Shown one piece after another: positions 1-64,000 of a stretch of 64,000 bases of DNA. This stretch comes from an uncultured Roseovarius sp. (lineage in GTDB: Bacteria > Pseudomonadota > Alphaproteobacteria > Rhodobacterales > Rhodobacteraceae), in the NCBI GenBank assembly GCA_947499555.1, contig CANMOU010000001.1:992001-1056000 (forward strand), in the 5' to 3' direction. The notes beneath the pieces were generated by a model. It was given only the letters and a program-made list of their open reading frames with translations. It had not been told where the DNA came from and did no database searches. Both the position numbers and the translations under genes were made by a program. Numbering within the stretch: position 1 is the stretch's first letter; each line of letters starts with the position of its first letter.

Positions 1-90
1 GCGCAAGTCAAGGGTATCACCTTCGATCAGCTTCTCGACATCTACCAAGAATCCGGCAGCGACATACGACCGCATCTGATGCAGAGCTAA
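1..90 (+). CDS. 3' end of an unidentified gene
   Basis: Reading frame 1 is open from the window edge to a TAA at 88-90 and gives a 29-residue C-terminal tail ending in HLMQS. Only this tail is visible, so no family can be assigned. It is read as coding because the frame is open to the edge and the next gene on this strand begins 166 bases later, but a stretch this short could be open by chance. Confidence 0.5.
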   Translation, partial: AQVKGITFDQLLDIYQESGSDIRPHLMQS

Positions 91-256
91 GTTTTCGAAA
101 GAGATGCCCGGTTGGGTTTTCGAGCAGGCTGCCCTACGCTGCGCTGCGGCAATTTTCCGCTCTTTCCAGACCACGCCCCTTTCAAAACCCCACAAAGAGG
201 CCTATCTGCCCCACCGACCGGTGCGAATTGCACCCAGCGGAAAGAAACTAGATACC

Positions 257-526
257 ATGGCGACAGACGACACCACCCAGACCCCGCCAGAAACCCTGTC
301 AGCGGCCACACTGCGCGCGGACTATCGAAGCGCCCGCAACCGCCCGCTTCTGATCGGCACGGTCCTCGCGCCCAAGGAACGCAGCGCGCTCTTGCGGCTA
401 AACGGGCGTATCAGCAAGGTCACGGTCGGCGACCGCATCGGACAGACCGAGATTGCCGCAATTGAAGAAGGCCGCGTGGTGCTGTCGCTGCTCGGCTCAA
501 CCTACGACCTGCGGCTGCCTGGCTGA
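257..526 (+). CDS. Small GspC/PilP-like protein
   Basis: An 89-residue protein. The ATG at 257 is preferred over the upstream in-frame ATG at 104 because the extra N-terminus is cysteine- and arginine-rich and looks like translated non-coding DNA. The second half reads as a compact beta domain: RPLLIGTVLAPKERSALLRL, then a VTVGDRIG segment and a VVLSLLGSTYDLRL end. This resembles the homology region of type II secretion GspC and type IV pilus PilP proteins. There is no signal peptide or membrane anchor, and no secretion genes are next to it. The fold resemblance is an inference from pattern; the function is unknown. Confidence 0.6.
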   Translation: MATDDTTQTPPETLSAATLRADYRSARNRPLLIGTVLAPKERSALLRLNGRISKVTVGDRIGQTEIAAIEEGRVVLSLLGSTYDLRLPG

Positions 527-631
527 TATGCGTCACCAAATTTCGGACGCAGTGTGCCACCACATGTCTTTTGGCGATGCCATTCACTTGAATAGACATT
601 CCGCCGGATTTTCCTGAAAAATTCGAGGCAC

Positions 632-664
632 AAAAAGAAAAAACGCCGCCCCAAAGAGGCGGCG
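632..664 (-). terminator. Intrinsic terminator of bioY
   Basis: A perfect 7-bp stem (CGCCGCC at 644-650 against GGCGGCG at 658-664, 7-base loop) is followed on the minus strand by a T-rich tract (complement of 632-643). It lies 24 bases past the bioY stop, which fits a rho-independent terminator reading leftward. Confidence 0.8.
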
Positions 665-687
665 CCAATTCTCAACCTTAGAGAGTA

Positions 688-1254
688 TCAGGCTTTGCGG
701 CTTTTGATCGCCTGCCAGCCACCCCAGACCACCATTGCGGCAATCACAGCCTTGATCGCATCGCCGAGCAGGAACGGTGCCATCCAGCCCGTCCAAAGCT
801 CGGGCAGTGTCTTGCCAAGAGCCGCGGCTGGCCAGGCCAGGCCGGGAATATATAGCAAGAGCGAGATCACAGCGCCGCAAATCGCGGTTGAAACCACGCC
901 TTTGGCCAGACCTTTCTCAACCGCCAGACCGGCCAGAAACGCCATGCCGACGAAACCGTAGAGGAACCCGGCGGTCGGACCGACAAGCGCGGCTGTTGCC
1001 ATACCGTTTGAAAAGACGGGGAAGCCCATTGCACCGTAGGCCAGGTAGGTCACCAGAGTGGCGGCTCCAAGGCGCGACCCAAAGGTGAAACCCACAATCA
1101 GAATCGCCAGACCCTGAAGCGACATCGGCACCGGCCAGCCGACGCTCGCCTGCGCGACCAGCGCGATAAACAGCGCACCGCCAAGCACGAGTCCCAGTTT
1201 ACGGATCAGGCCGTCATGGCCCACAATTGCCTTGCTCAGAACAGTGTCTTGCAT
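688..1254 (-). CDS. bioY: Biotin transporter substrate-binding subunit BioY
   Basis: A 188-residue, very hydrophobic protein with about six membrane segments and the BioY pattern (SLQGLAILIVGFTFGSRLG near the N-terminal third, GPTAGFLYGF in the middle). BioY is the S-component that captures biotin in the inner membrane, either alone or with an ECF module; no bioM or bioN is visible here. The start at 1254 (MQDTVL) is chosen because a GAAAGGA ribosome site sits 8 bases upstream; two in-frame upstream ATGs overlap that site. The gene is a single unit with its own terminator and shares an upstream region with the divergent SDR gene. Biotin uptake connects it to birA and the methylcrotonyl-CoA carboxylase genes in this window. 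Confidence 0.93.
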   Translation of the reverse strand: MQDTVLSKAIVGHDGLIRKLGLVLGGALFIALVAQASVGWPVPMSLQGLAILIVGFTFGSRLGAATLVTYLAYGAMGFPVFSNGMATAALVGPTAGFLYGFVGMAFLAGLAVEKGLAKGVVSTAICGAVISLLLYIPGLAWPAAALGKTLPELWTGWMAPFLLGDAIKAVIAAMVVWGGWQAIKSRKA

Positions 1255-1311
1255 ATCGAGCATCCTTTCATGTCCCATTTGGCGTTTGTTTTTCGCACCG
1301 GTTAGGGAAAG

Positions 1312-1329
1312 TCAAGCGAATGCGCTTGA
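1312..1329. promoter_or_regulatory. Inverted repeat between bioY and the SDR gene
   Basis: TCAAGCG at 1312-1318 and CGCTTGA at 1323-1329 form a perfect 7-bp inverted repeat around AATG. It is located 58 bases upstream of bioY and 33 bases upstream of the divergent SDR start, a typical place for a repressor operator. It does not match the TTATxxATAA type of BioR box known from alphaproteobacteria. Its role is an inference from position and symmetry. Confidence 0.4.
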
Positions 1330-1362
1330 TTTGGGCCTCTGCCTTGTGGGAAGGGAGCGGCC

Positions 1363-2013
1363 ATGAACGATGCGACAGACAGAAAACTTGCTCTGATCAC
1401 GGGGGCGTCACGCGGGCTGGGGGCAGGCTGCGCGCTGGAACTGGCCAAGACCCATCACGTGGTGGCCGTCGCGCGCACGACCGGCGGGCTGGAAGAGCTC
1501 GACGATCAGATCAAGGCAGCCGGTGGCGAGGCCACACTGGCGCCGATGGATATCACCGTGGAAGGCGCGATGGCACAGCTCTGTCGGTCAATCTATGACC
1601 GCTGGGGCAAAATTGACATCTGGGTGCATGCCGCCATCCATGCCGCTCCGCTTGCACCTGCGGCGCATATCGAGATGAAGGACTGGCAGAAATCGGTCAA
1701 TATCAACATCACCGCGCTCGCCCGGCTGATTGGCTTTGTCACGCCCTTACTGGGCCAAACCGGACGTGCGGTGTTCTTCGATGATCCGCGCGCGGGCGAG
1801 AAATTCTTCGGCAGCTACGGCGCCACCAAGGCGGCACAGATGGCTCTTGTCCGATCCTGGCAGGCAGAGACATCCAAGATCGGCCCGCATGTCAGCATCC
1901 TGACCCCCGAGCCGATGAACACCGCCACCCGCGCGCGCTTCTTTCCCGGCGAAGATCGAAGCAACCTGGCCCAGGCCAATGACGAGGCCGTGCGGCTTTT
2001 GGCGGGGACATAG
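1363..2013 (+). CDS. Short-chain dehydrogenase/reductase family protein, degenerate active site
   Basis: A 216-residue Rossmann-fold protein. The nucleotide-binding TGASRGLG loop is at residues 13-20 and the YxxxK pair (Y152, K156) is present. The catalytic serine normally found about 12-13 residues before the tyrosine is missing; the segment reads FFDDPRAGEKFFGSY, with aspartates at 140-141. The NNAG motif is also replaced (VHAAIHA). It resembles the YciK-like branch of SDRs. A GGAAGGGAG ribosome site precedes the ATG. It stands alone, divergent from bioY. It may bind NAD(P)H without classical SDR chemistry; the substrate is unknown. Confidence 0.8.
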   Translation: MNDATDRKLALITGASRGLGAGCALELAKTHHVVAVARTTGGLEELDDQIKAAGGEATLAPMDITVEGAMAQLCRSIYDRWGKIDIWVHAAIHAAPLAPAAHIEMKDWQKSVNINITALARLIGFVTPLLGQTGRAVFFDDPRAGEKFFGSYGATKAAQMALVRSWQAETSKIGPHVSILTPEPMNTATRARFFPGEDRSNLAQANDEAVRLLAGT

Positions 2014-2168
2014 CCGCTGCCAAAACAGGCGGCTGATGCACGTCGAGGCCGCTGCTCGCCCGTTTGCAAAAGACCTCGGACCAAATCGCCACTACAATTT
2101 CGGCAGACCAACCAGTTATCACCGCGTCTCTTGCTGGCATTCGGGCCAGAGCAGGCTAGACTGGGCCC

Positions 2169-2783
2169 ATGACCCTGCAAAACCGCGTCCTGCCCACAGG
2201 AGAGATCATCGCGACGCCAGAGCGTGGCACGCTCATGGGCAATCGCGGCATCCTGCATGACGACAGCAAAACCCTGACCACGCGGCGCTGGCAGCATCCA
2301 CATTGGGTCACCTGCGTCACTAGATACAAGGACTGGCACCGCCCGGTCATGCAGCCGCGCAATTACACAGAGCTGTTCTTTCTCGATGAACCCACTGCGC
2401 TTGCGGCAGGACACCGCCCTTGCGGTCTGTGTCGACATGCCGACTACACGCGCTTCAAATCTCTCTTCAACGCGGCGAATGGTACCGAAAAGCTGGCCGA
2501 GATAGACCGCGTGATGCAGCATGACCGGATCACCCGCAGCCGCCGTCAGCTGCGCCATGAGGCCGAGGCCAAAGACCTGCCCGACGGCACGTTTGTCTTG
2601 CTGGACGCCGCGCCGCATCTTCTGTGGCACAAACGGCTTCTGCGCTACACGCCCGCCGGATATGGCAGCGTCCTGCCCCGACCTGACGGCACGCTCACGG
2701 TGCTAACCCCGGCCTGCACTGTGGCGAGCTTACGCCAGGGATATCGGCCCGTGCCGCACGCGTCCGTGGCATCGCTTCTGTGA
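2169..2783 (+). CDS. Hypothetical protein with Ada-like zinc-site motif
   Basis: A 204-residue protein with no signal peptide. Residues 70-88 (FFLDEPTALAAGHRPCGLC) closely follow the second half of the metal-binding domain of the Ada methyl-phosphotriester repair protein, whose consensus ends in GxRPCxxC. Only C85 and C88 match well; of the first Ada cysteine pair only C49 could correspond. The C-terminal half has no recognised motif (a YGSVLPRPDGTLTVLTP stretch near residue 170). There is no AraC-type helix-turn-helix and no methyltransferase domain, so it is not Ada itself. Function is unknown. A zinc-binding role is an inference. Confidence 0.75.
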   Translation: MTLQNRVLPTGEIIATPERGTLMGNRGILHDDSKTLTTRRWQHPHWVTCVTRYKDWHRPVMQPRNYTELFFLDEPTALAAGHRPCGLCRHADYTRFKSLFNAANGTEKLAEIDRVMQHDRITRSRRQLRHEAEAKDLPDGTFVLLDAAPHLLWHKRLLRYTPAGYGSVLPRPDGTLTVLTPACTVASLRQGYRPVPHASVASLL

Positions 2784-2867
2784 CCGCCGCTTCTTTCTTG
2801 TCAAAAATACCCCACTGCCCGCCACCAGCCCCTTGCGCATGCGCAAGACGTCTTTCACACTCCGGCC

Positions 2868-3839
2868 ATGAGCAGTGATCCAACGTGGGGCGTGGTTGCC
2901 ACCATTCAGGCCTCGGACGAAGACATCCTGAATTTCGCCGCCTGGCACCTGGATCAGGGCGCGCAGCGCGTGCAGATCTATCTCGACGAAGACGCACCAA
3001 AAGCCTTCGCAGCGCTCAAGGCGCATCCCAAATGCCGTGTCATCTTGACCGATGCGCAATATTGGAAACGTCGCCGACGTCACAAAGGCCGCCCCGAAAA
3101 ACACCAGCAGCGCCAAAGCGCCAACGCGACCCATTGCTACAAGCGCGATCCCGAGGTGGACTGGCTCTTGCACACCGATGTGGATGAGTTCTTATGGCCA
3201 ATGGCGCCATTGCAGGGTCAGTTGGCCGCCCTGCCGGAGACAGCGCTGAGCGCGCGCGTACGCCCGATTGAGGCCATGGCCCCTGACCCGGACGATCCAC
3301 CCGAGGCCAATACACTCTGGTGCAAAGCCTGTGCCCGTTTGCTGGCGCATCGCCGGGCCGATACCGATGCAATTTATCCCACATATGGCGCGCATCTTGA
3401 CGGCGGGTTTATCAGCCATGTCGCGGGAAAGGTCTTTGTGCGCACCGGGCTGCCAGATGTCTCCTTGCGCATCCACAACGCGTTTCGCGACGGCGAGATG
3501 GACCGCGAACCTATTGAACTCTCGGACACCAAGATCGTGCATCTGCATGCCCCAAGCTGGGAACACTGGCGCGCCCATTACCGCTACAGGCATGAACACG
3601 GCTCTTATCGCGCAGAACTCAGGTCCGCGCCGCAACCCGACGGGGCCGGCCTGAACAAGCATGCCCTTTTTGCGGCGATAGAGGCCGAAGGTGGGGAAAC
3701 GGCCCTGCGCCGCCTTTATGAGGGCGTCAACACCGCCACGCCCGACCTGCGCAAGCGGCTGGAGGCGCATGGTCTTTTGCACAAAGTCGCGCTTGATCTG
3801 GACGCTTGCCGGGCGCGTCATTTCCCCGATCCCCCCTGA
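2868..3839 (+). CDS. Glycosyltransferase family 2-like protein
   Basis: A 323-residue cytosolic protein that resembles the Glyco_tranf_2_4 group: an N-terminal IQASDEDILNFAAWHLDQGA segment typical of these enzymes (acceptor-side start of a GT-A fold), then HTDVDEFLW at 102-110 as the metal-binding DxD-like motif (D104, D106). The C-terminal part has a HLHAPSWEHW motif common in the group. The start at ATG 2868 follows a short gap after the previous gene and gives a sensible N-terminus. No polysaccharide cluster surrounds it, so the donor and acceptor are unknown. Related genes are frequent single copies in Rhodobacteraceae. Confidence 0.8.
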   Translation: MSSDPTWGVVATIQASDEDILNFAAWHLDQGAQRVQIYLDEDAPKAFAALKAHPKCRVILTDAQYWKRRRRHKGRPEKHQQRQSANATHCYKRDPEVDWLLHTDVDEFLWPMAPLQGQLAALPETALSARVRPIEAMAPDPDDPPEANTLWCKACARLLAHRRADTDAIYPTYGAHLDGGFISHVAGKVFVRTGLPDVSLRIHNAFRDGEMDREPIELSDTKIVHLHAPSWEHWRAHYRYRHEHGSYRAELRSAPQPDGAGLNKHALFAAIEAEGGETALRRLYEGVNTATPDLRKRLEAHGLLHKVALDLDACRARHFPDPP

Positions 3840-3995
3840 CGCGGCGATCTGTTGCGAAAATGCGAACATTTTGGGCATCTAGGTCAGCATTGTTCACATA
3901 TTGGTTCCACGCATTGACCCCTCCCCGCCCATCGGATATGCCCCTGCGAAGATGAGACGGCGGGCCAGGTGAGCGTCCGCAAACAGTGGACGTAC

Positions 3996-5402
3996 ATGAC
4001 AAAATTTTCTGACCTTAATCTGAATCCGAAAGTACTCAAGGCCATTGACGAGGCCGGATACGAAACCCCAACCCCTATTCAGGCGGGTGCCATACCCCCC
4101 GCACTTGAAGGCCGCGACGTGCTGGGCATCGCCCAGACAGGCACCGGCAAAACGGCCAGCTTCACGCTGCCGATGCTCTCGCTACTGGCCCGGGGCCGTG
4201 CGCGGGCGCGCATGCCGCGCAGCCTGGTTCTGTGTCCCACACGCGAGTTGGCCGCTCAGGTGGCGGAAAATTTCGACACCTATTCCAAGCATCTGAAACT
4301 CACCAAGGCCCTTCTGATCGGCGGGGTGAGCTTCGGCGAACAAGACAAGCTTATCGACAAGGGCGTCGATGTGCTCATCGCCACGCCGGGCCGGCTGCTT
4401 GATCATTTCGAGCGCGGCAAGCTCTTGTTGACTGGCGTGCAAGTCATGGTCGTGGATGAAGCCGACCGGATGCTGGACATGGGCTTTATCCCCGATATCG
4501 AGCGCATCTTCAGCCTCACGCCCTTTACCCGCCAGACACTCTTTTTCTCGGCCACCATGGCCCCCGAAATTGAGCGGATCACGAACACCTTCCTGCAGAA
4601 CCCGGCCCGCGTCGAAGTGGCCCGTCAGGCGACGGCCTCCGAGACCATCGAACAGGGCGTGGCGATCTTCAAGCCCTCACGCCGCGAACGCGCCGACAGC
4701 GAAAAACGCAACCTCTTGCGCGCTCTCATCGATGCCGAAGGCGAGGCCTGCACCAACGCGATCATCTTCTGCAACCGCAAGACAGATGTGGATATCGTCG
4801 CCAAATCGCTCAAGAAATACGGCTATGACGCCGCCCCCATCCATGGCGATCTGGATCAAAGCCAGCGCACGCGCACGCTGGATGGGTTCCGCAATGGCGA
4901 TCTGCGGTTCCTCGTGGCCTCAGATGTCGCCGCGCGTGGTCTGGATGTGCCTGCGGTAAGCCATGTCTTTAACTTTGACGTGCCCGGCCATCCAGAAGAC
5001 TACGTACACCGTATTGGCAGAACGGGCCGTGCCGGGCGGGACGGCAAAGCGATCACGCTCTGTAATCCGCGCGACAGCAAGGCACTCGATGCGGTAGAGC
5101 GGCTCATTCAGAAAGAGATCCCGCGACTGGACAATCCTCTGAAATCAAGTGCGCCCGAAGAGGCCGTCACGGAAGAGGCTCCCAAAAAACGCCGCGCAAG
5201 CCGCCGCAAGGCCGAAGATAGCTCTGAAGCCAAGACACCGGTTGTGGATTTGGCCGATGCCGAGGAGACGCCCAAATCCAACCGCAAGCCCCGCGACAAG
5301 GCGGAGAAAAGCGGCAAAGGCAAGGACAACAAGGTCGTCGGCATGGGCGATGACATGCCCAGCTTCATCGCCAAGAGCTTTGAAGAGCGCATGGCCTCGT
5401 AG
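3996..5402 (+). CDS. DEAD-box ATP-dependent RNA helicase
   Basis: A 468-residue RhlE/DeaD-type helicase. Domain 1 carries the Q motif (TPTPIQ), Walker A (AQTGTGKT), the PTRELA motif, DEAD in VVDEADRMLDMG and SAT in FFSATM. Domain 2 carries the ARGLDVPAV region and HRIGRTGRAGR. The last 100 residues are a charged, low-complexity tail rich in Lys, Arg and Glu, probably an RNA-contact region. The ATG at 3996 starts directly before FSDLNLNPKV, where the fold begins; an in-frame GTG at 3969 is possible but adds nine unlikely residues. It would unwind RNA duplexes in ribosome assembly or mRNA decay. It is a single gene; rnj, also in the window, is another RNA-metabolism gene. Confidence 0.93.
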   Translation: MTKFSDLNLNPKVLKAIDEAGYETPTPIQAGAIPPALEGRDVLGIAQTGTGKTASFTLPMLSLLARGRARARMPRSLVLCPTRELAAQVAENFDTYSKHLKLTKALLIGGVSFGEQDKLIDKGVDVLIATPGRLLDHFERGKLLLTGVQVMVVDEADRMLDMGFIPDIERIFSLTPFTRQTLFFSATMAPEIERITNTFLQNPARVEVARQATASETIEQGVAIFKPSRRERADSEKRNLLRALIDAEGEACTNAIIFCNRKTDVDIVAKSLKKYGYDAAPIHGDLDQSQRTRTLDGFRNGDLRFLVASDVAARGLDVPAVSHVFNFDVPGHPEDYVHRIGRTGRAGRDGKAITLCNPRDSKALDAVERLIQKEIPRLDNPLKSSAPEEAVTEEAPKKRRASRRKAEDSSEAKTPVVDLADAEETPKSNRKPRDKAEKSGKGKDNKVVGMGDDMPSFIAKSFEERMAS

Positions 5403-5405
5403 AGT

Positions 5406-5418
5406 GGGGTTTCACCCC
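5406..5418 (+). other. Short hairpin after the helicase gene
   Basis: GGGGT (5406-5410), TTC and ACCCC (5414-5418) can fold into a 5-bp stem three bases after the helicase stop codon. Only a loose T-rich stretch follows, so this is a weak terminator candidate. The rest of the 180-base gap up to 5582 shows no further clear element. Confidence 0.3.
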
Positions 5419-5582
5419 TGCTATCTTGGTTTTACATCGCAGCGCGGTGTTCACTCCGCCAATCCTTAGGCCTGTTTTTTTGCGTCGTGATCTAACCACG
5501 CAGCTTCGCATTGAAACGGGCAGAACCTGGATAACCCACTCTAGGATGATCACAACTCGGTCCAAAATCCACGAGGTGCGAT

Positions 5583-5981
5583 ATGCAAGGAAGATGCCTA
5601 TGCGGTAGGGTTCGCTTTGACGTTGATACACCTGTCTCCGCCTGCGTGAACTGCCATTGCGAAAGTTGCCGCCGCCAGTGTGCCGCTCCAATGACGACAT
5701 ATCTGGGTGTGGCCGACGGGCGATGGCGCTGGCTTACCACACCGCCCAAAACCTTTGCCTCATCACCAGGCGTTGAACGAAGTTTCTGTGACACCTGCGG
5801 CACGCCAATGACCTTTCGATCTGAAAACATGTCTGGCGTGATGCATTTCTATGTAGCCAATCTGGATGACCCCGAGGCCCTGAGCCCCACTCTGCACGTC
5901 GCATACGAAGAAAAACTCAGTTGGCTTGCACTTTCAGACGACCTGCCAACCACCATTGGGCCGGACTACACTCAAAGCTGA
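5583..5981 (+). CDS. GFA/CENP-V family zinc protein
   Basis: A 132-residue protein of the GFA family, named after glutathione-dependent formaldehyde-activating enzyme (Gfa). The family's zinc-binding cysteines are all visible: C5 and C7 (GRCLCG), the CHCESC cluster at 24-29, and C69/C72 (FCDTCG). Members adopt a beta-tent fold. The best-known one helps glutathione add to formaldehyde, but most, including this one, have no assigned substrate. The length is typical for the family. It lies alone between the helicase and the convergent oxygenase gene. The family call is firm and the reaction is open. Confidence 0.85.
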   Translation: MQGRCLCGRVRFDVDTPVSACVNCHCESCRRQCAAPMTTYLGVADGRWRWLTTPPKTFASSPGVERSFCDTCGTPMTFRSENMSGVMHFYVANLDDPEALSPTLHVAYEEKLSWLALSDDLPTTIGPDYTQS

Positions 5982-6067
5982 GGCAAAATCAAGCAGCTAG
6001 ATGCAAAATATACAAACCTTAACAAACCTTTAAACCGTTTCGCGCGCGAAACATTTGGGGCGCGTGG

Positions 6068-6086
6068 GGTGGGGTTTCGCCCCACC
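6068..6086 (-). terminator. Strong hairpin after the oxygenase gene
   Basis: GGTGGGG at 6068-6074 pairs perfectly with CCCCACC at 6080-6086 around a 5-base loop, seven bases past the stop of the minus-strand oxygenase gene. There is no T-run after it on the minus strand, so it may act as an mRNA 3'-end stabiliser or a rho-assisted stop rather than a classical terminator. Confidence 0.45.
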
Positions 6087-6092
6087 ACTCCC

Positions 6093-6935
6093 TCAGTCGA
6101 TAAACGCATCCGCCCTTAGGCCAGCGCGCTCCACATGAATGGGCAACACCCGGCCATAAAGCTGTTTGGTCCGCTCTGGGGCCCCCACCATATCCGGTTC
6201 TTCCACGTAAGAGAATATCGCCACATAGCGTCGCGTTGGCCCCTTCAATGGCGCCACCCGGTGCAGTGAATACCGCCCCCGAAAGAGCTGCAGGTCGCCG
6301 GGACGCAGTTCCAGCACCGTCACCTTGTCAGCCGTGCCCTTCAACACCTTCGCCACCTCTGCGAAATTCTCACCCTCGCGGCGGATCATCGGCGCATATT
6401 CAAACGCACCGCCCGCTTCCGCGTTCTGAATGGCCAGCGTCACGGTGAAATTGTTCGTGTCAAAATGCCAGGGAAAGCCATTGCCTTCTTCGGCCATGTT
6501 CACAATCACATCCGCCAATGGATCGGCATAGCGATAGAATTTCTCTTCCTGCAGACAGTCCTGAATGAACCCGTCAAAGCCCGGCGCATCATGGATTGTG
6601 CGCAGCGCGCCGGAGCGGGCGAAATTATCCGCCGGAATGAACGTGTTGGATCGTTCAAAGAACTGCCTGCGCGGATCATCCTCGGGAAGGTCAGGATCAT
6701 CTTGCGTAAAGTAAGGGTTCGTGCGGTTGAAACTGCGATGGCCCTCTGCGGCCACGCCGTCGGCCTCCGCCGCCAATGCCGCAATCGCTTTGCGCGTCAG
6801 GAAGTTCCGGATCACCGCACAGCCATCCCGCGCCAGGTCCGCCCGCACCTGCGCCACAATAGCGTCGCGCTCTGGTCCGTCGCGATGGATCGGATAGCGG
6901 TCAAGATCAATCAGATCGGATGCATGAAACACCAT
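6093..6935 (-). CDS. Phytanoyl-CoA dioxygenase family (2OG-Fe(II)) oxygenase
   Basis: A 280-residue PhyH-type protein. The iron ligands of the double-stranded beta-helix are seen as WHFD (H157, D159) and LHRV (H225), followed about ten residues later by RR (235-236) suited to 2-oxoglutarate carboxylate binding. An N-terminal DGCAVIRNFL segment is typical of the family. The enzyme would use oxygen, 2-oxoglutarate and Fe(II) to hydroxylate a small molecule; the substrate cannot be read from the sequence. It follows a small cysteine-containing protein on the same strand 85 bases away, so the two may be co-transcribed downstream of rnj. Confidence 0.85.
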   Translation of the reverse strand: MVFHASDLIDLDRYPIHRDGPERDAIVAQVRADLARDGCAVIRNFLTRKAIAALAAEADGVAAEGHRSFNRTNPYFTQDDPDLPEDDPRRQFFERSNTFIPADNFARSGALRTIHDAPGFDGFIQDCLQEEKFYRYADPLADVIVNMAEEGNGFPWHFDTNNFTVTLAIQNAEAGGAFEYAPMIRREGENFAEVAKVLKGTADKVTVLELRPGDLQLFRGRYSLHRVAPLKGPTRRYVAIFSYVEEPDMVGAPERTKQLYGRVLPIHVERAGLRADAFID

Positions 6936-7020
6936 GGCAGGTCCTCCCTGCTCTCAGCTTTGGTCAGCGCGCACGTCCCGTCTTGGCAAAAACCGGCATG
7001 CCGGTGTCGGAAATGTTGGT

Positions 7021-7530
7021 CTAACCTGCCCAGTCCGGCGTGATGTCGATCTCAAACGCCGCCTCGCGCCGCCAGTCCATCGCCTTGAGATCCCCGATCG
7101 TGGGCACTTCCCTATCCGAGTCGCCAATCCGCCGCATGACAATACCTTCCCCAAGGACATAGGGCTTCACCCAATACTCCAGCACCTGTCGCGGCACCGA
7201 ATTCATGGTTGGTCCCGCCGCGCAACACCGCACATTCGGCGGGTCGCCGTAATGCAACCTGCGCGACAAGATATCATGCCGCAAAAGACCGATTGGCCCT
7301 TGCAGTCCGGCTGCTTGAAAACTCTCTCGAAATCCCATGGGGCGGGAAAAAGCGACATCAAAAGGCGTTTGGCAGGCCTGACATTCGATCCGGGCAAGAA
7401 CAGCTTCTTTGGCGTATATATTCGCCATGTGATCTGGTTTGAACGGGTCAAAGCGAGGCACCGCCGCCTCGTCAAACCAGACGGGCCTTTCCCCGATGCG
7501 GCTCAGGATATCCGTGTATTCGGCATGCAT
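7021..7530 (-). CDS. Hypothetical cysteine-containing protein
   Basis: A 169-residue soluble protein of unrecognised family. It has a CxxC pair (C50, C53 in IECQACQTPFD) and a CC pair (C102, C103 in NVRCCAAGPT) that together could form a zinc ribbon, with LHYGDPPN immediately before the second pair. It begins four bases after the rnj stop codon on the same strand and so is probably co-transcribed with rnj, coaX and birA. No function is assigned; the metal site is an inference from cysteine spacing. Confidence 0.75.
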   Translation of the reverse strand: MHAEYTDILSRIGERPVWFDEAAVPRFDPFKPDHMANIYAKEAVLARIECQACQTPFDVAFSRPMGFRESFQAAGLQGPIGLLRHDILSRRLHYGDPPNVRCCAAGPTMNSVPRQVLEYWVKPYVLGEGIVMRRIGDSDREVPTIGDLKAMDWRREAAFEIDITPDWAG

Positions 7531-7534
7531 CGCC

Positions 7535-9202
7535 TCAGCTTAACCGGCTTATGATCACTGTCACCTCTGGTTTCTTGCCAATTTCGCCCATGGCCGAGTT
7601 GCGCACGATCCGGCGCAGCCCTTCTTCCAGTGCATCGTCGTCGCCCAGCGTGGCCGATTTTGCCCGGCCCATGAACTGGCTAAGGTCTTCTTCCAGCACA
7701 TCCACCAATGGCGCGCGGCTGCTGCCGGTTTCAGGTACACCCCGAACGTCGCACCACGGCTCGCCCAGCGGTTCATCCTCTTCATCAAGGATCACATTGA
7801 CCGTTACATGCCCGTTCAATGCCATGCGGATGCGATCCCGTACAATCCCGTCCAGCGCGCCGATCTTGACCGATCCATCAAGGTAAACACGCCCGGTCTC
7901 CACATATCCCGCGACCTCGGCGCGGTTGCCACTGAGATCAATCATCGTGCCATTGGGGGCCAGAACACCACTCAGCCGGTTTTCACCTGCCAGTTTGACA
8001 TGTTCCCGCAGATGCCGGTGCTCCCCATGCATCGGCACGACAAATTGCGGCTTGATCAGCTTGTGCAACCGACTCAGATCAGGGCGGTTGGCATGGCCCG
8101 AGACGTGGTATTTGCCACTGCTGTCATCGATCACATCCACGCCCATCTCACTGAACTGGTTCATGATGCGAATGACCCCGCGCTCATTGCCGGGGATCGT
8201 CTTGGAGGAAAAGAGAAACGTATCGCCATCCCGCAACTCAATCCCGTTATACTTGCCTTGCGCCAGCTGCGCACTGGCCGCCCGGCGCTCACCCTGGCTG
8301 CCGGTGACAATCAGCATCAGGTTCTCGCGCGGGATCTCTCGCGCGTCTTCGGGGCTGACGGTCTTGGGGAACCCTGTCAGCACCCCGGTTTCGACCGAGG
8401 CTTCGATCATCCGCCGCATCGCGCGACCCATCAGGCAGATCGAGCGCCCAGCCCTCTGCCCCGCCTCGGCAAGCGTCTTCACCCGCGCTACGTTGCTGGC
8501 AAAGGTCGTTGCCACAAACATGCGCTTGCAGCCCGCAATCAACGCCTCGATATCGCCGCCTAAATGGCTTTCGGAGCGCCCTTCATGAGGGCTGAAAACA
8601 TTTGTGCTGTCGCAAATTAGTGCCTTCACACCCGGCTTGGCCAAAGAGGCCCAGAGCGCCTCGTCAAAAGGCTCGCCCACGACCGGATCGGTATCCATTT
8701 TGAAATCACCTGAATGGACCAGCCGCCCGGCAGGCGTATCAATCACAAGCCCGGAACTCTCGGGAATGGAATGCGAAATCGGCACGAAACCCACCTTGAA
8801 CGGCCCGGCCTCAACGATCTCGGGCCAAGCAGAGGCCGTGCGCACCGCCTCTTCGGGGTGGCCATGATCCTCCATCTTGCGGCGCGCGATATTGGCGGTG
8901 AAGGCGCGCGCATAAACGGGCACGCCAAATTGCTCATAGTAATGCGCCACAGCGCCCACATGATCTTCATGCGCATGGGTGACAAAGATCGCTTCCAGTT
9001 GTGAAGATCGCTCTGCAAGCCACTGAATATCCGGAAAAATGAGATCAACGCCCGGGCTGCCATCCATGTCCGGAAAGGTCACACCCAGATCCACCAGTAT
9101 GAGCCGCTCCTGACCGGGCTTGCCATAACCGTAGACATAGGCGTTCATCCCGATCTCGCCTGCCCCGCCCAAGGGCAGATAGATCAATCGCTCACTGCTC
9201 AT
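7535..9202 (-). CDS. rnj: Ribonuclease J
   Basis: A 555-residue metallo-beta-lactamase/beta-CASP ribonuclease. The zinc motif is THAHEDHVG (H76, H78, D80, H81). Later motifs HSIPES, HSGDFKMD, DSTNVFSPHEGRSE and the beta-CASP HVSGHANRPDL are all in place. Its length equals that of alphaproteobacterial RNase J. The enzyme performs 5'-to-3' exonucleolytic and some endonucleolytic trimming, in particular 5'-end maturation of 23S rRNA in this class. It lies 6 bases after coaX, in the birA-coaX-rnj order that is common in Rhodobacteraceae directly downstream of nuoN. Confidence 0.95.
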   Translation of the reverse strand: MSSERLIYLPLGGAGEIGMNAYVYGYGKPGQERLILVDLGVTFPDMDGSPGVDLIFPDIQWLAERSSQLEAIFVTHAHEDHVGAVAHYYEQFGVPVYARAFTANIARRKMEDHGHPEEAVRTASAWPEIVEAGPFKVGFVPISHSIPESSGLVIDTPAGRLVHSGDFKMDTDPVVGEPFDEALWASLAKPGVKALICDSTNVFSPHEGRSESHLGGDIEALIAGCKRMFVATTFASNVARVKTLAEAGQRAGRSICLMGRAMRRMIEASVETGVLTGFPKTVSPEDAREIPRENLMLIVTGSQGERRAASAQLAQGKYNGIELRDGDTFLFSSKTIPGNERGVIRIMNQFSEMGVDVIDDSSGKYHVSGHANRPDLSRLHKLIKPQFVVPMHGEHRHLREHVKLAGENRLSGVLAPNGTMIDLSGNRAEVAGYVETGRVYLDGSVKIGALDGIVRDRIRMALNGHVTVNVILDEEDEPLGEPWCDVRGVPETGSSRAPLVDVLEEDLSQFMGRAKSATLGDDDALEEGLRRIVRNSAMGEIGKKPEVTVIISRLS

Positions 9203-9208
9203 CGCTCG

Positions 9209-9979
9209 TTATTCTTTCTTGTTATAGGCATGGATCACGGTCAGCCCATGCATCGTCAGATCTTCTTCGTAGACATCAAATAGATCGGCACTTTGCTGAA
9301 GCAAAGGCGCAAGTCCGCCGGTGGCCAGCACCTTCATATCGCGGTCCCGTTCGGCACGGATACGTTCACAGATCTCGCGCACAAGGCCGATGTAGCCCCA
9401 ATAGACACCCGATTGCATACAATCGACCGTATTGGTGCCAATAACCTTTTGCGGCTTGCCGATATCCACATGCGGCAGGGCAGCAGCAGCCATATGCAGC
9501 GCCTCCAGCGACAGGTTCACCCCCGGCGCGATTACCCCGCCAATGTAATTGCCGTCCTTGGACACCACATCAAAGGTCGTCGCGGTGCCAAAATCCACCA
9601 CGATAAGGTTGCCACCATGCCGGTCAAAAGCACCAGCAGCATTCACAATCCGGTCCGGTCCGACAATTGTGCCCTCATCTACACGAGGCGGATGCGGCAA
9701 CGCGCAATCGGGCTTGCCCACCACCAGTGGACGACAGTTGAAGAAGCGATCAGAGAAGACGCGCAGGTTAAACACCACCCGCGGCACGGTCGAGGAGATG
9801 ATCACATCCGTGATGTCCGGCTCTATCTCGTAATGCTTCAGAAGCGTCGAGAACCAGGTGAAATAGGCATCGGCCGTGCGCGAATGATGCGTGGAGGTGC
9901 GCATCGTGCACAAAAATTTTGACCCGTCCCAGATTGAGAAGACGGTGTTGGTGTTGCCGCAATCAATGGCCAGAAGCAT
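9209..9979 (-). CDS. coaX: Type III pantothenate kinase
   Basis: A 256-residue kinase of the ASKHA fold. The N-terminal phosphate loop reads LAIDCGNTNT (D6), the PHPPRVDEGTIVGPDR segment binds pantothenate, and VVDFGTATTFD is the second phosphate motif. It performs the first step of coenzyme A synthesis with ATP and a monovalent cation, and unlike type I kinase it is not feedback-inhibited by CoA. The gene is 11 bases from birA and 6 from rnj. Coenzyme A supply fits a segment rich in acyl-CoA enzymes, although this context argument is weak. Confidence 0.95.
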   Translation of the reverse strand: MLLAIDCGNTNTVFSIWDGSKFLCTMRTSTHHSRTADAYFTWFSTLLKHYEIEPDITDVIISSTVPRVVFNLRVFSDRFFNCRPLVVGKPDCALPHPPRVDEGTIVGPDRIVNAAGAFDRHGGNLIVVDFGTATTFDVVSKDGNYIGGVIAPGVNLSLEALHMAAAALPHVDIGKPQKVIGTNTVDCMQSGVYWGYIGLVREICERIRAERDRDMKVLATGGLAPLLQQSADLFDVYEEDLTMHGLTVIHAYNKKE

Positions 9980-9990
9980 GTCTGAACCTT

Positions 9991-10743
9991 TCAGAAAAAC
10001 ACATCGGCCGCCGGTATAGCCTGCCGGGATTTGGCTGTTGTTAAAACAAGATTGCCTGCCTCGTCCACTGTCTCAAACGTTCCGGTGATCTCTTCACGGC
10101 CCGTACGCGCCGTAATCACCTCGCCCAGTTTCGCCGCATGGGCAAGCCAAGCCGTGCGTATGGGGGCAAAACCATATTGCGTGAATTGATCCTCGTACCG
10201 GGCATAGGCGACTGCCAACCCATCCAGAAACGCCTCTGGCTCCGGCGTCACACCCATTTCCGACAAAAGAGCCACAGGCCGCAGAGCACCCTCTTCAACA
10301 TCCGCCGCCGCGGGGGCTTGTGCGAGGTTCACACCAACACCAATCGCCAAATGGGCCACAGCGCCACCGCTGCCCATGCTTTCAAGAAGAATGCCTGCAA
10401 GCTTGCCGCCATTCAAAAGCACATCATTGGGCCATTTGAGCGCCAGCCCCTCCGACCGTCCGGTGACGGCCACAACCGCATCAAAGACGGCAAGCGCCGC
10501 CACGAAAGATCGCAACGCCACCTGCCCCGGCGCACCGTCCGGGCGCATTACCAGTGTCGCTGCGAAATTGTCGTCCGGATGTGTCCAGCCCCGTCCGCGC
10601 CGCCCGCGCGCCGCAGTTTGCCGAAGCCCGAGAATCCATTCCGGCCCTGAAAGCGTCGGCGCAATTCGCGCAGCCTCGGCATTGGTGCTGTCCACCTCGG
10701 CCAGCACCCGCCGCCCGTATCCGTCTGGCCAACCGTCTTTCAT
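9991..10743 (-). CDS. birA: Biotin--[acetyl-CoA-carboxylase] ligase (class I BirA)
   Basis: A 250-residue ligase containing only the catalytic and C-terminal domains. The biotinyl-AMP motif is ARGRRGRGW near residue 47, and KWPNDVLL follows near residue 106. No DNA-binding N-terminal helix-turn-helix is present, so this BirA cannot repress biotin genes by itself. The ATG at 10743 (MKDGWPDGYGRR) is preferred over a TTG at 10776 that has no clear ribosome site. It attaches biotin to carboxylase carrier domains, such as the methylcrotonyl-CoA carboxylase alpha subunit encoded at 35116-37065. It begins 87 bases after nuoN, beyond a terminator. Confidence 0.93.
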   Translation of the reverse strand: MKDGWPDGYGRRVLAEVDSTNAEAARIAPTLSGPEWILGLRQTAARGRRGRGWTHPDDNFAATLVMRPDGAPGQVALRSFVAALAVFDAVVAVTGRSEGLALKWPNDVLLNGGKLAGILLESMGSGGAVAHLAIGVGVNLAQAPAAADVEEGALRPVALLSEMGVTPEPEAFLDGLAVAYARYEDQFTQYGFAPIRTAWLAHAAKLGEVITARTGREEITGTFETVDEAGNLVLTTAKSRQAIPAADVFF

Positions 10744-10774
10744 TGTTCCAAAAATACTCCCGCCAGAGGCGTCC

Positions 10775-10805
10775 AAAAAACAAAGCGACGCGCCAGGGAC
10801 GCGTC
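10775..10805 (-). terminator. Intrinsic terminator of the nuo operon
   Basis: On the minus strand a GACGCG/CGCGTC stem (10800-10805 with 10787-10792, 7-base loop) is followed by GCTTTGTTTTTT. It lies 26 bases past the nuoN stop and before birA, which suggests that most nuo transcripts end here and that birA-coaX-rnj are transcribed by read-through or from their own promoter. Confidence 0.7.
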
Positions 10806-10830
10806 ACCACCTTCCTGTCTGAAGGCCAAG

Positions 10831-12264
10831 TCAGTTGACAAGCGTTGCCGCCGCCGCCTGCGCCATGGCCTCAACCCCGAACATGTTGGCGATCCCCACC
10901 AGCATGATCGTGGCCGACGCCATCAGGAACCCCCAGAGCACCGGCGACTTGCCAGTCTCAATCGGGTCGCCCTCTTCGCCGAAATACATGAAGTAGACGA
11001 TGCGCAGGTAATAAAACGCGCCGATCACCGAGGCGATCACACCTGCCACGGCAAGCCAGACCAGGCCGCCCTCATAGGCGGCGCGCAACACATAGAACTT
11101 GCCGAAAAAGCCCAGCAGAGGCGGCACGCCTGCGAGGCTGAAGAGAAGGATCAGCATCGCCATGGCGCGACCCGGCTGGGCACGTGAATACATGTTGAGG
11201 CTGGCAATATCCGTCACGGGCCGTCCGTCGCGCTCCATCGACAGGATGAAGGCAAAGGTGCCCACATTCATCGTAACATAGATGGCCATGTAAATGAGCA
11301 TCGCCTGCACACCGAACGCCGTGCCCGCCGCCAGACCCATCAGCGCGTATCCCATATGCGCGATGGACGAATAGGCCATCAGCCGCTTGATGTCTTGCTG
11401 TCCAATCGCGGCGATTGCGCCCAGAAACATCGACAGTACCGAAAGAAGGGCCACGACCTGTTGCCAGTCCTTGACCACGCCGCCAAAGGCGTCATGCACC
11501 ACACGGGCAAAAAGCGCCATCGCGGCCACTTTGGGGGCCGTGGCGAAAAATGCCGTGATCGGCGTCGGCGCGCCCTCGTAGACATCCGGTGTCCACATAT
11601 GGAACGGCACGGCAGAGACTTTGAACGCCATACCGGCAATGACAAAAACCAGACCGATCAAGAGCCCCAGTGGCGCGCGCCCGTCGGCCGCCTCGATGAT
11701 GCCGGAGAAGAGCGTCGTTCCGGCAAAGCCATAGACCAGAGAGGCGCCGTAAAGCAGCAAGCCTGAACTCAGCGCGCCCAGCACAAAGTATTTCAGGCCG
11801 GCCTCGGTTGATTTCACGCTGTCCCGGCGCAGCGAGGCCACCACGTAAAGGGCCAGCGACTGCAATTCCAGCCCCATGTAAAGCGCCATCAGATCCCCGG
11901 CGCTGACCATCATCATCATGCCCACAGCCGCCAGCGCAATCAGCAGCGGATATTCAAACCGTAGGATATCGCGCCGCGCCATGTATTCCTGGCCCATGAC
12001 CAGAACAGCGGCAGCGCTGAGCAGGATCGTCACCTTGGCAAAACGCGCAAAGCCGTCATCGTTGAACATGCCGCCAAAAGCCGTGCGCGTGCCGTCGCCA
12101 GTAACGCCAATCCAAAGCGCCACGATGGTCATCAGACCTGCTGTGACCCAGACAAGCAGGCTCGCGATGCGGTCCTGGCTGGTATAGGCCCCAAAGAGCA
12201 GCGCAGCGATAGCATAAACCGAGAGGATGATCTCGAGCAGGATAACTGTCAGATCTGCCTGCAT
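10831..12264 (-). CDS. nuoN: NADH-quinone oxidoreductase subunit N
   Basis: A 477-residue polytopic membrane protein, one of the three antiporter-like proton-pumping subunits of complex I. The conserved [11 protein letters not shown] segment lies near residue 115, the broken-helix lysine region (KAGxAPFHxW equivalent, here [19 protein letters not shown]) near 220, and [12 protein letters not shown] near 300. The start at 12264 (MQADLTV) is chosen because the longer frame overlaps the end of nuoM with an arginine-rich, non-membrane N-terminus. The gene starts four bases after the nuoM stop. It is the last nuo gene before the terminator. Confidence 0.96.
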
Positions 12265-12268
12265 TGTC

Positions 12269-13819
12269 TTACTCCGTCGCGGCGGCCAGCTTGGTCGCGG
12301 CATCCGCCTCGGCCAGGGCCAGTTCGTAGTTGGAAATCAGCGCCTCAACCGAGGGACCGATGATATCGGTGACAAGGCTGGGATAGACACCCAGAAGGAT
12401 CGTCATCACCACCAGCGGCGCAAAGATCGCGCGCTCACGCTTGGACATGTCTGAAATAGACTTCAGGCTTTCTTTTATCAGATCGCCCATCACCACCCGG
12501 CGGTAGAGCCAGAGCGCATAGGCCGCCGACAGGATCACGCCCGATGTGGCCACCAGAGCCACCCAGGTGTTGACCTGGAATATGCCCACCAGCGTCAGGA
12601 ATTCGCCGATGAAGCCGGATGTGCCCGGCAGGCCCACATTGGCCATGGTGAAGAGCATAAATATGAGCGCATAGGCCGGCATGCGATTGACCAGGCCGCC
12701 ATAGGCATCAATCTCGCGGGTGTGCATCCGGTCATAGATGACGCCCACGCAAAGGAAAAGCGCACCCGAGATAAAGCCGTGGCTCAGCATCTGGAAAATC
12801 GCGCCATCGATCCCCTGCTGGTTCGCCGCGAAAATACCCATGGTGACGTAGCCCATATGCGCCACCGAGCTATAGGCAATGAGCTTCTTCATGTCTTCCT
12901 GCGCCAGCGCGACGAGCGAGGTGTAGACAATTGCAATGGCCGACATCCAAAGCACCAGTGGCGTCATCACCTCCGAGCCCACCGGGAACATCGGCAGGCT
13001 GAAGCGCAGGAAGCCGTAGCCGCCCATTTTCAGCAGGATGGCCGCCAGTACAACCGACCCCGCCGTGGGCGCCTGGACGTGTGCGTCCGGAAGCCAGGTA
13101 TGCACCGGCCACATCGGCATCTTGACGGCAAAGCTGGCAAAGAAGGCCAGGAACATGAGCGTCTGCATGCCGCCCACGATATGGATGCCCAGAACCGAGA
13201 AATCCTCGGACCCGAACTGATGCGTCATCAAGGTTGGGATATCGGTGGTGCCCGCTTCGGCGAACATCGCCACCATGGCGACCAGCATGAGAACCGAACC
13301 GAGGAAGGTATAAAGGAAGAACTTGAAGGAGGCATAGATGCGTTCCTTGCCGCCCCAGATGCCGATTATCAGGAACATCGGGATAAGCCCCGCCTCGAAG
13401 AAGAGATAGAAGAGCACCAGATCGAGAGCCATGAACACACCCAGCATGAGCGTTTCCAGGATCAGGAACGCGATCATGTATTCCTTGACCCGATGCGTGA
13501 CATTCCAGGACGCGGCAATGGTGATCGGCATCATGAAGGTCGTCAGCATCACAAACAGGATGCTGATCCCGTCAACACCAAGCTTGTATTGCAGGCCCAA
13601 GAGCCATTGGCGTTCTTCGACGAACTGGAAGCTGGTGTCATTGGGGTCAAAACCGACCAGCACGAAAACCGAGACCAGGAAGGTCAGCGAGGTTGCAATC
13701 AGCGCCACCCATTTGGCATTGCGCTGTGCCGTTTCATCTTCGCCCCGAAGGAACACGCCCAGGATTAGCGCCGCAATCGCCGGGATGAACGTGATGATGG
13801 AAAGAAGATTGGATTCCAT
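12269..13819 (-). CDS. nuoM: NADH-quinone oxidoreductase subunit M
   Basis: A 516-residue antiporter-like membrane subunit. The start at 13819 ([11 protein letters not shown]) shares its A with the nuoL TAA stop in a TAATG overlap, so translation is coupled; the 62 residues of the frame upstream are shadow sequence. Marks of NuoM are the [12 protein letters not shown] segment, [17 protein letters not shown] with the conserved glutamate, [20 protein letters not shown] and [14 protein letters not shown]. It translocates protons in the membrane arm. A short charged C-terminus ([16 protein letters not shown]) is typical of the Rhodobacteraceae version. Confidence 0.96.
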
Positions 13820-15939
13820 TATTTCGCCCCCCCGCTGAGGCTCATCCAGGTGACGAGAACGGCAATGCCGATCACCATGGCGAAGGCGTAAGTAAAGATG
13901 TAGCCCGATTGCACACGACCAGCGAGGCGGGTGAAGAAGGGAATGATCCCCATCGCCACCCCGTTGATCGAGCCGTCGATGACATTCCCATCCCCACGTT
14001 TCCACAGAAGATGACCCAGCGCTTTGGCTGGCCGGACAAAGAGGAAATCATAGGCCTCGTCAAAGTACCATTTGTTCAGCAGGAACTGGTAGAGCGGGCG
14101 CTGGTTCTCGGCCAGACGTCCGGGAATGGACGGGTTGAGGATGTAGAACCAGAACGCCACGATAAAGCCCAGCAGCATCGAGACAAAGGGCGAAAGCTTT
14201 ACCCATTTCGGCACATAATGGGCATCATGCAGAACATGGTTGTCCTCTGCCGTGTAGATCGCACCTTCACCCGGTTTGCCGGCAAAGACGTAAGAGGTCT
14301 TCTTGTCGCCCTTCTCTTTGCTCTCGGACTTGCCTTCGGCGCTTTCTTCCTTGGCATGATCTTCGCCATGATCATCGCCGTGGCCCTCCTCATGCGCCTC
14401 TTGCGCATAAGGCACGCCGAAGAAGGATGCGACCTCATTGGTTTTTCCGAAGAAGGACGAATACCAGATTGCACCCGCAAAGATCGCCCCGAGGCTGAGC
14501 ACGCCAAGCGGGATCAGCATGACCATCGGGCTTTCATGCGCATGATCATGGGTATGCTTGTCCCCACGCGGCTCGCCGTAGAAAGTCAGAAACATCAGCC
14601 GCCACGAATAGAAGCTTGTGAAGAGTGCCGCCACCACCAGAAGCCAGAAGGCGTAGCCGCCCGGCGCAAAGGCAAAGGCGCTCTCGATCACAGCGTCTTT
14701 GGACGCAAAGCCCGCAAACCCGATCCAGCCCGTGAGCGGGATCCCCACACCGGTGATCGCCAGCGTGCCAATCATCATCGCCCAGAACGTGTAGGGCAGT
14801 TTTTTCCGCAGCCCGCCATAATTCCGCATGTCCTGTTCATGATGCATGCCATGGATGACCGACCCAGCGCCAAGGAAAAGCATCGCCTTGAAAAACGCAT
14901 GCGTGAGCAGATGGAACATCGCAACCGAGTAGACGCCCACGCCAGCAGCCACGAACATGTAGCCAAGCTGCGAGCAGGTCGAATAGGCAATCACGCGTTT
15001 GATGTCGTTCTGCACCAGACCGACGGTTGCTGCAAAGAATGCCGTTGTGGCCCCTAGGTAGATCACAATCAGCTTGGCCTCGGGCGCATATTCCATCAGC
15101 GGCGACATCCGGCAGACAAGGAACACACCCGCTGTCACCATGGTCGCTGCGTGGATCAGCGCCGAAACCGGTGTCGGGCCTTCCATCGCATCCGGCAGCC
15201 AGGTGTGCAGGAAAAGCTGCGCCGACTTGCCCATCGCGCCCACGAACAGCAGGAAGGCAATCAGGTTGGCCGCGTTCCAGTCTGTCCAGAGGAAGGTGAG
15301 CTGCGTTTCGGCCAGTTCCGGCGCGGCGGCAAAGATATCGTCAAACTTGATCGAGTCGGTCAGGTAGAAGAGTGCAAAGATGCCCAGCGCAAAGCCAAAA
15401 TCTCCCACGCGGTTGACTACGAAGGCCTTAATCGCAGCGGCATTGGCGCTTGGTTTGCGGAAGTAGAACCCAATGAGCAGGTAAGAGGCGAGGCCCACAC
15501 CCTCCCAGCCAAAGAACATTTGAAGCAGGTTATCTGCCGTCACCAGCATGAGCATGGCAAAGGTGAAAAGGCTCAGGTAAGCAAAGAACCTTGGGCGATA
15601 GCTTTCATCTTCTGAGAAGTTCTCGTCATGCGCCATGTAGCCCATGGAATACAGGTGCACGAGGGCCGAGACGGTCGTGATCACGATCAGCATGATAGCC
15701 GTCAGCCGGTCGAGCCTGATGGCCCATGCGGTATCAAGCGTGCCCGAGCGCACCCAGTCCAGGATATGGATGCTCTGCGTCGTGCCGTCAAAACTCAGGA
15801 AGACGATCCAGCTTAGGATCGCAGAGAGAAAGAGCAGGCTTGTCGCCACCCATTGCGCGCCCGCGTCCCCGATCACGCGCCAGCCAAATCCGGCGATAAT
15901 GGCGCCGACCAGCGGGGCAAAGAGGATGATCTGTTCCAT
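13819..15939 (-). CDS. nuoL: NADH-quinone oxidoreductase subunit L
   Basis: A 706-residue subunit at the distal end of the complex I membrane arm, bearing the long lateral helix in its C-terminal part. Conserved segments include [39 protein letters not shown] and [12 protein letters not shown]. Between residues about 505 and 560 an unusual cytoplasmic or periplasmic loop is very rich in His, Asp, Glu and Lys ([18 protein letters not shown]). The length agrees with the Paracoccus subunit. It is four bases from nuoK and overlaps nuoM by one base. Confidence 0.96.
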
Positions 15940-15943
15940 GCTC

Positions 15944-16249
15944 TTACCCCTTCATCACGTTGACATCTTCCACCGCGATCGTGCCGCGGTTGCGGAAGAA
16001 GCAAACGAGAATGGCCAGACCAATCGCGGCCTCAGCAGCGGCGACGGTCAGGACAAAAAGCGTAAAGACCTGGCCCACCAGATCACCCAGGAAGCTGGAG
16101 AAGGCGACCAGATTGATATTGACCGCAAGCAGCATCAACTCGATCGACATCAGCAGAATGATGACGTTCTTGCGATTGAGGAAAAGCCCGAAAATCCCGA
16201 TGACGAAAAGCGCCGCGGCCACCGTCAGGTAGTGTTCCAGTCCTATCAT
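15944..16249 (-). CDS. nuoK: NADH-quinone oxidoreductase subunit K
   Basis: A 101-residue subunit with three membrane helices, the standard length of the family. The conserved glutamates of the proton path are seen in [10 protein letters not shown] and [12 protein letters not shown]. It forms the junction between NuoJ/A/H and the antiporter-like subunits. It is separated from nuoJ by two short accessory genes, an arrangement not found in enterobacterial nuo operons. Confidence 0.97.
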
Positions 16250-16283
16250 GTCGTCCCTCGGTTCCCGTTCTTATCCTGTCATT

Positions 16284-16532
16284 TCAATCGGCGCAGGCGG
16301 TCCCGCCTGCCCCATACCCCGCACAGCCCGGTTCCACAACCAACGCCGGGGCGAAACCCGTCTTCGCGAGCCCTACAAAATCAAGCCCCTTGATCGGCAG
16401 GCCCAGCACGATTGCCGGGGTCAGCGCAAAGAGCACGACACCACAGACCACCACCCGCTGGCGGCGGGCCTTGGTTTGGCGATATCTGTCGTACTCGTCG
16501 TCCATTCCGGTCTCTTTAGGTCCTTTTCTCAT
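16284..16532 (-). CDS. Small single-pass membrane protein in the nuo operon
   Basis: An 82-residue protein with a basic N-terminus (RYRQTKARRQR) and one hydrophobic segment (VVVCGVVLFALTPAIVLGLP), predicting an N-in anchor, then a short tail with two cysteines (PGCAGYGAGGTACAD). The ATG at 16532 overlaps the stop of the preceding gene by ATGA; an internal ATG at 16505 is an alternative. The family is not recognised. Tight spacing on both sides shows that it is part of the nuo transcript. Its function is unknown. Confidence 0.7.
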   Translation of the reverse strand: MRKGPKETGMDDEYDRYRQTKARRQRVVVCGVVLFALTPAIVLGLPIKGLDFVGLAKTGFAPALVVEPGCAGYGAGGTACAD

Positions 16533-17005
16533 CCATCAAGCTGAAACGCCTCCATGTCCTGTCGCAGGTCCGCGTAAAGGGCAGCACAGGCGCAGGGTTC
16601 TTTGTTCAGATTTGCAATGACCACGTTGCGCGCCTCGTTTTCCAGATCGGCGGCCATGCGCTCGAGCGTGGCAAAGACCCGCGCGCCACTTTGATGGCGT
16701 TCCACGATCTTGAGCGCCGCCTCGGTGCGATCAAAGGGCGGCTGATCACTGAGGTTTTCCGCGGCAGTCAGCAAGCTCAAAGCACGGCCTTCGGCACAAT
16801 CGGCAATCACATAGGTCGACGCAGTGGCCTCATGGCTCCACCAGTCGCGCCACATCACGCGCCCCTCGCCCAGATCCCGGTGCATATCCTCGCCCCCATG
16901 GCTGGGATGGGTGACGCGGTTGCACTCAGCCAGCGAAAGGGCAGAGGCCGTGCCTGCTGTCAAAACAAGCGCGCAGGCCAATGCGTATGTGACGCGTTTG
17001 CTCAA
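16529..17005 (-). CDS. Exported hypothetical protein in the nuo operon
   Basis: A 158-residue protein with a clean Sec signal peptide ([22 protein letters not shown], cleavage after about residue 22). The mature part has four cysteines (C28, C70, C138, C140; the last two as CAC) and is otherwise helical and acidic. It overlaps nuoJ upstream and the small membrane gene downstream by ATGA, so all are translationally coupled. The family is not recognised. The predicted site is the periplasm, on the opposite side from the catalytic arm of complex I. Confidence 0.75.
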
Positions 17006-17610
17006 AGACCCTGCCCCGGTTTCACGTCACGAAGCTCCATCGCTTTGGCCGGGTCGCGGTACATCTGCGCCAGCACATCCTGCCGTTTGACGTCCGAGCG
17101 GTGCCGCAAGGTCAGGACAATCGCACCAACCATGGCAACCAGCAGGATCAGGCCCGACAGCTGGAAGAGCAGAAAGTATTTGTCATAAAGCAACAGCCCC
17201 AGCGCCTTGGTGTTTTCAACGCCTTCTGGTGTCACCGCCCCGCGCGCCGCCTCGGCCCCGTCGGCCATCTGCCAGTTGCCGAACGCCACGCCGAACTGCA
17301 TCAGAAGGATGACCGCGATGAGCAGCGCCAGCGGCATGTATTTCGCCATCTCCGCCTTCAGCTCGGCGAAATCCACATCCAGCATCATGACGACGAACAG
17401 GAACAGCACCGCCACCGCGCCGACATAGACGATGATCAAAAGCATCGCGACGAACTCTGCGCCCAAAAGCACGAAAAGCCCGGCCGAGCTGATGAACGCA
17501 AGAATGAGCCAAAGCACTGAATGCACCGGATTACGGCTTATGACCGTGAACAGCCCGCCGACCAGTGCCGATATCGCAAAGAGGTAAAAGGAAAATACCG
17601 CCACGCTCAT
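17002..17610 (-). CDS. nuoJ: NADH-quinone oxidoreductase subunit J
   Basis: A 202-residue membrane subunit with five helices in the first 170 residues. The family signature [20 protein letters not shown] is near residue 27 and [18 protein letters not shown], containing the pi-bulge helix, near residue 61. A C-terminal soluble tail ([21 protein letters not shown]) is typical of alphaproteobacteria. It overlaps by ATGA both with the decarboxylase-like gene before it and the exported-protein gene after it. Confidence 0.96.
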
Positions 17611-18020
17611 GTCTCTTCATCCTCATCCTTGGTCTCATCGAGAACCTGGCGGGCAAACTCCATCGCCCGGTTCATCGACGGAATACCGGCAAACATCGAC
17701 ATCATGGCGATGGTTTCGGCAATCTCATCCTTGGTGGCGCCTGCTTCCAGCGCATGGCGGACCGTCATCCGCATCTGCGTGTCGCTCTGCGCGCCCAGCA
17801 TGGTCAGCCCCGCCAGCGTGATCAAAAGCCGTGTGCGCGCATCCAGCCCGTCCTTGGAAATCCCCTTGCCGAACATCATTTCCATGAATTCCTTGGGCAT
17901 GGTCGGCCAAAGCGCTTCCATGTCCTTGGGAGAGAATGATTCCAGCGCCGGGTTGAAAGCTTTCGCCATTTCCTGCGCCTGCGCCATCATCGCGGCAAAG
18001 GGGTTCATCGGATCATTCAT
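17607..18020 (-). CDS. Carboxymuconolactone decarboxylase-like protein in the nuo operon
   Basis: A 137-residue helical protein. The start at 18020 ([14 protein letters not shown]) overlaps the nuoI stop as ATGA; the longer frame would run into nuoI. The core [20 protein letters not shown] followed by [17 protein letters not shown] matches the CMD/AhpD family pattern. The CxxC redox pair of AhpD is absent; no cysteine occurs in the protein. It is thus not a peroxidase of the AhpD type, and the decarboxylase activity is unproven. Its invariant place inside complex I operons of Rhodobacteraceae is, as far as known, unexplained. Confidence 0.8.
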
Positions 18021-18511
18021 CGGTATGGCGCGTCCATTTCCAGATTGCGGGCGATCTCGGCTTCCCACCTCTCGCCGTTATCCAGAAGCTTTTCCTTGTC
18101 ATAGAAAAGCTCTTCGCGGGTCTCGGTGGCAAACTCGAAATTCGGTCCCTCGACAATCGCATCCACAGGGCAGGCCTCTTGGCAAAAGCCGCAATAGATG
18201 CATTTGGTCATGTCGATGTCATAGCGCGTGGTGCGCCGCGAGCCGTCATCGCGCGGCTCGGCATCGATAGTGATGGCCTGCGCCGGGCAAATCGCCTCGC
18301 AGAGCTTGCAGGCAATACAGCGCTCTTCGCCGTTGGGATAGCGGCGCAGGGCATGCTCTCCTCGGAACCGCGGGCTCAAAGGCCCTTTCTCATGCGGATA
18401 GTTCAACGTGGCCTTGGGGGCGAAGAAATACTTCAGCCCAAGCTTGAAGCCCACGAAGAAGTCCTTGAGCAGGAAATACCCTGCGGCACGTCCGTAATCG
18501 ATCTGGGTCAT
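18017..18511 (-). CDS. nuoI: NADH-quinone oxidoreductase subunit I
   Basis: A 164-residue iron-sulfur subunit carrying clusters N6a and N6b. The two ferredoxin motifs are [12 protein letters not shown] (C65, C68, C71, C75) and [12 protein letters not shown] (C104, C107, C110, C114). It passes electrons from NuoG to the terminal cluster in NuoB and contacts the membrane through its N-terminal helix. The gene lies four bases after a methyltransferase-like gene that separates it from nuoH. Confidence 0.97.
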
Positions 18512-18514
18512 TTT

Positions 18515-19282
18515 CTACGCCCTCATCTCGTCAAACCGGGTGTCCCCGGCGTTGTCGTGGCCTTGCCACTTGGTCTCGTAATCGCTTTGCAATGCATATT
18601 TCGGCAGGTGGGACTCGGCGGTCTTTTCCACCTCATAGTAAAGATATGTGCGTCCCGGGCCGATCTTGTTGGCCAGTTTCAGGCGCACACCGGACCCCGC
18701 CGGATCGGGAAATTCGATCTGACCGAACTCTGACGAAGGTTCAATCGGCACCGCCCGGCAGTCAATGACATTACAGTTGCAGGCCCGTTTCCAAAAGGTC
18801 CACACAAGCTCGGGGTTGAACTGATACATGCCGTGCCCGTACCAGCCATTCAGCCCGTTGGCCGACACAAATCGCCCACCAGTCTTGAGCATCCGAAGCA
18901 CGGATTCCAAAGCATTTGGCACATTGAACACATGCTCAATCGTGCCGCCATCAAAGATAAAGTCGAACTGGCCTTCCAACTCTTCGGGCGGCAATGTGTT
19001 GAGGTCATGGATAACCTGTGCGCCCTCATAACCGGAGAAATCCATCGTTTCGACCTGGCCAAATCCCAGTTTCTTCAAAAGATGCTCGGAAAACCCGTCA
19101 TCCTGAAGAAAATCGAAACGGCTGCCGTCGATACCATGCGCCTTCAGAGACTGCTCGTAGAACTGGCGAAACTGCGTCTGAATCCGAAAACTCTGACGAC
19201 CAAGCATAAGGCTCCTGCCCTTGGGCTGGAACCGGGTCGAAAGCTCGACAAGCCGGTCAAAGAGGACGCAGTCAATCCCCAA
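18515..19282 (-). CDS. SAM-methyltransferase-like protein inserted between nuoH and nuoI
   Basis: A 255-residue soluble protein. The segment FDFIFDGGTIEHVFNVPNA, then RMLKTGGRFV, matches motifs II to IV of class I methyltransferases (type 11 group). The glycine loop of motif I is degenerate (RSLMLGRQSFRIQ instead of a GxGxG pattern), so SAM binding is not certain. It is in the same orientation with 2- and 3-base gaps to its neighbours and must be on the nuo transcript. Possible roles include modification of a complex I subunit or simply a hitch-hiking gene; neither is shown by sequence. Such a gene is not among the usual reading frames of the nuo operon. Confidence 0.75.
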   Translation of the reverse strand: MGIDCVLFDRLVELSTRFQPKGRSLMLGRQSFRIQTQFRQFYEQSLKAHGIDGSRFDFLQDDGFSEHLLKKLGFGQVETMDFSGYEGAQVIHDLNTLPPEELEGQFDFIFDGGTIEHVFNVPNALESVLRMLKTGGRFVSANGLNGWYGHGMYQFNPELVWTFWKRACNCNVIDCRAVPIEPSSEFGQIEFPDPAGSGVRLKLANKIGPGRTYLYYEVEKTAESHLPKYALQSDYETKWQGHDNAGDTRFDEMRA

Positions 19283-19284
19283 GA

Positions 19285-20322
19285 TCAGCCTCCCATCGCA
19301 TAGCGGGCCCAGAAGGACCCAAAGACTTCGAATTTCGCCAGGAAGGCGATGATCACAACCCAGGCAAGGCTCAATGGCAGGAATACTTTCCAGCCGATCC
19401 GCATCAACTGATCATAGCGGTAGCGCGGTGTGATGGCCTTCACCATCGCGAAGATGAAGAAGAAGAATGCCATCTTGGCGATCATCCAGCCAACACCATC
19501 CGGGATGCCCGGAATGGGCGACAGCCAGCCGCCGAAGAAAAGAAGCGAGGTGAGTGCGCACATCAGGAAAATGGCAATATATTCCCCCGCCATGAAGAGC
19601 AGAAAGGGGGTTGAGGAATATTCCACCTGATAGCCCGCAACCAGTTCCGATTCCGCTTCCGGAAGATCAAAAGGTGGACGATTGGTTTCGGCCAAAGCTG
19701 AGATAAAGAAGAGGAACACCATAGGTAGATGCGGCAGCCAGTACCAGCCGAAGAAGCCATAGGCGGTATCCTGTGCTGCGACGATGGCTCCAAAATTCAT
19801 CGATCCGGTCGAGATGATCACACCAATGATGATGAGGCCGATCGAGACCTCATAGGAAATCATCTGCGCCGCTGAGCGCAGCGAGCCAAGGAAAGGATAT
19901 TTCGAGTTCGACGCCCAGCCGCCCATGATCACACCGTAGACCTCCAAGGAGGACACCGCGAAGACAAAAAGGATCGCCACGTTGATATCGCTCAGAACCC
20001 AACCTTCATTAAGCGGAATGACCGCCCAGGCCAGCACCGCCAGAACAAAGCTCGTCATCGGGGCCAGCATGAACACGGCCTTGTCCGCGCCTGCCGGCAC
20101 GACGACCTCTTTCACCACGTATTTGAGTGCGTCGGCCACCGTCTGCAAAAGCCCGTAGGCCCCCACAACATTGGGTCCACGGCGCATCTGTACGGCAGCC
20201 CAGATCTTGCGGTCGCCGTAGACGAGGAAGAGCAGCGAGACCATCACAAAGCCCACCACGGCCAAGCATTGGGCGACGATGATCACCAGCGTTCCCATCG
20301 GTGTTGTCAAGAAATCAGCCAT
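19285..20322 (-). CDS. nuoH: NADH-quinone oxidoreductase subunit H
   Basis: A 345-residue membrane subunit with eight helices that builds the quinone tunnel with NuoB and NuoD. Diagnostic pieces are the [20 protein letters not shown] loop near residue 40, [20 protein letters not shown] near 130 and [19 protein letters not shown] near 210, which hold the charged residues of the quinone-proton coupling chain. Length and order agree with Paracoccus. It is preceded by a lipoprotein gene and followed by the methyltransferase-like gene. Confidence 0.97.
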
Positions 20323-20329
20323 GAGCCCC

Positions 20330-20746
20330 TCAAACCCTCGGTATCCCGTTTTCCGCGCAATCGGCGGCGACGACTTCTGCGTCGATTTTCTTTATGCCGT
20401 CCGGCAGGGCCGGTGAAATCGTGTAAACCGCATCCGCGTTCCAGATGCCACCCGCCTCGGACACATTCGTTCGCACATGGCGGGCAAATCCGTATCCCCG
20501 GATAAGCGTATACTCCGCCGCCGCGCATTCGGCGTAGCGCGCGACGTCATCGGCGGTTTCCGCACCCTGCATGGACACTTTGAAATTCACCAGATCCCCA
20601 TCGAGAAGCTGTGTCTCGACCCCAAGGTATTTGACCGCTCCGCCGGTATCGGCAGAACTGACCGTCTGATCGCCGCCAGAGGGGGCCGCACAGGCCGTAA
20701 GGCACAAAAGCGCCAGAGGCGCGATATATGCGCCAGTCGGGATCAC
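20330..20746 (-). CDS. Putative lipoprotein in the nuo operon, between nuoG and nuoH
   Basis: A 138-residue product if translation begins at the GTG at 20746, which overlaps the nuoG TGA (GTGA). The N-terminus [18 protein letters not shown] is a lipoprotein signal with lipobox LTAC. The longer frame upstream of this GTG is the antisense-free shadow of nuoG and is rejected. The mature part has a [20 protein letters not shown] segment and a [14 protein letters not shown] end, and resembles small alphaproteobacterial lipoproteins of unknown function. It is predicted to sit in the envelope. Coupling to nuoG implies co-expression with complex I. Confidence 0.75.
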
Positions 20747-22764
20747 TCGGCCGCCACCGGCTCGGCGCGGCGCGCCTTTGCATTGGCGCTCAGTTCCGCC
20801 ATCAGCTGACTGGCGCGGGCAATCGGGTTGGTGAGGTAAAAATCGCCAACGGCAGATTGCAAGGGACCCGACCCAAGATTGCCTGTCGGCAGAGCGACCC
20901 ACGCGTTTTCCGGCACCTCATCGATCTGCGCCAGATGCGGGACGTCAGCCACCAGCGCCTGTCGCAACTGCGCCAGCGTGTCAAATGGCAGGGTTGCCCC
21001 CATCTCCCCCGAGAGCGCGCGCAGGATCGCCCAGTTTTCCTTGGCCTCACCCGGCGGGTGGCCCGCGCGAAGGGCGAGCTGTGGCCGTCCTTCGGTGTTG
21101 ACGAACAGCCCCTGCTCTTCGGTATAGGCCGCCCCCGGCAGGATGACGTCAGCACGATGCGCGCCGCGATCTCCGTGGCTGCCTTGGTAGATCACGAAAG
21201 GCCCCGAGGCGATCTCGATCTCGTCGGACCCAAGGTTGTAGATCACATCCGCCCTATCAAGCGCCGCCGCGATGCCGCCATCGGTCACGCAGCCCGCATC
21301 CATGGCCCCCACACGACTCGCCGCACCATGCAGCACCAGCAACTTCGACCCGGCTTTTTCGCAAATCGCCTGCACGGTGGCCAGAACGGCCGCTCCATCC
21401 TCGCCCAAAAGCGCGCCCTGACCGACGATGGCCAGGCAATTCTTGTCCTTCAGTGAAGACATGTCGAGACCGGCCACATGAGCCAATGCCGCACGATCCG
21501 AGCCCAAATGCTCGTAATCGTAAGTGAGGTCGACGGATTCGCCGACCAGCACCACATCCGCCCCATGCGCCCAGGCCTTGCGAATGCGCGCGTTGAGAAC
21601 CGGCGCCTCGATCCGGGGATTGGTCCCGATAAGCAAAATCTTCTCGGCGCTGTCGATATCCTCAACCGCCGCTGTGCCAACATAGGCCGAGCGATTGCCA
21701 GCTGGCAGTTTCGCACCGTCTGTGCGGCATTCCACCGAACCGCCCTGCCCCTCGACCAGTTGCTTGAGTGCAAAAGCCGCCTCTGCCGGGGCCAGATCGC
21801 CTACGAGACCCGCCAATTTCGAAGCGCCATTGATCGCATCTGCTGCCTTGGCCAGTGCCTCGCCCCAGCTTGCCGGGCGCAGTTTGCCGCCTTCGCGGAT
21901 AAAAGGCTTATCCAGACGTTGCCGGCGCAGCCCATCCCAGACAAAGCGTGTCTTATCCGAAATCCATTCCTCATTCACGCCGTCATGGTTGCGCGGCAGG
22001 ATGCGCATAACTTCGCGCCCTTTGGTATCCACCCGAATGTTCGAGCCAAGCGCATCCATCACATCGATGGTTTCTGTCTTGGTCAGCTCCCAGGGCCGCG
22101 CGGTAAAGGCATATGGTTTGCTGACCAACGCCCCAACCGGGCACAGATCGATGATGTTGCCCTGCAGGTTGCTGTCGAGCGTCTCACCCAGATAAGACGT
22201 GATCTCGGCATCCTCACCGCGACCGGTCTGACCCATCTGGGTAATACCCGCGACCTCTGTCGTGAACCGCACACAGCGCGTGCAGGAAATGCAGCGCGTC
22301 ATGTGGGTCTCGACCAAAGGCCCCAGATCAAGGTCTTCAACCGCGCGCTTGGCCTCGCGGAAACGGCTGAAATCGACACCATAGGCCATGGCCTGATCCT
22401 GCAGATCACACTCACCCCCCTGATCACAGATCGGGCAATCGAGCGGGTGGTTGATCAGCAAAAACTCCATCACCCCTTCGCGCGCTTTCTTGACCATGGG
22501 TGAGTTGGTTTTCACCACAGGCGGCTGACCTTCCGGACCAGGCCGCAGGTCACGCACCTGCATGGCGCAGGAGGCCGCCGGTTTCGGCGGCCCGCCCACA
22601 ACCTCCACAAGACACATCCGGCAATTGCCCGCAATCGACAGCCGTTCGTGGTAGCAGAAGCGTGGGATTTCGATCCCCGCGACTTCGCAGGCCTGAATGA
22701 GGGTCATGGCCCCATCCACTTCCACTTCCTGGTCATCGATGATGATTTTGCGAAGGTCAGACAT
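20743..22764 (-). CDS. nuoG: NADH-quinone oxidoreductase subunit G
   Basis: A 673-residue subunit, the same length as Paracoccus Nqo3. It holds a [2Fe-2S] site (C37, C48, C51, C66), the N5 site with one histidine (H106, C110, C113, C119) and the N4 site (C158, C161, C164, C208). The extra cysteine motif for cluster N7 seen in E. coli and Thermus is absent. The C-terminal 450 residues are a molybdopterin-oxidoreductase-like domain that has lost its cofactor role. It conducts electrons along the peripheral arm. Confidence 0.97.
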
Positions 22765-22770
22765 CTGTTC

Positions 22771-23172
22771 TCACTTTGCTTTCAAAAGCTGTCCGATTTG
22801 CGTGCCGCGCGCAATCTCGTCCTGGCCCAGAACACACAGGCTTTGGGCGTCCAGATTGCTGGCACCTTTGGATTCGAAATAGGCGTTGCGCCGCTCGCGC
22901 ATTTTCGCCTTTTCCTGCTTGTCGTTGACATACGCGTCTATCTCATCGTCGCTGTAGCCGCGATCAGCGGCCAGATCCTTGAGCGAATTGGCATAGGATT
23001 GCGCCCGAAATAGCCGCCCGCCGATGCTGTCACAGGCCCGCCTAATCTTGTCTGCGGCGGCGATGACCAGAAGGCCCTGATTGATGTCTTTTTCGTCTTC
23101 CAGCCCGGCCTGTGCCGTGCCTGCCGACATCACGATCACGGCGCTTATAACAATGCTCGATACCCACTTCAT
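22771..23172 (-). CDS. Exported DUF5333-type protein in the nuo operon
   Basis: A 133-residue protein with a Sec signal peptide (MKWVSSIVISAVIVMSAGTAQA). The mature part has a conserved-looking AADKIRRACDSIGGRLFRAQ segment, a DDEIDAYVNDK segment and a second cysteine in LDAQSLCVLGQDEIARGTQI; two cysteines could form one disulfide. It resembles the family catalogued as DUF5333, found in Rhodobacteraceae next to nuoG. The family name is recalled, not computed. It starts six bases before nuoG on the same transcript. Predicted location is the periplasm; function unknown. Confidence 0.75.
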   Translation of the reverse strand: MKWVSSIVISAVIVMSAGTAQAGLEDEKDINQGLLVIAAADKIRRACDSIGGRLFRAQSYANSLKDLAADRGYSDDEIDAYVNDKQEKAKMRERRNAYFESKGASNLDAQSLCVLGQDEIARGTQIGQLLKAK

Positions 23173-23220
23173 CGAAGAACTCCTCTCTTCACACGATCAG
23201 GGCACGGACCATCCGCAACC

Positions 23221-23239
23221 CCATCTGCGAAGCAGATGG
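23221..23239 (-). other. Perfect stem-loop inside the nuo operon
   Basis: CCATCTGC (23221-23228), GAA and GCAGATGG (23232-23239) form an 8-bp perfect hairpin with a tight 3-base loop, in the 127-base gap between two accessory genes upstream of nuoG. On the transcribed minus strand no T-run follows, so it is unlikely to stop transcription fully. It could be an RNA processing or stabilising element. The gap holds no credible gene. Confidence 0.5.
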
Positions 23240-23299
23240 CGTTTTGTCCGGATGATATGCAATAACACGCAAGACAAATCCCTGTTATGAAAGAGAAAA

Positions 23300-23662
23300 T
23301 CACCAAAGCACACACCGCCCATCAAGCAACAGGGTTGTGCCATTTATGCGCAGCGCGGCCTCATCCGCATCCGGGCCATTGACCCAGGCGATCTCGGAGG
23401 TGCCGAAATTCTCCACGCAATAGCGTGTCCCCTCGTAACGGCCCGCCTCACGCGCAGCCGCAAGCCCCTTGGTGATCCGCGGCACCCTGACGGTGAAGCT
23501 CTGACGGTCATCGGATGTGTGCTTGGCCTTCGTGCGGAAATACTGGCCATCAAAGAACACGCGGTCCTGCGTTTTCGTGCAGGCAGTCAGCGCCAGAACA
23601 CCGGCCAGCAGCAGCAGGCCTGCACGACCGCCCGGTGTTGATCTCAATCGGGACTGTTTCAT
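23300..23662 (-). CDS. Putative lipoprotein in the nuo operon, after the MAPEG gene
   Basis: A 120-residue protein. The ATG at 23662 overlaps the stop of the MAPEG gene as ATGA. The N-terminus has basic residues followed by GLLLLAGVLALTAC, a lipoprotein signal with lipobox LTAC. The mature part contains VFFDGQYFRTKAK and RYCVENFGTSEIAWVNGPDA segments and two further cysteines. This looks like a small outer-membrane or inner-membrane lipoprotein of unknown function that is found in Rhodobacteraceae near nuoF. Family not named with confidence. Confidence 0.75.
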   Translation of the reverse strand: MKQSRLRSTPGGRAGLLLLAGVLALTACTKTQDRVFFDGQYFRTKAKHTSDDRQSFTVRVPRITKGLAAAREAGRYEGTRYCVENFGTSEIAWVNGPDADEAALRINGTTLLLDGRCVLW

Positions 23663-24078
23663 CCGAGCACCGCCAGAACTGCCATCAGGCATAAGATGAT
23701 ACATGCCAGCCAGCCAGCCACGTAAAGAAACGACCGCGCGCTCATATCCGGCTTGCCGATGCCCTTGATGTGGACAAAGGCCAGCACAAGGCGGCTAACA
23801 AAGAAGAGGGAGGCCAGCAGGTTCACCCAGAACGGGTTTGCCCCGGCCAGAATGGCCACACCGACCGCGCCCACAAAAAATCCCATCGTCTCGGCAAGAT
23901 TGACGTAGGTCCGGTGCCAGCGATAGACCGAACTGCCATAATCGGCGTCGGGCTCACATCCCGGCGCCAGCCCGGCCCCGGTTTTCTTGACCGCGGAAAG
24001 CGGTGAAAGCACGAGTCCGAACACGACCATCAACGCGACCGATACGATGGCATGAGAATAGTCTGCAAAGGCTTCCAT
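23659..24078 (-). CDS. MAPEG family membrane protein
   Basis: A 139-residue protein with four predicted helices. The motif RWHRTYVNLAETMGFFVGAV near residue 53 corresponds to the RAxRAxxNxxE signature of membrane-associated proteins in eicosanoid and glutathione metabolism. In the family this motif binds glutathione, but most bacterial members have no known substrate. It lies five bases after nuoF and is coupled to the lipoprotein gene that follows. Why a MAPEG protein belongs with complex I is unknown; relation to quinone or lipid peroxide handling would be a guess. Confidence 0.8.
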   Translation of the reverse strand: MEAFADYSHAIVSVALMVVFGLVLSPLSAVKKTGAGLAPGCEPDADYGSSVYRWHRTYVNLAETMGFFVGAVGVAILAGANPFWVNLLASLFFVSRLVLAFVHIKGIGKPDMSARSFLYVAGWLACIILCLMAVLAVLG

Positions 24079-24083
24079 CTGTC

Positions 24084-25382
24084 CTACTCCGCCGCCACTG
24101 CGGCCGTCACCTTGCCGCTTTTCTGCGCTTTGATCCGGTCTTCGATTTCATCTCGGAAATTCCGGATCAGGCCCTGGATGGGCCAGGCCGCCGCATCGCC
24201 AAGCGCACAGATCGTATGCCCCTCGACCTGTTTGGTGACGTCAAACAGCATGTCGATTTCCTCGACCTCGGCCTCGCCTTTGACCAGCCGGTCCATCACG
24301 CGCATCATCCAGCCCGTGCCCTCACGGCACGGCGTGCACTGACCGCAACTTTCGTGCTTGTAGAATTTCGACAGTCGCCAGATCGCCTTGATAATATCAG
24401 TAGAGTTGTCCATCACGATCACCGCCGCCGTGCCAAGCGAGGACCCAACCTCGCGCAGCGCGTCGAAATCCATCACGGCGTCTTTCATGTTCTCACCACG
24501 CACGCAAGGCACCGATGATCCGCCCGGGATCACCGCCTTGAGGTTCTTCCAGCCGCCGCGAATACCGCCGCAATGCTTTTCAATCAGTTCTTCAAAACTG
24601 ATCGACATGGCGTCTTCCACCACGCACGGATTGTTCACATGGCCCGAGATCGCGTAAATCTTGGTGCCTGCGTTGTTGGGGCGACCGAAGCTCGCAAACC
24701 AGTCCGGCCCGCGGCGCAGGATGGTCGGCACAACTGCAATTGATTCCACGTTGTTCACCGTGGTGGGACAGCCATAAAGCCCCGCACCGGCCGGAAACGG
24801 CGGCTTCATGCGTGGCATGCCTTTCTTGCCTTCAAGGCTTTCCAGCAGGGCGGTTTCCTCACCGCAAATGTAGGCGCCCGCACCGTGATGCAGGTATAGG
24901 TCGAAATCATAGCCGGATTTGCAGGCGTTCTTACCGATCAAACCGGCCTCGTACGCCTCGTCGATGGCGTTCTGCAGCGCTTCTTTCTCGCGGATGTATT
25001 CGCCGCGAATGTAGATGTAACAGGCATGCGCCTGCATCGCGAAGCTGGCAATCAGGCACCCTTCGATCAGCGTGTGCGGATCGTGGCGCATGATCTCGCG
25101 GTCCTTGCAGGTGCCAGGCTCGGATTCGTCGGCATTGACCACCAGATAGGCCGGGCGCCCGTCGCTTTCCTTGGGCATGAAGGACCACTTGAGACCAGTG
25201 GGAAATCCCGCACCGCCCCGGCCCCGCAAGCCGCTGGCCTTCATCTGATCGACAATCCAGTCACGCCCGTTCTGCAAAATCTTGGCCGTGCCATCCCAAT
25301 GGCCCCGCGCCTTGGCGCCTTTCAGGCTGCGGTCATGCATCCCGTAAAGGTTTGTAAAGATCCGATCCTGATCCTGCAGCAT
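24084..25382 (-). CDS. nuoF: NADH-quinone oxidoreductase subunit F
   Basis: A 432-residue subunit that binds NADH, FMN and cluster N3. The glycine-rich [17 protein letters not shown] near residue 54 binds nucleotide, the [20 protein letters not shown] segment near 180 binds FMN, and the [4Fe-4S] ligands are C346, C349, C352 ([11 protein letters not shown]) and C392. It is the electron entry point of complex I. Two accessory genes lie between it and nuoE. Confidence 0.97.
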
Positions 25383-25393
25383 CCTGTTAATCC

Positions 25394-25606
25394 CTAACTA
25401 TCCCGGCTGTCGCGCCAGATCTGGTAGATGAGCCAAAACCCGAAGATGAAGCCCAGAAGCGCCAGCACATCGAAGACCAGCCGCAACTGCACGCTGAAGC
25501 CCTCTTTCTCGCCGATAAGCGTAATCAGGACCCAGAACACGCCCGTGCCGGCGATCACCAGGCCGGCAAGTCGGCCTTTCTTTGACAATGCGTCTTTGTC
25601 GCTCAT
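25394..25606 (-). CDS. Small DUF5337-type membrane protein
   Basis: A 70-residue protein with two membrane helices ([20 protein letters not shown] and [20 protein letters not shown]) joined by a short [10 protein letters not shown] loop. It resembles the Rhodobacteraceae family catalogued as DUF5337; that name is recalled, not computed. An overlapping frame starting at 25619 is rejected because it is arginine-rich and lacks a membrane pattern. It is in the nuo transcript, 11 bases before nuoF. A role as a small accessory subunit or assembly factor is possible but unshown. Confidence 0.75.
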
Positions 25607-25619
25607 CCATATCGCTCAT

Positions 25620-26324
25620 TCAGTACACGTCGCCTTTGCCCACGCGCTTGGAAAACTCCGTCTCGCCACCCGCCGCCAGAATCTTGGCCTGCTCGATCCA
25701 GTTGTCGCGTGACGCGCGGCCTTTGAAGCCTTTCAGATTGGCATCAACCCAAGCGATTTCATTCGCGCTCCAAGCGGCGACCTGATCAAAATGATAAAAG
25801 CCCATCTCGTTGAGCATTTTCTCAAGTTTCGGCCCCACGCCTTTGATTTCCTTGAGGTTATCCGCCTTGCCGCCACGCGCCGCCTTGAGGCCGGATGGAC
25901 GTGTGCCTTCGTTCTCGCCTTCCAGAACACCATCGCCATCGTAATCCGGGGTCGGCTCGACCTTGTCCTTGGGTTTCGCTTTGGCTTTCGGTTTCGCTGC
26001 AGCCTTGGCCACCGGTGCAGGAGGCCTTGCGGGTTTTGTCACCGGTTTTGACGCCACGGTCGCGACCGGAGCAGACAGCGGCTTGCCCTGCGGGGTCGCC
26101 GGAACTGCGGTCTCGTCGTAATCGCTGCCCTCTTCATCGTCATCCGCCCAGCAGAACAGAAGCTGCAGAACCAGCGCCAGGAACACGGCCAATGCAATCG
26201 CCACCAGAAGCGCCGCCAGAAAGCCGGTTTGCGAGGCGATCAGGTACATCGACACGATTCCGGCTCCGATCCCCAGAGCCCAGCAGCCTAATTTGCATTG
26301 AGACACAAAAGCGTCACCATTCAT
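25620..26324 (-). CDS. Membrane protein with NuoE-tail-like helix-hairpin-helix domain
   Basis: A 234-residue protein. Two membrane helices occupy about residues 13-57, followed by an acidic patch (ADDDEEGSDYDE), a long Pro/Ala/Lys-rich linker (to about 155) and a 78-residue C-terminal domain starting [15 protein letters not shown]. That domain is a helix-hairpin-helix type (COG3743-like) and is about 68 percent identical by hand alignment (53 of 78) to the C-terminal extension of the adjacent NuoE; both end in KGDVY. The two therefore arose by local duplication. It may tether or bind a partner shared with NuoE at the membrane; there is no evidence for DNA binding. Confidence 0.8.
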   Translation of the reverse strand: MNGDAFVSQCKLGCWALGIGAGIVSMYLIASQTGFLAALLVAIALAVFLALVLQLLFCWADDDEEGSDYDETAVPATPQGKPLSAPVATVASKPVTKPARPPAPVAKAAAKPKAKAKPKDKVEPTPDYDGDGVLEGENEGTRPSGLKAARGGKADNLKEIKGVGPKLEKMLNEMGFYHFDQVAAWSANEIAWVDANLKGFKGRASRDNWIEQAKILAAGGETEFSKRVGKGDVY

Positions 26325-26356
26325 CGTTCAGTCTCCCTTTGGTATCGGGGCGTCTT

Positions 26357-27478
26357 TCAATAGACGTCTCCCTTTTTTACCTTCTTGGCGAACTCGGTGG
26401 TCCCGCCTTCGGCCAGCGTCTTGGACTGACCAACCCAATCATCCCGGCTGACCCGGCCTTTGAAACCTTCAAGATTTTCATCGGCCCAGGCCACCTCTTC
26501 GGTGCCCCAGCCTGCGATCTGATCAAAGTGAAACACACCCATGCCATGCAGCATCTTTTCAAGCTTCGGACCAACGCCCTTGATCATTTTCAGATCGTCC
26601 GGACCACCCTCTCGCGCGGCGTCCAAAAGCTCAGGCTTTTTTTGCGCGGCTGGTTGTGCGGCCTCTTTCTTGGGTGCCGCCGGTTTCTTCGGTGCAGGCG
26701 CAGGTTTTTCCGCGGCCACTTCAGGGGCCGCGACCTTTACTTTCGACGCACCCGGCGCGTGGTTGGCCCCCTTGTCGCGCCATGGCGCGATAAGAGGCAC
26801 TTCGCTCCCGTCGATACGCTTGACCGTATCGCCGATATCTGTGGCCAGTTGGACACTTGCGTTATACTTGGTCTTGCCGCTGTCATACTTGGTCAGGCTG
26901 GTCAGCCCGCTCAACGGTTCAGACGCATAGCGCCCGTTTTGCGGCCCCGGCACCGGCACCTTGCCGGCGCGCAGCTCTTCGATGATCTCGCCGAACCGCT
27001 CTGCCGTCAGATCCTCGTAATAATCCTTGCCGATCTGCGCCATTGGCGCGTTGGCACAGGCGCCAAGGCATTCCACCTCTTCCCAGCTCAACTTGCCATC
27101 GTCGCTAAGCTCATGCGGATTGGCCGCGATCTTGTCCTGGCAGACACCAATAAGGTCTTCCGCCCCGCAGATCATGCAGGAGGTCGTGCCACAAATCTGA
27201 ATATGTGCAACAGATCCAACTGGTTGCATCTGAAACATGAAGTAGAAGCTGGCCACTTCCAGCGCCCGGATATAGGCCAAGCCAAGCATATCCGCGACCG
27301 TTTCGATCGCCGGACGGCTGAGCCAGCCTTCCTGCTCCTGCGCCCTCCACAAAAGCGGAATGATCGCACTGGCCTGCCGCCCTTCGGGATATTTCGAGAT
27401 CTGCGCCTCGACCCATGCCTGATTGGCCTTTGTAAATGCAAAACTCTCGGGCTGTTCGTGATGAAGACGGCGTAGCAT
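26357..27478 (-). CDS. nuoE: NADH-quinone oxidoreductase subunit E with C-terminal extension
   Basis: A 373-residue NuoE. Residues 1-180 are the thioredoxin-fold subunit with the N1a [2Fe-2S] ligands C96, C101, C137 and C141 (ICGTTSC and ECLGAC). The rest, absent from E. coli NuoE (about 166 residues), has an Ala/Pro/Lys-rich linker and a helix-hairpin-helix domain (residues 296-373, [15 protein letters not shown] to KGDVY). Long NuoE proteins are known in Rhodobacter relatives. N1a is off the main electron path. The start at 27478 directly abuts the stop of the upstream lipoprotein gene. Confidence 0.95.
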
Positions 27479-27769
27479 CTAGGCGCAGGCTCCTGTCGTG
27501 AGCTTGATCCCGCCACCTTCGAGGTTGACCGCCCGGTCCGTGCTTAGCACGTAGGATGCCATCGCCTGTGTCTGTTCCCGTGACAAACCGGTCTGCAGCT
27601 CGACCGGTAGGTAATCGGCCTCTGTCTTGAGCACACATCCAATGCTTGCCACTGCCGTTTCAAAGCTCGTGACATCCTGCGCTGTCGTGCCCTCTGGCGG
27701 CAGCGCACAAGCGGTCAGCATCGTCAGACCTACTGTCGCAGTCACCAAGTTTATTTTCGTTGTCGTCAT
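27479..27769 (-). CDS. Putative small lipoprotein between nuoD and nuoE
   Basis: A 96-residue product from the ATG at 27769 (MTTTKINLVTATVG); the longer frame upstream runs antisense-like through nuoD and is rejected. The signal ends in LTAC, a lipobox. The mature part has cysteines in SIGCVLKTEADY and TTGACA at the extreme C-terminus, and a GLSREQTQAMASYVLSTDRA segment. It fits 13 bases after nuoD and directly before nuoE. The family is unrecognised. It adds to the set of exported small proteins in this operon. Confidence 0.7.
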   Translation of the reverse strand: MTTTKINLVTATVGLTMLTACALPPEGTTAQDVTSFETAVASIGCVLKTEADYLPVELQTGLSREQTQAMASYVLSTDRAVNLEGGGIKLTTGACA

Positions 27770-27782
27770 GCCAGCCCGTCCC

Positions 27783-29003
27783 TCACCGGTCAATTTCGCC
27801 AAACACCACATCCATCGTGCCGATAATCGCCGCCACATCGGCCAGCTGATGGCCCGTGGCCATGTAATCCATCGCCTGAAGATGCAGAAATCCCGGCGCC
27901 CGGATTTTGGATCGGTACGGCCGGTTGGTGCCGTCAGACACCAGATAGACGCCAAATTCGCCCTTGGGCGCTTCCACGGCGGCATAAACCTCACCCTCGG
28001 GCACTTTGAACCCTTCGGTGTAAAGCTTGAAGTGATGGATGAGCGCCTCCATCGAGGTTTTCATCTCGGCGCGGTTCGGCGGAGTGATCTTGCCCCGGGC
28101 CAGGATATCGCCCTGTCCTTCCGGTGCGCGCAGTTTCTCTATCGCCTGCAGGATGATCGAGGTTGACTGGCGCATTTCCTCCATCCGGCAAAGATAGCGA
28201 TCATAGCAATCACCATTCTTGCCTATTGGCACCTGAAACTCGAATTCATCATAACATTCATAGGGTTGCGCGCGGCGCAAATCCCAGGCCAGGCCAGAGC
28301 CACGTACCATCACGCCAGAAAAACCCCAGTCAAGAATGTCTTGCTCGTTGATAATACCAATATCGGCGTTGCGCTGTTTGAAGATGCGGTTCTCGGTCAG
28401 AAGCCCATCCAGATCATTGATCACCCGCGGGAATTCGTGTGCCCAGGTCTCGATATCGTCGAGAAGCTCCGGTGGCAGGTCCTGATGCACACCACCGGGG
28501 CGGAAATAGGCCGCGTGAAGACGCGCCCCGCAGGCCCGTTCGTAGAAGACCATGAGCTTTTCACGCTCTTCAAAGCCCCAAAGCGGCGGCGTCAGCGCGC
28601 CGACATCCATCGCCTGCGTGGTGACATTCAGAAGGTGGTTCAGAACCCGCCCAATCTCGGAGTAAAGCACCCGGATCAGGCTCGCCCGGCGCGGCACCTC
28701 AACGCCTGTGAGCTTTTCAATCGCCAGACACCAGGCATGTTCCTGATTCATCGGCGCGACGTAATCGAGCCGGTCGAAGTAAGGCAGGTTTTGCAGGTAC
28801 GTCCGGCTTTCCATCAGCTTTTCGGTGCCGCGATGCAGCAGGCCGATATGCGGGTCGCAGCGCTCAACCACCTCGCCGTCAAGCTCCAGCACAAGTCGCA
28901 AAACACCATGCGCCGCGGGGTGTTGCGGGCCGAAATTGATGTTGAAATTGCGGATTTTCTGCTCGCCCGTCAGCGCGTCGTCAAATCCTTTGGAGCCGTC
29001 CAT
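27783..29003 (-). CDS. nuoD: NADH-quinone oxidoreductase subunit D
   Basis: A 406-residue 49-kDa-type subunit. [21 protein letters not shown] near residue 21 carries the quinone-site histidine, and [20 protein letters not shown] and [16 protein letters not shown] follow; the quinone tyrosine lies in this region as in its relatives. The hydrogenase-like nickel ligands are lost. The ATG at 29003 overlaps the stop of a 41-codon ORF (TGATG), with AGGAG nine bases upstream; a GTG one codon earlier is an alternative. Confidence 0.97.
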
Positions 29004-29128
29004 CACATGGTTCTCCTGTTCGAATTATACACGACAGGTATATCGATCCATTTTTTAAAAATGGGCATTGCCGCCAACACCAGTGCCGCCGTCAAAAGTT
29101 CAGCAAATTCAGCAAGAAACGGTATCAC
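29003..29128 (-). CDS. 41-residue membrane microprotein coupled to nuoC and nuoD
   Basis: A reading frame of 41 codons plus stop fills the gap between nuoC and nuoD. The GTG at 29128 overlaps the nuoC TGA (GTGA), a strong AGGAGGAGG ribosome site lies at 29133-29141 with suitable spacing, and its TGA shares a base with the nuoD ATG (TGATG). The product has an acidic N-terminus (FLAEFAE), one hydrophobic helix ([14 protein letters not shown]), then KKWID and a polar basic end (NSNRRTM). This is the sort of small single-pass subunit found in respiratory complexes. The family is unknown. The two-sided coupling is seen directly; translation is inferred. Confidence 0.6.
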
Positions 29129-29733
29129 TTCGCCTCCTCCTGCTTCTCATCCCCCGGCAGGATGTATTCCGCACCCTCCCAGGGACTCATGAAATCAAAC
29201 TGCCGGTATTCCTGCACCAGTTTCACAGGTTCATAGATCACACGCTTTTGCACCTCGTCATAGCGCACTTCGGTATAGCCCGTGGTCGGGAAATCCTTGC
29301 GCAGTGGATAGCCGCGGAAGCCGTAATCGGTCAGGATGCGCCGCAAATCGGGATGGCCCGAAAAGAGAATGCCGAACATGTCGAAGACTTCGCGCTCAAA
29401 CCAGTTGGCCGAGGGGTGCACTTCGGTGATCGACGGCACCATATCCTCTTCGCGAATGCTCACCCGTAGGCGGATACGGTGGTTCTGATACATGCTCAGG
29501 AAGTGGTAGATCACGTCAAACCGCTTGGGCCGGTCGGGATGATCCACGCCTGTGATATCGACAAGCGTGGAAAAGCGGCAGGTCTGATCGGATTTCAGAA
29601 ACTCGACAAACCCCACAAGGTTCGAGAGCGCCACATCCATGGTCAGCTCGCCAAAGGCCACATCCCAGCTCAGCACACAATCGGTGCGCTTGGCCTCGAT
29701 ATGGGCTCCCAGTTCTCTCAGCGCCTCACTCAT
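29125..29733 (-). CDS. nuoC: NADH-quinone oxidoreductase subunit C
   Basis: A 202-residue 30-kDa-type subunit. The motif [15 protein letters not shown], corresponding to the family signature, lies near residue 155 and [24 protein letters not shown] just before it (written in parts: [12 protein letters not shown], then HPDLRRIL). It packs against NuoD and NuoI in the peripheral arm and holds no cofactor. It is 21 bases from nuoB. In contrast to E. coli, nuoC and nuoD are separate genes, as in Paracoccus. Confidence 0.97.
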
Positions 29734-29754
29734 GTCGCATACCCTTCCATGCGC

Positions 29755-30644
<890 letters not shown>

Positions 30645-31002
30645 TTTGCGGCTCCTTTCATGCGCCCCGTTTAGCGCACCAAGATGGCTCTGTTTTCGTC
30701 ACATCCGGGTTTACCCCCGCCCTTGTGTGGGGTCAACCAGAGGTCATGAAGAAACATAGCTGTTTTACAGATGTCGTGGCCGTGACTTCAACATGAACCA
30801 AGGCCAAGTGGCACGGCGGGCGGCCACCGACAGTCTGCCGGATTGATCCCGGCAAACATTAAGCACCCCGCGCATCACCTTCCGACGCGGCAGCAACCTG
30901 AAATCTCGAACGATCTGCATGGTTTGACGAACGTGTCGGCATTCAAAGTTCAGCCATCGCGACTTTAATAGACCTCACCACACAAAACAGAGGATGTTAC
31001 CG
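30645..31002. promoter_or_regulatory. Divergent intergenic region upstream of nuoA
   Basis: A 358-base gap between nuoA (minus) and the DUF4142 gene (plus). No gene of credible length is seen on either strand. It must hold the main nuo promoter. The best sigma-70-like candidate on the minus strand is TTGACC at 30731-30736 with a 17-base spacer to TAAACC at 30708-30713; the -10 match is poor. On the plus strand TTGACG lies near 30925 upstream of the DUF4142 gene without a convincing -10. No clear palindrome of operator size was found. Confidence 0.4.
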
Positions 31003-31527
31003 ATGAAGAATATGATTGCAGCAGCCATAATTCTGGCCGCCTCCGCCCTGCCCGGATACGCCAGTGACGATATTGCAGCGCTCAGCGACACGCAGTTTGC
31101 ACACGCGGCCTACACGGCCGACAATATTGATATCCGCTATGCGCATCTTGCACTCGCGATCAGCACCACGCCAGAAGTCAGAGAGTTCGCCCGCACCATG
31201 ATCGCCGATCATGAGGCGGTGAATGCCGCCGCACTGGCGCTTCTCGACAAGCTTGGCGCACAGGCCGACGACAACTTCCTGTCGCAAAAGCTCAATGCCG
31301 ATGCCGAAGGGATCATCGACAAGCTGTCTCAACTGCGTGGTGCGGAGTTTGACCGCGCCTATGCCGAAAACGAACTGGCCTACCACCAGGCGGTCAACGG
31401 GCTTGTCGAAGGTGTGATGATCCCCAACATCGACCACCCAGAGGTCAAGGCACTGTTTGAACAGGGGCTTGAGATCTTCAAGGTCCATGAAACCCACGCC
31501 GAGATGATGGTCAAGGCGGTGCAATGA
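31003..31527 (+). CDS. Exported DUF4142 family protein
   Basis: A 174-residue protein with a signal peptide (MKNMIAAAIILAASALPGYAS). The rest is a ferritin-like helical bundle typical of DUF4142: SDTQFAHAAYTADNIDIRYA, SEVREFARTM-like FARTMIADHEAVN with conserved histidine, and YHQAVNGLVEG. The ATG at 31003 is preferred to 30994 because AGAGG sits 9 bases upstream of it. It overlaps the cupredoxin gene by ATGA, so the two form an operon. A periplasmic stress or metal role is often suggested for the family but is unproven. Confidence 0.85.
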   Translation: MKNMIAAAIILAASALPGYASDDIAALSDTQFAHAAYTADNIDIRYAHLALAISTTPEVREFARTMIADHEAVNAAALALLDKLGAQADDNFLSQKLNADAEGIIDKLSQLRGAEFDRAYAENELAYHQAVNGLVEGVMIPNIDHPEVKALFEQGLEIFKVHETHAEMMVKAVQ

Positions 31528-31847
31528 GCCTGTCTCGACGCGCATTCTTGATTGCAACGGGGGTGGGTCTTGCCACCTCCGTTCAAGCCGAGAGCAAAAC
31601 CCACGACGTGACGATTTCGGGATTTGCGTTCGATCCACAGAGCCTTGACGTAACACCCGGCGACAAAATCCGCTTCACCAATCTCGATCTGGCACCCCAC
31701 ACGGCAACGGCCAATGATTTTAGCTGGGACACGGGCGTGCTTAACAAAGGGGAAAGCATCACGCTCACGGTGCTTCAGGACTGGGACCCGAGTTATTTCT
31801 GCGCCTTGCATCCGCATATGACAGCGCGGCTGCGCCTCCGGTCCTGA
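31524..31847 (+). CDS. Exported cupredoxin (amicyanin/plastocyanin-like)
   Basis: A 107-residue type 1 copper protein. The N-terminus SRRAFLIATGVGLATSVQAE looks like a Tat-type signal. The copper ligands are H59 (in LAPHTAT), C93, H96 and M99 (CALHPHM), in the C-x2-H-x2-M spacing of amicyanin and pseudoazurin relatives. It could carry electrons in the periplasm. The partner is unknown; the only linked gene is the DUF4142 gene before it. It converges with a core-MetE gene only 12 bases away. Confidence 0.88.
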   Translation: MSLSRRAFLIATGVGLATSVQAESKTHDVTISGFAFDPQSLDVTPGDKIRFTNLDLAPHTATANDFSWDTGVLNKGESITLTVLQDWDPSYFCALHPHMTARLRLRS

Positions 31848-31859
31848 GTCATCTTCACC

Positions 31860-32909
31860 CTAAACCAAAGCGGCCGCCTGACAGAGATTGCGCAGTTTCT
31901 GCATCGCCAGGTCGCGCCCCAGAAAGCCCAACCCGCAATCGGGTGCCGCGATTAACCTTTCGGGCGGCACATGGATCAGAACCTCTTGCATGCGGGCGCG
32001 GATGTCTTCGACCGGCTCCACCCGGCTCGACGCGATCATCACAAATCCAACGATCAGCTTTGAACGCTCGAACTTCGAGAAAAGCAAATCAGGGTTATGA
32101 CGATGCGCATCCTCGATGGAAATTTCGTCAACCACCCCGTCCACCGCTGCCGCGATTTGCAGATACGCATCCGGATCAGCCTTGGGGTAGTCGTGGTCAT
32201 CCATGCCATTGGGATAGCCGCAGCACATATGCACGACGCGCACAACGTCCTTGGTAACACCATGAAAACAATGCTCTAGCGTCTCAATACCGTAATCAAG
32301 CGCCGCCTGAGGCTTGCGCGCGAAGACCGGCTCATCCACCTGAATATAGCGGCATCCCGCCTCAGCCAGCGCCCGGATCTGCGCGTTGAGCGCCGCTGCC
32401 AGGTCCCGCGCGAGGGTCGCAGGATCGCCGTAATGCGCATCCGCCGTTGTGTCGGAAATCGTGATCGGCCCGGGCACTGTGATCTTCACCGGACGCCCCG
32501 CCGCGGCCTCGGCCACCTGCCAGTCGCGCACCAGCGCGCTCAAATCCTCGGCCACCACCTTGCCACGGATCGTCGGCAAAAGCGCGGTATAGGCCCCGTT
32601 GCGCATCTGCGCCTCGGTTGGCGCGTCGAAATCGAAGCCCGAGAAATGGCGGCACTGGTAATGCACGTAATTCTCGCGCCGCACCTCGCCATCGGTGGGC
32701 ACGTCAATGCCGCAGGCCAGCTGATCCGCGATCACCTCTGCCGTTGCCTTGTCTAACACATCCCGAGATTGGGCGAGCCTGTCCCGCGACCAGCCATTCA
32801 TCACCTTCTCGCTATAGGCGGCATCATCATAATGCACCTGAAACCAGTCCGAGATCGGCACGTAATCCGGCTTGGGGAAGGCCCCGATACAGGTGGTCTG
32901 AAGCGGCAT
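31860..32909 (-). CDS. Core methionine synthase II-like protein (MetE C-terminal domain only)
   Basis: A 349-residue single-domain protein like the catalytic C-terminal half of cobalamin-independent methionine synthase. The zinc ligands are present: H and C in VVHMCCGYPNG, a glutamate in DEISIEDAH and the last cysteine in APDCGLGFLG. The N-terminal half of MetE, about 400 residues that help bind methyltetrahydrofolate, is missing. Such proteins may make methionine from another methyl donor or act on other thiols. It ends the minus-strand liu region, 64 bases after the enoyl-CoA hydratase gene. Confidence 0.85.
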   Translation of the reverse strand: MPLQTTCIGAFPKPDYVPISDWFQVHYDDAAYSEKVMNGWSRDRLAQSRDVLDKATAEVIADQLACGIDVPTDGEVRRENYVHYQCRHFSGFDFDAPTEAQMRNGAYTALLPTIRGKVVAEDLSALVRDWQVAEAAAGRPVKITVPGPITISDTTADAHYGDPATLARDLAAALNAQIRALAEAGCRYIQVDEPVFARKPQAALDYGIETLEHCFHGVTKDVVRVVHMCCGYPNGMDDHDYPKADPDAYLQIAAAVDGVVDEISIEDAHRHNPDLLFSKFERSKLIVGFVMIASSRVEPVEDIRARMQEVLIHVPPERLIAAPDCGLGFLGRDLAMQKLRNLCQAAALV

Positions 32910-32973
32910 GGCTGCCTCACGCTTGGGTCTTTGCGCGCGACGCTACCGCCTCTGCCCGGCCCCGGCAAGCAGA

Positions 32974-33753
32974 TCACGCCCAGCGAGACTTTTCCTTCGC
33001 AAAGAACGCGCCGATCCCGTGCTGCGCCTCTTCTCCGGCCCAGCAGGCCACCAAGGCGTCAATCGTGTGATCAATGACCGCATCATCAATCACCGGGCCC
33101 AGTCTGCGGGTAAGCGCCTTGGCCCGCGCCACAGCCCCGGGCGCACAGGACAGGTAGGGAACTACCTCCGCCTCCACGGCGGCATCCAACTCGGTCTCGG
33201 GCACGGCACGCGCCACAAGGTTAAGCGCCACGGCCTCCAACGCATCGAACCGACGACCGGACATAAATACCTGTCTTGCCTTCGCCTCTCCCATGCGGGC
33301 CACAACATAGGGGCCGATGGTTGCCGGAATGAGTCCCAGACGCGTTTCGGTCAGCGCCATCTGCGCCTGCTCGGCGGCCACGACCACGTCACAGACACTC
33401 ATCAGTCCCACACCGCCGCCAAACGCATTGGCATGCACCCGTCCGATCAGCGGCTTGGGCAGCGTGTTGAGCGCCTGCAGCATTTCGGCCAGCTTGCGCG
33501 CCTCGCGCCGCCGGGTTTCGGTGTCGGCCTCAAACTGGTCCCGCATCCAGCCCAGATCGCCCCCGGCGCAGAATGTCTTGCCTTTGGCCGCCAAAACCAC
33601 AGCGCGCAAATCTGCCTCTTGCCCCAAAACCTGCGCCGCATCGGCCAGCTCGGCAATCATCTGTCCCGACATGGCATTGTGCTTTTCGGCCCGATCAAGC
33701 CAGAGCGTGGCCACACCCCGCGGATCGCGCTCAATTGCTATGGTTTCATACAT
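32974..33753 (-). CDS. liuC: Enoyl-CoA hydratase, probable methylglutaconyl-CoA hydratase
   Basis: A 259-residue crotonase-fold protein. The oxyanion hole lies in AGGDLGWM near residue 64, and GRVHANAFGGGVGLMSVCDV near 105 is the central signature; the catalytic glutamate-bearing TETRLGLIPATIGPYV follows. The call to 3-methylglutaconyl-CoA hydratase rests on neighbours: mccA, mccB, HMG-CoA lyase and isovaleryl-CoA dehydrogenase are all here. It would add water to methylglutaconyl-CoA to give HMG-CoA. It overlaps the gene upstream by 8 bases. Confidence 0.85.
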   Translation of the reverse strand: MYETIAIERDPRGVATLWLDRAEKHNAMSGQMIAELADAAQVLGQEADLRAVVLAAKGKTFCAGGDLGWMRDQFEADTETRRREARKLAEMLQALNTLPKPLIGRVHANAFGGGVGLMSVCDVVVAAEQAQMALTETRLGLIPATIGPYVVARMGEAKARQVFMSGRRFDALEAVALNLVARAVPETELDAAVEAEVVPYLSCAPGAVARAKALTRRLGPVIDDAVIDHTIDALVACWAGEEAQHGIGAFFAKEKSRWA

Positions 33754-34249
33754 CCCCCAACTCCTTGCCCGTTTCTCGCAACCAATCGCTGTAAAGCCAG
33801 ACCATCCGGTCCACGAACCAGACTTTTGGTCCCACGGCCAAGACCATGCCGAAGAGCGTCCACCATGGCTCCAGCCAGATCAATCCGATCACCAATACGA
33901 TGACCCCTGGCAGGCTTGACCAGGCCAAACCATCGGCCCAGGCACGATGATGCGCCGCAACCTCATCCCGCCTGTTGAGGAAAACCTGTTCTCCCAACAC
34001 ACCGCGTGACGCCCAGTTGTCAAGATTGACCGGCGGCGGGAAAGCCCTTGGATTGATCCAGGCCCAGGCCAAGACCAAAGCGACAGGCAAAATGGCCCAC
34101 CAGTCCAGCCAGACGCGGCTCCAGATCGCCACAATCAAAAGCGGCAGCACGGTAAACCGCGTATAGGCCGACTTCGGATTGGCATGCCGGGCCCATGTGG
34201 TCTCGTCCATCGTCATCAGGCGTTCGGCACCTCGGTAAAGAGCTTTCAT
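33746..34249 (-). CDS. Small membrane protein (DUF6653-like) in the liu cluster
   Basis: A 167-residue protein with about four membrane helices. It starts with a soluble TTWARHANPKSAYTRFTVLP motif and has NRRDEVAAHHRAWADGLAW between helices, features I recall from the DUF6653 family; the name is not computed. The ATG at 34249 overlaps the HMG-CoA lyase stop as ATGA and the gene overlaps the enoyl-CoA hydratase start, so it is fully embedded in the leucine-degradation operon. Its function is unknown. Confidence 0.75.
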   Translation of the reverse strand: MKALYRGAERLMTMDETTWARHANPKSAYTRFTVLPLLIVAIWSRVWLDWWAILPVALVLAWAWINPRAFPPPVNLDNWASRGVLGEQVFLNRRDEVAAHHRAWADGLAWSSLPGVIVLVIGLIWLEPWWTLFGMVLAVGPKVWFVDRMVWLYSDWLRETGKELGDV

Positions 34250-35106
34250 CGCGCAGGGCCTCGCATCGCGCGTGCCATTTTACCGGCATTGACCAGAACC
34301 TTTCGATCAAGCCCGGTCTCATAGCCCAGCGCGATCAACCTGTCATGCACCGCCTCTGTCGCCACATTGCCCGCTGCCCCCGGCGCATAGGGGCATCCGC
34401 CCAAGCCACCCACGGCGGCATCAAAGACGCGCAGACCATGGCCAAGGGCCACTTCAACATTCTCCACCGCACGACCGGCTGTGTCGTGGAAATGTCCGGC
34501 CAGCTTTGCCGCAGGTACAAAAGCCGTCACCGCCTTCAGCATCGCTTCAATCCGCTGGGGCGTGGCGCGGCCAATCGTGTCACCAAGCGAGATTTCATAA
34601 CATCCCATCTCAAAAAGCCTCTTTGCCACTTTTGCCACCTGCGCCGGTTCAACCGGCCCGTCATAGGGACAGTCGCTCACACAGGACACATAGCCGCGCA
34701 TGGGAATACCCGAGGTCCGAGCGGCCTCTGCCACAGGAAGAAATCGCTCCAAGCTCTCGGCTATGGTCGCATTGATATTCGCTTTGGAAAACCCTTCCGA
34801 CGCCGAGGCGAAAATCGCCACCTCATCGGCGCGTGCGGCCGATGCATCCTCAAAGCCCCGCATATTCGGCGTAAGCGCCGCATAAGAGACACCCGGCGCA
34901 CGCGTGATCCCGGCCAGAACCTCTGCTGAACCGGCCATCTGCGGCACCCATTTCGGGCTGACAAAGCTTGCGACTTCGATACGCCGGAACCCAGCCTCGC
35001 TTAGACAATCGACCAGCGCGATCTTGTCGGTGACAGAAATCTCACCCGGCTCGTTCTGCAACCCGTCGCGCGGCCCGACCTCGAAGATTTCGACAAACTC
35101 CGCCAT
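34246..35106 (-). CDS. liuE: Hydroxymethylglutaryl-CoA lyase
   Basis: A 286-residue TIM-barrel enzyme that cleaves HMG-CoA to acetoacetate and acetyl-CoA. The N-terminal VGPRDGLQNE carries the catalytic arginine-aspartate pair, HFHDTAGRA supplies the metal histidines, and GGLGGCPYAPGAAGNVATE has the active-site cysteine of the glycine-rich loop. It completes leucine catabolism. It is 9 bases after mccA. Confidence 0.95.
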   Translation of the reverse strand: MAEFVEIFEVGPRDGLQNEPGEISVTDKIALVDCLSEAGFRRIEVASFVSPKWVPQMAGSAEVLAGITRAPGVSYAALTPNMRGFEDASAARADEVAIFASASEGFSKANINATIAESLERFLPVAEAARTSGIPMRGYVSCVSDCPYDGPVEPAQVAKVAKRLFEMGCYEISLGDTIGRATPQRIEAMLKAVTAFVPAAKLAGHFHDTAGRAVENVEVALGHGLRVFDAAVGGLGGCPYAPGAAGNVATEAVHDRLIALGYETGLDRKVLVNAGKMARAMRGPAR

Positions 35107-35115
35107 ACCACTCCC

Positions 35116-37065
35116 TCACGCCGCCGCGTCTTCTTCATCGGCCAAGCGAACAAGCGCCGCACCTGCCTCAACCTGAGCGCCTTCACTGGCGAGCACTTCG
35201 GCCACCACGCCGTCACGCGGGGCCAGAAGGGCATGTTCCATCTTCATCGCCTCCAGCACGGCAAGCCGGTCACCCGCCTGCACCTCTTGTCCAGCCTTGG
35301 CAAAAAGCGCCTTCAACAACCCTGGCATGGGCGCTTCGATCACACTGGCATGGCCCGCGCCCTGCATCTCGCGATCCAGCGGATCGACAGGTTCAAATTC
35401 AAGCCCGTAGCCCGCAAAGACCGTGACAAGATCCTCGGTCACCACCACCGACGACGCAAGAGCCCCATTCAGAATCCAGTGCCCACCATGTTGCCGCGCC
35501 TCGATGATTTGCCCGTCTACTTCCACATCATGCGCCACCGATGAGAGGCTGCGCAGATGCACCGCGATCTCCTCTCCGTCACGGCGCAAGACAATCTGCC
35601 GGTTGAGCGGCCCCCAGAGCGAAAACCCGGTCGCGTTCTCCGCCGGCTGCAAAAGACCCGATGCGGCCAGTGCCGCGAGCGCAATATCCTGGGCTCTGGG
35701 CGCATGTGCCTCAACCAACCGCTCCAGATCGCGCGCAATGAGGCCGGTATCCACGTCGCCGCCAGCAAAGCCTTCATGACGGCTGAGCGCACCCAGAAAA
35801 CCAAGATTGGTGACAGTGCCCGCAACTTGCGTCTGCTCCAGCGCCGCGCTCAGCTTTTGCAGCGCCACGGCACGCGTCGGCCCATGGGTGATGAGCTTCG
35901 CGATCATCGGGTCGTAATGCGGGCTGATCTCATCACCGCTGCGCACCCCGGTATCGGCGCGTGTGCCCTTGGGAAAGACCAGATGCGCCAGCCGCCCGGT
36001 GGCGGGCAGAAAGCCCTTGGGCACATCCTCGGCATAAAGCCGGGCCTCGAAGGCATGGCCGTTGAGATGCAGCTCTTCTTGTGCCATCGGCAGGGCCTCG
36101 CCCGAGGCCACCCGCAATTGCCACTCCACCAGATCGACGCCGGTGACAGCCTCGGTCACCGGATGCTCCACTTGCAGGCGCGTGTTCATCTCCATGAACC
36201 AGAACCCGTCCGGGCGCAGCCCGCTAGATCCATCCACGATGAACTCCACCGTGCCTGCACCCTTGTATCCAATCGTCTCTGCTGCACGCACCGCAGCCGC
36301 GCCCATGGCCGCGCGCATCTCTTCGGTCATGCCCGGAGCAGGCGCTTCTTCAATGACTTTCTGATGGCGGCGCTGCAATGAGCAATCACGCTCATAAAGA
36401 TGAACCGCGCGCTCCCCGTCGCCAAAGACCTGAAATTCGATATGGCGCGGCTGCTGGATATATTTCTCAATCAGCACCGCGTCATTGCCAAAGGCAGTTT
36501 TCGCCTCCCCCTTGGCGCTCGTGAGCGCATCGGCAAAATCGGCAGGTTTCTCTACCAGGCGCATCCCCTTGCCGCCGCCCCCCGCCACGGCCTTGATCAG
36601 AACCGGATAGCCGATTGTCTCGGCCTCGGCCGCAAGATGACCTGCGTCCTGATTTTCGCCCAGATAGCCCGGCACCACAGGCACGCCCGCCTCCTGCATC
36701 AGCGCCTTGGCTGCATCCTTGAGCCCCATGGCGCGGATGGCCTTGGCCGAGGGGCCAACAAAGGTCAGCCCCGCCGCCTCAACCGCCTCCACGAAATCTG
36801 GGTTTTCCGACAAAAACCCATACCCCGGATGAATGGCCTGCGCGCCGGTGGCCTTCGCAGCCTCAATGATCACATCGCCGCGCAGATAGCTTTCCGCCGG
36901 TTGCGGCCCGCCGATATGCACCGCGACATCGGCCATCTCCACATGCCGCGCAGCGCGGTCCGCATCGGAATAGACCGCCACCGAGCGCACTCCCATGGCC
37001 CGCGCTGTTTCGATCACGCGGCAGGCGATCTCGCCCCGGTTCGCAATCAGAATGGTGTTAAACAT
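35116..37065 (-). CDS. mccA: Methylcrotonyl-CoA carboxylase biotin-containing alpha subunit
   Basis: A 649-residue protein with biotin carboxylase domain (IANRGEIACRVIETARAMGV at the N-terminus, ATP-grasp loop AVAGGGGKGMRLV, ERDCSLQRRHQKVIEEAP), BT linker and C-terminal biotin carrier with LEAMKMEH (biotinyl lysine K608). Together with mccB it carboxylates 3-methylcrotonyl-CoA. The assignment to leucine rather than propionate or geranyl substrate is by neighbours. BirA and BioY in this window would serve it. Confidence 0.93.
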   Translation of the reverse strand: MFNTILIANRGEIACRVIETARAMGVRSVAVYSDADRAARHVEMADVAVHIGGPQPAESYLRGDVIIEAAKATGAQAIHPGYGFLSENPDFVEAVEAAGLTFVGPSAKAIRAMGLKDAAKALMQEAGVPVVPGYLGENQDAGHLAAEAETIGYPVLIKAVAGGGGKGMRLVEKPADFADALTSAKGEAKTAFGNDAVLIEKYIQQPRHIEFQVFGDGERAVHLYERDCSLQRRHQKVIEEAPAPGMTEEMRAAMGAAAVRAAETIGYKGAGTVEFIVDGSSGLRPDGFWFMEMNTRLQVEHPVTEAVTGVDLVEWQLRVASGEALPMAQEELHLNGHAFEARLYAEDVPKGFLPATGRLAHLVFPKGTRADTGVRSGDEISPHYDPMIAKLITHGPTRAVALQKLSAALEQTQVAGTVTNLGFLGALSRHEGFAGGDVDTGLIARDLERLVEAHAPRAQDIALAALAASGLLQPAENATGFSLWGPLNRQIVLRRDGEEIAVHLRSLSSVAHDVEVDGQIIEARQHGGHWILNGALASSVVVTEDLVTVFAGYGLEFEPVDPLDREMQGAGHASVIEAPMPGLLKALFAKAGQEVQAGDRLAVLEAMKMEHALLAPRDGVVAEVLASEGAQVEAGAALVRLADEEDAAA

Positions 37066-37067
37066 CG

Positions 37068-37850
37068 TTAAACTCCAGAGTTCTCAAGCGGCACAAGACG
37101 CTCGAAGCGCCGTGCATAGATCAAGTTGGGGCGCACCCCGTCAGCCCAGTAGACGATCAGCGGAAGGCTGATCGGGAACCAAAGGACCAGATGCAGCCAG
37201 ACCAGTTGCCGCGCGCCCGGTCTGAACGCTCCAAGCGCATAAATCGTGGTCACACTGAGGACGGAGAAAACCACGAAAATCGTCCATGTCAGCCAATACC
37301 CCTCTGACAGGATCGCGTTAACCAGAACAAACACCCACTGGGCGACCACATATCCTATGATCAATAGAAGACCGCCGCGCAGCGTCGCCAGTGGAGGATT
37401 CAGGGCGAACTCCGCGCCAGTTTGCACCCATTCCCAGTCCCTGATCGGCGTCCCTTTTGCCGCCAGCCGGGCGGCGCGGTCATATCCCCATGGCGCGCCG
37501 ATGCGCATGGCCATGGCGACAACGCCAAAAGCCAGAAAGACCGCGACGACCCCGCCTAGCCACATGGCGAAACCAGACGCCAGAATGTCCGCCACAGCCA
37601 CGACAATGGCCAGCCACATCATCAGGACAATGAACAGGGACGGATACTTCCCGGGCCACCCCGCCCAGATGAGCCAGCCTAACGCCGCGAAAATAGCGGC
37701 GGTAGCCAAGGATTTTGGTGTCAAAGCCATCACCCCAAGAATGCAACCCAACATGCAGGGTGCCACAAACAGGGCGCGGACCATGCCGGAGGCCGGCGTT
37801 CGAAAATCAACGCCCAGCGCGCTTGATCTGGTATGCAGGCTGTCGTTCAA
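37068..37850 (-). CDS. Hypothetical polytopic membrane protein
   Basis: A 260-residue protein with about seven hydrophobic helices. A cytoplasmic-looking loop (RIGAPWGYDRAARLAAKGTP, then IRDWEWV) separates two helical halves. No family was recognised. It is placed between an SDR gene (4-base ATGA-type overlap) and mccA (2-base gap), so it belongs to the leucine transcript. It may be a transporter or merely linked; no motif supports a choice. Confidence 0.7.
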   Translation of the reverse strand: MNDSLHTRSSALGVDFRTPASGMVRALFVAPCMLGCILGVMALTPKSLATAAIFAALGWLIWAGWPGKYPSLFIVLMMWLAIVVAVADILASGFAMWLGGVVAVFLAFGVVAMAMRIGAPWGYDRAARLAAKGTPIRDWEWVQTGAEFALNPPLATLRGGLLLIIGYVVAQWVFVLVNAILSEGYWLTWTIFVVFSVLSVTTIYALGAFRPGARQLVWLHLVLWFPISLPLIVYWADGVRPNLIYARRFERLVPLENSGV

Positions 37851-38650
37851 CTGCTTTGTTCCCCCATTTCCCGCTTGGCGCGTTCGGCCCAGTCCGGATG
37901 CCAGCGCGACAGCGCGGGGCGGTTTTCAGTAATGTCGCCCGCGCCCCACCGGATACGTTCCCGGTCCATCTTTTCCGTCACCTCGCCATCGGGGCAGATG
38001 ATATAGAAATCCTCCCGCGCCAAAGCCGCCATCATGTGATCGACAACCTGTTGCGGTGTCCACGCGCCGGGCTTGTGCTCGGCATGGCCCGTCGTGGTCC
38101 AGCCGGGCACCAGCAGATGGGCGCTGACATCACTGCCCTGCCCGCGCAGCTCATGCACCAGCCCTTCGGTGTAGCTTTTGATCGCCGCCTTACACAGGTT
38201 GTAGATGGGGTGTCCCGGCGGGTTGGTGATGCCTTGCTTGGAGCCGACATTGACGATCATGCCCGCCTGCATCTGAGGCAGAAACGCCCGCACGCCGTGG
38301 ATAACGCCCCAAAGGTTGACCTCCACCGCTTGCCGCCACTCGTCCAAAGGCGCATCAAAGCCCCGGCCCATCCGCGTCACCGCGTTGTTGGCCAGAAACC
38401 GGATCGGGCCGGTTTGATCGGCCAGCGCTTTCATCCGCGTATCGTCTGAGACGTCGGCCACAACGGCTGTGACCGCGCCATCCGCCTCGGCGGCGGTTTT
38501 GGCAAGCTCTGCCTCATTCACATCGACGGCAAACACCCGCATGCCGCGCGCTGCCAGATCGCGCACCAAAGCGCGCCCGATGCCAAGCGCAGCCCCGGTC
38601 ACCACGGCGCTTTGACCGGCCTCGAAGGTTCTATGAAATCGCTCGGTCAT
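37847..38650 (-). CDS. SDR family oxidoreductase
   Basis: A 267-residue classical short-chain dehydrogenase. The nucleotide loop is TGAALGIGRAL, NNAVTRMG stands for the NNAG motif, the catalytic serine is in NVGSKQG and the YxxxK pair in YNLCKAA. The enzyme likely uses NAD(P); an acidic residue after beta-2 (FAVDVNE) favours NAD(H). Its substrate is not known; a link to branched-chain acyl metabolism is only suggested by its operon. Confidence 0.85.
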   Translation of the reverse strand: MTERFHRTFEAGQSAVVTGAALGIGRALVRDLAARGMRVFAVDVNEAELAKTAAEADGAVTAVVADVSDDTRMKALADQTGPIRFLANNAVTRMGRGFDAPLDEWRQAVEVNLWGVIHGVRAFLPQMQAGMIVNVGSKQGITNPPGHPIYNLCKAAIKSYTEGLVHELRGQGSDVSAHLLVPGWTTTGHAEHKPGAWTPQQVVDHMMAALAREDFYIICPDGEVTEKMDRERIRWGAGDITENRPALSRWHPDWAERAKREMGEQSS

Positions 38651-38659
38651 CGCATCCTC

Positions 38660-39211
38660 TTAGCCGCACCAGCTGGCACGTTTGCCGCCGCCATAGGGCC
38701 GCGCATGCCCGGCGCTGATCATCTTCTCCGCCACGGCGTTCCCATCTACAGCCATATAGACCAGTGTGCGGTCATATTTGTCCGTCCCACGGCGCACGAC
38801 GCTAATCTCATCGGCCCCAAAGATCATGGCTCGGAGTGCCCAGGCGGCCTGCTGGCCCTTCACATATTCCGAAACGCAGCCGGGGCTGAAAATTTCGGGC
38901 GTATCAAAGCCGGTAAGGCGCGCGCGCTCCAACCCGCGACCCGGGCAGTAAAGCTCCACCGTGTCCCCATCGGTCACGCTCAGCACCCGGCACCCTGACT
39001 CGGCACGCGGGGCAACGAGCGCGCTGACCCCATCGGCAAGGTATGGCAATCCAAGCGCCCCGAAGAACACAAGCACGATCACCGTCTTGAGGAAAAACCG
39101 CGGATCGCGCCTGCGCCGCTTCCAGCCCGACTTGGGCGGCTTGCCCAGATCCCATTTCGGGTGCCGCCGTGCGCCGCGAAAGAACTGGGTGATATTGCCG
39201 CGTCTTGCCAT
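38660..39211 (-). CDS. Membrane-anchored thermonuclease (SNase) family protein
   Basis: A 183-residue protein. A strongly basic N-terminus (GWKRRRRDPRFF) is followed by one membrane helix (LKTVIVLVFFGALGLPYLAD), then an OB-fold nuclease domain. SNase active-site residues are conserved: RLTGFDTPEI supplies the arginine, aspartate and glutamate, and DKYDRTLVY the second arginine. The domain is predicted periplasmic. It is located between mccB and the SDR gene, an odd place for a nuclease, and its target is unknown. Confidence 0.82.
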   Translation of the reverse strand: MARRGNITQFFRGARRHPKWDLGKPPKSGWKRRRRDPRFFLKTVIVLVFFGALGLPYLADGVSALVAPRAESGCRVLSVTDGDTVELYCPGRGLERARLTGFDTPEIFSPGCVSEYVKGQQAAWALRAMIFGADEISVVRRGTDKYDRTLVYMAVDGNAVAEKMISAGHARPYGGGKRASWCG

Positions 39212-39245
39212 GTCTCACCTGGATATTACACTCGGTGCAGATGCA

Positions 39246-39287
39246 CCGACGCAATACCGACGCAATACCGACGTGATACCGACGTGC
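39246..39287. repeat. 11-bp tandem repeat, nearly four copies
   Basis: Units CCGACGCAATA at 39246 and 39257, CCGACGTGATA at 39268 and a partial CCGACGTGC at 39279. The period of 11 bp is about one DNA turn. It fills most of the gap between mccB (ends 39294) and the thermonuclease gene (starts 39211). Confidence 0.85.
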
Positions 39288-39293
39288 ATTTTT

Positions 39294-40901
39294 CTACATC
39301 CGGAACACGCCAAAGCGGGTCTCCTCGATGGGGGCATTCAGTGCGGCTTGCAAGGACAATGACAGCACCTGACGCGACTTGCGCGGATCAATAATGCCGT
39401 CATCCCAAAGCCGCGCCGAGGCATAGAGCGGATGGCTTTGTTCCTCGAACATATCAATCGTGGGTTGCTTGAATTTGGCCTCCTCTTCGGCCGACCAAGT
39501 CCCGCCCTTGCGCTCAATCGCATCGCGCTTGACTGTGGCCAGAACCCCTGCCGCCTGTTCCCCGCCCATGACGGAAATGCGGCTGTTGGGCCAGGTCCAC
39601 AGGAACCGTGGTTGATAGGCACGTCCCGCCATGCCGTAATTGCCTGCTCCGAATGAGCCGCCAACTAGCATGGTGATCTTGGGCACAGCTGTGGTCGCCA
39701 CCGCCGTGACCATTTTGGCCCCGTGCCGCGCGATGCCTTCATTCTCATATTTCCGGCCCACCATGAAACCGGTGATATTTTGAAGGAAAACCAGCGGGAT
39801 ACGGCGCTGACTGCACAGCTCCACGAAATGCGCACCCTTCTGGGCGGCTTCGGAAAACAGCACGCCGTTATTGGCGATGATGCCCACCGGGTAGCCATCC
39901 ACATGGGCAAATCCGGTGACAAGCGTCTCGCCGAACCGTGCCTTGAATTCGTCAAACCGAGAGCCATCCACGATGCGCGCGATCACCTCGCGAATGTCGT
40001 ATGGCGTGCGCAGATCGGCAGGCACGACACCCAGAATTTCGTTGGGATCATAAGCCGGGTCTTCCGGCGATTGCCGCAAGCCGGGCTTCAGCCCGGCACC
40101 CGCTCCCAAGCTTCCGACCGCCCGGCGCGCCAGCGCCAGCGCATGAGCGTCATCCTCAGCCAGGTAGTCGGCCACACCCGAAAGCCGCGTGTGTACATCT
40201 CCGCCGCCCAGATCTTCTGCTGTGACCTCCTCACCTGTCGCCGCCTTCACCAAAGGTGGCCCGGCAAGAAAGATAGTCCCCTGATCTTTAACGATAATCG
40301 TCACATCCGACATCGCTGGCACATAGGCCCCGCCCGCCGTGCAAGAGCCCATGACGACAGCGATCTGGGCAATACCCTTGGCGCTCATCCGGGCCTGATT
40401 GTAGAAAATCCGCCCAAAGTGATCGCGGTCGGGAAAGACCTCATCCTGATTGGGCAGATTGGCCCCGCCGCTGTCCACCAGATAGACGCATGGCAAATGG
40501 CACTCGGCCGCAATCTCCTGCGCGCGCAGGTGTTTCTTGACGGTCATCGGGTAGTAGGTGCCGCCCTTCACGGTGGCATCGTTGCAGATGACCATGCAAT
40601 CGCGCCCCATGACACGGCCCACCCCGGCAATCACCCCGGCGCAAGGTGCCGCCCCATCATAAAGCCCATGCGCCGCAGTGGCCCCCACTTCAAGAAACGG
40701 GCTGCCCGGATCCAAAAGACCCGCCACGCGATCACGCGGCAGCATCTTGCCCCGGCTCAGATGCCGCTCGCGCGCGCTCTCGCCTCCGCCCGCGGCCGCG
40801 TTCGAAGCCACCTCGGCGATCTCGGCAAGGGCGGCCTCATGCGCGGAGGCATTTGCCTGGAACTCCGCAGACGTCGTCAAAACTCGCGAAGGAAGCTTCA
40901 T
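39294..40901 (-). CDS. mccB: Methylcrotonyl-CoA carboxylase carboxyltransferase (beta) subunit
   Basis: A 535-residue acyl-CoA carboxyltransferase. The oxyanion glycines are in [15 protein letters not shown] and in the C-terminal half in [20 protein letters not shown], and the [13 protein letters not shown] segment is a signature of the MCC beta branch. It moves CO2 from biotin of MccA to 3-methylcrotonyl-CoA. mccA lies 2.2 kb downstream, separated by a nuclease, an SDR and a membrane protein gene. It is divergent from ompW. Confidence 0.94.
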
Positions 40902-40984
40902 TGCACACCCTTTCTTAATCTCAGCCCGCGGGCAGGTCTTGGTGTTGTGGCAGAAGCGCCACGGGGACGAGACACCGGACCAAA

Positions 40985-40998
40985 TTGATTTGGGTCAA
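40985..40998 (+). promoter_or_regulatory. FNR/FnrL-type box upstream of ompW
   Basis: TTGATTTGGGTCAA fits the Rhodobacterales FNR-type pattern TTGA-N6-TCAA (one base from strict TTGAT-N4-ATCAA). Its centre is 41.5 bases before the start point expected from a CATACT -10 element at 41021-41026, the classic site for an activator. OmpW is oxygen-regulated in other bacteria. The same spot holds a 14-bp palindrome at 40980-40993. Confidence 0.65.
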
Positions 40999-41020
40999 GG
41001 CAGAACTTGCTGCAGCGCGG

Positions 41021-41026
41021 CATACT
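41021..41026 (+). promoter_or_regulatory. Candidate -10 element of ompW
   Basis: CATACT matches five of six positions of TATAAT-like TATACT and lies at the right distance from the FNR-type box. No good -35 hexamer is needed at an FNR class II promoter, and none is seen. A start point near 41033 would leave a 24-base leader. Confidence 0.5.
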
Positions 41027-41056
41027 CGGCCTCGGACATAAAAGACTGGAACGACC

Positions 41057-41671
41057 ATGACAAAACTGACTGCATTGACCCTCTCGACCGCGCTCTGCTG
41101 TGCGGCGGTCCCGGCGCTGGCCCAATCTCAGGGCGAGTTCACACTTGGCTTCGGCCTGCATTCGGTCACGCCCGACAGCTCTGACAGCGTGACCACCGCC
41201 GGTCTGATCGATGTGGATGCCAACATCCGCCCGACGCTGACCTTCGAATATTTCATCGCGCGCAACCTCGGTATTGAATTGCTCGTGGCCTGGCCTTTCG
41301 AGCATGACATCAACCTTGTCGGCACTGGCGAAATTGCCGAGATCAAGCACCTGCCGCCCACCTTGTCGCTGCAGTATCACTTCGTGAACCAATCCAGGGC
41401 GACGCCCTTTATCGGTGCCGGTGTGAACTACACCTTCTTCTTCGACGAATCCGCGCGCGGCGCGTTGGCCGGTACGCCGATCAGCCTTGATGACAGCTTT
41501 GGTATTGCGCTGCATGCCGGTGTCGATTTTGACATCAGCGACCGAAGCGCCTTGCGCGCCGATGTGCGCTGGATCGATATTGATACAGATGTCACCGTTG
41601 GCGGCGCCGATATTGGCAGGGTGAATATCGACCCGATCGTGTTCGGCCTGGCCTATGTGATGAAGTTCTGA
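41057..41671 (+). CDS. ompW: OmpW family outer membrane protein
   Basis: A 204-residue protein with a signal peptide (MTKLTALTLSTALCCAAVPALA) and an eight-strand beta-barrel pattern ending in an aromatic C-terminus (YVMKF). The FEYFIARNLGIELLVAWPF and YHFVNQSRATPFIGAGVNYT segments are characteristic of OmpW. The barrel may pass small hydrophobic compounds. It is the only plus-strand gene in a minus-strand region, with its own regulated promoter and terminator. Confidence 0.9.
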   Translation: MTKLTALTLSTALCCAAVPALAQSQGEFTLGFGLHSVTPDSSDSVTTAGLIDVDANIRPTLTFEYFIARNLGIELLVAWPFEHDINLVGTGEIAEIKHLPPTLSLQYHFVNQSRATPFIGAGVNYTFFFDESARGALAGTPISLDDSFGIALHAGVDFDISDRSALRADVRWIDIDTDVTVGGADIGRVNIDPIVFGLAYVMKF

Positions 41672-41699
41672 CATCCGGTACTGGGAAAGTTGTGGCGAG

Positions 41700-41730
41700 G
41701 GGCCAGCCGTCCGGTTGGCCCTTTGCTTTT
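41700..41730 (+). terminator. Intrinsic terminator of ompW
   Basis: GGGCCAGCC (41700-41708) pairs with GGTTGGCCC (41713-41721) with one G-T pair around a GTCC loop, then TTTGCTTTT follows. It lies 28 bases after the ompW stop. Confidence 0.85.
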
Positions 41731-41745
41731 GGCAAATCAAAGGCA

Positions 41746-42336
41746 TCAGTCGCGTCCTCCGACCCGTGCGCGGGGCCGCGTCAAAGATGGCTCGTCGATC
41801 CACCCAGCCTGAGCGGCGGGCTCCGACAGACCCAAATTGCGCGCCACCTGCCAGGCCATCACAGCCGACCGCAGACGCCCATTGGCCTCGCGCGCCAAGC
41901 ACCATGTTTCAAGCTGTGGCACATAGCCCGTGCAATCAGGCCCTGCCGAGGCATCATGGGCCAGCGCATGGGTCACGTGGTAGAGACGCTCTGCAAAGAG
42001 CTCCGGCTCCTCATCGCCGGGCTCCGGCAGATGATGCAGCACATGTGCCCGCAGAATGTCTTGTGTGACCGCCAATGCGCGCTGGCAGCCTTGCGTATTG
42101 TCTGACCGATCACAGATCACGATCCCGACGGTGCCACAAAACTCTACCCCGCCGATATCGATATGCGGGTGCCCGGCCGCCTGCGCTTCGCTGAGCGCAT
42201 AGGTGTCCAAAACCTGCTCAAAGCGCGCCATCTCATCCGCCATACAGGCGGCAAATTCAGGGAGGGTTTCTTCCTCCTCTGCCAGCCCGCTGCCGCCACC
42301 AAGCAGCAATATCAAGAGGCTCGCGCGCCAAATCAC
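41746..42336 (-). CDS. Exported hypothetical protein with several cysteines
   Basis: A 196-residue protein with a short signal peptide (MIWRASLLILLLGGGSGLAE). The mature part has six cysteines (such as FCGTVGIVICDRSDN and DCTGYVPQLETWCLARE), suggesting disulfides in the periplasm. It contains a HVLHHLPEPGDEEPELFAER segment. The family is not recognised. The start overlaps the stop of the acyl-CoA synthetase gene by ATGA, so it is co-translated with it; the end converges on ompW. Confidence 0.75.
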   Translation of the reverse strand: MIWRASLLILLLGGGSGLAEEEETLPEFAACMADEMARFEQVLDTYALSEAQAAGHPHIDIGGVEFCGTVGIVICDRSDNTQGCQRALAVTQDILRAHVLHHLPEPGDEEPELFAERLYHVTHALAHDASAGPDCTGYVPQLETWCLAREANGRLRSAVMAWQVARNLGLSEPAAQAGWIDEPSLTRPRARVGGRD

Positions 42337-43889
42337 GACGACACCTCCGCCGTGGCGCGCGCCTTGAGTTCTTTGCGAATAACCTTGCCCGTCACTGTCA
42401 TGGGCAGCGCATCCAGGAACCCGATTTCTCTTGGATATGAATAACTTGCCAGACGTTTTTTCACATAATCCTGCAGCTCTTTCGCCAGATCATCGCTCGC
42501 GTCAAAATCTGGCATCAACACGACGTATGCTTTTACGATTTCGGTGCGCAATTCATCGGGCTTGCCCACGACACCCACCGTCGCAACCGCATCATGGGTC
42601 AGCAGGCAATCCTCGATCTCGGCCGGACCAATGCGGTAACCGGCCGATGTGATGACATCATCCTCACGCCCGACAAAGCGCAGGTAGCCCTGATCCCAGA
42701 CACCCCGGTCCCCGGTGAGCATCCAGTCGCCAATGAACTTTTCCGCCGTTGTCTCTGGCCGGTTCCAGTACTCCAGCATCATATTGGCAGACCCGCGTTT
42801 GACTGCGACATCCCCTTCCTCCGTCGTCGGCTTGCCATCGGCATTGATCACCGCCACCTCATGGCCCGGTGTGATCTTTCCGATGCACCCCGGATTAGGG
42901 TCAAAGAGACTGCTGCAACTGCCAGCCACGAGATTGCATTCGGTTTGCCCGTAAAACTCGTTGATCGTAAGCCCAAACGCCTCTCGCCCCCAGTCGAGCA
43001 TTTCCGCGCCAAGTGGCTCACCCCCACTCGCCACAGTTCTGAGGCCGGGGATTTTACACTCCGCCGCCTTCAGGATACGCAGAGCGGTAGGAGGGAAAAA
43101 TATATTCTTAACAGAAGCTTCCCAAATAATGTTCACACACGCGTCCACCTCAAACTTCGGCAGGCGCGAGGCCACCACCGGCACGCCCAGCGCAAGGCCA
43201 GTCATCAGGATATTGAACAGCCCCCCGATCCAGGCCCAATCGGCGGGGGTCCAGAGGCAGTCGTCAGGATGGTCGAGAAAGTCATGGCTGATCTGCATGC
43301 CAGGCAGATGGCCTGTCAGCACCCGATGCCCGTGCAAGGCCCCCTTGGGGCTGCCCGTCGTGCCGCTGGTGTAGATAAGCGTGGCGGGATCATCCGGACC
43401 CGTTGCGGCAGTCTCAAAAGCCGCTCTAGGCAAATCCATCTCTTCGGGCACAAGTGGCGTGATCTCGGGTAAAGGTTCGAGCATCCCCACGCCTTCGGCA
43501 TCCGTCACGATGAATTTGGCACCTGCATCGCGCACCCGGCTGGTCAGCGCATCCTCGCGGAAGAGCTTGAAAAGCGGAATGGAAATGGCGCCCACTTTCC
43601 AGATCGCCAGATGCGCTGCGGCGCACCACACGCTTTGCGATCGCAGGACGCCAACACGATCCCCGCGCCGCACGCCCCGCGCCACAAGATCATGCGCAAG
43701 GCTATCCGCGAGCGCGCGCAGCTCGGTAAAGCTGATATCACGGCGCGGTCCGGTTAGGTCGATAATCGCCGTGCGCTCCGGGTCCTCATTTGCCCAGCGA
43801 TCACAGGCCTGCCCGGCCATGTTCAGCCGCTCTGGCAGGTCCCAGCGGAAAGTTTGTCTTAGATCCTCATAGGGCGCACGTGACAGCAT
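42333..43889 (-). CDS. AMP-dependent acyl-CoA synthetase
   Basis: A 518-residue ANL-family ligase. The phosphate loop is LIYTSGTTGSPKGALHG, the adenine motif NEFYGQTECNLV, the hinge aspartate in LTGDRGVWDQGYLRFVGREDD, and the acyl-adenylate lysine in MTVTGKVIRKEL near the C-terminus. It resembles the medium-chain group. In a leucine/isovalerate cluster it may activate a branched or short acid such as isovalerate or acetoacetate, but the substrate cannot be read from sequence. It lies 9 bases before the next upstream gene. Confidence 0.88.
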   Translation of the reverse strand: MLSRAPYEDLRQTFRWDLPERLNMAGQACDRWANEDPERTAIIDLTGPRRDISFTELRALADSLAHDLVARGVRRGDRVGVLRSQSVWCAAAHLAIWKVGAISIPLFKLFREDALTSRVRDAGAKFIVTDAEGVGMLEPLPEITPLVPEEMDLPRAAFETAATGPDDPATLIYTSGTTGSPKGALHGHRVLTGHLPGMQISHDFLDHPDDCLWTPADWAWIGGLFNILMTGLALGVPVVASRLPKFEVDACVNIIWEASVKNIFFPPTALRILKAAECKIPGLRTVASGGEPLGAEMLDWGREAFGLTINEFYGQTECNLVAGSCSSLFDPNPGCIGKITPGHEVAVINADGKPTTEEGDVAVKRGSANMMLEYWNRPETTAEKFIGDWMLTGDRGVWDQGYLRFVGREDDVITSAGYRIGPAEIEDCLLTHDAVATVGVVGKPDELRTEIVKAYVVLMPDFDASDDLAKELQDYVKKRLASYSYPREIGFLDALPMTVTGKVIRKELKARATAEVSS

Positions 43890-43898
43890 GATCTGCTC

Positions 43899-44204
43899 TT
43901 AGACCTCCCCACCGACAGGTTTTCGATCTGCAATCCGACCGAACCGGTCGATGAAGTATTCAAACCCTGCCGCATCGGCAGGCGCGCAGGTGATCACCAG
44001 CCAAAGCCCGTCCGACTGCGCCGGAACGGCCCGGCAATCGGTGCGCTCCGCGCCCGCCCCGACCTCGCCAACATAAAGCTTTGCCACCCTCTCAATCACT
44101 TCGGTCTCAGTCGTGCTGGCCATCCGTCCGCCCAGCAAATAGGCAAGCACGGCGGTCAGCAGAACCAATCCGGCAAAGGGCAGAAAGACCATGCGGGACA
44201 TCAC
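43899..44204 (-). CDS. Small anchored hypothetical protein in the liu cluster
   Basis: A 101-residue protein with one N-terminal hydrophobic helix ([20 protein letters not shown]), probably an uncleaved anchor, and a periplasmic tail with two cysteines ([11 protein letters not shown] and [10 protein letters not shown]). Its start overlaps the ivd stop as ATGA. Nearby in-frame ATGs leave the exact start open. No family was recognised. Confidence 0.7.
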
Positions 44205-45364
44205 CCCATAGCCCCCATAAGCTCTCGACCGATAAGCATGCGGCGGATTTCCGACGTGCCGGCTCCGATCTCCATCAGCTTGGCATCGCGGAAGAGCCGC
44301 GCCACGGGGCTGTCGGCAAGGAACCCGGCCCCACCCATGGCCTGAACGGCCTGATGCGCCTGGGACATCGCGACCTCAGAGGCATAAAGACAGCAGGCCG
44401 CCGCATCCTGCCGCGTGACTTCGCCGCGATCGCAGGCCTTGGCGCATTCATAGACATAGGCGCGTGCGGAATTCATCGCAGCGTACATATCGGCCATCTT
44501 GCCCTGCATGAGCTGGAAATTCCCGATGGGTTCGCCAAACTGCTTGCGTTCGGCCATATAGGGCATGACCTCATCGAGACAGGCCGCAATGATGCCGGGG
44601 CCGATGGCCGCAAGCACCACGCGCTCAAAATCCAGGCCCGACATCAACACCTTCACGCCCTTGCCCTCCTCACCCAGCACGTTCTCAAACGGCACTTCGA
44701 CATCGTCAAAGATCAGCTCGGCCGTGTTGGAGCCGCGCATGCCCAGCTTGTCGAAATGCGGACTGGTGGAAAACCCTGCCATGCTTTTCTCGATCAGAAA
44801 GGCGGTGATCCCCTTGCTGCCCGCGTCGGGGTCTGTCTTTGCATAGACCACCAGCGTATCGGCATTGGGGCCATTGGTGATCCAGTACTTGTTGCCATTG
44901 AGACGATAGTGATCATTCCGCTTCTCGGCGCGCAGCTTCATCGACACCACGTCACTGCCCGCGCCCGCCTCAGACATGGCCAGCGCACCGACATGTTCAC
45001 CGCTGACCAGCCCAGGCAGATATTTGGCGCGCTGCGCGTCGGTGCCATTGAGCTTGATCTGGTTGACGCAAAGATTGGAATGCGCCCCATAGCTGAGCGA
45101 GATGGAGGCCGAGGCGCGCGCGATCTCTTCCACCGCAACCACATGTGCCAGATACCCCATCCCGGCGCCGCCGTACTCCTCTGACACTGTTATCCCCAGA
45201 AGACCCAACTCACCCATTTCGCGCCAAAGCTCATTGGGAAACGCATTAGAACGGTCGACTTCCGCCGCCATCGGCTTCACACGCTCTTGCGCCCAACGAT
45301 GCACCATGTCCTGCAACGCATGCACATCCTCGCCCAAGTCGAACTTCATCACGGCGTTAAACAT
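44201..45364 (-). CDS. ivd: Isovaleryl-CoA dehydrogenase
   Basis: A 387-residue flavoprotein. The start at 45364 ([13 protein letters not shown]) has AGGAG nine bases upstream; an in-frame ATG 51 bases earlier overlaps the operator-like palindrome. The catalytic glutamate is at the isovaleryl-specific place in [12 protein letters not shown], and the C-terminal motif reads [15 protein letters not shown], as in IVD, not the usual EGT with catalytic glutamate. It oxidises isovaleryl-CoA to 3-methylcrotonyl-CoA with FAD and passes electrons to ETF. It is the first gene of the liu cluster. Confidence 0.95.
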
Positions 45365-45387
45365 TGGCAGGCGCTCCTGGCATTTAT

Positions 45388-45401
45388 TGAACACTTGTTC
45401 A
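45388..45401. promoter_or_regulatory. Palindromic operator candidate upstream of ivd
   Basis: TGAACA-CT-TGTTCA is a perfect 14-bp inverted repeat 23 bases before the ivd start, inside an AT-rich stretch (TTTAT before, ATTTAAA after). The form suits a TetR-type repressor responding to acyl-CoA. No regulator gene is next to it in the window. Confidence 0.55.
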
Positions 45402-45487
45402 TTTAAATACGGCAAGACCCGTGACAGGTCAATCCTGTGCAGGCAGGTTACAGAAAAATCAGTCCATCTGTCTGAAGATGAACAGCT

Positions 45488-46693
45488 TTATTCCGCCGCT
45501 TGCTGACCTTGCCAGACCGCGCCGACTTCGGCCCGGATAATCCGGGCAATAAGCGCGCAATCTTCCAAAGAGAACGTCAGCGGCAGGCGCATATCGAGAA
45601 TGCCGCGCAGGATGCGATCCGACTTTGGCATGCGTTCGGACGGGGCATAGCGCCAGCTGTCATACCGGCTGGTGAAGCCCGTAGGTTCGGCCCCGCCAAA
45701 CCATTTCAACTCAACGCCACGCGCGGCGCAGCGCGCGACAACCTCGTTGACCGCTTCCGCACTCCAGTCGAGCAACAAGAACTGAATGGAAGACCCGACA
45801 TAGGTCTCGGCCTCAGGTCGTTCCACCACGCTCAAGCCCGGCGTTTCGCGCAGCCCGTCTTCCACCGCCTTGTAACGCGCATTCCACGCCTTGCATTGCT
45901 GATCCAGATTGGCCAGTTGCGGGCGCAGGATTGCCGCACGCAGGTGGTCCATCCGTCCTGACACATTGGGCGTGACGTATTTCACCCGTTCAAACACCTC
46001 GGCAGGTGGCACCGTGCCATGACGGCCATAGAGCATGTAAGAGCCAGACAGAATGATTGCGCGCGCCATCACCTCATCATCATCGGTGACGAAAAACCCG
46101 CCCTCGCCCGAGTTCATGTGCTTGTAGGTTTGCGTTGAGTAGCACCCTATCTTGCCAAACCGTCCGGACGGCACATCGCGCCAGAAAGCCCCCATCGTAT
46201 GCGCACAATCCTCGATCACCGTGATCCCGGCCGCATCACAAATCGCCATGAGCCGGTCCATGTCACACAGGTGCCCGCGCATATGGCTGAGCATCAGCAC
46301 CTTGGCCTGATCTGCCTTGGCCTCAAGGTCACCCAGATCAATGGTCAGATCCTCGGTCACACCGACGAAGACCGGCACCGCATTCACACTGGCGATGGAC
46401 CCCGGCACCGGGGCCAGCGTGAAAGCATTCGTGAGCACCTTGTCGCCGGGCTGCACCCCGATGGCCCGCAAGGCCGTCGCCATCGCATAGCCACCCGAGG
46501 CAACGGCCAGACAGTATTTCGCGCCCACGTAGGCGGCAAATTCCTGTTCCAGACGCCCCACTTCGCCCACATCGCCGGGGTCAAGATTATACCGGTGCAG
46601 CCGCCCGGATTTGAGCACATCAAGCGCCGCCGCAATCCCCTCATCCGAGATCGGCTCCTGCTGGGTGAAATTGCCTTTGAAGACGTCTGTCAT
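45488..46693 (-). CDS. DegT/DnrJ/EryC1/StrS aminotransferase family protein
   Basis: A 401-residue PLP-dependent enzyme of the sugar aminotransferase family. The PLP lysine is in QTYKHMNSGEGGFF, the PLP-ring aspartate and histidine in VIEDCAHTMGA, and an N-terminal AYVGAKYCLAVASGGYAM matches the family. The ATG at 46693 is preferred over a TTG at 46729. It would transfer an amino group to a keto-sugar or similar ketone. No sugar-nucleotide cluster is attached; gph is directly upstream. Confidence 0.87.
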   Translation of the reverse strand: MTDVFKGNFTQQEPISDEGIAAALDVLKSGRLHRYNLDPGDVGEVGRLEQEFAAYVGAKYCLAVASGGYAMATALRAIGVQPGDKVLTNAFTLAPVPGSIASVNAVPVFVGVTEDLTIDLGDLEAKADQAKVLMLSHMRGHLCDMDRLMAICDAAGITVIEDCAHTMGAFWRDVPSGRFGKIGCYSTQTYKHMNSGEGGFFVTDDDEVMARAIILSGSYMLYGRHGTVPPAEVFERVKYVTPNVSGRMDHLRAAILRPQLANLDQQCKAWNARYKAVEDGLRETPGLSVVERPEAETYVGSSIQFLLLDWSAEAVNEVVARCAARGVELKWFGGAEPTGFTSRYDSWRYAPSERMPKSDRILRGILDMRLPLTFSLEDCALIARIIRAEVGAVWQGQQAAE

Positions 46694-46730
46694 GGTTTGT
46701 TTATCCGGCTTTGTGATAGAGCGCGTCAAG

Positions 46731-47396
46731 TCATCCGATCAGCCGCGCGACAACACCCGGCAAATCGTCGAAATGGTCAATCGTGGCCTCAGGGTTCAGT
46801 GTGCGCACATCCTCGTCCCCCGGCCCGAAGGTCACCAGCACCGATGGCACACCTGCAGCGCGTGCCGTTTCGCGGTCTGTGGCCGTGTCGCCCACCAAAA
46901 GGCACCGCGCCGGATCGCCGCCTGCCTGCCGCACCGCATGGCGCAATGGCTCGGCATCGGGTTTGCGCACCGGCAAGGTGTCTGCGCCCACCAGCGAGCC
47001 AAAGGCGCCCAGCACGCCTAGGCTTTCCATCAATTGCCGCGCAAGACCTTCCGGTTTGTTGGTGCAGATCGAGACCTTGTAGCCCGTTTGAATGAGTGTC
47101 TCGACCGCGTCCATCGCGCCGGGATAAAGCACCGTGTGATGATCAATCGCTTGCCCATAAGCCTCAAGCAGCACCGGATAGTAGCGATCAATCTCGGTAT
47201 CGTCTTCGCCGCGGTCTAGCCGGGACAACCCCAATTTCAGCATCGCCCGCCCCCCGCGCAACGCAGTCGCGGCATCATTTTGAGGATCAAGCACGTCGCC
47301 CACACCCATCTGACGAAAGCACGCATTGGCCGCCGCGATCAGATCGCCGCTTGTGTCGGCCAGAGTTCCGTCAAGATCAAACACCACTGTTGTCAT
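46731..47396 (-). CDS. gph: HAD-family hydrolase, probable phosphoglycolate phosphatase
   Basis: A 221-residue HAD phosphatase. Motif I is VFDLDGTLADTS at the N-terminus, motif II SICTNKPEGLA, the KPDAEPLRHAV region holds the lysine of motif III, and LLVGDTATDRETARAAG is motif IV. A helical cap lies between motifs I and II. It probably clears phosphoglycolate, though related HAD enzymes have other substrates. The ATG at 47396 directly precedes motif I. It is divergent from glmU. Confidence 0.85.
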   Translation of the reverse strand: MTTVVFDLDGTLADTSGDLIAAANACFRQMGVGDVLDPQNDAATALRGGRAMLKLGLSRLDRGEDDTEIDRYYPVLLEAYGQAIDHHTVLYPGAMDAVETLIQTGYKVSICTNKPEGLARQLMESLGVLGAFGSLVGADTLPVRKPDAEPLRHAVRQAGGDPARCLLVGDTATDRETARAAGVPSVLVTFGPGDEDVRTLNPEATIDHFDDLPGVVARLIG

Positions 47397-47554
47397 AGTT
47401 TCACCGCTCTTTGAGGGCCTTATCCGGCCTTGCAACTTGCACTTTCGGCGGGTTTTCGCACGGCTTTGTCACATCCCGCAATCATCTTTGATGGGCTGCG
47501 ACCTTGCGCGACACCCGCAAGTGGATAAAAGGTGCGAGCCCGTAAGGAACGAGG

Positions 47555-48910
47555 ATGCGGATGAATATAACGCTGGTGATCCTGGCCGCTGGTCAAGGGA
47601 CACGGATGAAATCGGACCTGCCCAAGGTGCTGCACATGGTGGCAGGTGCGCCGTTGCTGGTGCATGCCATGCGCGCCGGTGCGTCACTTGCACCTGCGCA
47701 TACGGTCGTTGTTGCCGGGCATGGGGCGGATCTGGTCGAGAAAGCCGCGCGTGGCTACGACGAGGAGGTGCAGATCGCCCACCAGGCCAAGCAAAAAGGC
47801 ACCGCGCATGCGGTGGCACAGGCCGCACCGGCGCTGGCCAACTTCGACGGCGATGTGATTGTGCTGTATGGTGACACGCCCTTTATCTCGTCCGAAACGC
47901 TTGCCCGCATGTGCGAGGCGCGCCAGTCGCATGACGTGGTTGTCCTTGGGTTTGAGGCGGCAGATCCTGGTCGCTACGGCCGCCTTGTGATGCAAGGCGA
48001 TACGCTTGAAAAGATTGTCGAATTCAAAGATGCCGACGATGCCATCCGCACCATCACCTTCTGCAATTCCGGTGTGATTGCGGCCTCTGCCAAGACCCTA
48101 TTTGAACTGATTGACGCCGTGAGTGACGACAACGCGGCAGGTGAATACTACCTCACAGATATTGTTGGACTGGCGCGTGGCAGAGGCTTGTCGGCCACCG
48201 CGATTGCCTGCGACGAAGCTGAGACGCTCGGCGTCAATTCCCGCGCCGAATTGGCACAGGCCGAAGCGGCGTTTCAGGCCCGCGCCCGGACAGAGGCCTT
48301 GGAGACTGGCGTCACGATGCAGGCCCCTGAAACCGTCTATTTCGGCTTTGACACCGTTGTCGGTCGCGACACGGTTATAGAGCCAAACGTTGTCTTTGGT
48401 CCCGAGGTCACCATCGAATCCGGGGCCCATATCCGCGCCTTTTCTCATCTAGAGGGCTGTCACGTGGCCCGTGGTGGGGTGGTTGGCCCTTATGCCCGGC
48501 TGCGCCCCGGTGCTGAATTGGCCGAAGATGCGCGGATCGGCAATTTTGTGGAAATCAAAAATGCGCAAGTGGGTGAAGGCGCCAAGGTGAATCACCTCAG
48601 CTACGTGGGCGACGCCAGCGTCGGCGCGGACAGCAATATCGGCGCGGGCACGATCACCTGCAATTATGACGGCGTCATGAAGCATCGCACCGAGATTGGT
48701 GAGCGTGTGTTCATCGGCTCCAACACAATGCTGGTGGCCCCAGTGAAGGTTGGCGACGATGCGATGACGGCCTCGGGCTCTGTCATCACCCATGATGTCG
48801 CGCCCGAAGCTTTGGCGATTGCCCGTGCACGGCAAGAGGACAAACCGGGCATGGCGCGCAAGCTCTTTGAGATTTTGAAGAAGAAAAAAGCGATTAGAGA
48901 CAAGGGTTAA
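47555..48910 (+). CDS. glmU: Bifunctional UDP-GlcNAc pyrophosphorylase / glucosamine-1-phosphate acetyltransferase
   Basis: A 451-residue enzyme. The N-terminal uridyltransferase has LAAGQGTRMKSDLPKVLH, and YGDTPF for the metal site. The C-terminal half is a left-handed beta helix of hexapeptide repeats with GVVGPYARLRPGAELAEDAR, KKK tail region and the acetyl-CoA site NYDGVMKHRTEIG. It makes UDP-GlcNAc for peptidoglycan and LPS. Two ATGs six bases apart (47555, 47561) both follow AGGAACGAGG. It is 6 bases from glmS. Confidence 0.96.
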   Translation: MRMNITLVILAAGQGTRMKSDLPKVLHMVAGAPLLVHAMRAGASLAPAHTVVVAGHGADLVEKAARGYDEEVQIAHQAKQKGTAHAVAQAAPALANFDGDVIVLYGDTPFISSETLARMCEARQSHDVVVLGFEAADPGRYGRLVMQGDTLEKIVEFKDADDAIRTITFCNSGVIAASAKTLFELIDAVSDDNAAGEYYLTDIVGLARGRGLSATAIACDEAETLGVNSRAELAQAEAAFQARARTEALETGVTMQAPETVYFGFDTVVGRDTVIEPNVVFGPEVTIESGAHIRAFSHLEGCHVARGGVVGPYARLRPGAELAEDARIGNFVEIKNAQVGEGAKVNHLSYVGDASVGADSNIGAGTITCNYDGVMKHRTEIGERVFIGSNTMLVAPVKVGDDAMTASGSVITHDVAPEALAIARARQEDKPGMARKLFEILKKKKAIRDKG

Positions 48911-48916
48911 GGACAG

Positions 48917-50740
48917 ATGTGCGGGATTATTGGTGTTCTTGGGGAGCATGAGGTTGCCCCAACGCTTGTTGAGGCGCTGAAGCGGCTGGAATATCGCGGC
49001 TATGACAGCGCTGGCATCGCCACGATCAACCAGGACAAGCTCGACCGGCGTCGTGCGGTGGGCAAGCTGGTTAACCTCTCGGACCTTTTGGTGCATGACC
49101 CCCTGCCCGGCAAAGCAGGCATCGGGCACACCCGTTGGGCCACCCATGGCGCGCCCAACGTGGCCAACGCGCATCCGCATAAATCCGGGCCGGTCGCCGT
49201 GGTGCATAACGGGATCATCGAGAACTATCTCGAGCTGCGTGCCGAGTTGGCCGAAAAGGGCATCGCCAACGAGACCGACACCGACACCGAAACCGTGGCG
49301 CTTTTGGTGCATGCCTATATGACCGACGGGGACGATGCGATAACCGCCGCACGCAAAACAATTGCACGTCTCGATGGGGCCTATGCGCTTTGTTTTCTCT
49401 TTGACGGTCAGGATGATCTGATCGTTGCCGCCCGCAAAGGCAGCCCCTTGGCCATCGGGTACGGCGACGGTGAGATGTATGTGGGCTCGGATGCCATTGC
49501 ACTGGCCCCGCTCACTGACCGGATTGCCTATCTTGCAGAGGGCGACATTGCGGTCGTGACGCGTAAAAGCGTTGAAATCACAGATGAAAACGGAAATCTG
49601 GCCAATCGCGAGATTCGCACCGTTCAGCTTGACAATGCCCGCGTCGACAAGGCCGGGCACAAGCATTTCATGGCCAAGGAAATCGCTGAGCAGCCGGGCG
49701 TGATTGGCGATGCGCTGCGCCATTATCTTAATGAGGATGGCGCAACCCTGAACCTGCCGCAGGCGGGGCTTGATTTCAGCGCCTATGAGCGCCTGACAAT
49801 GGTGGCCTGCGGCACGGCCTACTACGCCTGTCTGACGGCCAAATACTGGTTCGAACAGCTGGCGGGCATGCCGGTAGAAGTCGATATCGCCTCTGAATTC
49901 CGCTATCGGGAACCGCCTGTATCGGACCGCACTGCGGCCCTTTTTGTCAGCCAGTCAGGCGAAACAGCCGATACGCTGGCAGCCCTGCGCTATTGCGAGG
50001 GCAAGGCAAGCAAGATTCTTTCGGTTATCAACGTGCCTGAAAGCTCTATCGCGCGCGAAAGCGATGTTGCGCTGCCAATATTTGCCGGTACGGAAATCGG
50101 CGTGGCCTCGACCAAGGCCTTTACCTGCCAGTTGACCGTGCTGCTTCTGTTGGCCCTGAAAGCTGCCTCTGACCGGGGGCAGATGGATGACGGCCAACTC
50201 AGAGAGACGCTCTCACGACTGCGCGGCATTCCGGCGGTCCTCAACACCGCATTGGAAAAGAACGAGGATTTCCGCAAAGCCGCACGCCGCCTCGCAAATT
50301 CGGAGAACGCGCTTTTTCTGGGGCGCGGCCTGATGTATCCCCTGGCGTTAGAGGGCGCATTAAAATTAAAAGAAATCAGTTATATACACGCCGAAGCTTA
50401 TGCGTCTGGAGAGTTGAAGCACGGCCCCATCGCCTTGATCGACAAGGAAATGCCAGTGGTCGTCATGGCACCACAAGACGCGCTTTTCGGCAAGACCGTG
50501 TCGAACATGCAAGAGGTCATGGCACGTGAAGGCAAGGTCATTCTGGTCACCGACGCCCCCGGCGCCGAAGCCGCCGGAGAAGACACCTGGATGACGCTGG
50601 TACTGCCCGAAGTGGACCCCGTCGTCACGCCGATCCTATATGCCATCCCCGCGCAGCTTCTGGCCTACCATACCGCTGTTGCCAAAGGCACGGACGTAGA
50701 TCAGCCCCGCAACCTTGCCAAATCCGTGACGGTGGAATGA
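48917..50740 (+). CDS. glmS: Glutamine--fructose-6-phosphate aminotransferase
   Basis: A 607-residue enzyme. The N-terminal nucleophile cysteine is C2 in MCGIIGVLG; the glutaminase domain shows GIGHTRWATHGAP. Two SIS domains follow with CGTAYYAC and SQSGETADTLAALR, and the end reads QPRNLAKSVTVE, the usual C-terminus. It makes glucosamine-6-phosphate, the first committed step of amino sugar synthesis. No glmS ribozyme is seen upstream, since only 6 bases separate it from glmU. Confidence 0.97.
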   Translation: MCGIIGVLGEHEVAPTLVEALKRLEYRGYDSAGIATINQDKLDRRRAVGKLVNLSDLLVHDPLPGKAGIGHTRWATHGAPNVANAHPHKSGPVAVVHNGIIENYLELRAELAEKGIANETDTDTETVALLVHAYMTDGDDAITAARKTIARLDGAYALCFLFDGQDDLIVAARKGSPLAIGYGDGEMYVGSDAIALAPLTDRIAYLAEGDIAVVTRKSVEITDENGNLANREIRTVQLDNARVDKAGHKHFMAKEIAEQPGVIGDALRHYLNEDGATLNLPQAGLDFSAYERLTMVACGTAYYACLTAKYWFEQLAGMPVEVDIASEFRYREPPVSDRTAALFVSQSGETADTLAALRYCEGKASKILSVINVPESSIARESDVALPIFAGTEIGVASTKAFTCQLTVLLLLALKAASDRGQMDDGQLRETLSRLRGIPAVLNTALEKNEDFRKAARRLANSENALFLGRGLMYPLALEGALKLKEISYIHAEAYASGELKHGPIALIDKEMPVVVMAPQDALFGKTVSNMQEVMAREGKVILVTDAPGAEAAGEDTWMTLVLPEVDPVVTPILYAIPAQLLAYHTAVAKGTDVDQPRNLAKSVTVE

Positions 50741-51447
50741 GCCGGGGCACGTCGGGCGATACCGACGAACCGCTGACCGCCGAGGAGGCCCTGGATTTTC
50801 TGCGGCAAAATGCGGAACCCGGCCGCGCCGACGGCATGGAAGGCTACCACAAGGTGCCCCGCCCCTATCTTGGCGTACCAAACCCCGTTCTGAACGACCT
50901 GACCACAGCATGGCGGCGCGCTGCTTCGGTTGAGGCCCGCGTGACGCTGGCGCGCGACCTTTGGAAAACAAACATCTTCGAAGCGCGCATCGCCGCCGCA
51001 AAACTGTTGACGCAAGCGCGGATCACCCCTGACGACACGGTTTGGGCGTTGATTACCTCTTGGGTGCCTGATTTTGACAGCTGGGCCATCGCTGATCATG
51101 CCATGATGGCCGGGCAGAAGCGCCTGATGGCCAATCTGGGCCGCATGGATGAGATTGAAACCTGGACCCAAGGCGAAAGCCACTGGACGCGGCGGGCCGC
51201 GATGATCATCACGCTGCCTTTAGCCAAGAAGAACCATCCCAAGCCTCATGAAAATGCGGCCCGAGAACGGGTTCTGAACTGGGCGGCAACATATGTCCGC
51301 GATCCGCAATGGTTCATTCAGAAGTCCGTGGCCTGGTGGCTGCGCGATCTGTCGAAACATGACCCGGACCGCGTCCGCGCCTTCCTGTCGGAGCATGCCA
51401 AATACATGAAGCCTTTCGCCCGCAAGGAATCAGAGAAATATCTTTGA
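50737..51447 (+). CDS. DNA alkylation repair protein (AlkD-like)
   Basis: A 236-residue protein of HEAT-like repeats. YHKVPRPYLGVPNPVLNDLT and WVPDFDSWAIADHAMM are typical of the AlkD/AlkC glycosylase family, including the tryptophan and aspartate region around DNA. WWLRDLSKHDP near the end also fits. It would excise positively charged alkylated bases. Its ATG overlaps the glmS stop (ATGA), so it is co-translated with the amino-sugar genes, without obvious reason. Confidence 0.85.
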   Translation: MSRGTSGDTDEPLTAEEALDFLRQNAEPGRADGMEGYHKVPRPYLGVPNPVLNDLTTAWRRAASVEARVTLARDLWKTNIFEARIAAAKLLTQARITPDDTVWALITSWVPDFDSWAIADHAMMAGQKRLMANLGRMDEIETWTQGESHWTRRAAMIITLPLAKKNHPKPHENAARERVLNWAATYVRDPQWFIQKSVAWWLRDLSKHDPDRVRAFLSEHAKYMKPFARKESEKYL

Positions 51448-51450
51448 TAT

Positions 51451-51948
51451 TCAATTTCCTGTGCGAAAAACCTCAACTTCAGGCAAATCGGTCAACCCGA
51501 CATCCAAAAGTCGCATAGCTGCCAGAGACAGCTGACTGCCAGCACCTGCATCGCCCTCAAGTGGCAGAAGATCAACCGCAACACTCGTCCCGGTCGGGCC
51601 GTGCAGAACACGCCCTTTTGCCGATGCATCCACAAGCGGGGTCTTCATCCAAAGCCCGGTTTCCGACACATCCCCAAGCGAAGCGATAGTGGTGCCCAAT
51701 CGCCGCTCTTGTCCTGATGGCCCGGTGACGGCCGCAGCGCGCTCTGCGTCCGTTGTGGTGTCAAAGGCTTCGACCGTTCGCGCGCCGGGCGGAGGTGGCG
51801 GTGGACCAACGACTTCGCCATCAACAGAAGCCTCTTCTGACACGCCCTCAGAAGAGGGTGCCGGTGCCTTTCGTTGCCAGGCATCCGGCAAAACGGCACA
51901 GCCGACAAGCAAAGAACTGGACATTATGACCCAAAGAGTGACGCGCAT
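51451..51948 (-). CDS. Putative lipoprotein with proline-rich segment
   Basis: A 165-residue protein with a lipoprotein signal (MRVTLWVIMSSSLLVGC, lipobox LVGC). The mature part has a run of prolines (GPPPPPPGAR) and then a compact domain (LGDVSETGLWMKTPL, TSVAVDLLPLEGDAGAG). It converges on the alkD-like gene with a three-base gap. Proteins of this shape are common in Rhodobacteraceae and of unknown role. Confidence 0.8.
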   Translation of the reverse strand: MRVTLWVIMSSSLLVGCAVLPDAWQRKAPAPSSEGVSEEASVDGEVVGPPPPPPGARTVEAFDTTTDAERAAAVTGPSGQERRLGTTIASLGDVSETGLWMKTPLVDASAKGRVLHGPTGTSVAVDLLPLEGDAGAGSQLSLAAMRLLDVGLTDLPEVEVFRTGN

Positions 51949-52048
51949 ACCGCCAAACTAGGCCGCCCTGACCTCAACTTCAATCACCTCCGTATCGCGC
52001 GCCGAAGACCTCTTGTCGCTTTCGCCCGATTTGCATAGGTTTGTCGTC

Positions 52049-53056
52049 ATGACTGCTCCGCTCATAGATCCGTTCCAGCGCGCGATTTCCTACCTGCGTG
52101 TCTCTGTGACCGACCGCTGCGATTTTCGCTGTGTCTACTGCATGTCGGAAAACATGACCTTTCTGCCGAAGAAAGAGCTGCTGACGCTGGAAGAACTGGA
52201 TCGCATGTGCTCAACCTTTGTGCGGCTTGGTGTGGAAAAGCTGCGCATCACCGGCGGAGAGCCGTTGGTGCGGCGCAATATCATGATGTTTTTCAATGCC
52301 ATGACGCGCCACCTTGACGCGGGCACGCTCAAGGAACTGACCCTCACGACCAACGGATCCCAGTTGGAAAGATTCGCCGATAGCCTTTATGCGGCTGGTG
52401 TTCGAAGGGTAAACGTCTCTCTTGATACGCTTGATGAACAAAAGTTTGCTGACATCACGCGCTGGGGTCGTCTGCCACAGGTAATCAAGGGCATTGATGC
52501 CGCCCAACGCGCGGGCCTTCGGGTCAAGATCAATACCGTCGCTCTCAAGGGCTTTAATGAAGACGAGCTTTACACGCTTGTGGAATGGTGCAAATCGCGT
52601 GACATGGATCTGACCTTTATCGAGGTCATGCCGATGGGCGATATCGGCAACGAGGACCGGCTCGGGCAATACTGGAAACTGTCCGACCTGCGCGCGCGAC
52701 TGGCTGAGCAATACACGCTGAAGGAATTGGCAGAGCGCACCGGCGGCCCGGCGCGTTATGTCGAGCTGACTGAGACAGGTCAGAAGATTGGGTTCATCAC
52801 ACCTCTCACGCATAATTTCTGCGAAAGCTGCAACCGTGTGCGGCTGACCTGCACAGGTGAGCTTTACATGTGCCTGGGCCAGGAGGACATGGCCGACTTG
52901 CGCGCGCCAATGCGCAACAATCCCGGCAGTGACGCGCCCCTTGAAGAGGCCATTCGCGCCGCAATTGCACTTAAGCCCAAGGGGCATGATTTCGACTATT
53001 CCCGCCAAACCGTCGATGGGCGCGTGTCGCGCCACATGAGCCATACCGGCGGCTAG
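52049..53056 (+). CDS. moaA: GTP 3',8-cyclase (molybdenum cofactor biosynthesis)
   Basis: A 335-residue radical SAM enzyme. The N-terminal cluster motif is CDFRCVYCM, and the C-terminal cluster binds through [20 protein letters not shown]. The protein ends in the GG pair (MSHTGG) needed by MoaA. It converts GTP to 3',8-cyclo-GTP, the first step to molybdopterin. The ATG at 52049 starts just before the conserved [18 protein letters not shown]; a TTG 36 bases upstream is less likely. No other moa genes are in view. Confidence 0.95.
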
Positions 53057-53074
53057 AACCATGCATCGACTGAA

Positions 53075-54355
53075 ATGACAAAGGCGCCCCTCCCCGTGCG
53101 CCTCTATCGGGCTGCGGCAAATCTGGCCGGTCCGTTGGCCTATCGCCGGGTTGCCGCTAAACTGACGCGTGAGGGAACCGATGCCGCGCGTCTGCCCGAA
53201 CGTCTGGGAGCGGCCACACAAGCGCGGCCCGAAGGACGCCTGCTTTGGTTTCACGCGGCCTCTGTAGGCGAAAGTCTTTCAACGCTGCGGCTTATCGAGC
53301 AACTTGGGCAAGACATTCCGGATCTGTCTTTTCTGATCACATCGGGCACCGCCACATCGGCCCAAATCCTCGTCAGCCGTTTGCCGCCCGACACTCAACA
53401 CCAATTCGCGCCGCTGGACACAGAAAAAGCCGTCACCGGTTTTCTGAACTACTGGCAACCCGACGCCGCCGTTTTCGTGGAAAGCGAACTCTGGCCACAG
53501 ATGTTGTCGCAAACGCAGAGCATGGGCATTCCGATGGCGCTTATCAATGCGCGCATTTCAGATAACTCGGCTCGAAACTGGCGGCGATTTCGCGAAAGCG
53601 CGCGGTATCTTCTGCAGCATTTTTCGATGATCCACTGCCAGGATCTGCGCACCGAGGCGCATCTGACCTCGCTGGGTCTCGCCCATGCCAAGCAGGGCGT
53701 GAATCTAAAATCCCTGTCCGGTCCGCTGCCCTTTGATGACGATGCGTTGCGCGCAATGTCGACGAGACTGGGCAAACGGCCCGTTTGGTTGGCCGCCTCT
53801 ACCCATCCCGGCGAGGACGAAATCGTTCTTGAAGCCCACCAAATGCTGCTGTGCGGCACGCCCGAAGCCTTGCTTATTCTGGCCCCGCGCCATCCGGAGC
53901 GCGCGACGACGATCAGGGACCTTATTACCGAAGCCGGGCTAAGCGTTGCGCAGCGCTCTGCAGAGGAAAACCTTGGCGCGACGACGCAGGTCTACCTCGC
54001 CGATACGCTGGGCGAGATGGGTCTGTGGTACCGGCTTTGCCCGATCACGTGCCTCTGCGGTTCTTTCTCGGACGTCGGAGGGCACAATCCCTATGAGCCC
54101 GGCTATGCCGGGTCGGCCATCCTTCACGGTCCGCGTTATGCAAATTTCGGCGACACCTATGCCGAAATGCGGCAGGCAAACGCGTCCACGGAAGTGCCCG
54201 ACGCCGCGACGCTTGGCCAAGTCATCACAGTGCTTTGCGCGAACCCCAAAGAGCTTGCGCAGAAACGTAACGCTGCGCAAGCCTTTGCGCATGCTCAGGC
54301 CGATGTGCTTGAGGGTTTTGCGCAGACCCTTTCCAAGGCTCTTGGGCTGCGATAG
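53075..54355 (+). CDS. waaA: 3-deoxy-D-manno-octulosonic acid (Kdo) transferase
   Basis: A 426-residue GT-B enzyme that adds Kdo to lipid A precursor. An N-terminal hydrophobic part (VRLYRAAANLAGPLAYRRVA) is the membrane contact, WFHAASVGE contains the catalytic glutamate, and VESELWPQML and PRHPERA further match WaaA/KdtA. The C-terminal half has GSFSDVGGHNPYEP. It lies 18 bases after moaA and 44 bases before an LPS-core type glycosyltransferase. Confidence 0.93.
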   Translation: MTKAPLPVRLYRAAANLAGPLAYRRVAAKLTREGTDAARLPERLGAATQARPEGRLLWFHAASVGESLSTLRLIEQLGQDIPDLSFLITSGTATSAQILVSRLPPDTQHQFAPLDTEKAVTGFLNYWQPDAAVFVESELWPQMLSQTQSMGIPMALINARISDNSARNWRRFRESARYLLQHFSMIHCQDLRTEAHLTSLGLAHAKQGVNLKSLSGPLPFDDDALRAMSTRLGKRPVWLAASTHPGEDEIVLEAHQMLLCGTPEALLILAPRHPERATTIRDLITEAGLSVAQRSAEENLGATTQVYLADTLGEMGLWYRLCPITCLCGSFSDVGGHNPYEPGYAGSAILHGPRYANFGDTYAEMRQANASTEVPDAATLGQVITVLCANPKELAQKRNAAQAFAHAQADVLEGFAQTLSKALGLR

Positions 54356-54399
54356 TCACAGGTTGAAATCGCCGAAGCAATCTGAGGGCGCAAAAGCCG

Positions 54400-55443
54400 G
54401 TGCCGGAGCTTATCGTCACGAATTTCAACAAGAATTTCACGGGCGTCTCCGCGACCGCAGGCAATGTCGTGCGCCAGCATATGGAAGACTATGATCTTGT
54501 GCTGGCAGGCCAGCCTTTGCCCGACTGCCCGCCCCCCATCAGCAAGACCAGAGCTGTCGCGCTTTCAAAAATCTCGCCGCCCAACCGGCCCTTCACCATC
54601 TGGCATGTCCGCCGCAATACCGAGATGCGCGCGGCTATCTGGGCGCGCGACGTGCGCCGCCTGCCCATAAAGATTGTTTTCACCTCTGCTGCCATCCGGC
54701 GGCATTCTGCGTTTCCGCGCTGGCTGATCTCTCGCATGGATGCGGTGATCGCGACCACGGTTGAGGCTGCGAGTTTTGTGCCCAACGTCCGAGCCATTGC
54801 CCCGCATGGAGTCGACATCAATGTCTTTTTCCCGGCCAAAGACCGCGCCAAGGCCTGGTCACTTACCGGGTTTCCCGGTACGCGCGGCATTGCCACAATC
54901 GGACGTATTCGGCGCGAAAAGGGCACCGACCGGTTTGTCGATGCGATGATCGCGCTCCTTCCGCAATACCCAGATCTCACCGCCCTTGTGCTGGGCCGTG
55001 CCGCGCGGTCCGATGCCGCGTTTCTCGAGCGGCTGCAAGACAAGGTGGAACAGGCTGGGCTGTCGAACCGCATTCTGTTCCCGGGCGAAATCCATGCGAC
55101 AGAACTGCCCGCCTTGATGCGCGCGCTTTCGCTTGTGGTGCAACTGCCCCGCTACGAGGGCTACGGCATGACGCCGCTTGAGGGCATGGCCTCCGGCGTG
55201 CCCTTTGTGGCGACCGACCAGGGCTATTATCGCAGCTTTTCGGGCCAAGGCAGTTCCGGGCTGATCGTTCCCGAGGACGATCTTCAGGCAACAGTCTCAA
55301 CGCTGTCGGGGCTATTGAATGCACCGGACCGATTCGAGCAAATGGCCTTCGCGGCGCAAGAGGCGGCAACGTTTCAATACAGCTCCGTCCGGGAAGCCGA
55401 CGAAATTGCGCGTGTCTATGAAGACTTGTGGTCACAAGGCTAG
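54400..55443 (+). CDS. Glycosyltransferase family 4, probable LPS core mannosyltransferase
   Basis: A 347-residue GT-B protein. TIGRIRREKGTDRFVDAM is the typical linker to the nucleotide-sugar domain, and PRYEGYGMTPLEGMASGVPF carries the EX7E glutamates. The first domain has HGVDINVFFP. The start is a GTG at 54400, as no ATG fits the fold start ELIVTNFNKNFTGV. Next to waaA it is likely to extend the LPS inner core, similar to LpsB-type enzymes; the sugar is an inference. Confidence 0.88.
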   Translation: MPELIVTNFNKNFTGVSATAGNVVRQHMEDYDLVLAGQPLPDCPPPISKTRAVALSKISPPNRPFTIWHVRRNTEMRAAIWARDVRRLPIKIVFTSAAIRRHSAFPRWLISRMDAVIATTVEAASFVPNVRAIAPHGVDINVFFPAKDRAKAWSLTGFPGTRGIATIGRIRREKGTDRFVDAMIALLPQYPDLTALVLGRAARSDAAFLERLQDKVEQAGLSNRILFPGEIHATELPALMRALSLVVQLPRYEGYGMTPLEGMASGVPFVATDQGYYRSFSGQGSSGLIVPEDDLQATVSTLSGLLNAPDRFEQMAFAAQEAATFQYSSVREADEIARVYEDLWSQG

Positions 55444-55540
55444 GCGCCGAACCCGGTTCAAAGAGAGGAAAGTTTGCGCTTGCATGCCTCTTTGCGCGCG
55501 TTAGGATACGTCCTTCACCAAGGGTAGGTCAGGCGTTTTC

Positions 55541-55912
55541 ATGTACGAATACAAGGTCATCCCCGCGCCCGCGAAGGGCAAGAAGCAACGCGGCATCAAA
55601 GGAGCGGAGGCTCGGTTTGCCCATGCTCTGGAAAGCGTCATGAATGAGTTGGCGCAAGACCGGTGGGAGTTTCAGCGCGCCGATATTTTGCCCAGCGAAG
55701 AGCGCCAGGGCATCACATCGACCCAGACCATATATCGCTCGGTTCTGGTCTTCCGCAGGCTTGCAGATGAGGTTGGTACGCAGATTGAGCAGAACGACCC
55801 GCCCGAAGAAGAAATGATCGAGCCATCAGAGGACGATCTTGCCGACGACGAGATGTCAGAACCCGAAGAATCCGCTCAGGAAATGGAAGATAGCGAAGCT
55901 GAAAAGGTGTGA
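55541..55912 (+). CDS. DUF4177 domain protein
   Basis: A 123-residue protein. Residues 1-75 make a DUF4177-like domain (MYEYKVIPAP, then ALESVMNELAQDRWEFQRAD and RSVLVFRR). The C-terminal 45 residues are extremely acidic (DPPEEEMIEPSEDDLADDEM) and probably unstructured. Cytosolic; function unknown. It stands alone with a likely terminator just behind. Confidence 0.82.
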   Translation: MYEYKVIPAPAKGKKQRGIKGAEARFAHALESVMNELAQDRWEFQRADILPSEERQGITSTQTIYRSVLVFRRLADEVGTQIEQNDPPEEEMIEPSEDDLADDEMSEPEESAQEMEDSEAEKV

Positions 55913-55936
55913 ATGCCCGATATTTCGGCATTTCTT
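55912..55936 (+). terminator. Possible terminator of the DUF4177 gene
   Basis: AATGCC (55912-55917) pairs with GGCATT (55927-55932), extendable inward by GA/TC with one bulge, then TCTT. The stem starts on the stop codon itself. The T-tract is weak. Confidence 0.45.
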
Positions 55937-56058
55937 ATCGGCCGACCTCCGCCATTGCGTTCACAACCTCAAAAAGCTTGGAATTTTTCGCCTCTCCCCC
56001 CTTCTCATCAGCCGCCAATAGCATAAACTCTCTGCTCCGAGTCGTATAGGTCAGACAG

Positions 56059-56682
56059 ATGCCCAAACCAGATCCCTTCGGATTCGACATGTCCGTCTCT
56101 TCAGCGAAGAAGAAGAACCCCCGCGGCAGGCGGGGCATGTCCGGTGCGTCCGAGACATCGACACGCGTCTGCGAACATGAAGGATGCAACGAACCGGGCA
56201 AATACCGAGCCCCCAAGGCCCCTGATGTGCTGGATGATTTTTACTGGTTCTGCAAAGATCATGTGCGCGAATACAATCTCAAATGGAACTTTTTTGACGG
56301 CACGACCGAGGCCGAGATCAACGCACAGATGTCATCCGACAAGGTCTGGGAGCGGCAAACCAAGCCCATGTCGGACCCCGAGGCACGGGCCTGGGCCCGG
56401 CTTGGCATCGAGGACCCGCATCAGGTTCTGGGCGGTAACGCTACGCAAAACCCCGGCAAGAACCGTGGCGGCCAGCGCAAACTGCCGCCGACCGAACGCC
56501 GGGCCATCGAAATACTCGAGGCCAAGGACAACTGGAGCAAGGCTGAAATTCGCAAGGCTTACAAAGCGTTGATCAAGGTTCTTCACCCTGACATCAACGG
56601 CGGCGACCGCAGCCAGGAAGAACAACTGCAGCAGGTGGTCTGGGCGTGGGATCAGATCAAGCAAAGCCGGAATTTCAAGTAG
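56059..56682 (+). CDS. J-domain (DnaJ-like) protein
   Basis: A 207-residue cytosolic protein. The N-terminal half has a possible zinc site (CEHEGCNEPGKY, then FCKDHVREYN), and the C-terminal 60 residues form a J domain: AKDNWSKAEIRKAYKALIKV and the HPD loop in LHPDINGGD. It would stimulate a DnaK-type chaperone on special clients. The layout, J domain at the C-terminus after a cysteine-rich part, is typical of an alphaproteobacterial group often found near cobS. Here MFS and stress genes lie between it and cobS. Confidence 0.9.
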   Translation: MPKPDPFGFDMSVSSAKKKNPRGRRGMSGASETSTRVCEHEGCNEPGKYRAPKAPDVLDDFYWFCKDHVREYNLKWNFFDGTTEAEINAQMSSDKVWERQTKPMSDPEARAWARLGIEDPHQVLGGNATQNPGKNRGGQRKLPPTERRAIEILEAKDNWSKAEIRKAYKALIKVLHPDINGGDRSQEEQLQQVVWAWDQIKQSRNFK

Positions 56683-56684
56683 GG

Positions 56685-57902
56685 CTATTCGGCAGCGACC
56701 GGTGCCAGGCGACGTTGCCCCAAACGGGGATGCAGCCGCGCTGCCAGCGCCCAGCATCCCAATAGAGCCGCACCGCCGACAGCAAAGACACCAGAGAGTG
56801 GCGCGGCAAGCAAGACAAGCCAGGCAGCGGCTGGGGTGAAAATGCCTGAAACATCACGATAGCTGGAGTAGACCGCCGACATTTCGGTACGCTCCGACGG
56901 CTTCACCGCCATCAGAAAGGGCAGCCCCCCGGAAATATCGAGAAGGACCAGAAAAGCGGAGCCAAGGAAAAGCGCACTCAGTGCAACAATGGGCTGGCCG
57001 GCAAAGACCCAAGCGCTCAGAAACAGCAGGCCGGACGCGAGAAATCCCATACGTACGGCATGACGAACGGTGTTGCGCTGCATCCACCGCAACATGACAG
57101 GTGTCAAAAACAGGATTCCATTTGTCACCGAAAGCATGATGCCTCCGGTTTCCGGCTTTAATCCGTTTTCCACCGCAAAAATCGGCAGATAGACCACATA
57201 TATCCACCACCCGCAGGAACGGATCACGGCAAAAAGCCATCCGGCCACAAGACGCGGTTGCGCAAAAAAACGGCCCAGATAGCGCAGTGGGTTCGCAGGC
57301 GGACGATGGGCGCGGGTGATGAGCTTTCCGTTTCCAAGCCGCATGAAAAGAAAAATGCCGAACATCATCAGGGCCGCGAAACCGGACATGTAAAAGGGCG
57401 CGGGCGCCCACCATTCCATCAGGCTGACGCCAACAACGGGGCCCAAGGTCCAGGCCACGGCGCTGTAGAACATGCGCAACGTCTCGCACCGGCCCAGCTC
57501 AATGCGCGCAACATAATCGAGAACATAGGCATTGAAGCAGACAAAAAGCGATACGGTCGCCACCGAGATAAGCGCCAGAGCGATCACAACGCCGGGGCCT
57601 CCTGTCGCCCCAAAAAGAGCGCCGGTCATAAACATCGCGGCCGCCCCGCCGTAAAGCCAGCGACGGGGAATGATCCGGTTGAGCCACGGCACCAACAGAC
57701 CGACCAGCAAGGACAGCACGCCGATGATGAAATAGGTCTGAGACACGACCTGCGCATCCCCTAACGCGCGATACATGGCCAGCGGGAAGACCGAGACAAG
57801 AATGCCGCGCGCCATGGATTCCGCCGCTGCCAGAATCGCAAACCCCCTCAAAGAAGGGGCCGGCGCGTGCCTGAGCCATTCGGGGATACGGCGCTCGAAC
57901 AT
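56685..57902 (-). CDS. MFS transporter
   Basis: A 405-residue protein with about twelve membrane helices. The ATG at 57902 (MFERRIPEWLRHAP) is chosen; the longer frame adds a basic, cysteine-rich segment that overlaps msrB upstream DNA. The loop between helices 2 and 3 (LNRIIPRRWLYGG) and the one after helix 8 (RWMQRNTVRHAVRMG) fit the MFS scheme. The substrate is not evident. It converges with the J-protein gene, leaving two bases between them. Confidence 0.85.
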   Translation of the reverse strand: MFERRIPEWLRHAPAPSLRGFAILAAAESMARGILVSVFPLAMYRALGDAQVVSQTYFIIGVLSLLVGLLVPWLNRIIPRRWLYGGAAAMFMTGALFGATGGPGVVIALALISVATVSLFVCFNAYVLDYVARIELGRCETLRMFYSAVAWTLGPVVGVSLMEWWAPAPFYMSGFAALMMFGIFLFMRLGNGKLITRAHRPPANPLRYLGRFFAQPRLVAGWLFAVIRSCGWWIYVVYLPIFAVENGLKPETGGIMLSVTNGILFLTPVMLRWMQRNTVRHAVRMGFLASGLLFLSAWVFAGQPIVALSALFLGSAFLVLLDISGGLPFLMAVKPSERTEMSAVYSSYRDVSGIFTPAAAWLVLLAAPLSGVFAVGGAALLGCWALAARLHPRLGQRRLAPVAAE

Positions 57903-58018
57903 GTCCAACCAGGAGCGTTGTTTCTGCCGCCCACAGTGCCGTGCGACGCCCAACCGTCGCCTCTGTTCGCGACACAGGGGTCGGAAATGGCCAAAAAACA
58001 GGCAAATCAGCTGTGGCG

Positions 58019-58489
58019 CTATGCAGGCCTGAACACCAAACTTACCCCGTTGATACAATGCCGTTTTCCTGTTGGCGCTGGACCGTCGTCAAAGATATGG
58101 CCCAGATGGCTTCCGCAACGGCGACAGTGACATTCGGTGCGGGTGATGAACCAGGACCGATCCGGCTTGGTGCCGATCGCGTCTGGCAGAGCCTGCCACC
58201 AACTTGGCCAGCCGGTTTCGCTGTCATACTTATGATCAGACGCATAGAGCGCCAGATCACAGCCCCGGCAATGATAGGTGCCGGGATCATAGATTTTGTT
58301 CAGGGGCGAGCTGAATTTGCGCTCAGTCTCTTCTTCGCGCATCACCAGATATTCGGTCTCACTTAGCATGGCGCGCCACTCGGCCTCTGTTCTGGTGATC
58401 TCAAATGGCCCTTCTGCGGCGCGGGCCCGATGAGTTGCCAATCCGAAACCGCCTGCAAGAACGCCTAGAATAAATCCGCGACGGTGCAT
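58019..58489 (-). CDS. msrB: Exported peptide-methionine (R)-S-oxide reductase
   Basis: A 156-residue MsrB. The ATG at 58489 has AGGAG seven bases upstream and opens a Tat-like signal (MHRRGFILGVLAGGFGLA). Zinc CxxC pairs are in HCRGCDLALY and CRRCGSHLGH, the substrate pocket in SETGWPSWW, and the catalytic cysteine in RHCINGVSL. It would repair methionine sulfoxide in periplasmic proteins. It neighbours the fasciclin and sigma/anti-sigma genes. Confidence 0.93.
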   Translation of the reverse strand: MHRRGFILGVLAGGFGLATHRARAAEGPFEITRTEAEWRAMLSETEYLVMREEETERKFSSPLNKIYDPGTYHCRGCDLALYASDHKYDSETGWPSWWQALPDAIGTKPDRSWFITRTECHCRRCGSHLGHIFDDGPAPTGKRHCINGVSLVFRPA

Positions 58490-58614
58490 TTTTTTCTCCT
58501 TTCGATCTTTCGGGAAGGTCGCGGAGCAGGCACGGTTTCCCATGTCTCCCTCCTGCCCCGCACCCCAGAGGCGGACTGCGCGATTCACGCTCCGCACTCC
58601 GGGGGTCTCACACG

Positions 58615-59172
58615 TCACTGGACAGGGAGAATAACCTGATCGACAACATGGATGACGCCGTTGGACTGCTCGACATCCGCGATGGTTACGGTGATTGTGC
58701 GGCCTTGCTCATCTTCCAGCATGATCTTGTCGCCATCATAGGTCGCATTAAGCTCGCAGCCGCCCAATGTGGGGACAATATGGGCACCCCCATCATCATC
58801 GATCATGCCTTTGATGGCGGTGCTCATCGCATCGGCACCAACGACATGGCACGTCAGGACCTGCGTCAGTTGCTCTTTCGCTTCAGGCTTCAGAAGCGCC
58901 TCAACTGTGCCCGCTGGCAGCGCGTCAAAAGCCGCATTTGTCGGGGCAAAAACTGTAAAGGGCCCCTCACCCATCAGCGTGTCAACAAGACCGGCTGCTT
59001 TGACAGCGGCCACAAGCGTTGTGTGATCGGCCGAATTCACCGCGTTTTCGATGATGTTCTTGGATGCATACATCGGCGCGCCACCAACATCAGGGTTGCC
59101 TGCAGAAACAGCAGATGCATTCACAGCCAGACAAATTGCGCCTGTTGCAGCAAAGATTTTCAGGTTTTTCAT
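58615..59172 (-). CDS. Exported fasciclin-domain protein
   Basis: A 185-residue protein with a signal peptide (MKNLKIFAATGAICLAVNASAVSAG) and one FAS1 domain: the H1 region GPFTVFAPTNAAFDALPAGT, then LTQVLTCHVVGADAM and the end NGVIHVVDQVILPV. Two cysteines may pair. The start at 59172 has GAGGAG upstream; the longer frame is untranslated leader. Such proteins often lie beside ECF sigma/anti-sigma pairs in alphaproteobacteria and may be targets of that sigma factor. Confidence 0.92.
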   Translation of the reverse strand: MKNLKIFAATGAICLAVNASAVSAGNPDVGGAPMYASKNIIENAVNSADHTTLVAAVKAAGLVDTLMGEGPFTVFAPTNAAFDALPAGTVEALLKPEAKEQLTQVLTCHVVGADAMSTAIKGMIDDDGGAHIVPTLGGCELNATYDGDKIMLEDEQGRTITVTIADVEQSNGVIHVVDQVILPVQ

Positions 59173-59279
59173 TTGGGTGTCTCCTCTTTTGACCCGAAGG
59201 CCAGGCCGTCTAGCCCAACCACACCTGCAGTCACGCAAGGCCCGAGGAGAAAGTTTCGCCCTGCCGAAATTTTTTTGGA

Positions 59280-59972
59280 TCAAACGTTGGTAAGAGGCGC
59301 TGTGGCCAGAACATCGCCTGTTGGTGCCCCCGTCGGCGAGCCTCCGGGCGGCTCATCAGAGATCGCCAGAATGCCGCCTTCCAGCGCGGCCACCAGTTCG
59401 GGTGTGACCGGCAGCCTTGCGGCGGGATCATTCGGCAAAACGCCAAGGGAAACCGGCGGGTTGTCTCCGGCGATCAGCCAGAGCTCTAACGCGCGCTCGG
59501 GGCGGGCGGTGCCAAGAACCCTTTCGACATAAAGCTCTCCGGCCTCGGCATCATAACCGGCCAGGACGACCAAAGAGCCATCTTCAGAGGCGATATCGGC
59601 CGTGTAGACCGGGTTGGCCGGGGGCGTCACGCCTTGCCCCGGCAAGTCCACAGTGAGAAAAAGAGCAGCAACAAGCGCGCCGGCAACCAGCAGGCCGGGA
59701 CCAAATCGGTCAAACCAGCTTCGGCGGGCGGGGCGCGCATCGGCAAAGAGCCGAACCTGAAGTTTTTTCTGCACGCGCGCGGGCGGCGCCTCTTCGGGGA
59801 TATCGTCGGCCAATGCCGCAAAATCCTCGGCCCATTGCGCATACGCCTGGCGCAAAGCGGGCTCAGAGGCCAGACGCGCCTCAAAAGCAGCCGCTTCCTC
59901 GGCAGACAACAAACCCAGGGCGTATTCCGCCGCCAGGGCCTGATCGTCGTCTTTGTCTGCATCTGCGCTCAT
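59280..59972 (-). CDS. Anti-sigma factor (RskA/anti-sigma-K type)
   Basis: A 230-residue membrane protein. The N-terminal 60 residues (LAAEYALGLLSAEEAAAFEA) are a short zinc-less anti-sigma helix bundle, one helix (FGPGLLVAGALVAALFLTVD) crosses the membrane, and the periplasmic domain has the RskA pattern GYDAEAGELYVERVLG and LELWLIAGDNPPVSLGVL. It holds its sigma factor at the membrane until a signal. The ATG at 59972 overlaps the sigma stop codon (ATGA). Confidence 0.9.
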   Translation of the reverse strand: MSADADKDDDQALAAEYALGLLSAEEAAAFEARLASEPALRQAYAQWAEDFAALADDIPEEAPPARVQKKLQVRLFADARPARRSWFDRFGPGLLVAGALVAALFLTVDLPGQGVTPPANPVYTADIASEDGSLVVLAGYDAEAGELYVERVLGTARPERALELWLIAGDNPPVSLGVLPNDPAARLPVTPELVAALEGGILAISDEPPGGSPTGAPTGDVLATAPLTNV

Positions 59973-60514
59973 CGCGAGAGGCACTCCCTTAGTTTCAGCA
60001 GGCTGCGGCGCAGCCAGGTTCGCATCGTATTGATCGGCACATCGTATCGATCAGCAAGCTCGGCGTAACTGTCCCCGTTCAGGTAAGCCGCCTGCACCGC
60101 TTCTGCACGGTCCGGCTCAAGTTCGGCAAAGCACCGGTCAATTCGTGCCCGTTCCGACGCCTGCACAACCAGCGCCTCGGGGCCCGGCGCGGCATCTGCC
60201 ATCTGCTCGACGACTTCCGCAGATATGGGCTCGGATCCCCCTTTGCGACGCCGCAGCGCATCAATCGCTGCATTGCGCGCAATCGTGATCAGCCAGGTCA
60301 TCGGGCTAAACCCACCAGCCGCGTAGCGATCTGCTTTCTGCCAGATTTTGACATAGACCTCCTGCAAGACTTCTTCTGCCTCGGAACGGCTTTTCAAAAT
60401 ACGCAGGATGACGCCAAAAAGTTTCGCGGATGTCGCCGCATAGAGCGCGTCAAATGCCGCCCGGTCTTTCAGGGCGCATTTGGCAATCAGGCTCTGCAAA
60501 TCCGTGCGATCCAT
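59969..60514 (-). CDS. ECF-type RNA polymerase sigma factor (SigK-like)
   Basis: A 181-residue sigma factor. Region 2 has FGVILRILKSRSEAEEVLQE and YVKIWQKADRYAAGGFSPMT, and region 4 is VQAAYLNGDSYAELADRYDV followed by TMRTWLRRSLLKLRE. It belongs to the ECF group regulated by RskA-type anti-sigma factors. The ATG at 60514 is preferred over a TTG two codons upstream. A likely regulon is fasciclin and msrB genes downstream, an inference from context. Confidence 0.93.
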   Translation of the reverse strand: MDRTDLQSLIAKCALKDRAAFDALYAATSAKLFGVILRILKSRSEAEEVLQEVYVKIWQKADRYAAGGFSPMTWLITIARNAAIDALRRRKGGSEPISAEVVEQMADAAPGPEALVVQASERARIDRCFAELEPDRAEAVQAAYLNGDSYAELADRYDVPINTMRTWLRRSLLKLRECLSR

Positions 60515-60655
60515 GCTCAACTCGTCTGCGGCACTGAGTCAAACCTAAGCCGAGCGGCGCCAAGCGACCAGTAAATCTTTCCCTTTCCCTTGCCCTTCCG
60601 GGCGATATGTTGCACAGCGAGACCCAGAGAACATAGACGATAAAGGACAAGGCAG

Positions 60656-61642
60656 ATGGCCGACGGCACTATAGACCGCGACGTAAGACCGACCGAAGAA
60701 GTGTCGGTTCGGGATGTGTTCGGGATCGACACGGAAATGACCGTCAAGGGCTTTGCCGAGGCCACGGATCGCGTGCCTGAGATTGACAGCACCTACAAGT
60801 TTGACCCCGACACGACATTGGCCATCCTTGCCGGGTTTTCACACAATCGCCGTGTGATGGTTCAAGGCTATCACGGCACTGGCAAATCTACTCATATCGA
60901 ACAGATTGCCGCGCGTCTCAGATGGCCTGCCGTTCGGGTGAACCTGGACAGCCATATCAGCCGGATTGACCTCATCGGCAAGGACGCGATCAAGCTGCGT
61001 GATGGCAAGCAGGTGACGGAATTCCACGAAGGCATCTTGCCCTGGGCGTTGCGCAACCCGGTGGCGATTGTGTTCGACGAATATGATGCGGGCCGTGCCG
61101 ATGTGATGTTCGTCATCCAGCGCGTGCTGGAACATGACGGCAAGCTGACGCTTCTCGACCAGAACGAGATCATCACGCCGCACCCCTGTTTCCGCCTCTT
61201 TGCCACGGCCAACACCGTGGGTCTGGGTGACACCACCGGGCTTTACCACGGCGTGCAACAGATCAACCAGGCGCAGATGGACCGCTGGAGCCTTGTCTCG
61301 ACGCTGAACTATCTCAGCCATGACGCCGAAACCGCGATTGTGATTGCCAAGAACCCGGTGATGAATACCGAGCCGGGCCGCAAAACCATCAGTCAGATGG
61401 TAACCGTGGCCGATCTGACGCGCACGGCCTTCATGAGTGGTGATCTTTCAACGGTGATGAGCCCGCGCACGGTGATCAACTGGGCGCAGAACGCGCATAT
61501 TTTCCGCGATGTAGGCTATGCGTTCCGTCTGACCTTCCTCAACAAATGCGATGAGCTAGAGCGCCAGACCGTGGCCGAATTCTACCAGCGCTGCTTTGAC
61601 GAAGAACTGCCGGAAAGCGCGGCGAGCACGAGTTTGGGATAA
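60656..61642 (+). CDS. cobS: Cobaltochelatase subunit CobS
   Basis: A 328-residue AAA+ ATPase. Walker A is GYHGTGKST (residues 71-79), Walker [11 protein letters not shown], and [16 protein letters not shown] plus the MDRWSLV arginine region follow, as in MoxR-like proteins. With CobT it forms the chaperone-like ring that, with CobN, inserts cobalt into hydrogenobyrinate a,c-diamide in the aerobic vitamin B12 pathway. Length and end equal those of relatives. cobT follows, but a racemase-like gene separates the two. Confidence 0.95.
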
Positions 61643-61711
61643 CAGTCCTGATCCGATTGGAGCCGCTGTCTGATCTCAGTCGGAGCTCGAACCCTAACCG
61701 GGGGCTATGAC

Positions 61712-62404
61712 ATGCATATTGGTCTTATAGGCGGCATCGGTGTAGCGGCGACTGTTGTCTATTATCAGCGCCTCACTTCGGCTGTCACTGCGAAAGGTCA
61801 AGAATTGGACCTAACCATCGTGCAAGCTGACGCACCGACCCTGGTGAAAAACAACCGTGAGGATAATCGTGAGGCGCAGGCCAGCATTTACTTGAACTTG
61901 ATTGATCGCTTGAACGCGGCAGATTGCGATTGCGCGGCAATCACGTCTCTGGGAGGGCATTTCTGCTTTGCCGAGACGGCCAACCGCGCCTCGTTGCCCT
62001 TGGTGTCCGCAGTCTCCCCACTGGACGACTTCTTCGCAGAGAACGGCATCAAGCGCGTTGGCCTATTGGGAACCAAAGTGGTGATGCAAACCAAACTCTA
62101 TGGCCAATTGATCAAAACCGATGCAGTGGCACTGGAAAACGAATTGGATGAACTTGGCCGCAGCTACACGGATATGGCGCTAGCCGGGGTCTGTGACGAA
62201 GCAACGCGGACTTTGTTTTTTGATGCGGGCAGCCGCCTCACGCATGATCTGGGAGCAGATGCCGTTGTTCTGGCTGGGACCGATCTCGGCCTTGCGTTCG
62301 ACGAGCAAAGACCCGACTATCGCGTGATCGACGCTTTAGATGTGCATGTGGATGTTTTGGCGCGTCTGGCCTGTGACGAGATTTCCTTGACCGAGTTGAA
62401 CTGA
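61712..62404 (+). CDS. Aspartate/glutamate racemase family protein, one catalytic Cys missing
   Basis: A 230-residue protein. The N-terminus [20 protein letters not shown] equals the family start. The first catalytic cysteine is plausible at C85 (LGGHFCFAE), but at the second site the usual GCTE motif reads AGTDLGLAF, with glycine 189 in place of cysteine. It may act as a one-base enzyme or have another reaction. It stands between cobS (69-base gap) and cobT (4-base gap). Many codons end in T or A compared with its neighbours, which suggests later insertion; this was judged by eye. Confidence 0.82.
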
Positions 62405-62408
62405 GCCA

Positions 62409-64000
62409 ATGAGCAAACCCTCCGATAACCCCGCCGATCCGTTCAAGAAGGCGCTCGCCGAGGCCACCAAGGTTCTTGCCGACGATGCGGAGCTGTCGGT
62501 CACCTATTCGGTCGATCCCGCGGGTGTGTCCGGCGACACGATGCGCCTGCCCCAAGTCAGTCGCCGCATGACACGCGAAGAGGTGTTGCAGGCGCGCGGT
62601 ACGGCAGATGCGCTGGCCATGCGCCACAAGTATCACGATGAAGGCCTGCATAACCGTTACTGCCCGCCCGGTGAGATGGCGCGCGACCTTTACGAGGCGA
62701 TGGAAACCGCCCGCTGCGAGGCCATGGGCGCGCGCGACATGCCCGGCACGCATAGCAATATCGATGCCAAGATCGGTGCCGAGGCGATGCGCAAGGGCTA
62801 TGACCAGATCAAGGACGCCTCTGAGGCGCCCCTGGCGACCGCAGCGGGTTATCTCATTCGGCATCTGGCTACAGGGCGTGATTTGCCCGAAGGTGCGCAG
62901 AATGTCATGGAGCTCTGGCAAGGCTTCATCGAAGACCAGGCTGGTGGCACGCTTGAAGATCTTCAGGCAAAGCTCTCGGATCAAACGGAATTTGCCCGTT
63001 TCGCTCGGCAGATCATTGATGATCTCGGCTATGGCGACCAGCTTGGCGACGATCCTGATTCCATCGACGACGAACAGGAAAACGAGGCCGAGCAGGACAC
63101 CGAGCAGGACGACGAGCCGGAAAGCACAGGTGAGGACGACAGCGACGAATCCGAGGCTGATGCGGACCCCGAGCAAAGCCAGGAAGACCAACAGGACGAA
63201 GCCCAGGCACAGGTCAGCATGGACGACATGGCTGATGAGGAAATGGGGGACGAAACGGAGATGCCCGAGGGCGAGGCCCCGCTGGAGCCGCCACCGCCCC
63301 AGCCCATTTCGGATGCCGACCCGGACTATGCGGTCTACAAGACAGAATTTGATGAAGAAATTCACGCCGAAGACCTCGCCGAGCCGGTTGAGCTGGAACG
63401 CCTGCGCGCCTATCTCGATCAACAATTGGAGCCGTTGAAGGGCGCGGTGAGCCGCTTGGCCAACAAGCTGCAACGCCGCCTTCAGGCGCAGCAGAATCGG
63501 TCGTGGGAGTTTGACCGCGAAGAAGGCATCCTCGATGCAGGCCGCCTCGCCCGCGTGGTGGCCAACCCGACGACGCCATTGAGCTTCAAGGTCGAGAAAG
63601 ACACAGAGTTCCGCGACACGGTCGTGACGCTGCTTCTGGACAATTCCGGCTCCATGCGTGGGAGGCCGATTTCCATTGCGGCCATCTGCGCGGATGTGCT
63701 CTCGCGCACGCTGGAACGCTGTAACGTGAAGGTCGAGGTTCTGGGCTTCACCACCCGCGCGTGGAAAGGCGGGCAAAGCCGCGAGACCTGGCTCAATGAG
63801 GGCCGCTCGCAACTGCCCGGGCGGCTGAATGATCTGCGCCACATCATCTACAAATCCGCCGATGCGCCCATGCGGCGGACGCGGACCAATCTTGGCCTGA
63901 TGATGAAAGAGGGCCTGCTAAAGGAAAACATCGACGGCGAGGCTTTGGAATGGGCACACCGGCGTCTTGTGGCGCGCCGCGAGGCCCGCAAGATCCTGAT
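62409..64000 (+). CDS. cobT: Cobaltochelatase subunit CobT (3' end beyond the window)
   Basis: The frame is open from the ATG at 62409 to the window edge, 530 codons. The N-terminal 190 residues are the CobT domain ([18 protein letters not shown] near residue 75). A highly acidic linker runs from about residue 205 to 300, rich in Asp, Glu, Gln and Ser. A von Willebrand A domain follows with MIDAS motif [11 protein letters not shown] (D411, S413, S415). It pairs with CobS in the cobaltochelatase. The ribosome site is weak because the upstream racemase gene ends four bases earlier. The remaining C-terminal part is outside. Confidence 0.95.

Follow-up and report, generated by a model that had tools for sequence, protein, structure and literature searches.

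The closest precedent for variable inserts of the kind considered here is the set of novel genes described inside the TCA-cycle operons (sucCD / sdhCDAB) of Roseobacters by Christie-Oleza et al. (2012), whose main text leaves their role open (PMC3305630) and contains no word beginning with NADH or nuo. Those genes, clade-specific and detected as proteins in the account given there, with several of them co-transcribed, resemble the nuoC-nuoD insert that is our subject in being poorly conserved and of unassigned function, in varying between species and in being lodged between core-metabolism genes of an operon. They differ in that they belong to other operons, whereas the nuoC-nuoD insert is a translationally coupled microprotein of a recognizable family (hereafter family B) at a single junction.

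Other parallels are found among small proteins of respiratory systems. The CydX/CydY/CydZ proteins of the cytochrome bd oxidase are comparable in that the CydX of E. coli has 37 residues, few of them highly conserved, and that its gene sits in a respiratory-complex operon (PMC4325964); as that source relates, CydX is an enzyme component with a mutant phenotype, whereas the family B protein is known from its sequence. TorE/NapE, as described in passages of PMC6134056, is again a single helix showing synteny with a respiratory system and a patchy distribution (NapE accompanies 68% of NapC), with its conserved residues mostly on one helix face and variability elsewhere; it raises efficiency without being a catalyst, and its partner is a multihaem c-type cytochrome. 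The family B protein is likewise short, with one helix judged from hydropathy and a gene within the nuo operon, and shows protein-level constraint across its family.

As for complex I itself, the 2.3 Å structure of the P. denitrificans enzyme contains the supernumerary subunits NDUFS4, NDUFS6 and NDUFA12, which are of the mammalian type, and PIMT (PMC11522691). The parallel lies in an alphaproteobacterial enzyme carrying extra, partly lineage-specific subunits; the difference is that none of those named in the passages on that structure is a single-helix microprotein or any other small membrane subunit. Even two core subunits of this enzyme, Nqo7 and Nqo11, went undetected by mass spectrometry, probably owing to their small size and hydrophobicity, according to a passage in PMC8115037.

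Against this background, we describe a 41-codon ORF between nuoC and nuoD that is very probably a real gene. It is optional, comes from a family whose tested examples matched neither Pfam nor NCBIfam, and is most likely an accessory of complex I. We place at about 0.5 the probability that its product is a small membrane accessory of this complex, dispensable and specific to certain lineages, which works in the manner of CydX or TorE/NapE.

A coupled ORF in the nuoC-nuoD gap

The window, i.e., the whole stretch of 64,000 nucleotides analysed, comes from an uncultured Roseovarius sp. (contig CANMOU010000001.1) and carries the nuo operon, the 41-codon ORF included, on its minus strand. The ORF (29003..29128; GTG start at 29128-29126, TGA stop at 29005-29003) codes for a predicted single-helix membrane protein of family B and lies between nuoC (29125..29733; stop TGA at 29127-29125) and nuoD (27783..29003; ATG at 29003-29001, with a GTG one codon upstream also possible as the start). 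Its start shares one base with the nuoC stop (GTGA, 29125..29128) and is preceded by a strong Shine-Dalgarno sequence, AGGAGGAGG, within the 3' end of nuoC (29133..29141); its stop in turn shares one base with the nuoD start (TGATG, 29001..29005), and the Shine-Dalgarno-like site of nuoD, AGGAGA (29012..29017), falls in the last codons of the ORF, those for the RR of NRRTM. This bears out, and assigns to the minus strand, what a sequence-only reading of this DNA had claimed with no strand given, namely that one frame fills the gap with overlaps at both ends and a strong ribosome-binding site. With such an arrangement, a ribosome ending nuoC could start the ORF and a ribosome ending the ORF could start nuoD. 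By eye, the ORF tail also holds a TATAAT (29024-29029) upstream of nuoD, a possible -10 element with no obvious -35.

The ORF product has one hydrophobic stretch (residues 3-24, 29057..29122; best 19-residue Kyte-Doolittle mean 1.84), whose helix was called from hydropathy alone. The residues E7 and E10 lie near the N-terminus and, with A14, form a conserved set on one helical face; the stretch is followed by K25 and K26 (AAA AAA, 29051..29056, an A-run of six) and then by a polar tail. The earlier description of a single hydrophobic helix with an acidic start and a basic end thus agrees with what we find. If translated in this strain, as we infer, the product would be a single-pass membrane microprotein made up of the E7/E10-bearing helix of about residues 3-24, the KK pair and an unconserved tail, and by the positive-inside rule its KK end would be cytoplasmic.

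The sequence-only reading further took the perfect fit on both sides to be unlikely by chance. The fit is real, but the inference drawn from it is weaker than supposed: when the gap was dinucleotide-shuffled with its length and flanks held fixed, exact tiling arose in 988 of 20,000 shuffles, and 164 of the 20,000 were open up to the nuoD start with a TM-like stretch. On its own, the tiling is therefore a roughly 1-in-20 event, and the case for a gene rests on relatives. It is also the relatives that make a chance ORF in a non-coding spacer, for which these shuffles would count, highly improbable and a reading already disfavoured: the frame is specifically conserved in other genera and its location is exclusive, as detailed below.

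Homologues and coding constraint of family B

The homologues share the signature MIPF(L/W)(T/A)ExxE...K. Seven sequences of the window type (A1) align with invariant M1, I2, P3, F4, E7, E10, A14 and K25, and the window's ORF has all eight. The A1 profile matches junction ORFs outside the seven, in the Leisingera loci L083, L062 and L090 (MWFEPLAE type) and in L148 (E 1.7e-5 to 3.3e-4); the comparable ORFs at L139, L150 and L159 go unmatched by it and were added by eye. Our searches for family B were confined to the bacterial family (Rhodobacteraceae, by named contigs), and for the single-sequence query matches at E > 0.1 were treated as noise. In whole genomes, A1 matches 2 of 295 from the family and just 6 of 85 from the genus, one of the six weakly (E 0.04), all of them at the junction; such sparseness speaks against an overlooked subunit of general occurrence.

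A profile of 14 sequences (A3), run against 394 genomes of the family, found matches in 16 at E ≤ 0.05. All seven with E < 1e-3 sit at the nuoC-nuoD junction (five were members of the profile, and G391 and G210 are new), and the nine weaker ones (E 0.004 to 0.05) lie elsewhere. With a further profile (A2) and 295 genomes, 11 had matches at E ≤ 0.1: four (G000, G312, G159 and G181) at the junction and seven (E 0.002 to 0.1) off it, the off-junction G364 (E 0.0020) outranking G181 (E 0.0022). Off-junction matches to the family B profiles exist, then, and are weak (E 0.002 to 0.1). As judged by these profiles, family B is a small, fast-changing family that at E < 1e-3 occurs only at this junction in the bacterial family searched.

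The G391 sequence (MMPFLTEVIVLGLGALAAAAALPQPKKARVRVRKETK) bridges the window type to a second type, typical of Ruegeria (MMGELIxLGALGVLLAGAAAKAAEAEKVRVR). An hhalign comparison of A1 with the Ruegeria-type alignment (A4, which includes the bridging L246 sequence) gave a probability of 90% and an E of 1.5e-6 over 23 columns, and the two types are probably related on this basis. Neither the ORF nor three related examples have a Pfam or NCBIfam match at E ≤ 1. The CydX and NapE families, for which these libraries presumably include models, are likewise unmatched by the ORF at that threshold, and the resemblance of family B to CydX and TorE/NapE is one of pattern, with no homology detected. PDB searches with A1 and A4 returned no complex I chain, only unrelated chains at E 1.7 or worse. 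In the open-licence literature, judged by titles or the starts of abstracts, no paper on a nuoC-nuoD insert came up; the three nearest in their terms (PMC9696053, PMC4932448 and PMC5243855) do not treat one where those terms occur.

Family B shows protein-level constraint. Across the 21 pairs of the seven window-type sequences, differences at the three codon positions of codons 2-18 number 135/54/184 (column permutation p 0.002), and mean protein identity over these codons is 0.64 in frame as against 0.41 and 0.35 in the other frames. The pN/pS of the window type is 0.37 in frame versus 0.91 and 1.72 out of frame, and that of the Ruegeria type is 0.073 (pS 0.495, 15 loci) versus 1.35 and 3.56, with the first 100 codons of nuoD at 0.004 in 14 of the same 15 loci; since the pairs are not independent, these figures indicate strength and are not exact tests. 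They describe the family, the window's own lineage having no near relative with the ORF. The comparison of synonymous and non-synonymous change, which had been suggested as a check, thus comes out on the side of a gene, as do the homologues in the same place and the frame-specific conservation, so that of the original proposal the real, coupled gene for a small membrane protein stands.

The conserved residues cluster on one face of the helix (permutation p 0.007, 0.016 and 0.028 in three nested windows), and such one-sided conservation suggests packing against another membrane protein. We envisage that the helix would insert in the membrane and pack through its E7/E10/A14 face onto one of the membrane subunits of complex I, or onto an intermediate of its assembly. 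In this way the microprotein may tune the stability, assembly or anchoring of the complex without being essential to it.

A run of six to eight A residues at the KK codons is present in all seven MIPF-type members, and we considered programmed frameshifting at this site. Read in the other two frames, the tails are mostly short and do not resemble one another, and AAG AAA stands at this place in some related members; with the alternative frames unconserved and the run broken in this way, it is the KK that is kept, and frameshifting was set aside.

The nuoC-nuoD junction across Rhodobacteraceae

Of the 85 genus genomes, 84 have a NuoC match and one has none, and we retrieved the junctions of the other 83 with NuoC; among the resulting 84, the window included, the gap is under 60 nt in 18 and a profile B match is present in nine. 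The nearest named contig is that of an uncultured Roseovarius (L015). The window and its three nearest species (NuoC 95% identical) form a clade of four with an SH-aLRT of 100. In two of these species nuoC overlaps nuoD directly, with the same AGGAGGAGG preceding nuoD, and in the third (L095) the junction has a 396-nt insert coding for an unrelated 129-residue protein, which matches Pfam Lumazine_bd_2 (Lumazine_bd_2/DUF4440-like) and has two matches in 21 genomes (E 9e-8 and 4e-6). Both the L095 gene and nuoD begin with TGATGGACGG, which looks as though the junction had undergone a duplication.

A frame broken by frameshifts or stops in near relatives had been named as grounds for doubting the gene; what these species show instead is the absence of the entire ORF, rather than its internal decay. 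A conserved subunit or a required assembly factor of complex I is accordingly not supported, and the sequence-only reading was too strong in speaking of an overlooked subunit or assembly factor: the sister species keep nuoC and nuoD and have either nothing or an unrelated gene between them, and the PDB searches found no sequence relation to a known chain of the complex.

The same absence raises the thought that the window has a decaying relic, an AT-rich, GTG-started and random-tailed copy of a functional ancestral family B gene, on its way out as it may already have gone from the sisters. Its composition would fit, with a G+C of 44% (48% at third positions) as against 56-58% (69-72%) in nuoC and nuoD and 59% in the window overall, and so would its being the shortest of the seven aligned members, of which the other six start with ATG. 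Yet the frame, the overlaps, both ribosome sites and all eight invariant residues are intact, and the features that look degenerate are not peculiar to it, since the tail, which lacks conserved sequence and differs from the others, has equally unalike counterparts in the other six members, along with their A-runs. We regard decay as improbable.

What fills the gap was surveyed in 148 distinct junctions, comprising the genus set and 80 loci fetched by NuoC similarity and hence weighted towards close relatives; automatic tiling chose wrong frames in a few loci (e.g., L169, L166, L155 and L042), and the contents were classified using all forward frames. The slot is empty (gap under 60 nt) in 28 of the 148. 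A two-helix family, family A, is detected by profile in 84, usually directly after nuoC (e.g., L044, L152, L115 and L079); its members have 55-74 residues and the pattern PFWKLLPxFGIxxW...IPLGALxLLWVMA. Profile B, which leaves aside the Ruegeria type, matches in 14, in three of them together with A, and adding 15 loci of the Ruegeria type brings family B to at least 29 junctions. The other contents (25 of 148) include small hydrophobic ORFs (e.g., L099, L101, L117 and L128) and larger genes, the recurrent ones being lumazine-binding-like, GFA-like and sulfotransferase-like. Whichever family fills them, 52 of the 64 distinct gaps of 60-260 nt have a length of 1 mod 3, the class needed for one-base overlaps at both gap ends.

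In a sample of 31 genomes with one per genus, 29 had NuoC, and their junctions divide into 12 with a gap under 60 nt, six sulfotransferase-like, four GFA-like, two lumazine-binding-like, two B (including the window), one A and two unclassified. These labels were assigned by eye. A single sulfotransferase-like, a single GFA-like and a single lumazine-binding-like example were compared with Pfam, and the match of the sulfotransferase-like one was below Pfam's cut-off. For family A, two examples have no Pfam or NCBIfam match above cut-off, all seven matches in 21 genomes sit at the nuoC-nuoD junction, and there are none in eight genomes from other families of the class. A tree was built from nuoC+nuoD for 144 of the 148 junctions (four were left out for a short nuoC or nuoD), and on it the presence or absence of an insert changes at least 21 times and that of family B, the Ruegeria type excluded, at least 10 times; these counts are minima on this tree, in which 41 of 141 inner branches are weakly supported.

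This turnover is what lends weight to the main rival of an accessory role, namely that the peptide is made but has no part in complex I, and persists by keeping the coupling of nuoC and nuoD intact. On this view, a small coding insert that brings a ribosome site of its own would have entered a highly expressed, tightly coupled junction, something of which several families would be capable. That the slot holds genes as unrelated as the two-helix, lumazine-binding-like, GFA-like and sulfotransferase-like ones, and that inserts come and go so often on the tree, fits well with this, as does the nuoD-nuoE junction being just as variable: among the NuoC-fetched loci and the window, gaps under 60 nt number 71/80 at A|B and 70/81 at B|C, and 13/81 at C|D and 12/74 at D|E. 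The same choice, between aiding the pathway and riding on high expression, is left open for the TCA-operon inserts in the main text of PMC3305630. However, families A (7/7, 21 genomes) and B (7/7 at E < 1e-3, 394 genomes) are found only at this junction, a restriction that a general passenger would not require and which, for both families, points to a tie with complex I and not simply with high expression; the Ruegeria type is, moreover, under strong purifying selection. As general passenger genes A and B were rejected, their off-junction matches being only at E 0.002 or weaker. We therefore consider a mere rider on the operon the less likely of the two, though the main rival, and retain the accessory of complex I as the preferred reading, with the absence in sister species meaning that neither family A nor family B is required.

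More tentatively, the nuoC-nuoD junction of Rhodobacteraceae might be an accessory slot, at which unrelated one- and two-helix microproteins are swapped with preservation of the coupling, such that each lineage would make its own optional subunit or subunits in step with NuoC and NuoD. Complex I is among the best-studied of enzymes, and its operons here carry, at a fixed place, microproteins whose tested examples matched neither Pfam nor NCBIfam. Should they bind the enzyme, alphaproteobacterial complex I, which serves as a model of its mitochondrial counterpart, would have interchangeable extra subunits that purifications could miss; should they not, the junction would offer a natural experiment on the gain and loss of short, coupled genes in operons that are essential. 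Both ideas lend themselves to direct testing in the sister species, in which the slot may be filled, empty or refilled.

The notion that the nuoC-nuoD junction is the only variable place in the operon was rejected: while A|B is closely packed, as for the most part is B|C, variation is seen besides D|E also at E|F, F|G, H|I and J|K (21 operons). The nuoD-nuoE junction, an equally variable slot in relatives (74 loci), has in the window a 96-residue lipoprotein-like ORF (27479-27769) with no Pfam match. At nuoJ-nuoK, the gap (16250-17001 here) spans 752-763 nt in the window's clade, and 15 of 21 operons have fewer than 150 nt there; for the ORF at 16529-17005, Pfam gave nothing at E ≤ 0.01. Between nuoH and nuoI lies a methyltransferase-like gene (18515-19282; Pfam Methyltransf_11); of 21 operons, 11 have an H|I gap of 773-781 nt and 10 have one of 1-3 nt. 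NuoE is extended at its C-terminus, and a domain of this extension appears again in the following ORF (25620-26324 and 26357-27478), which suggests a duplication, and interspersed in the operon are MAPEG-like (23659-24078), DUF5333 (22771-23172) and carboxymuconolactone-decarboxylase-like (17607-18068) genes.
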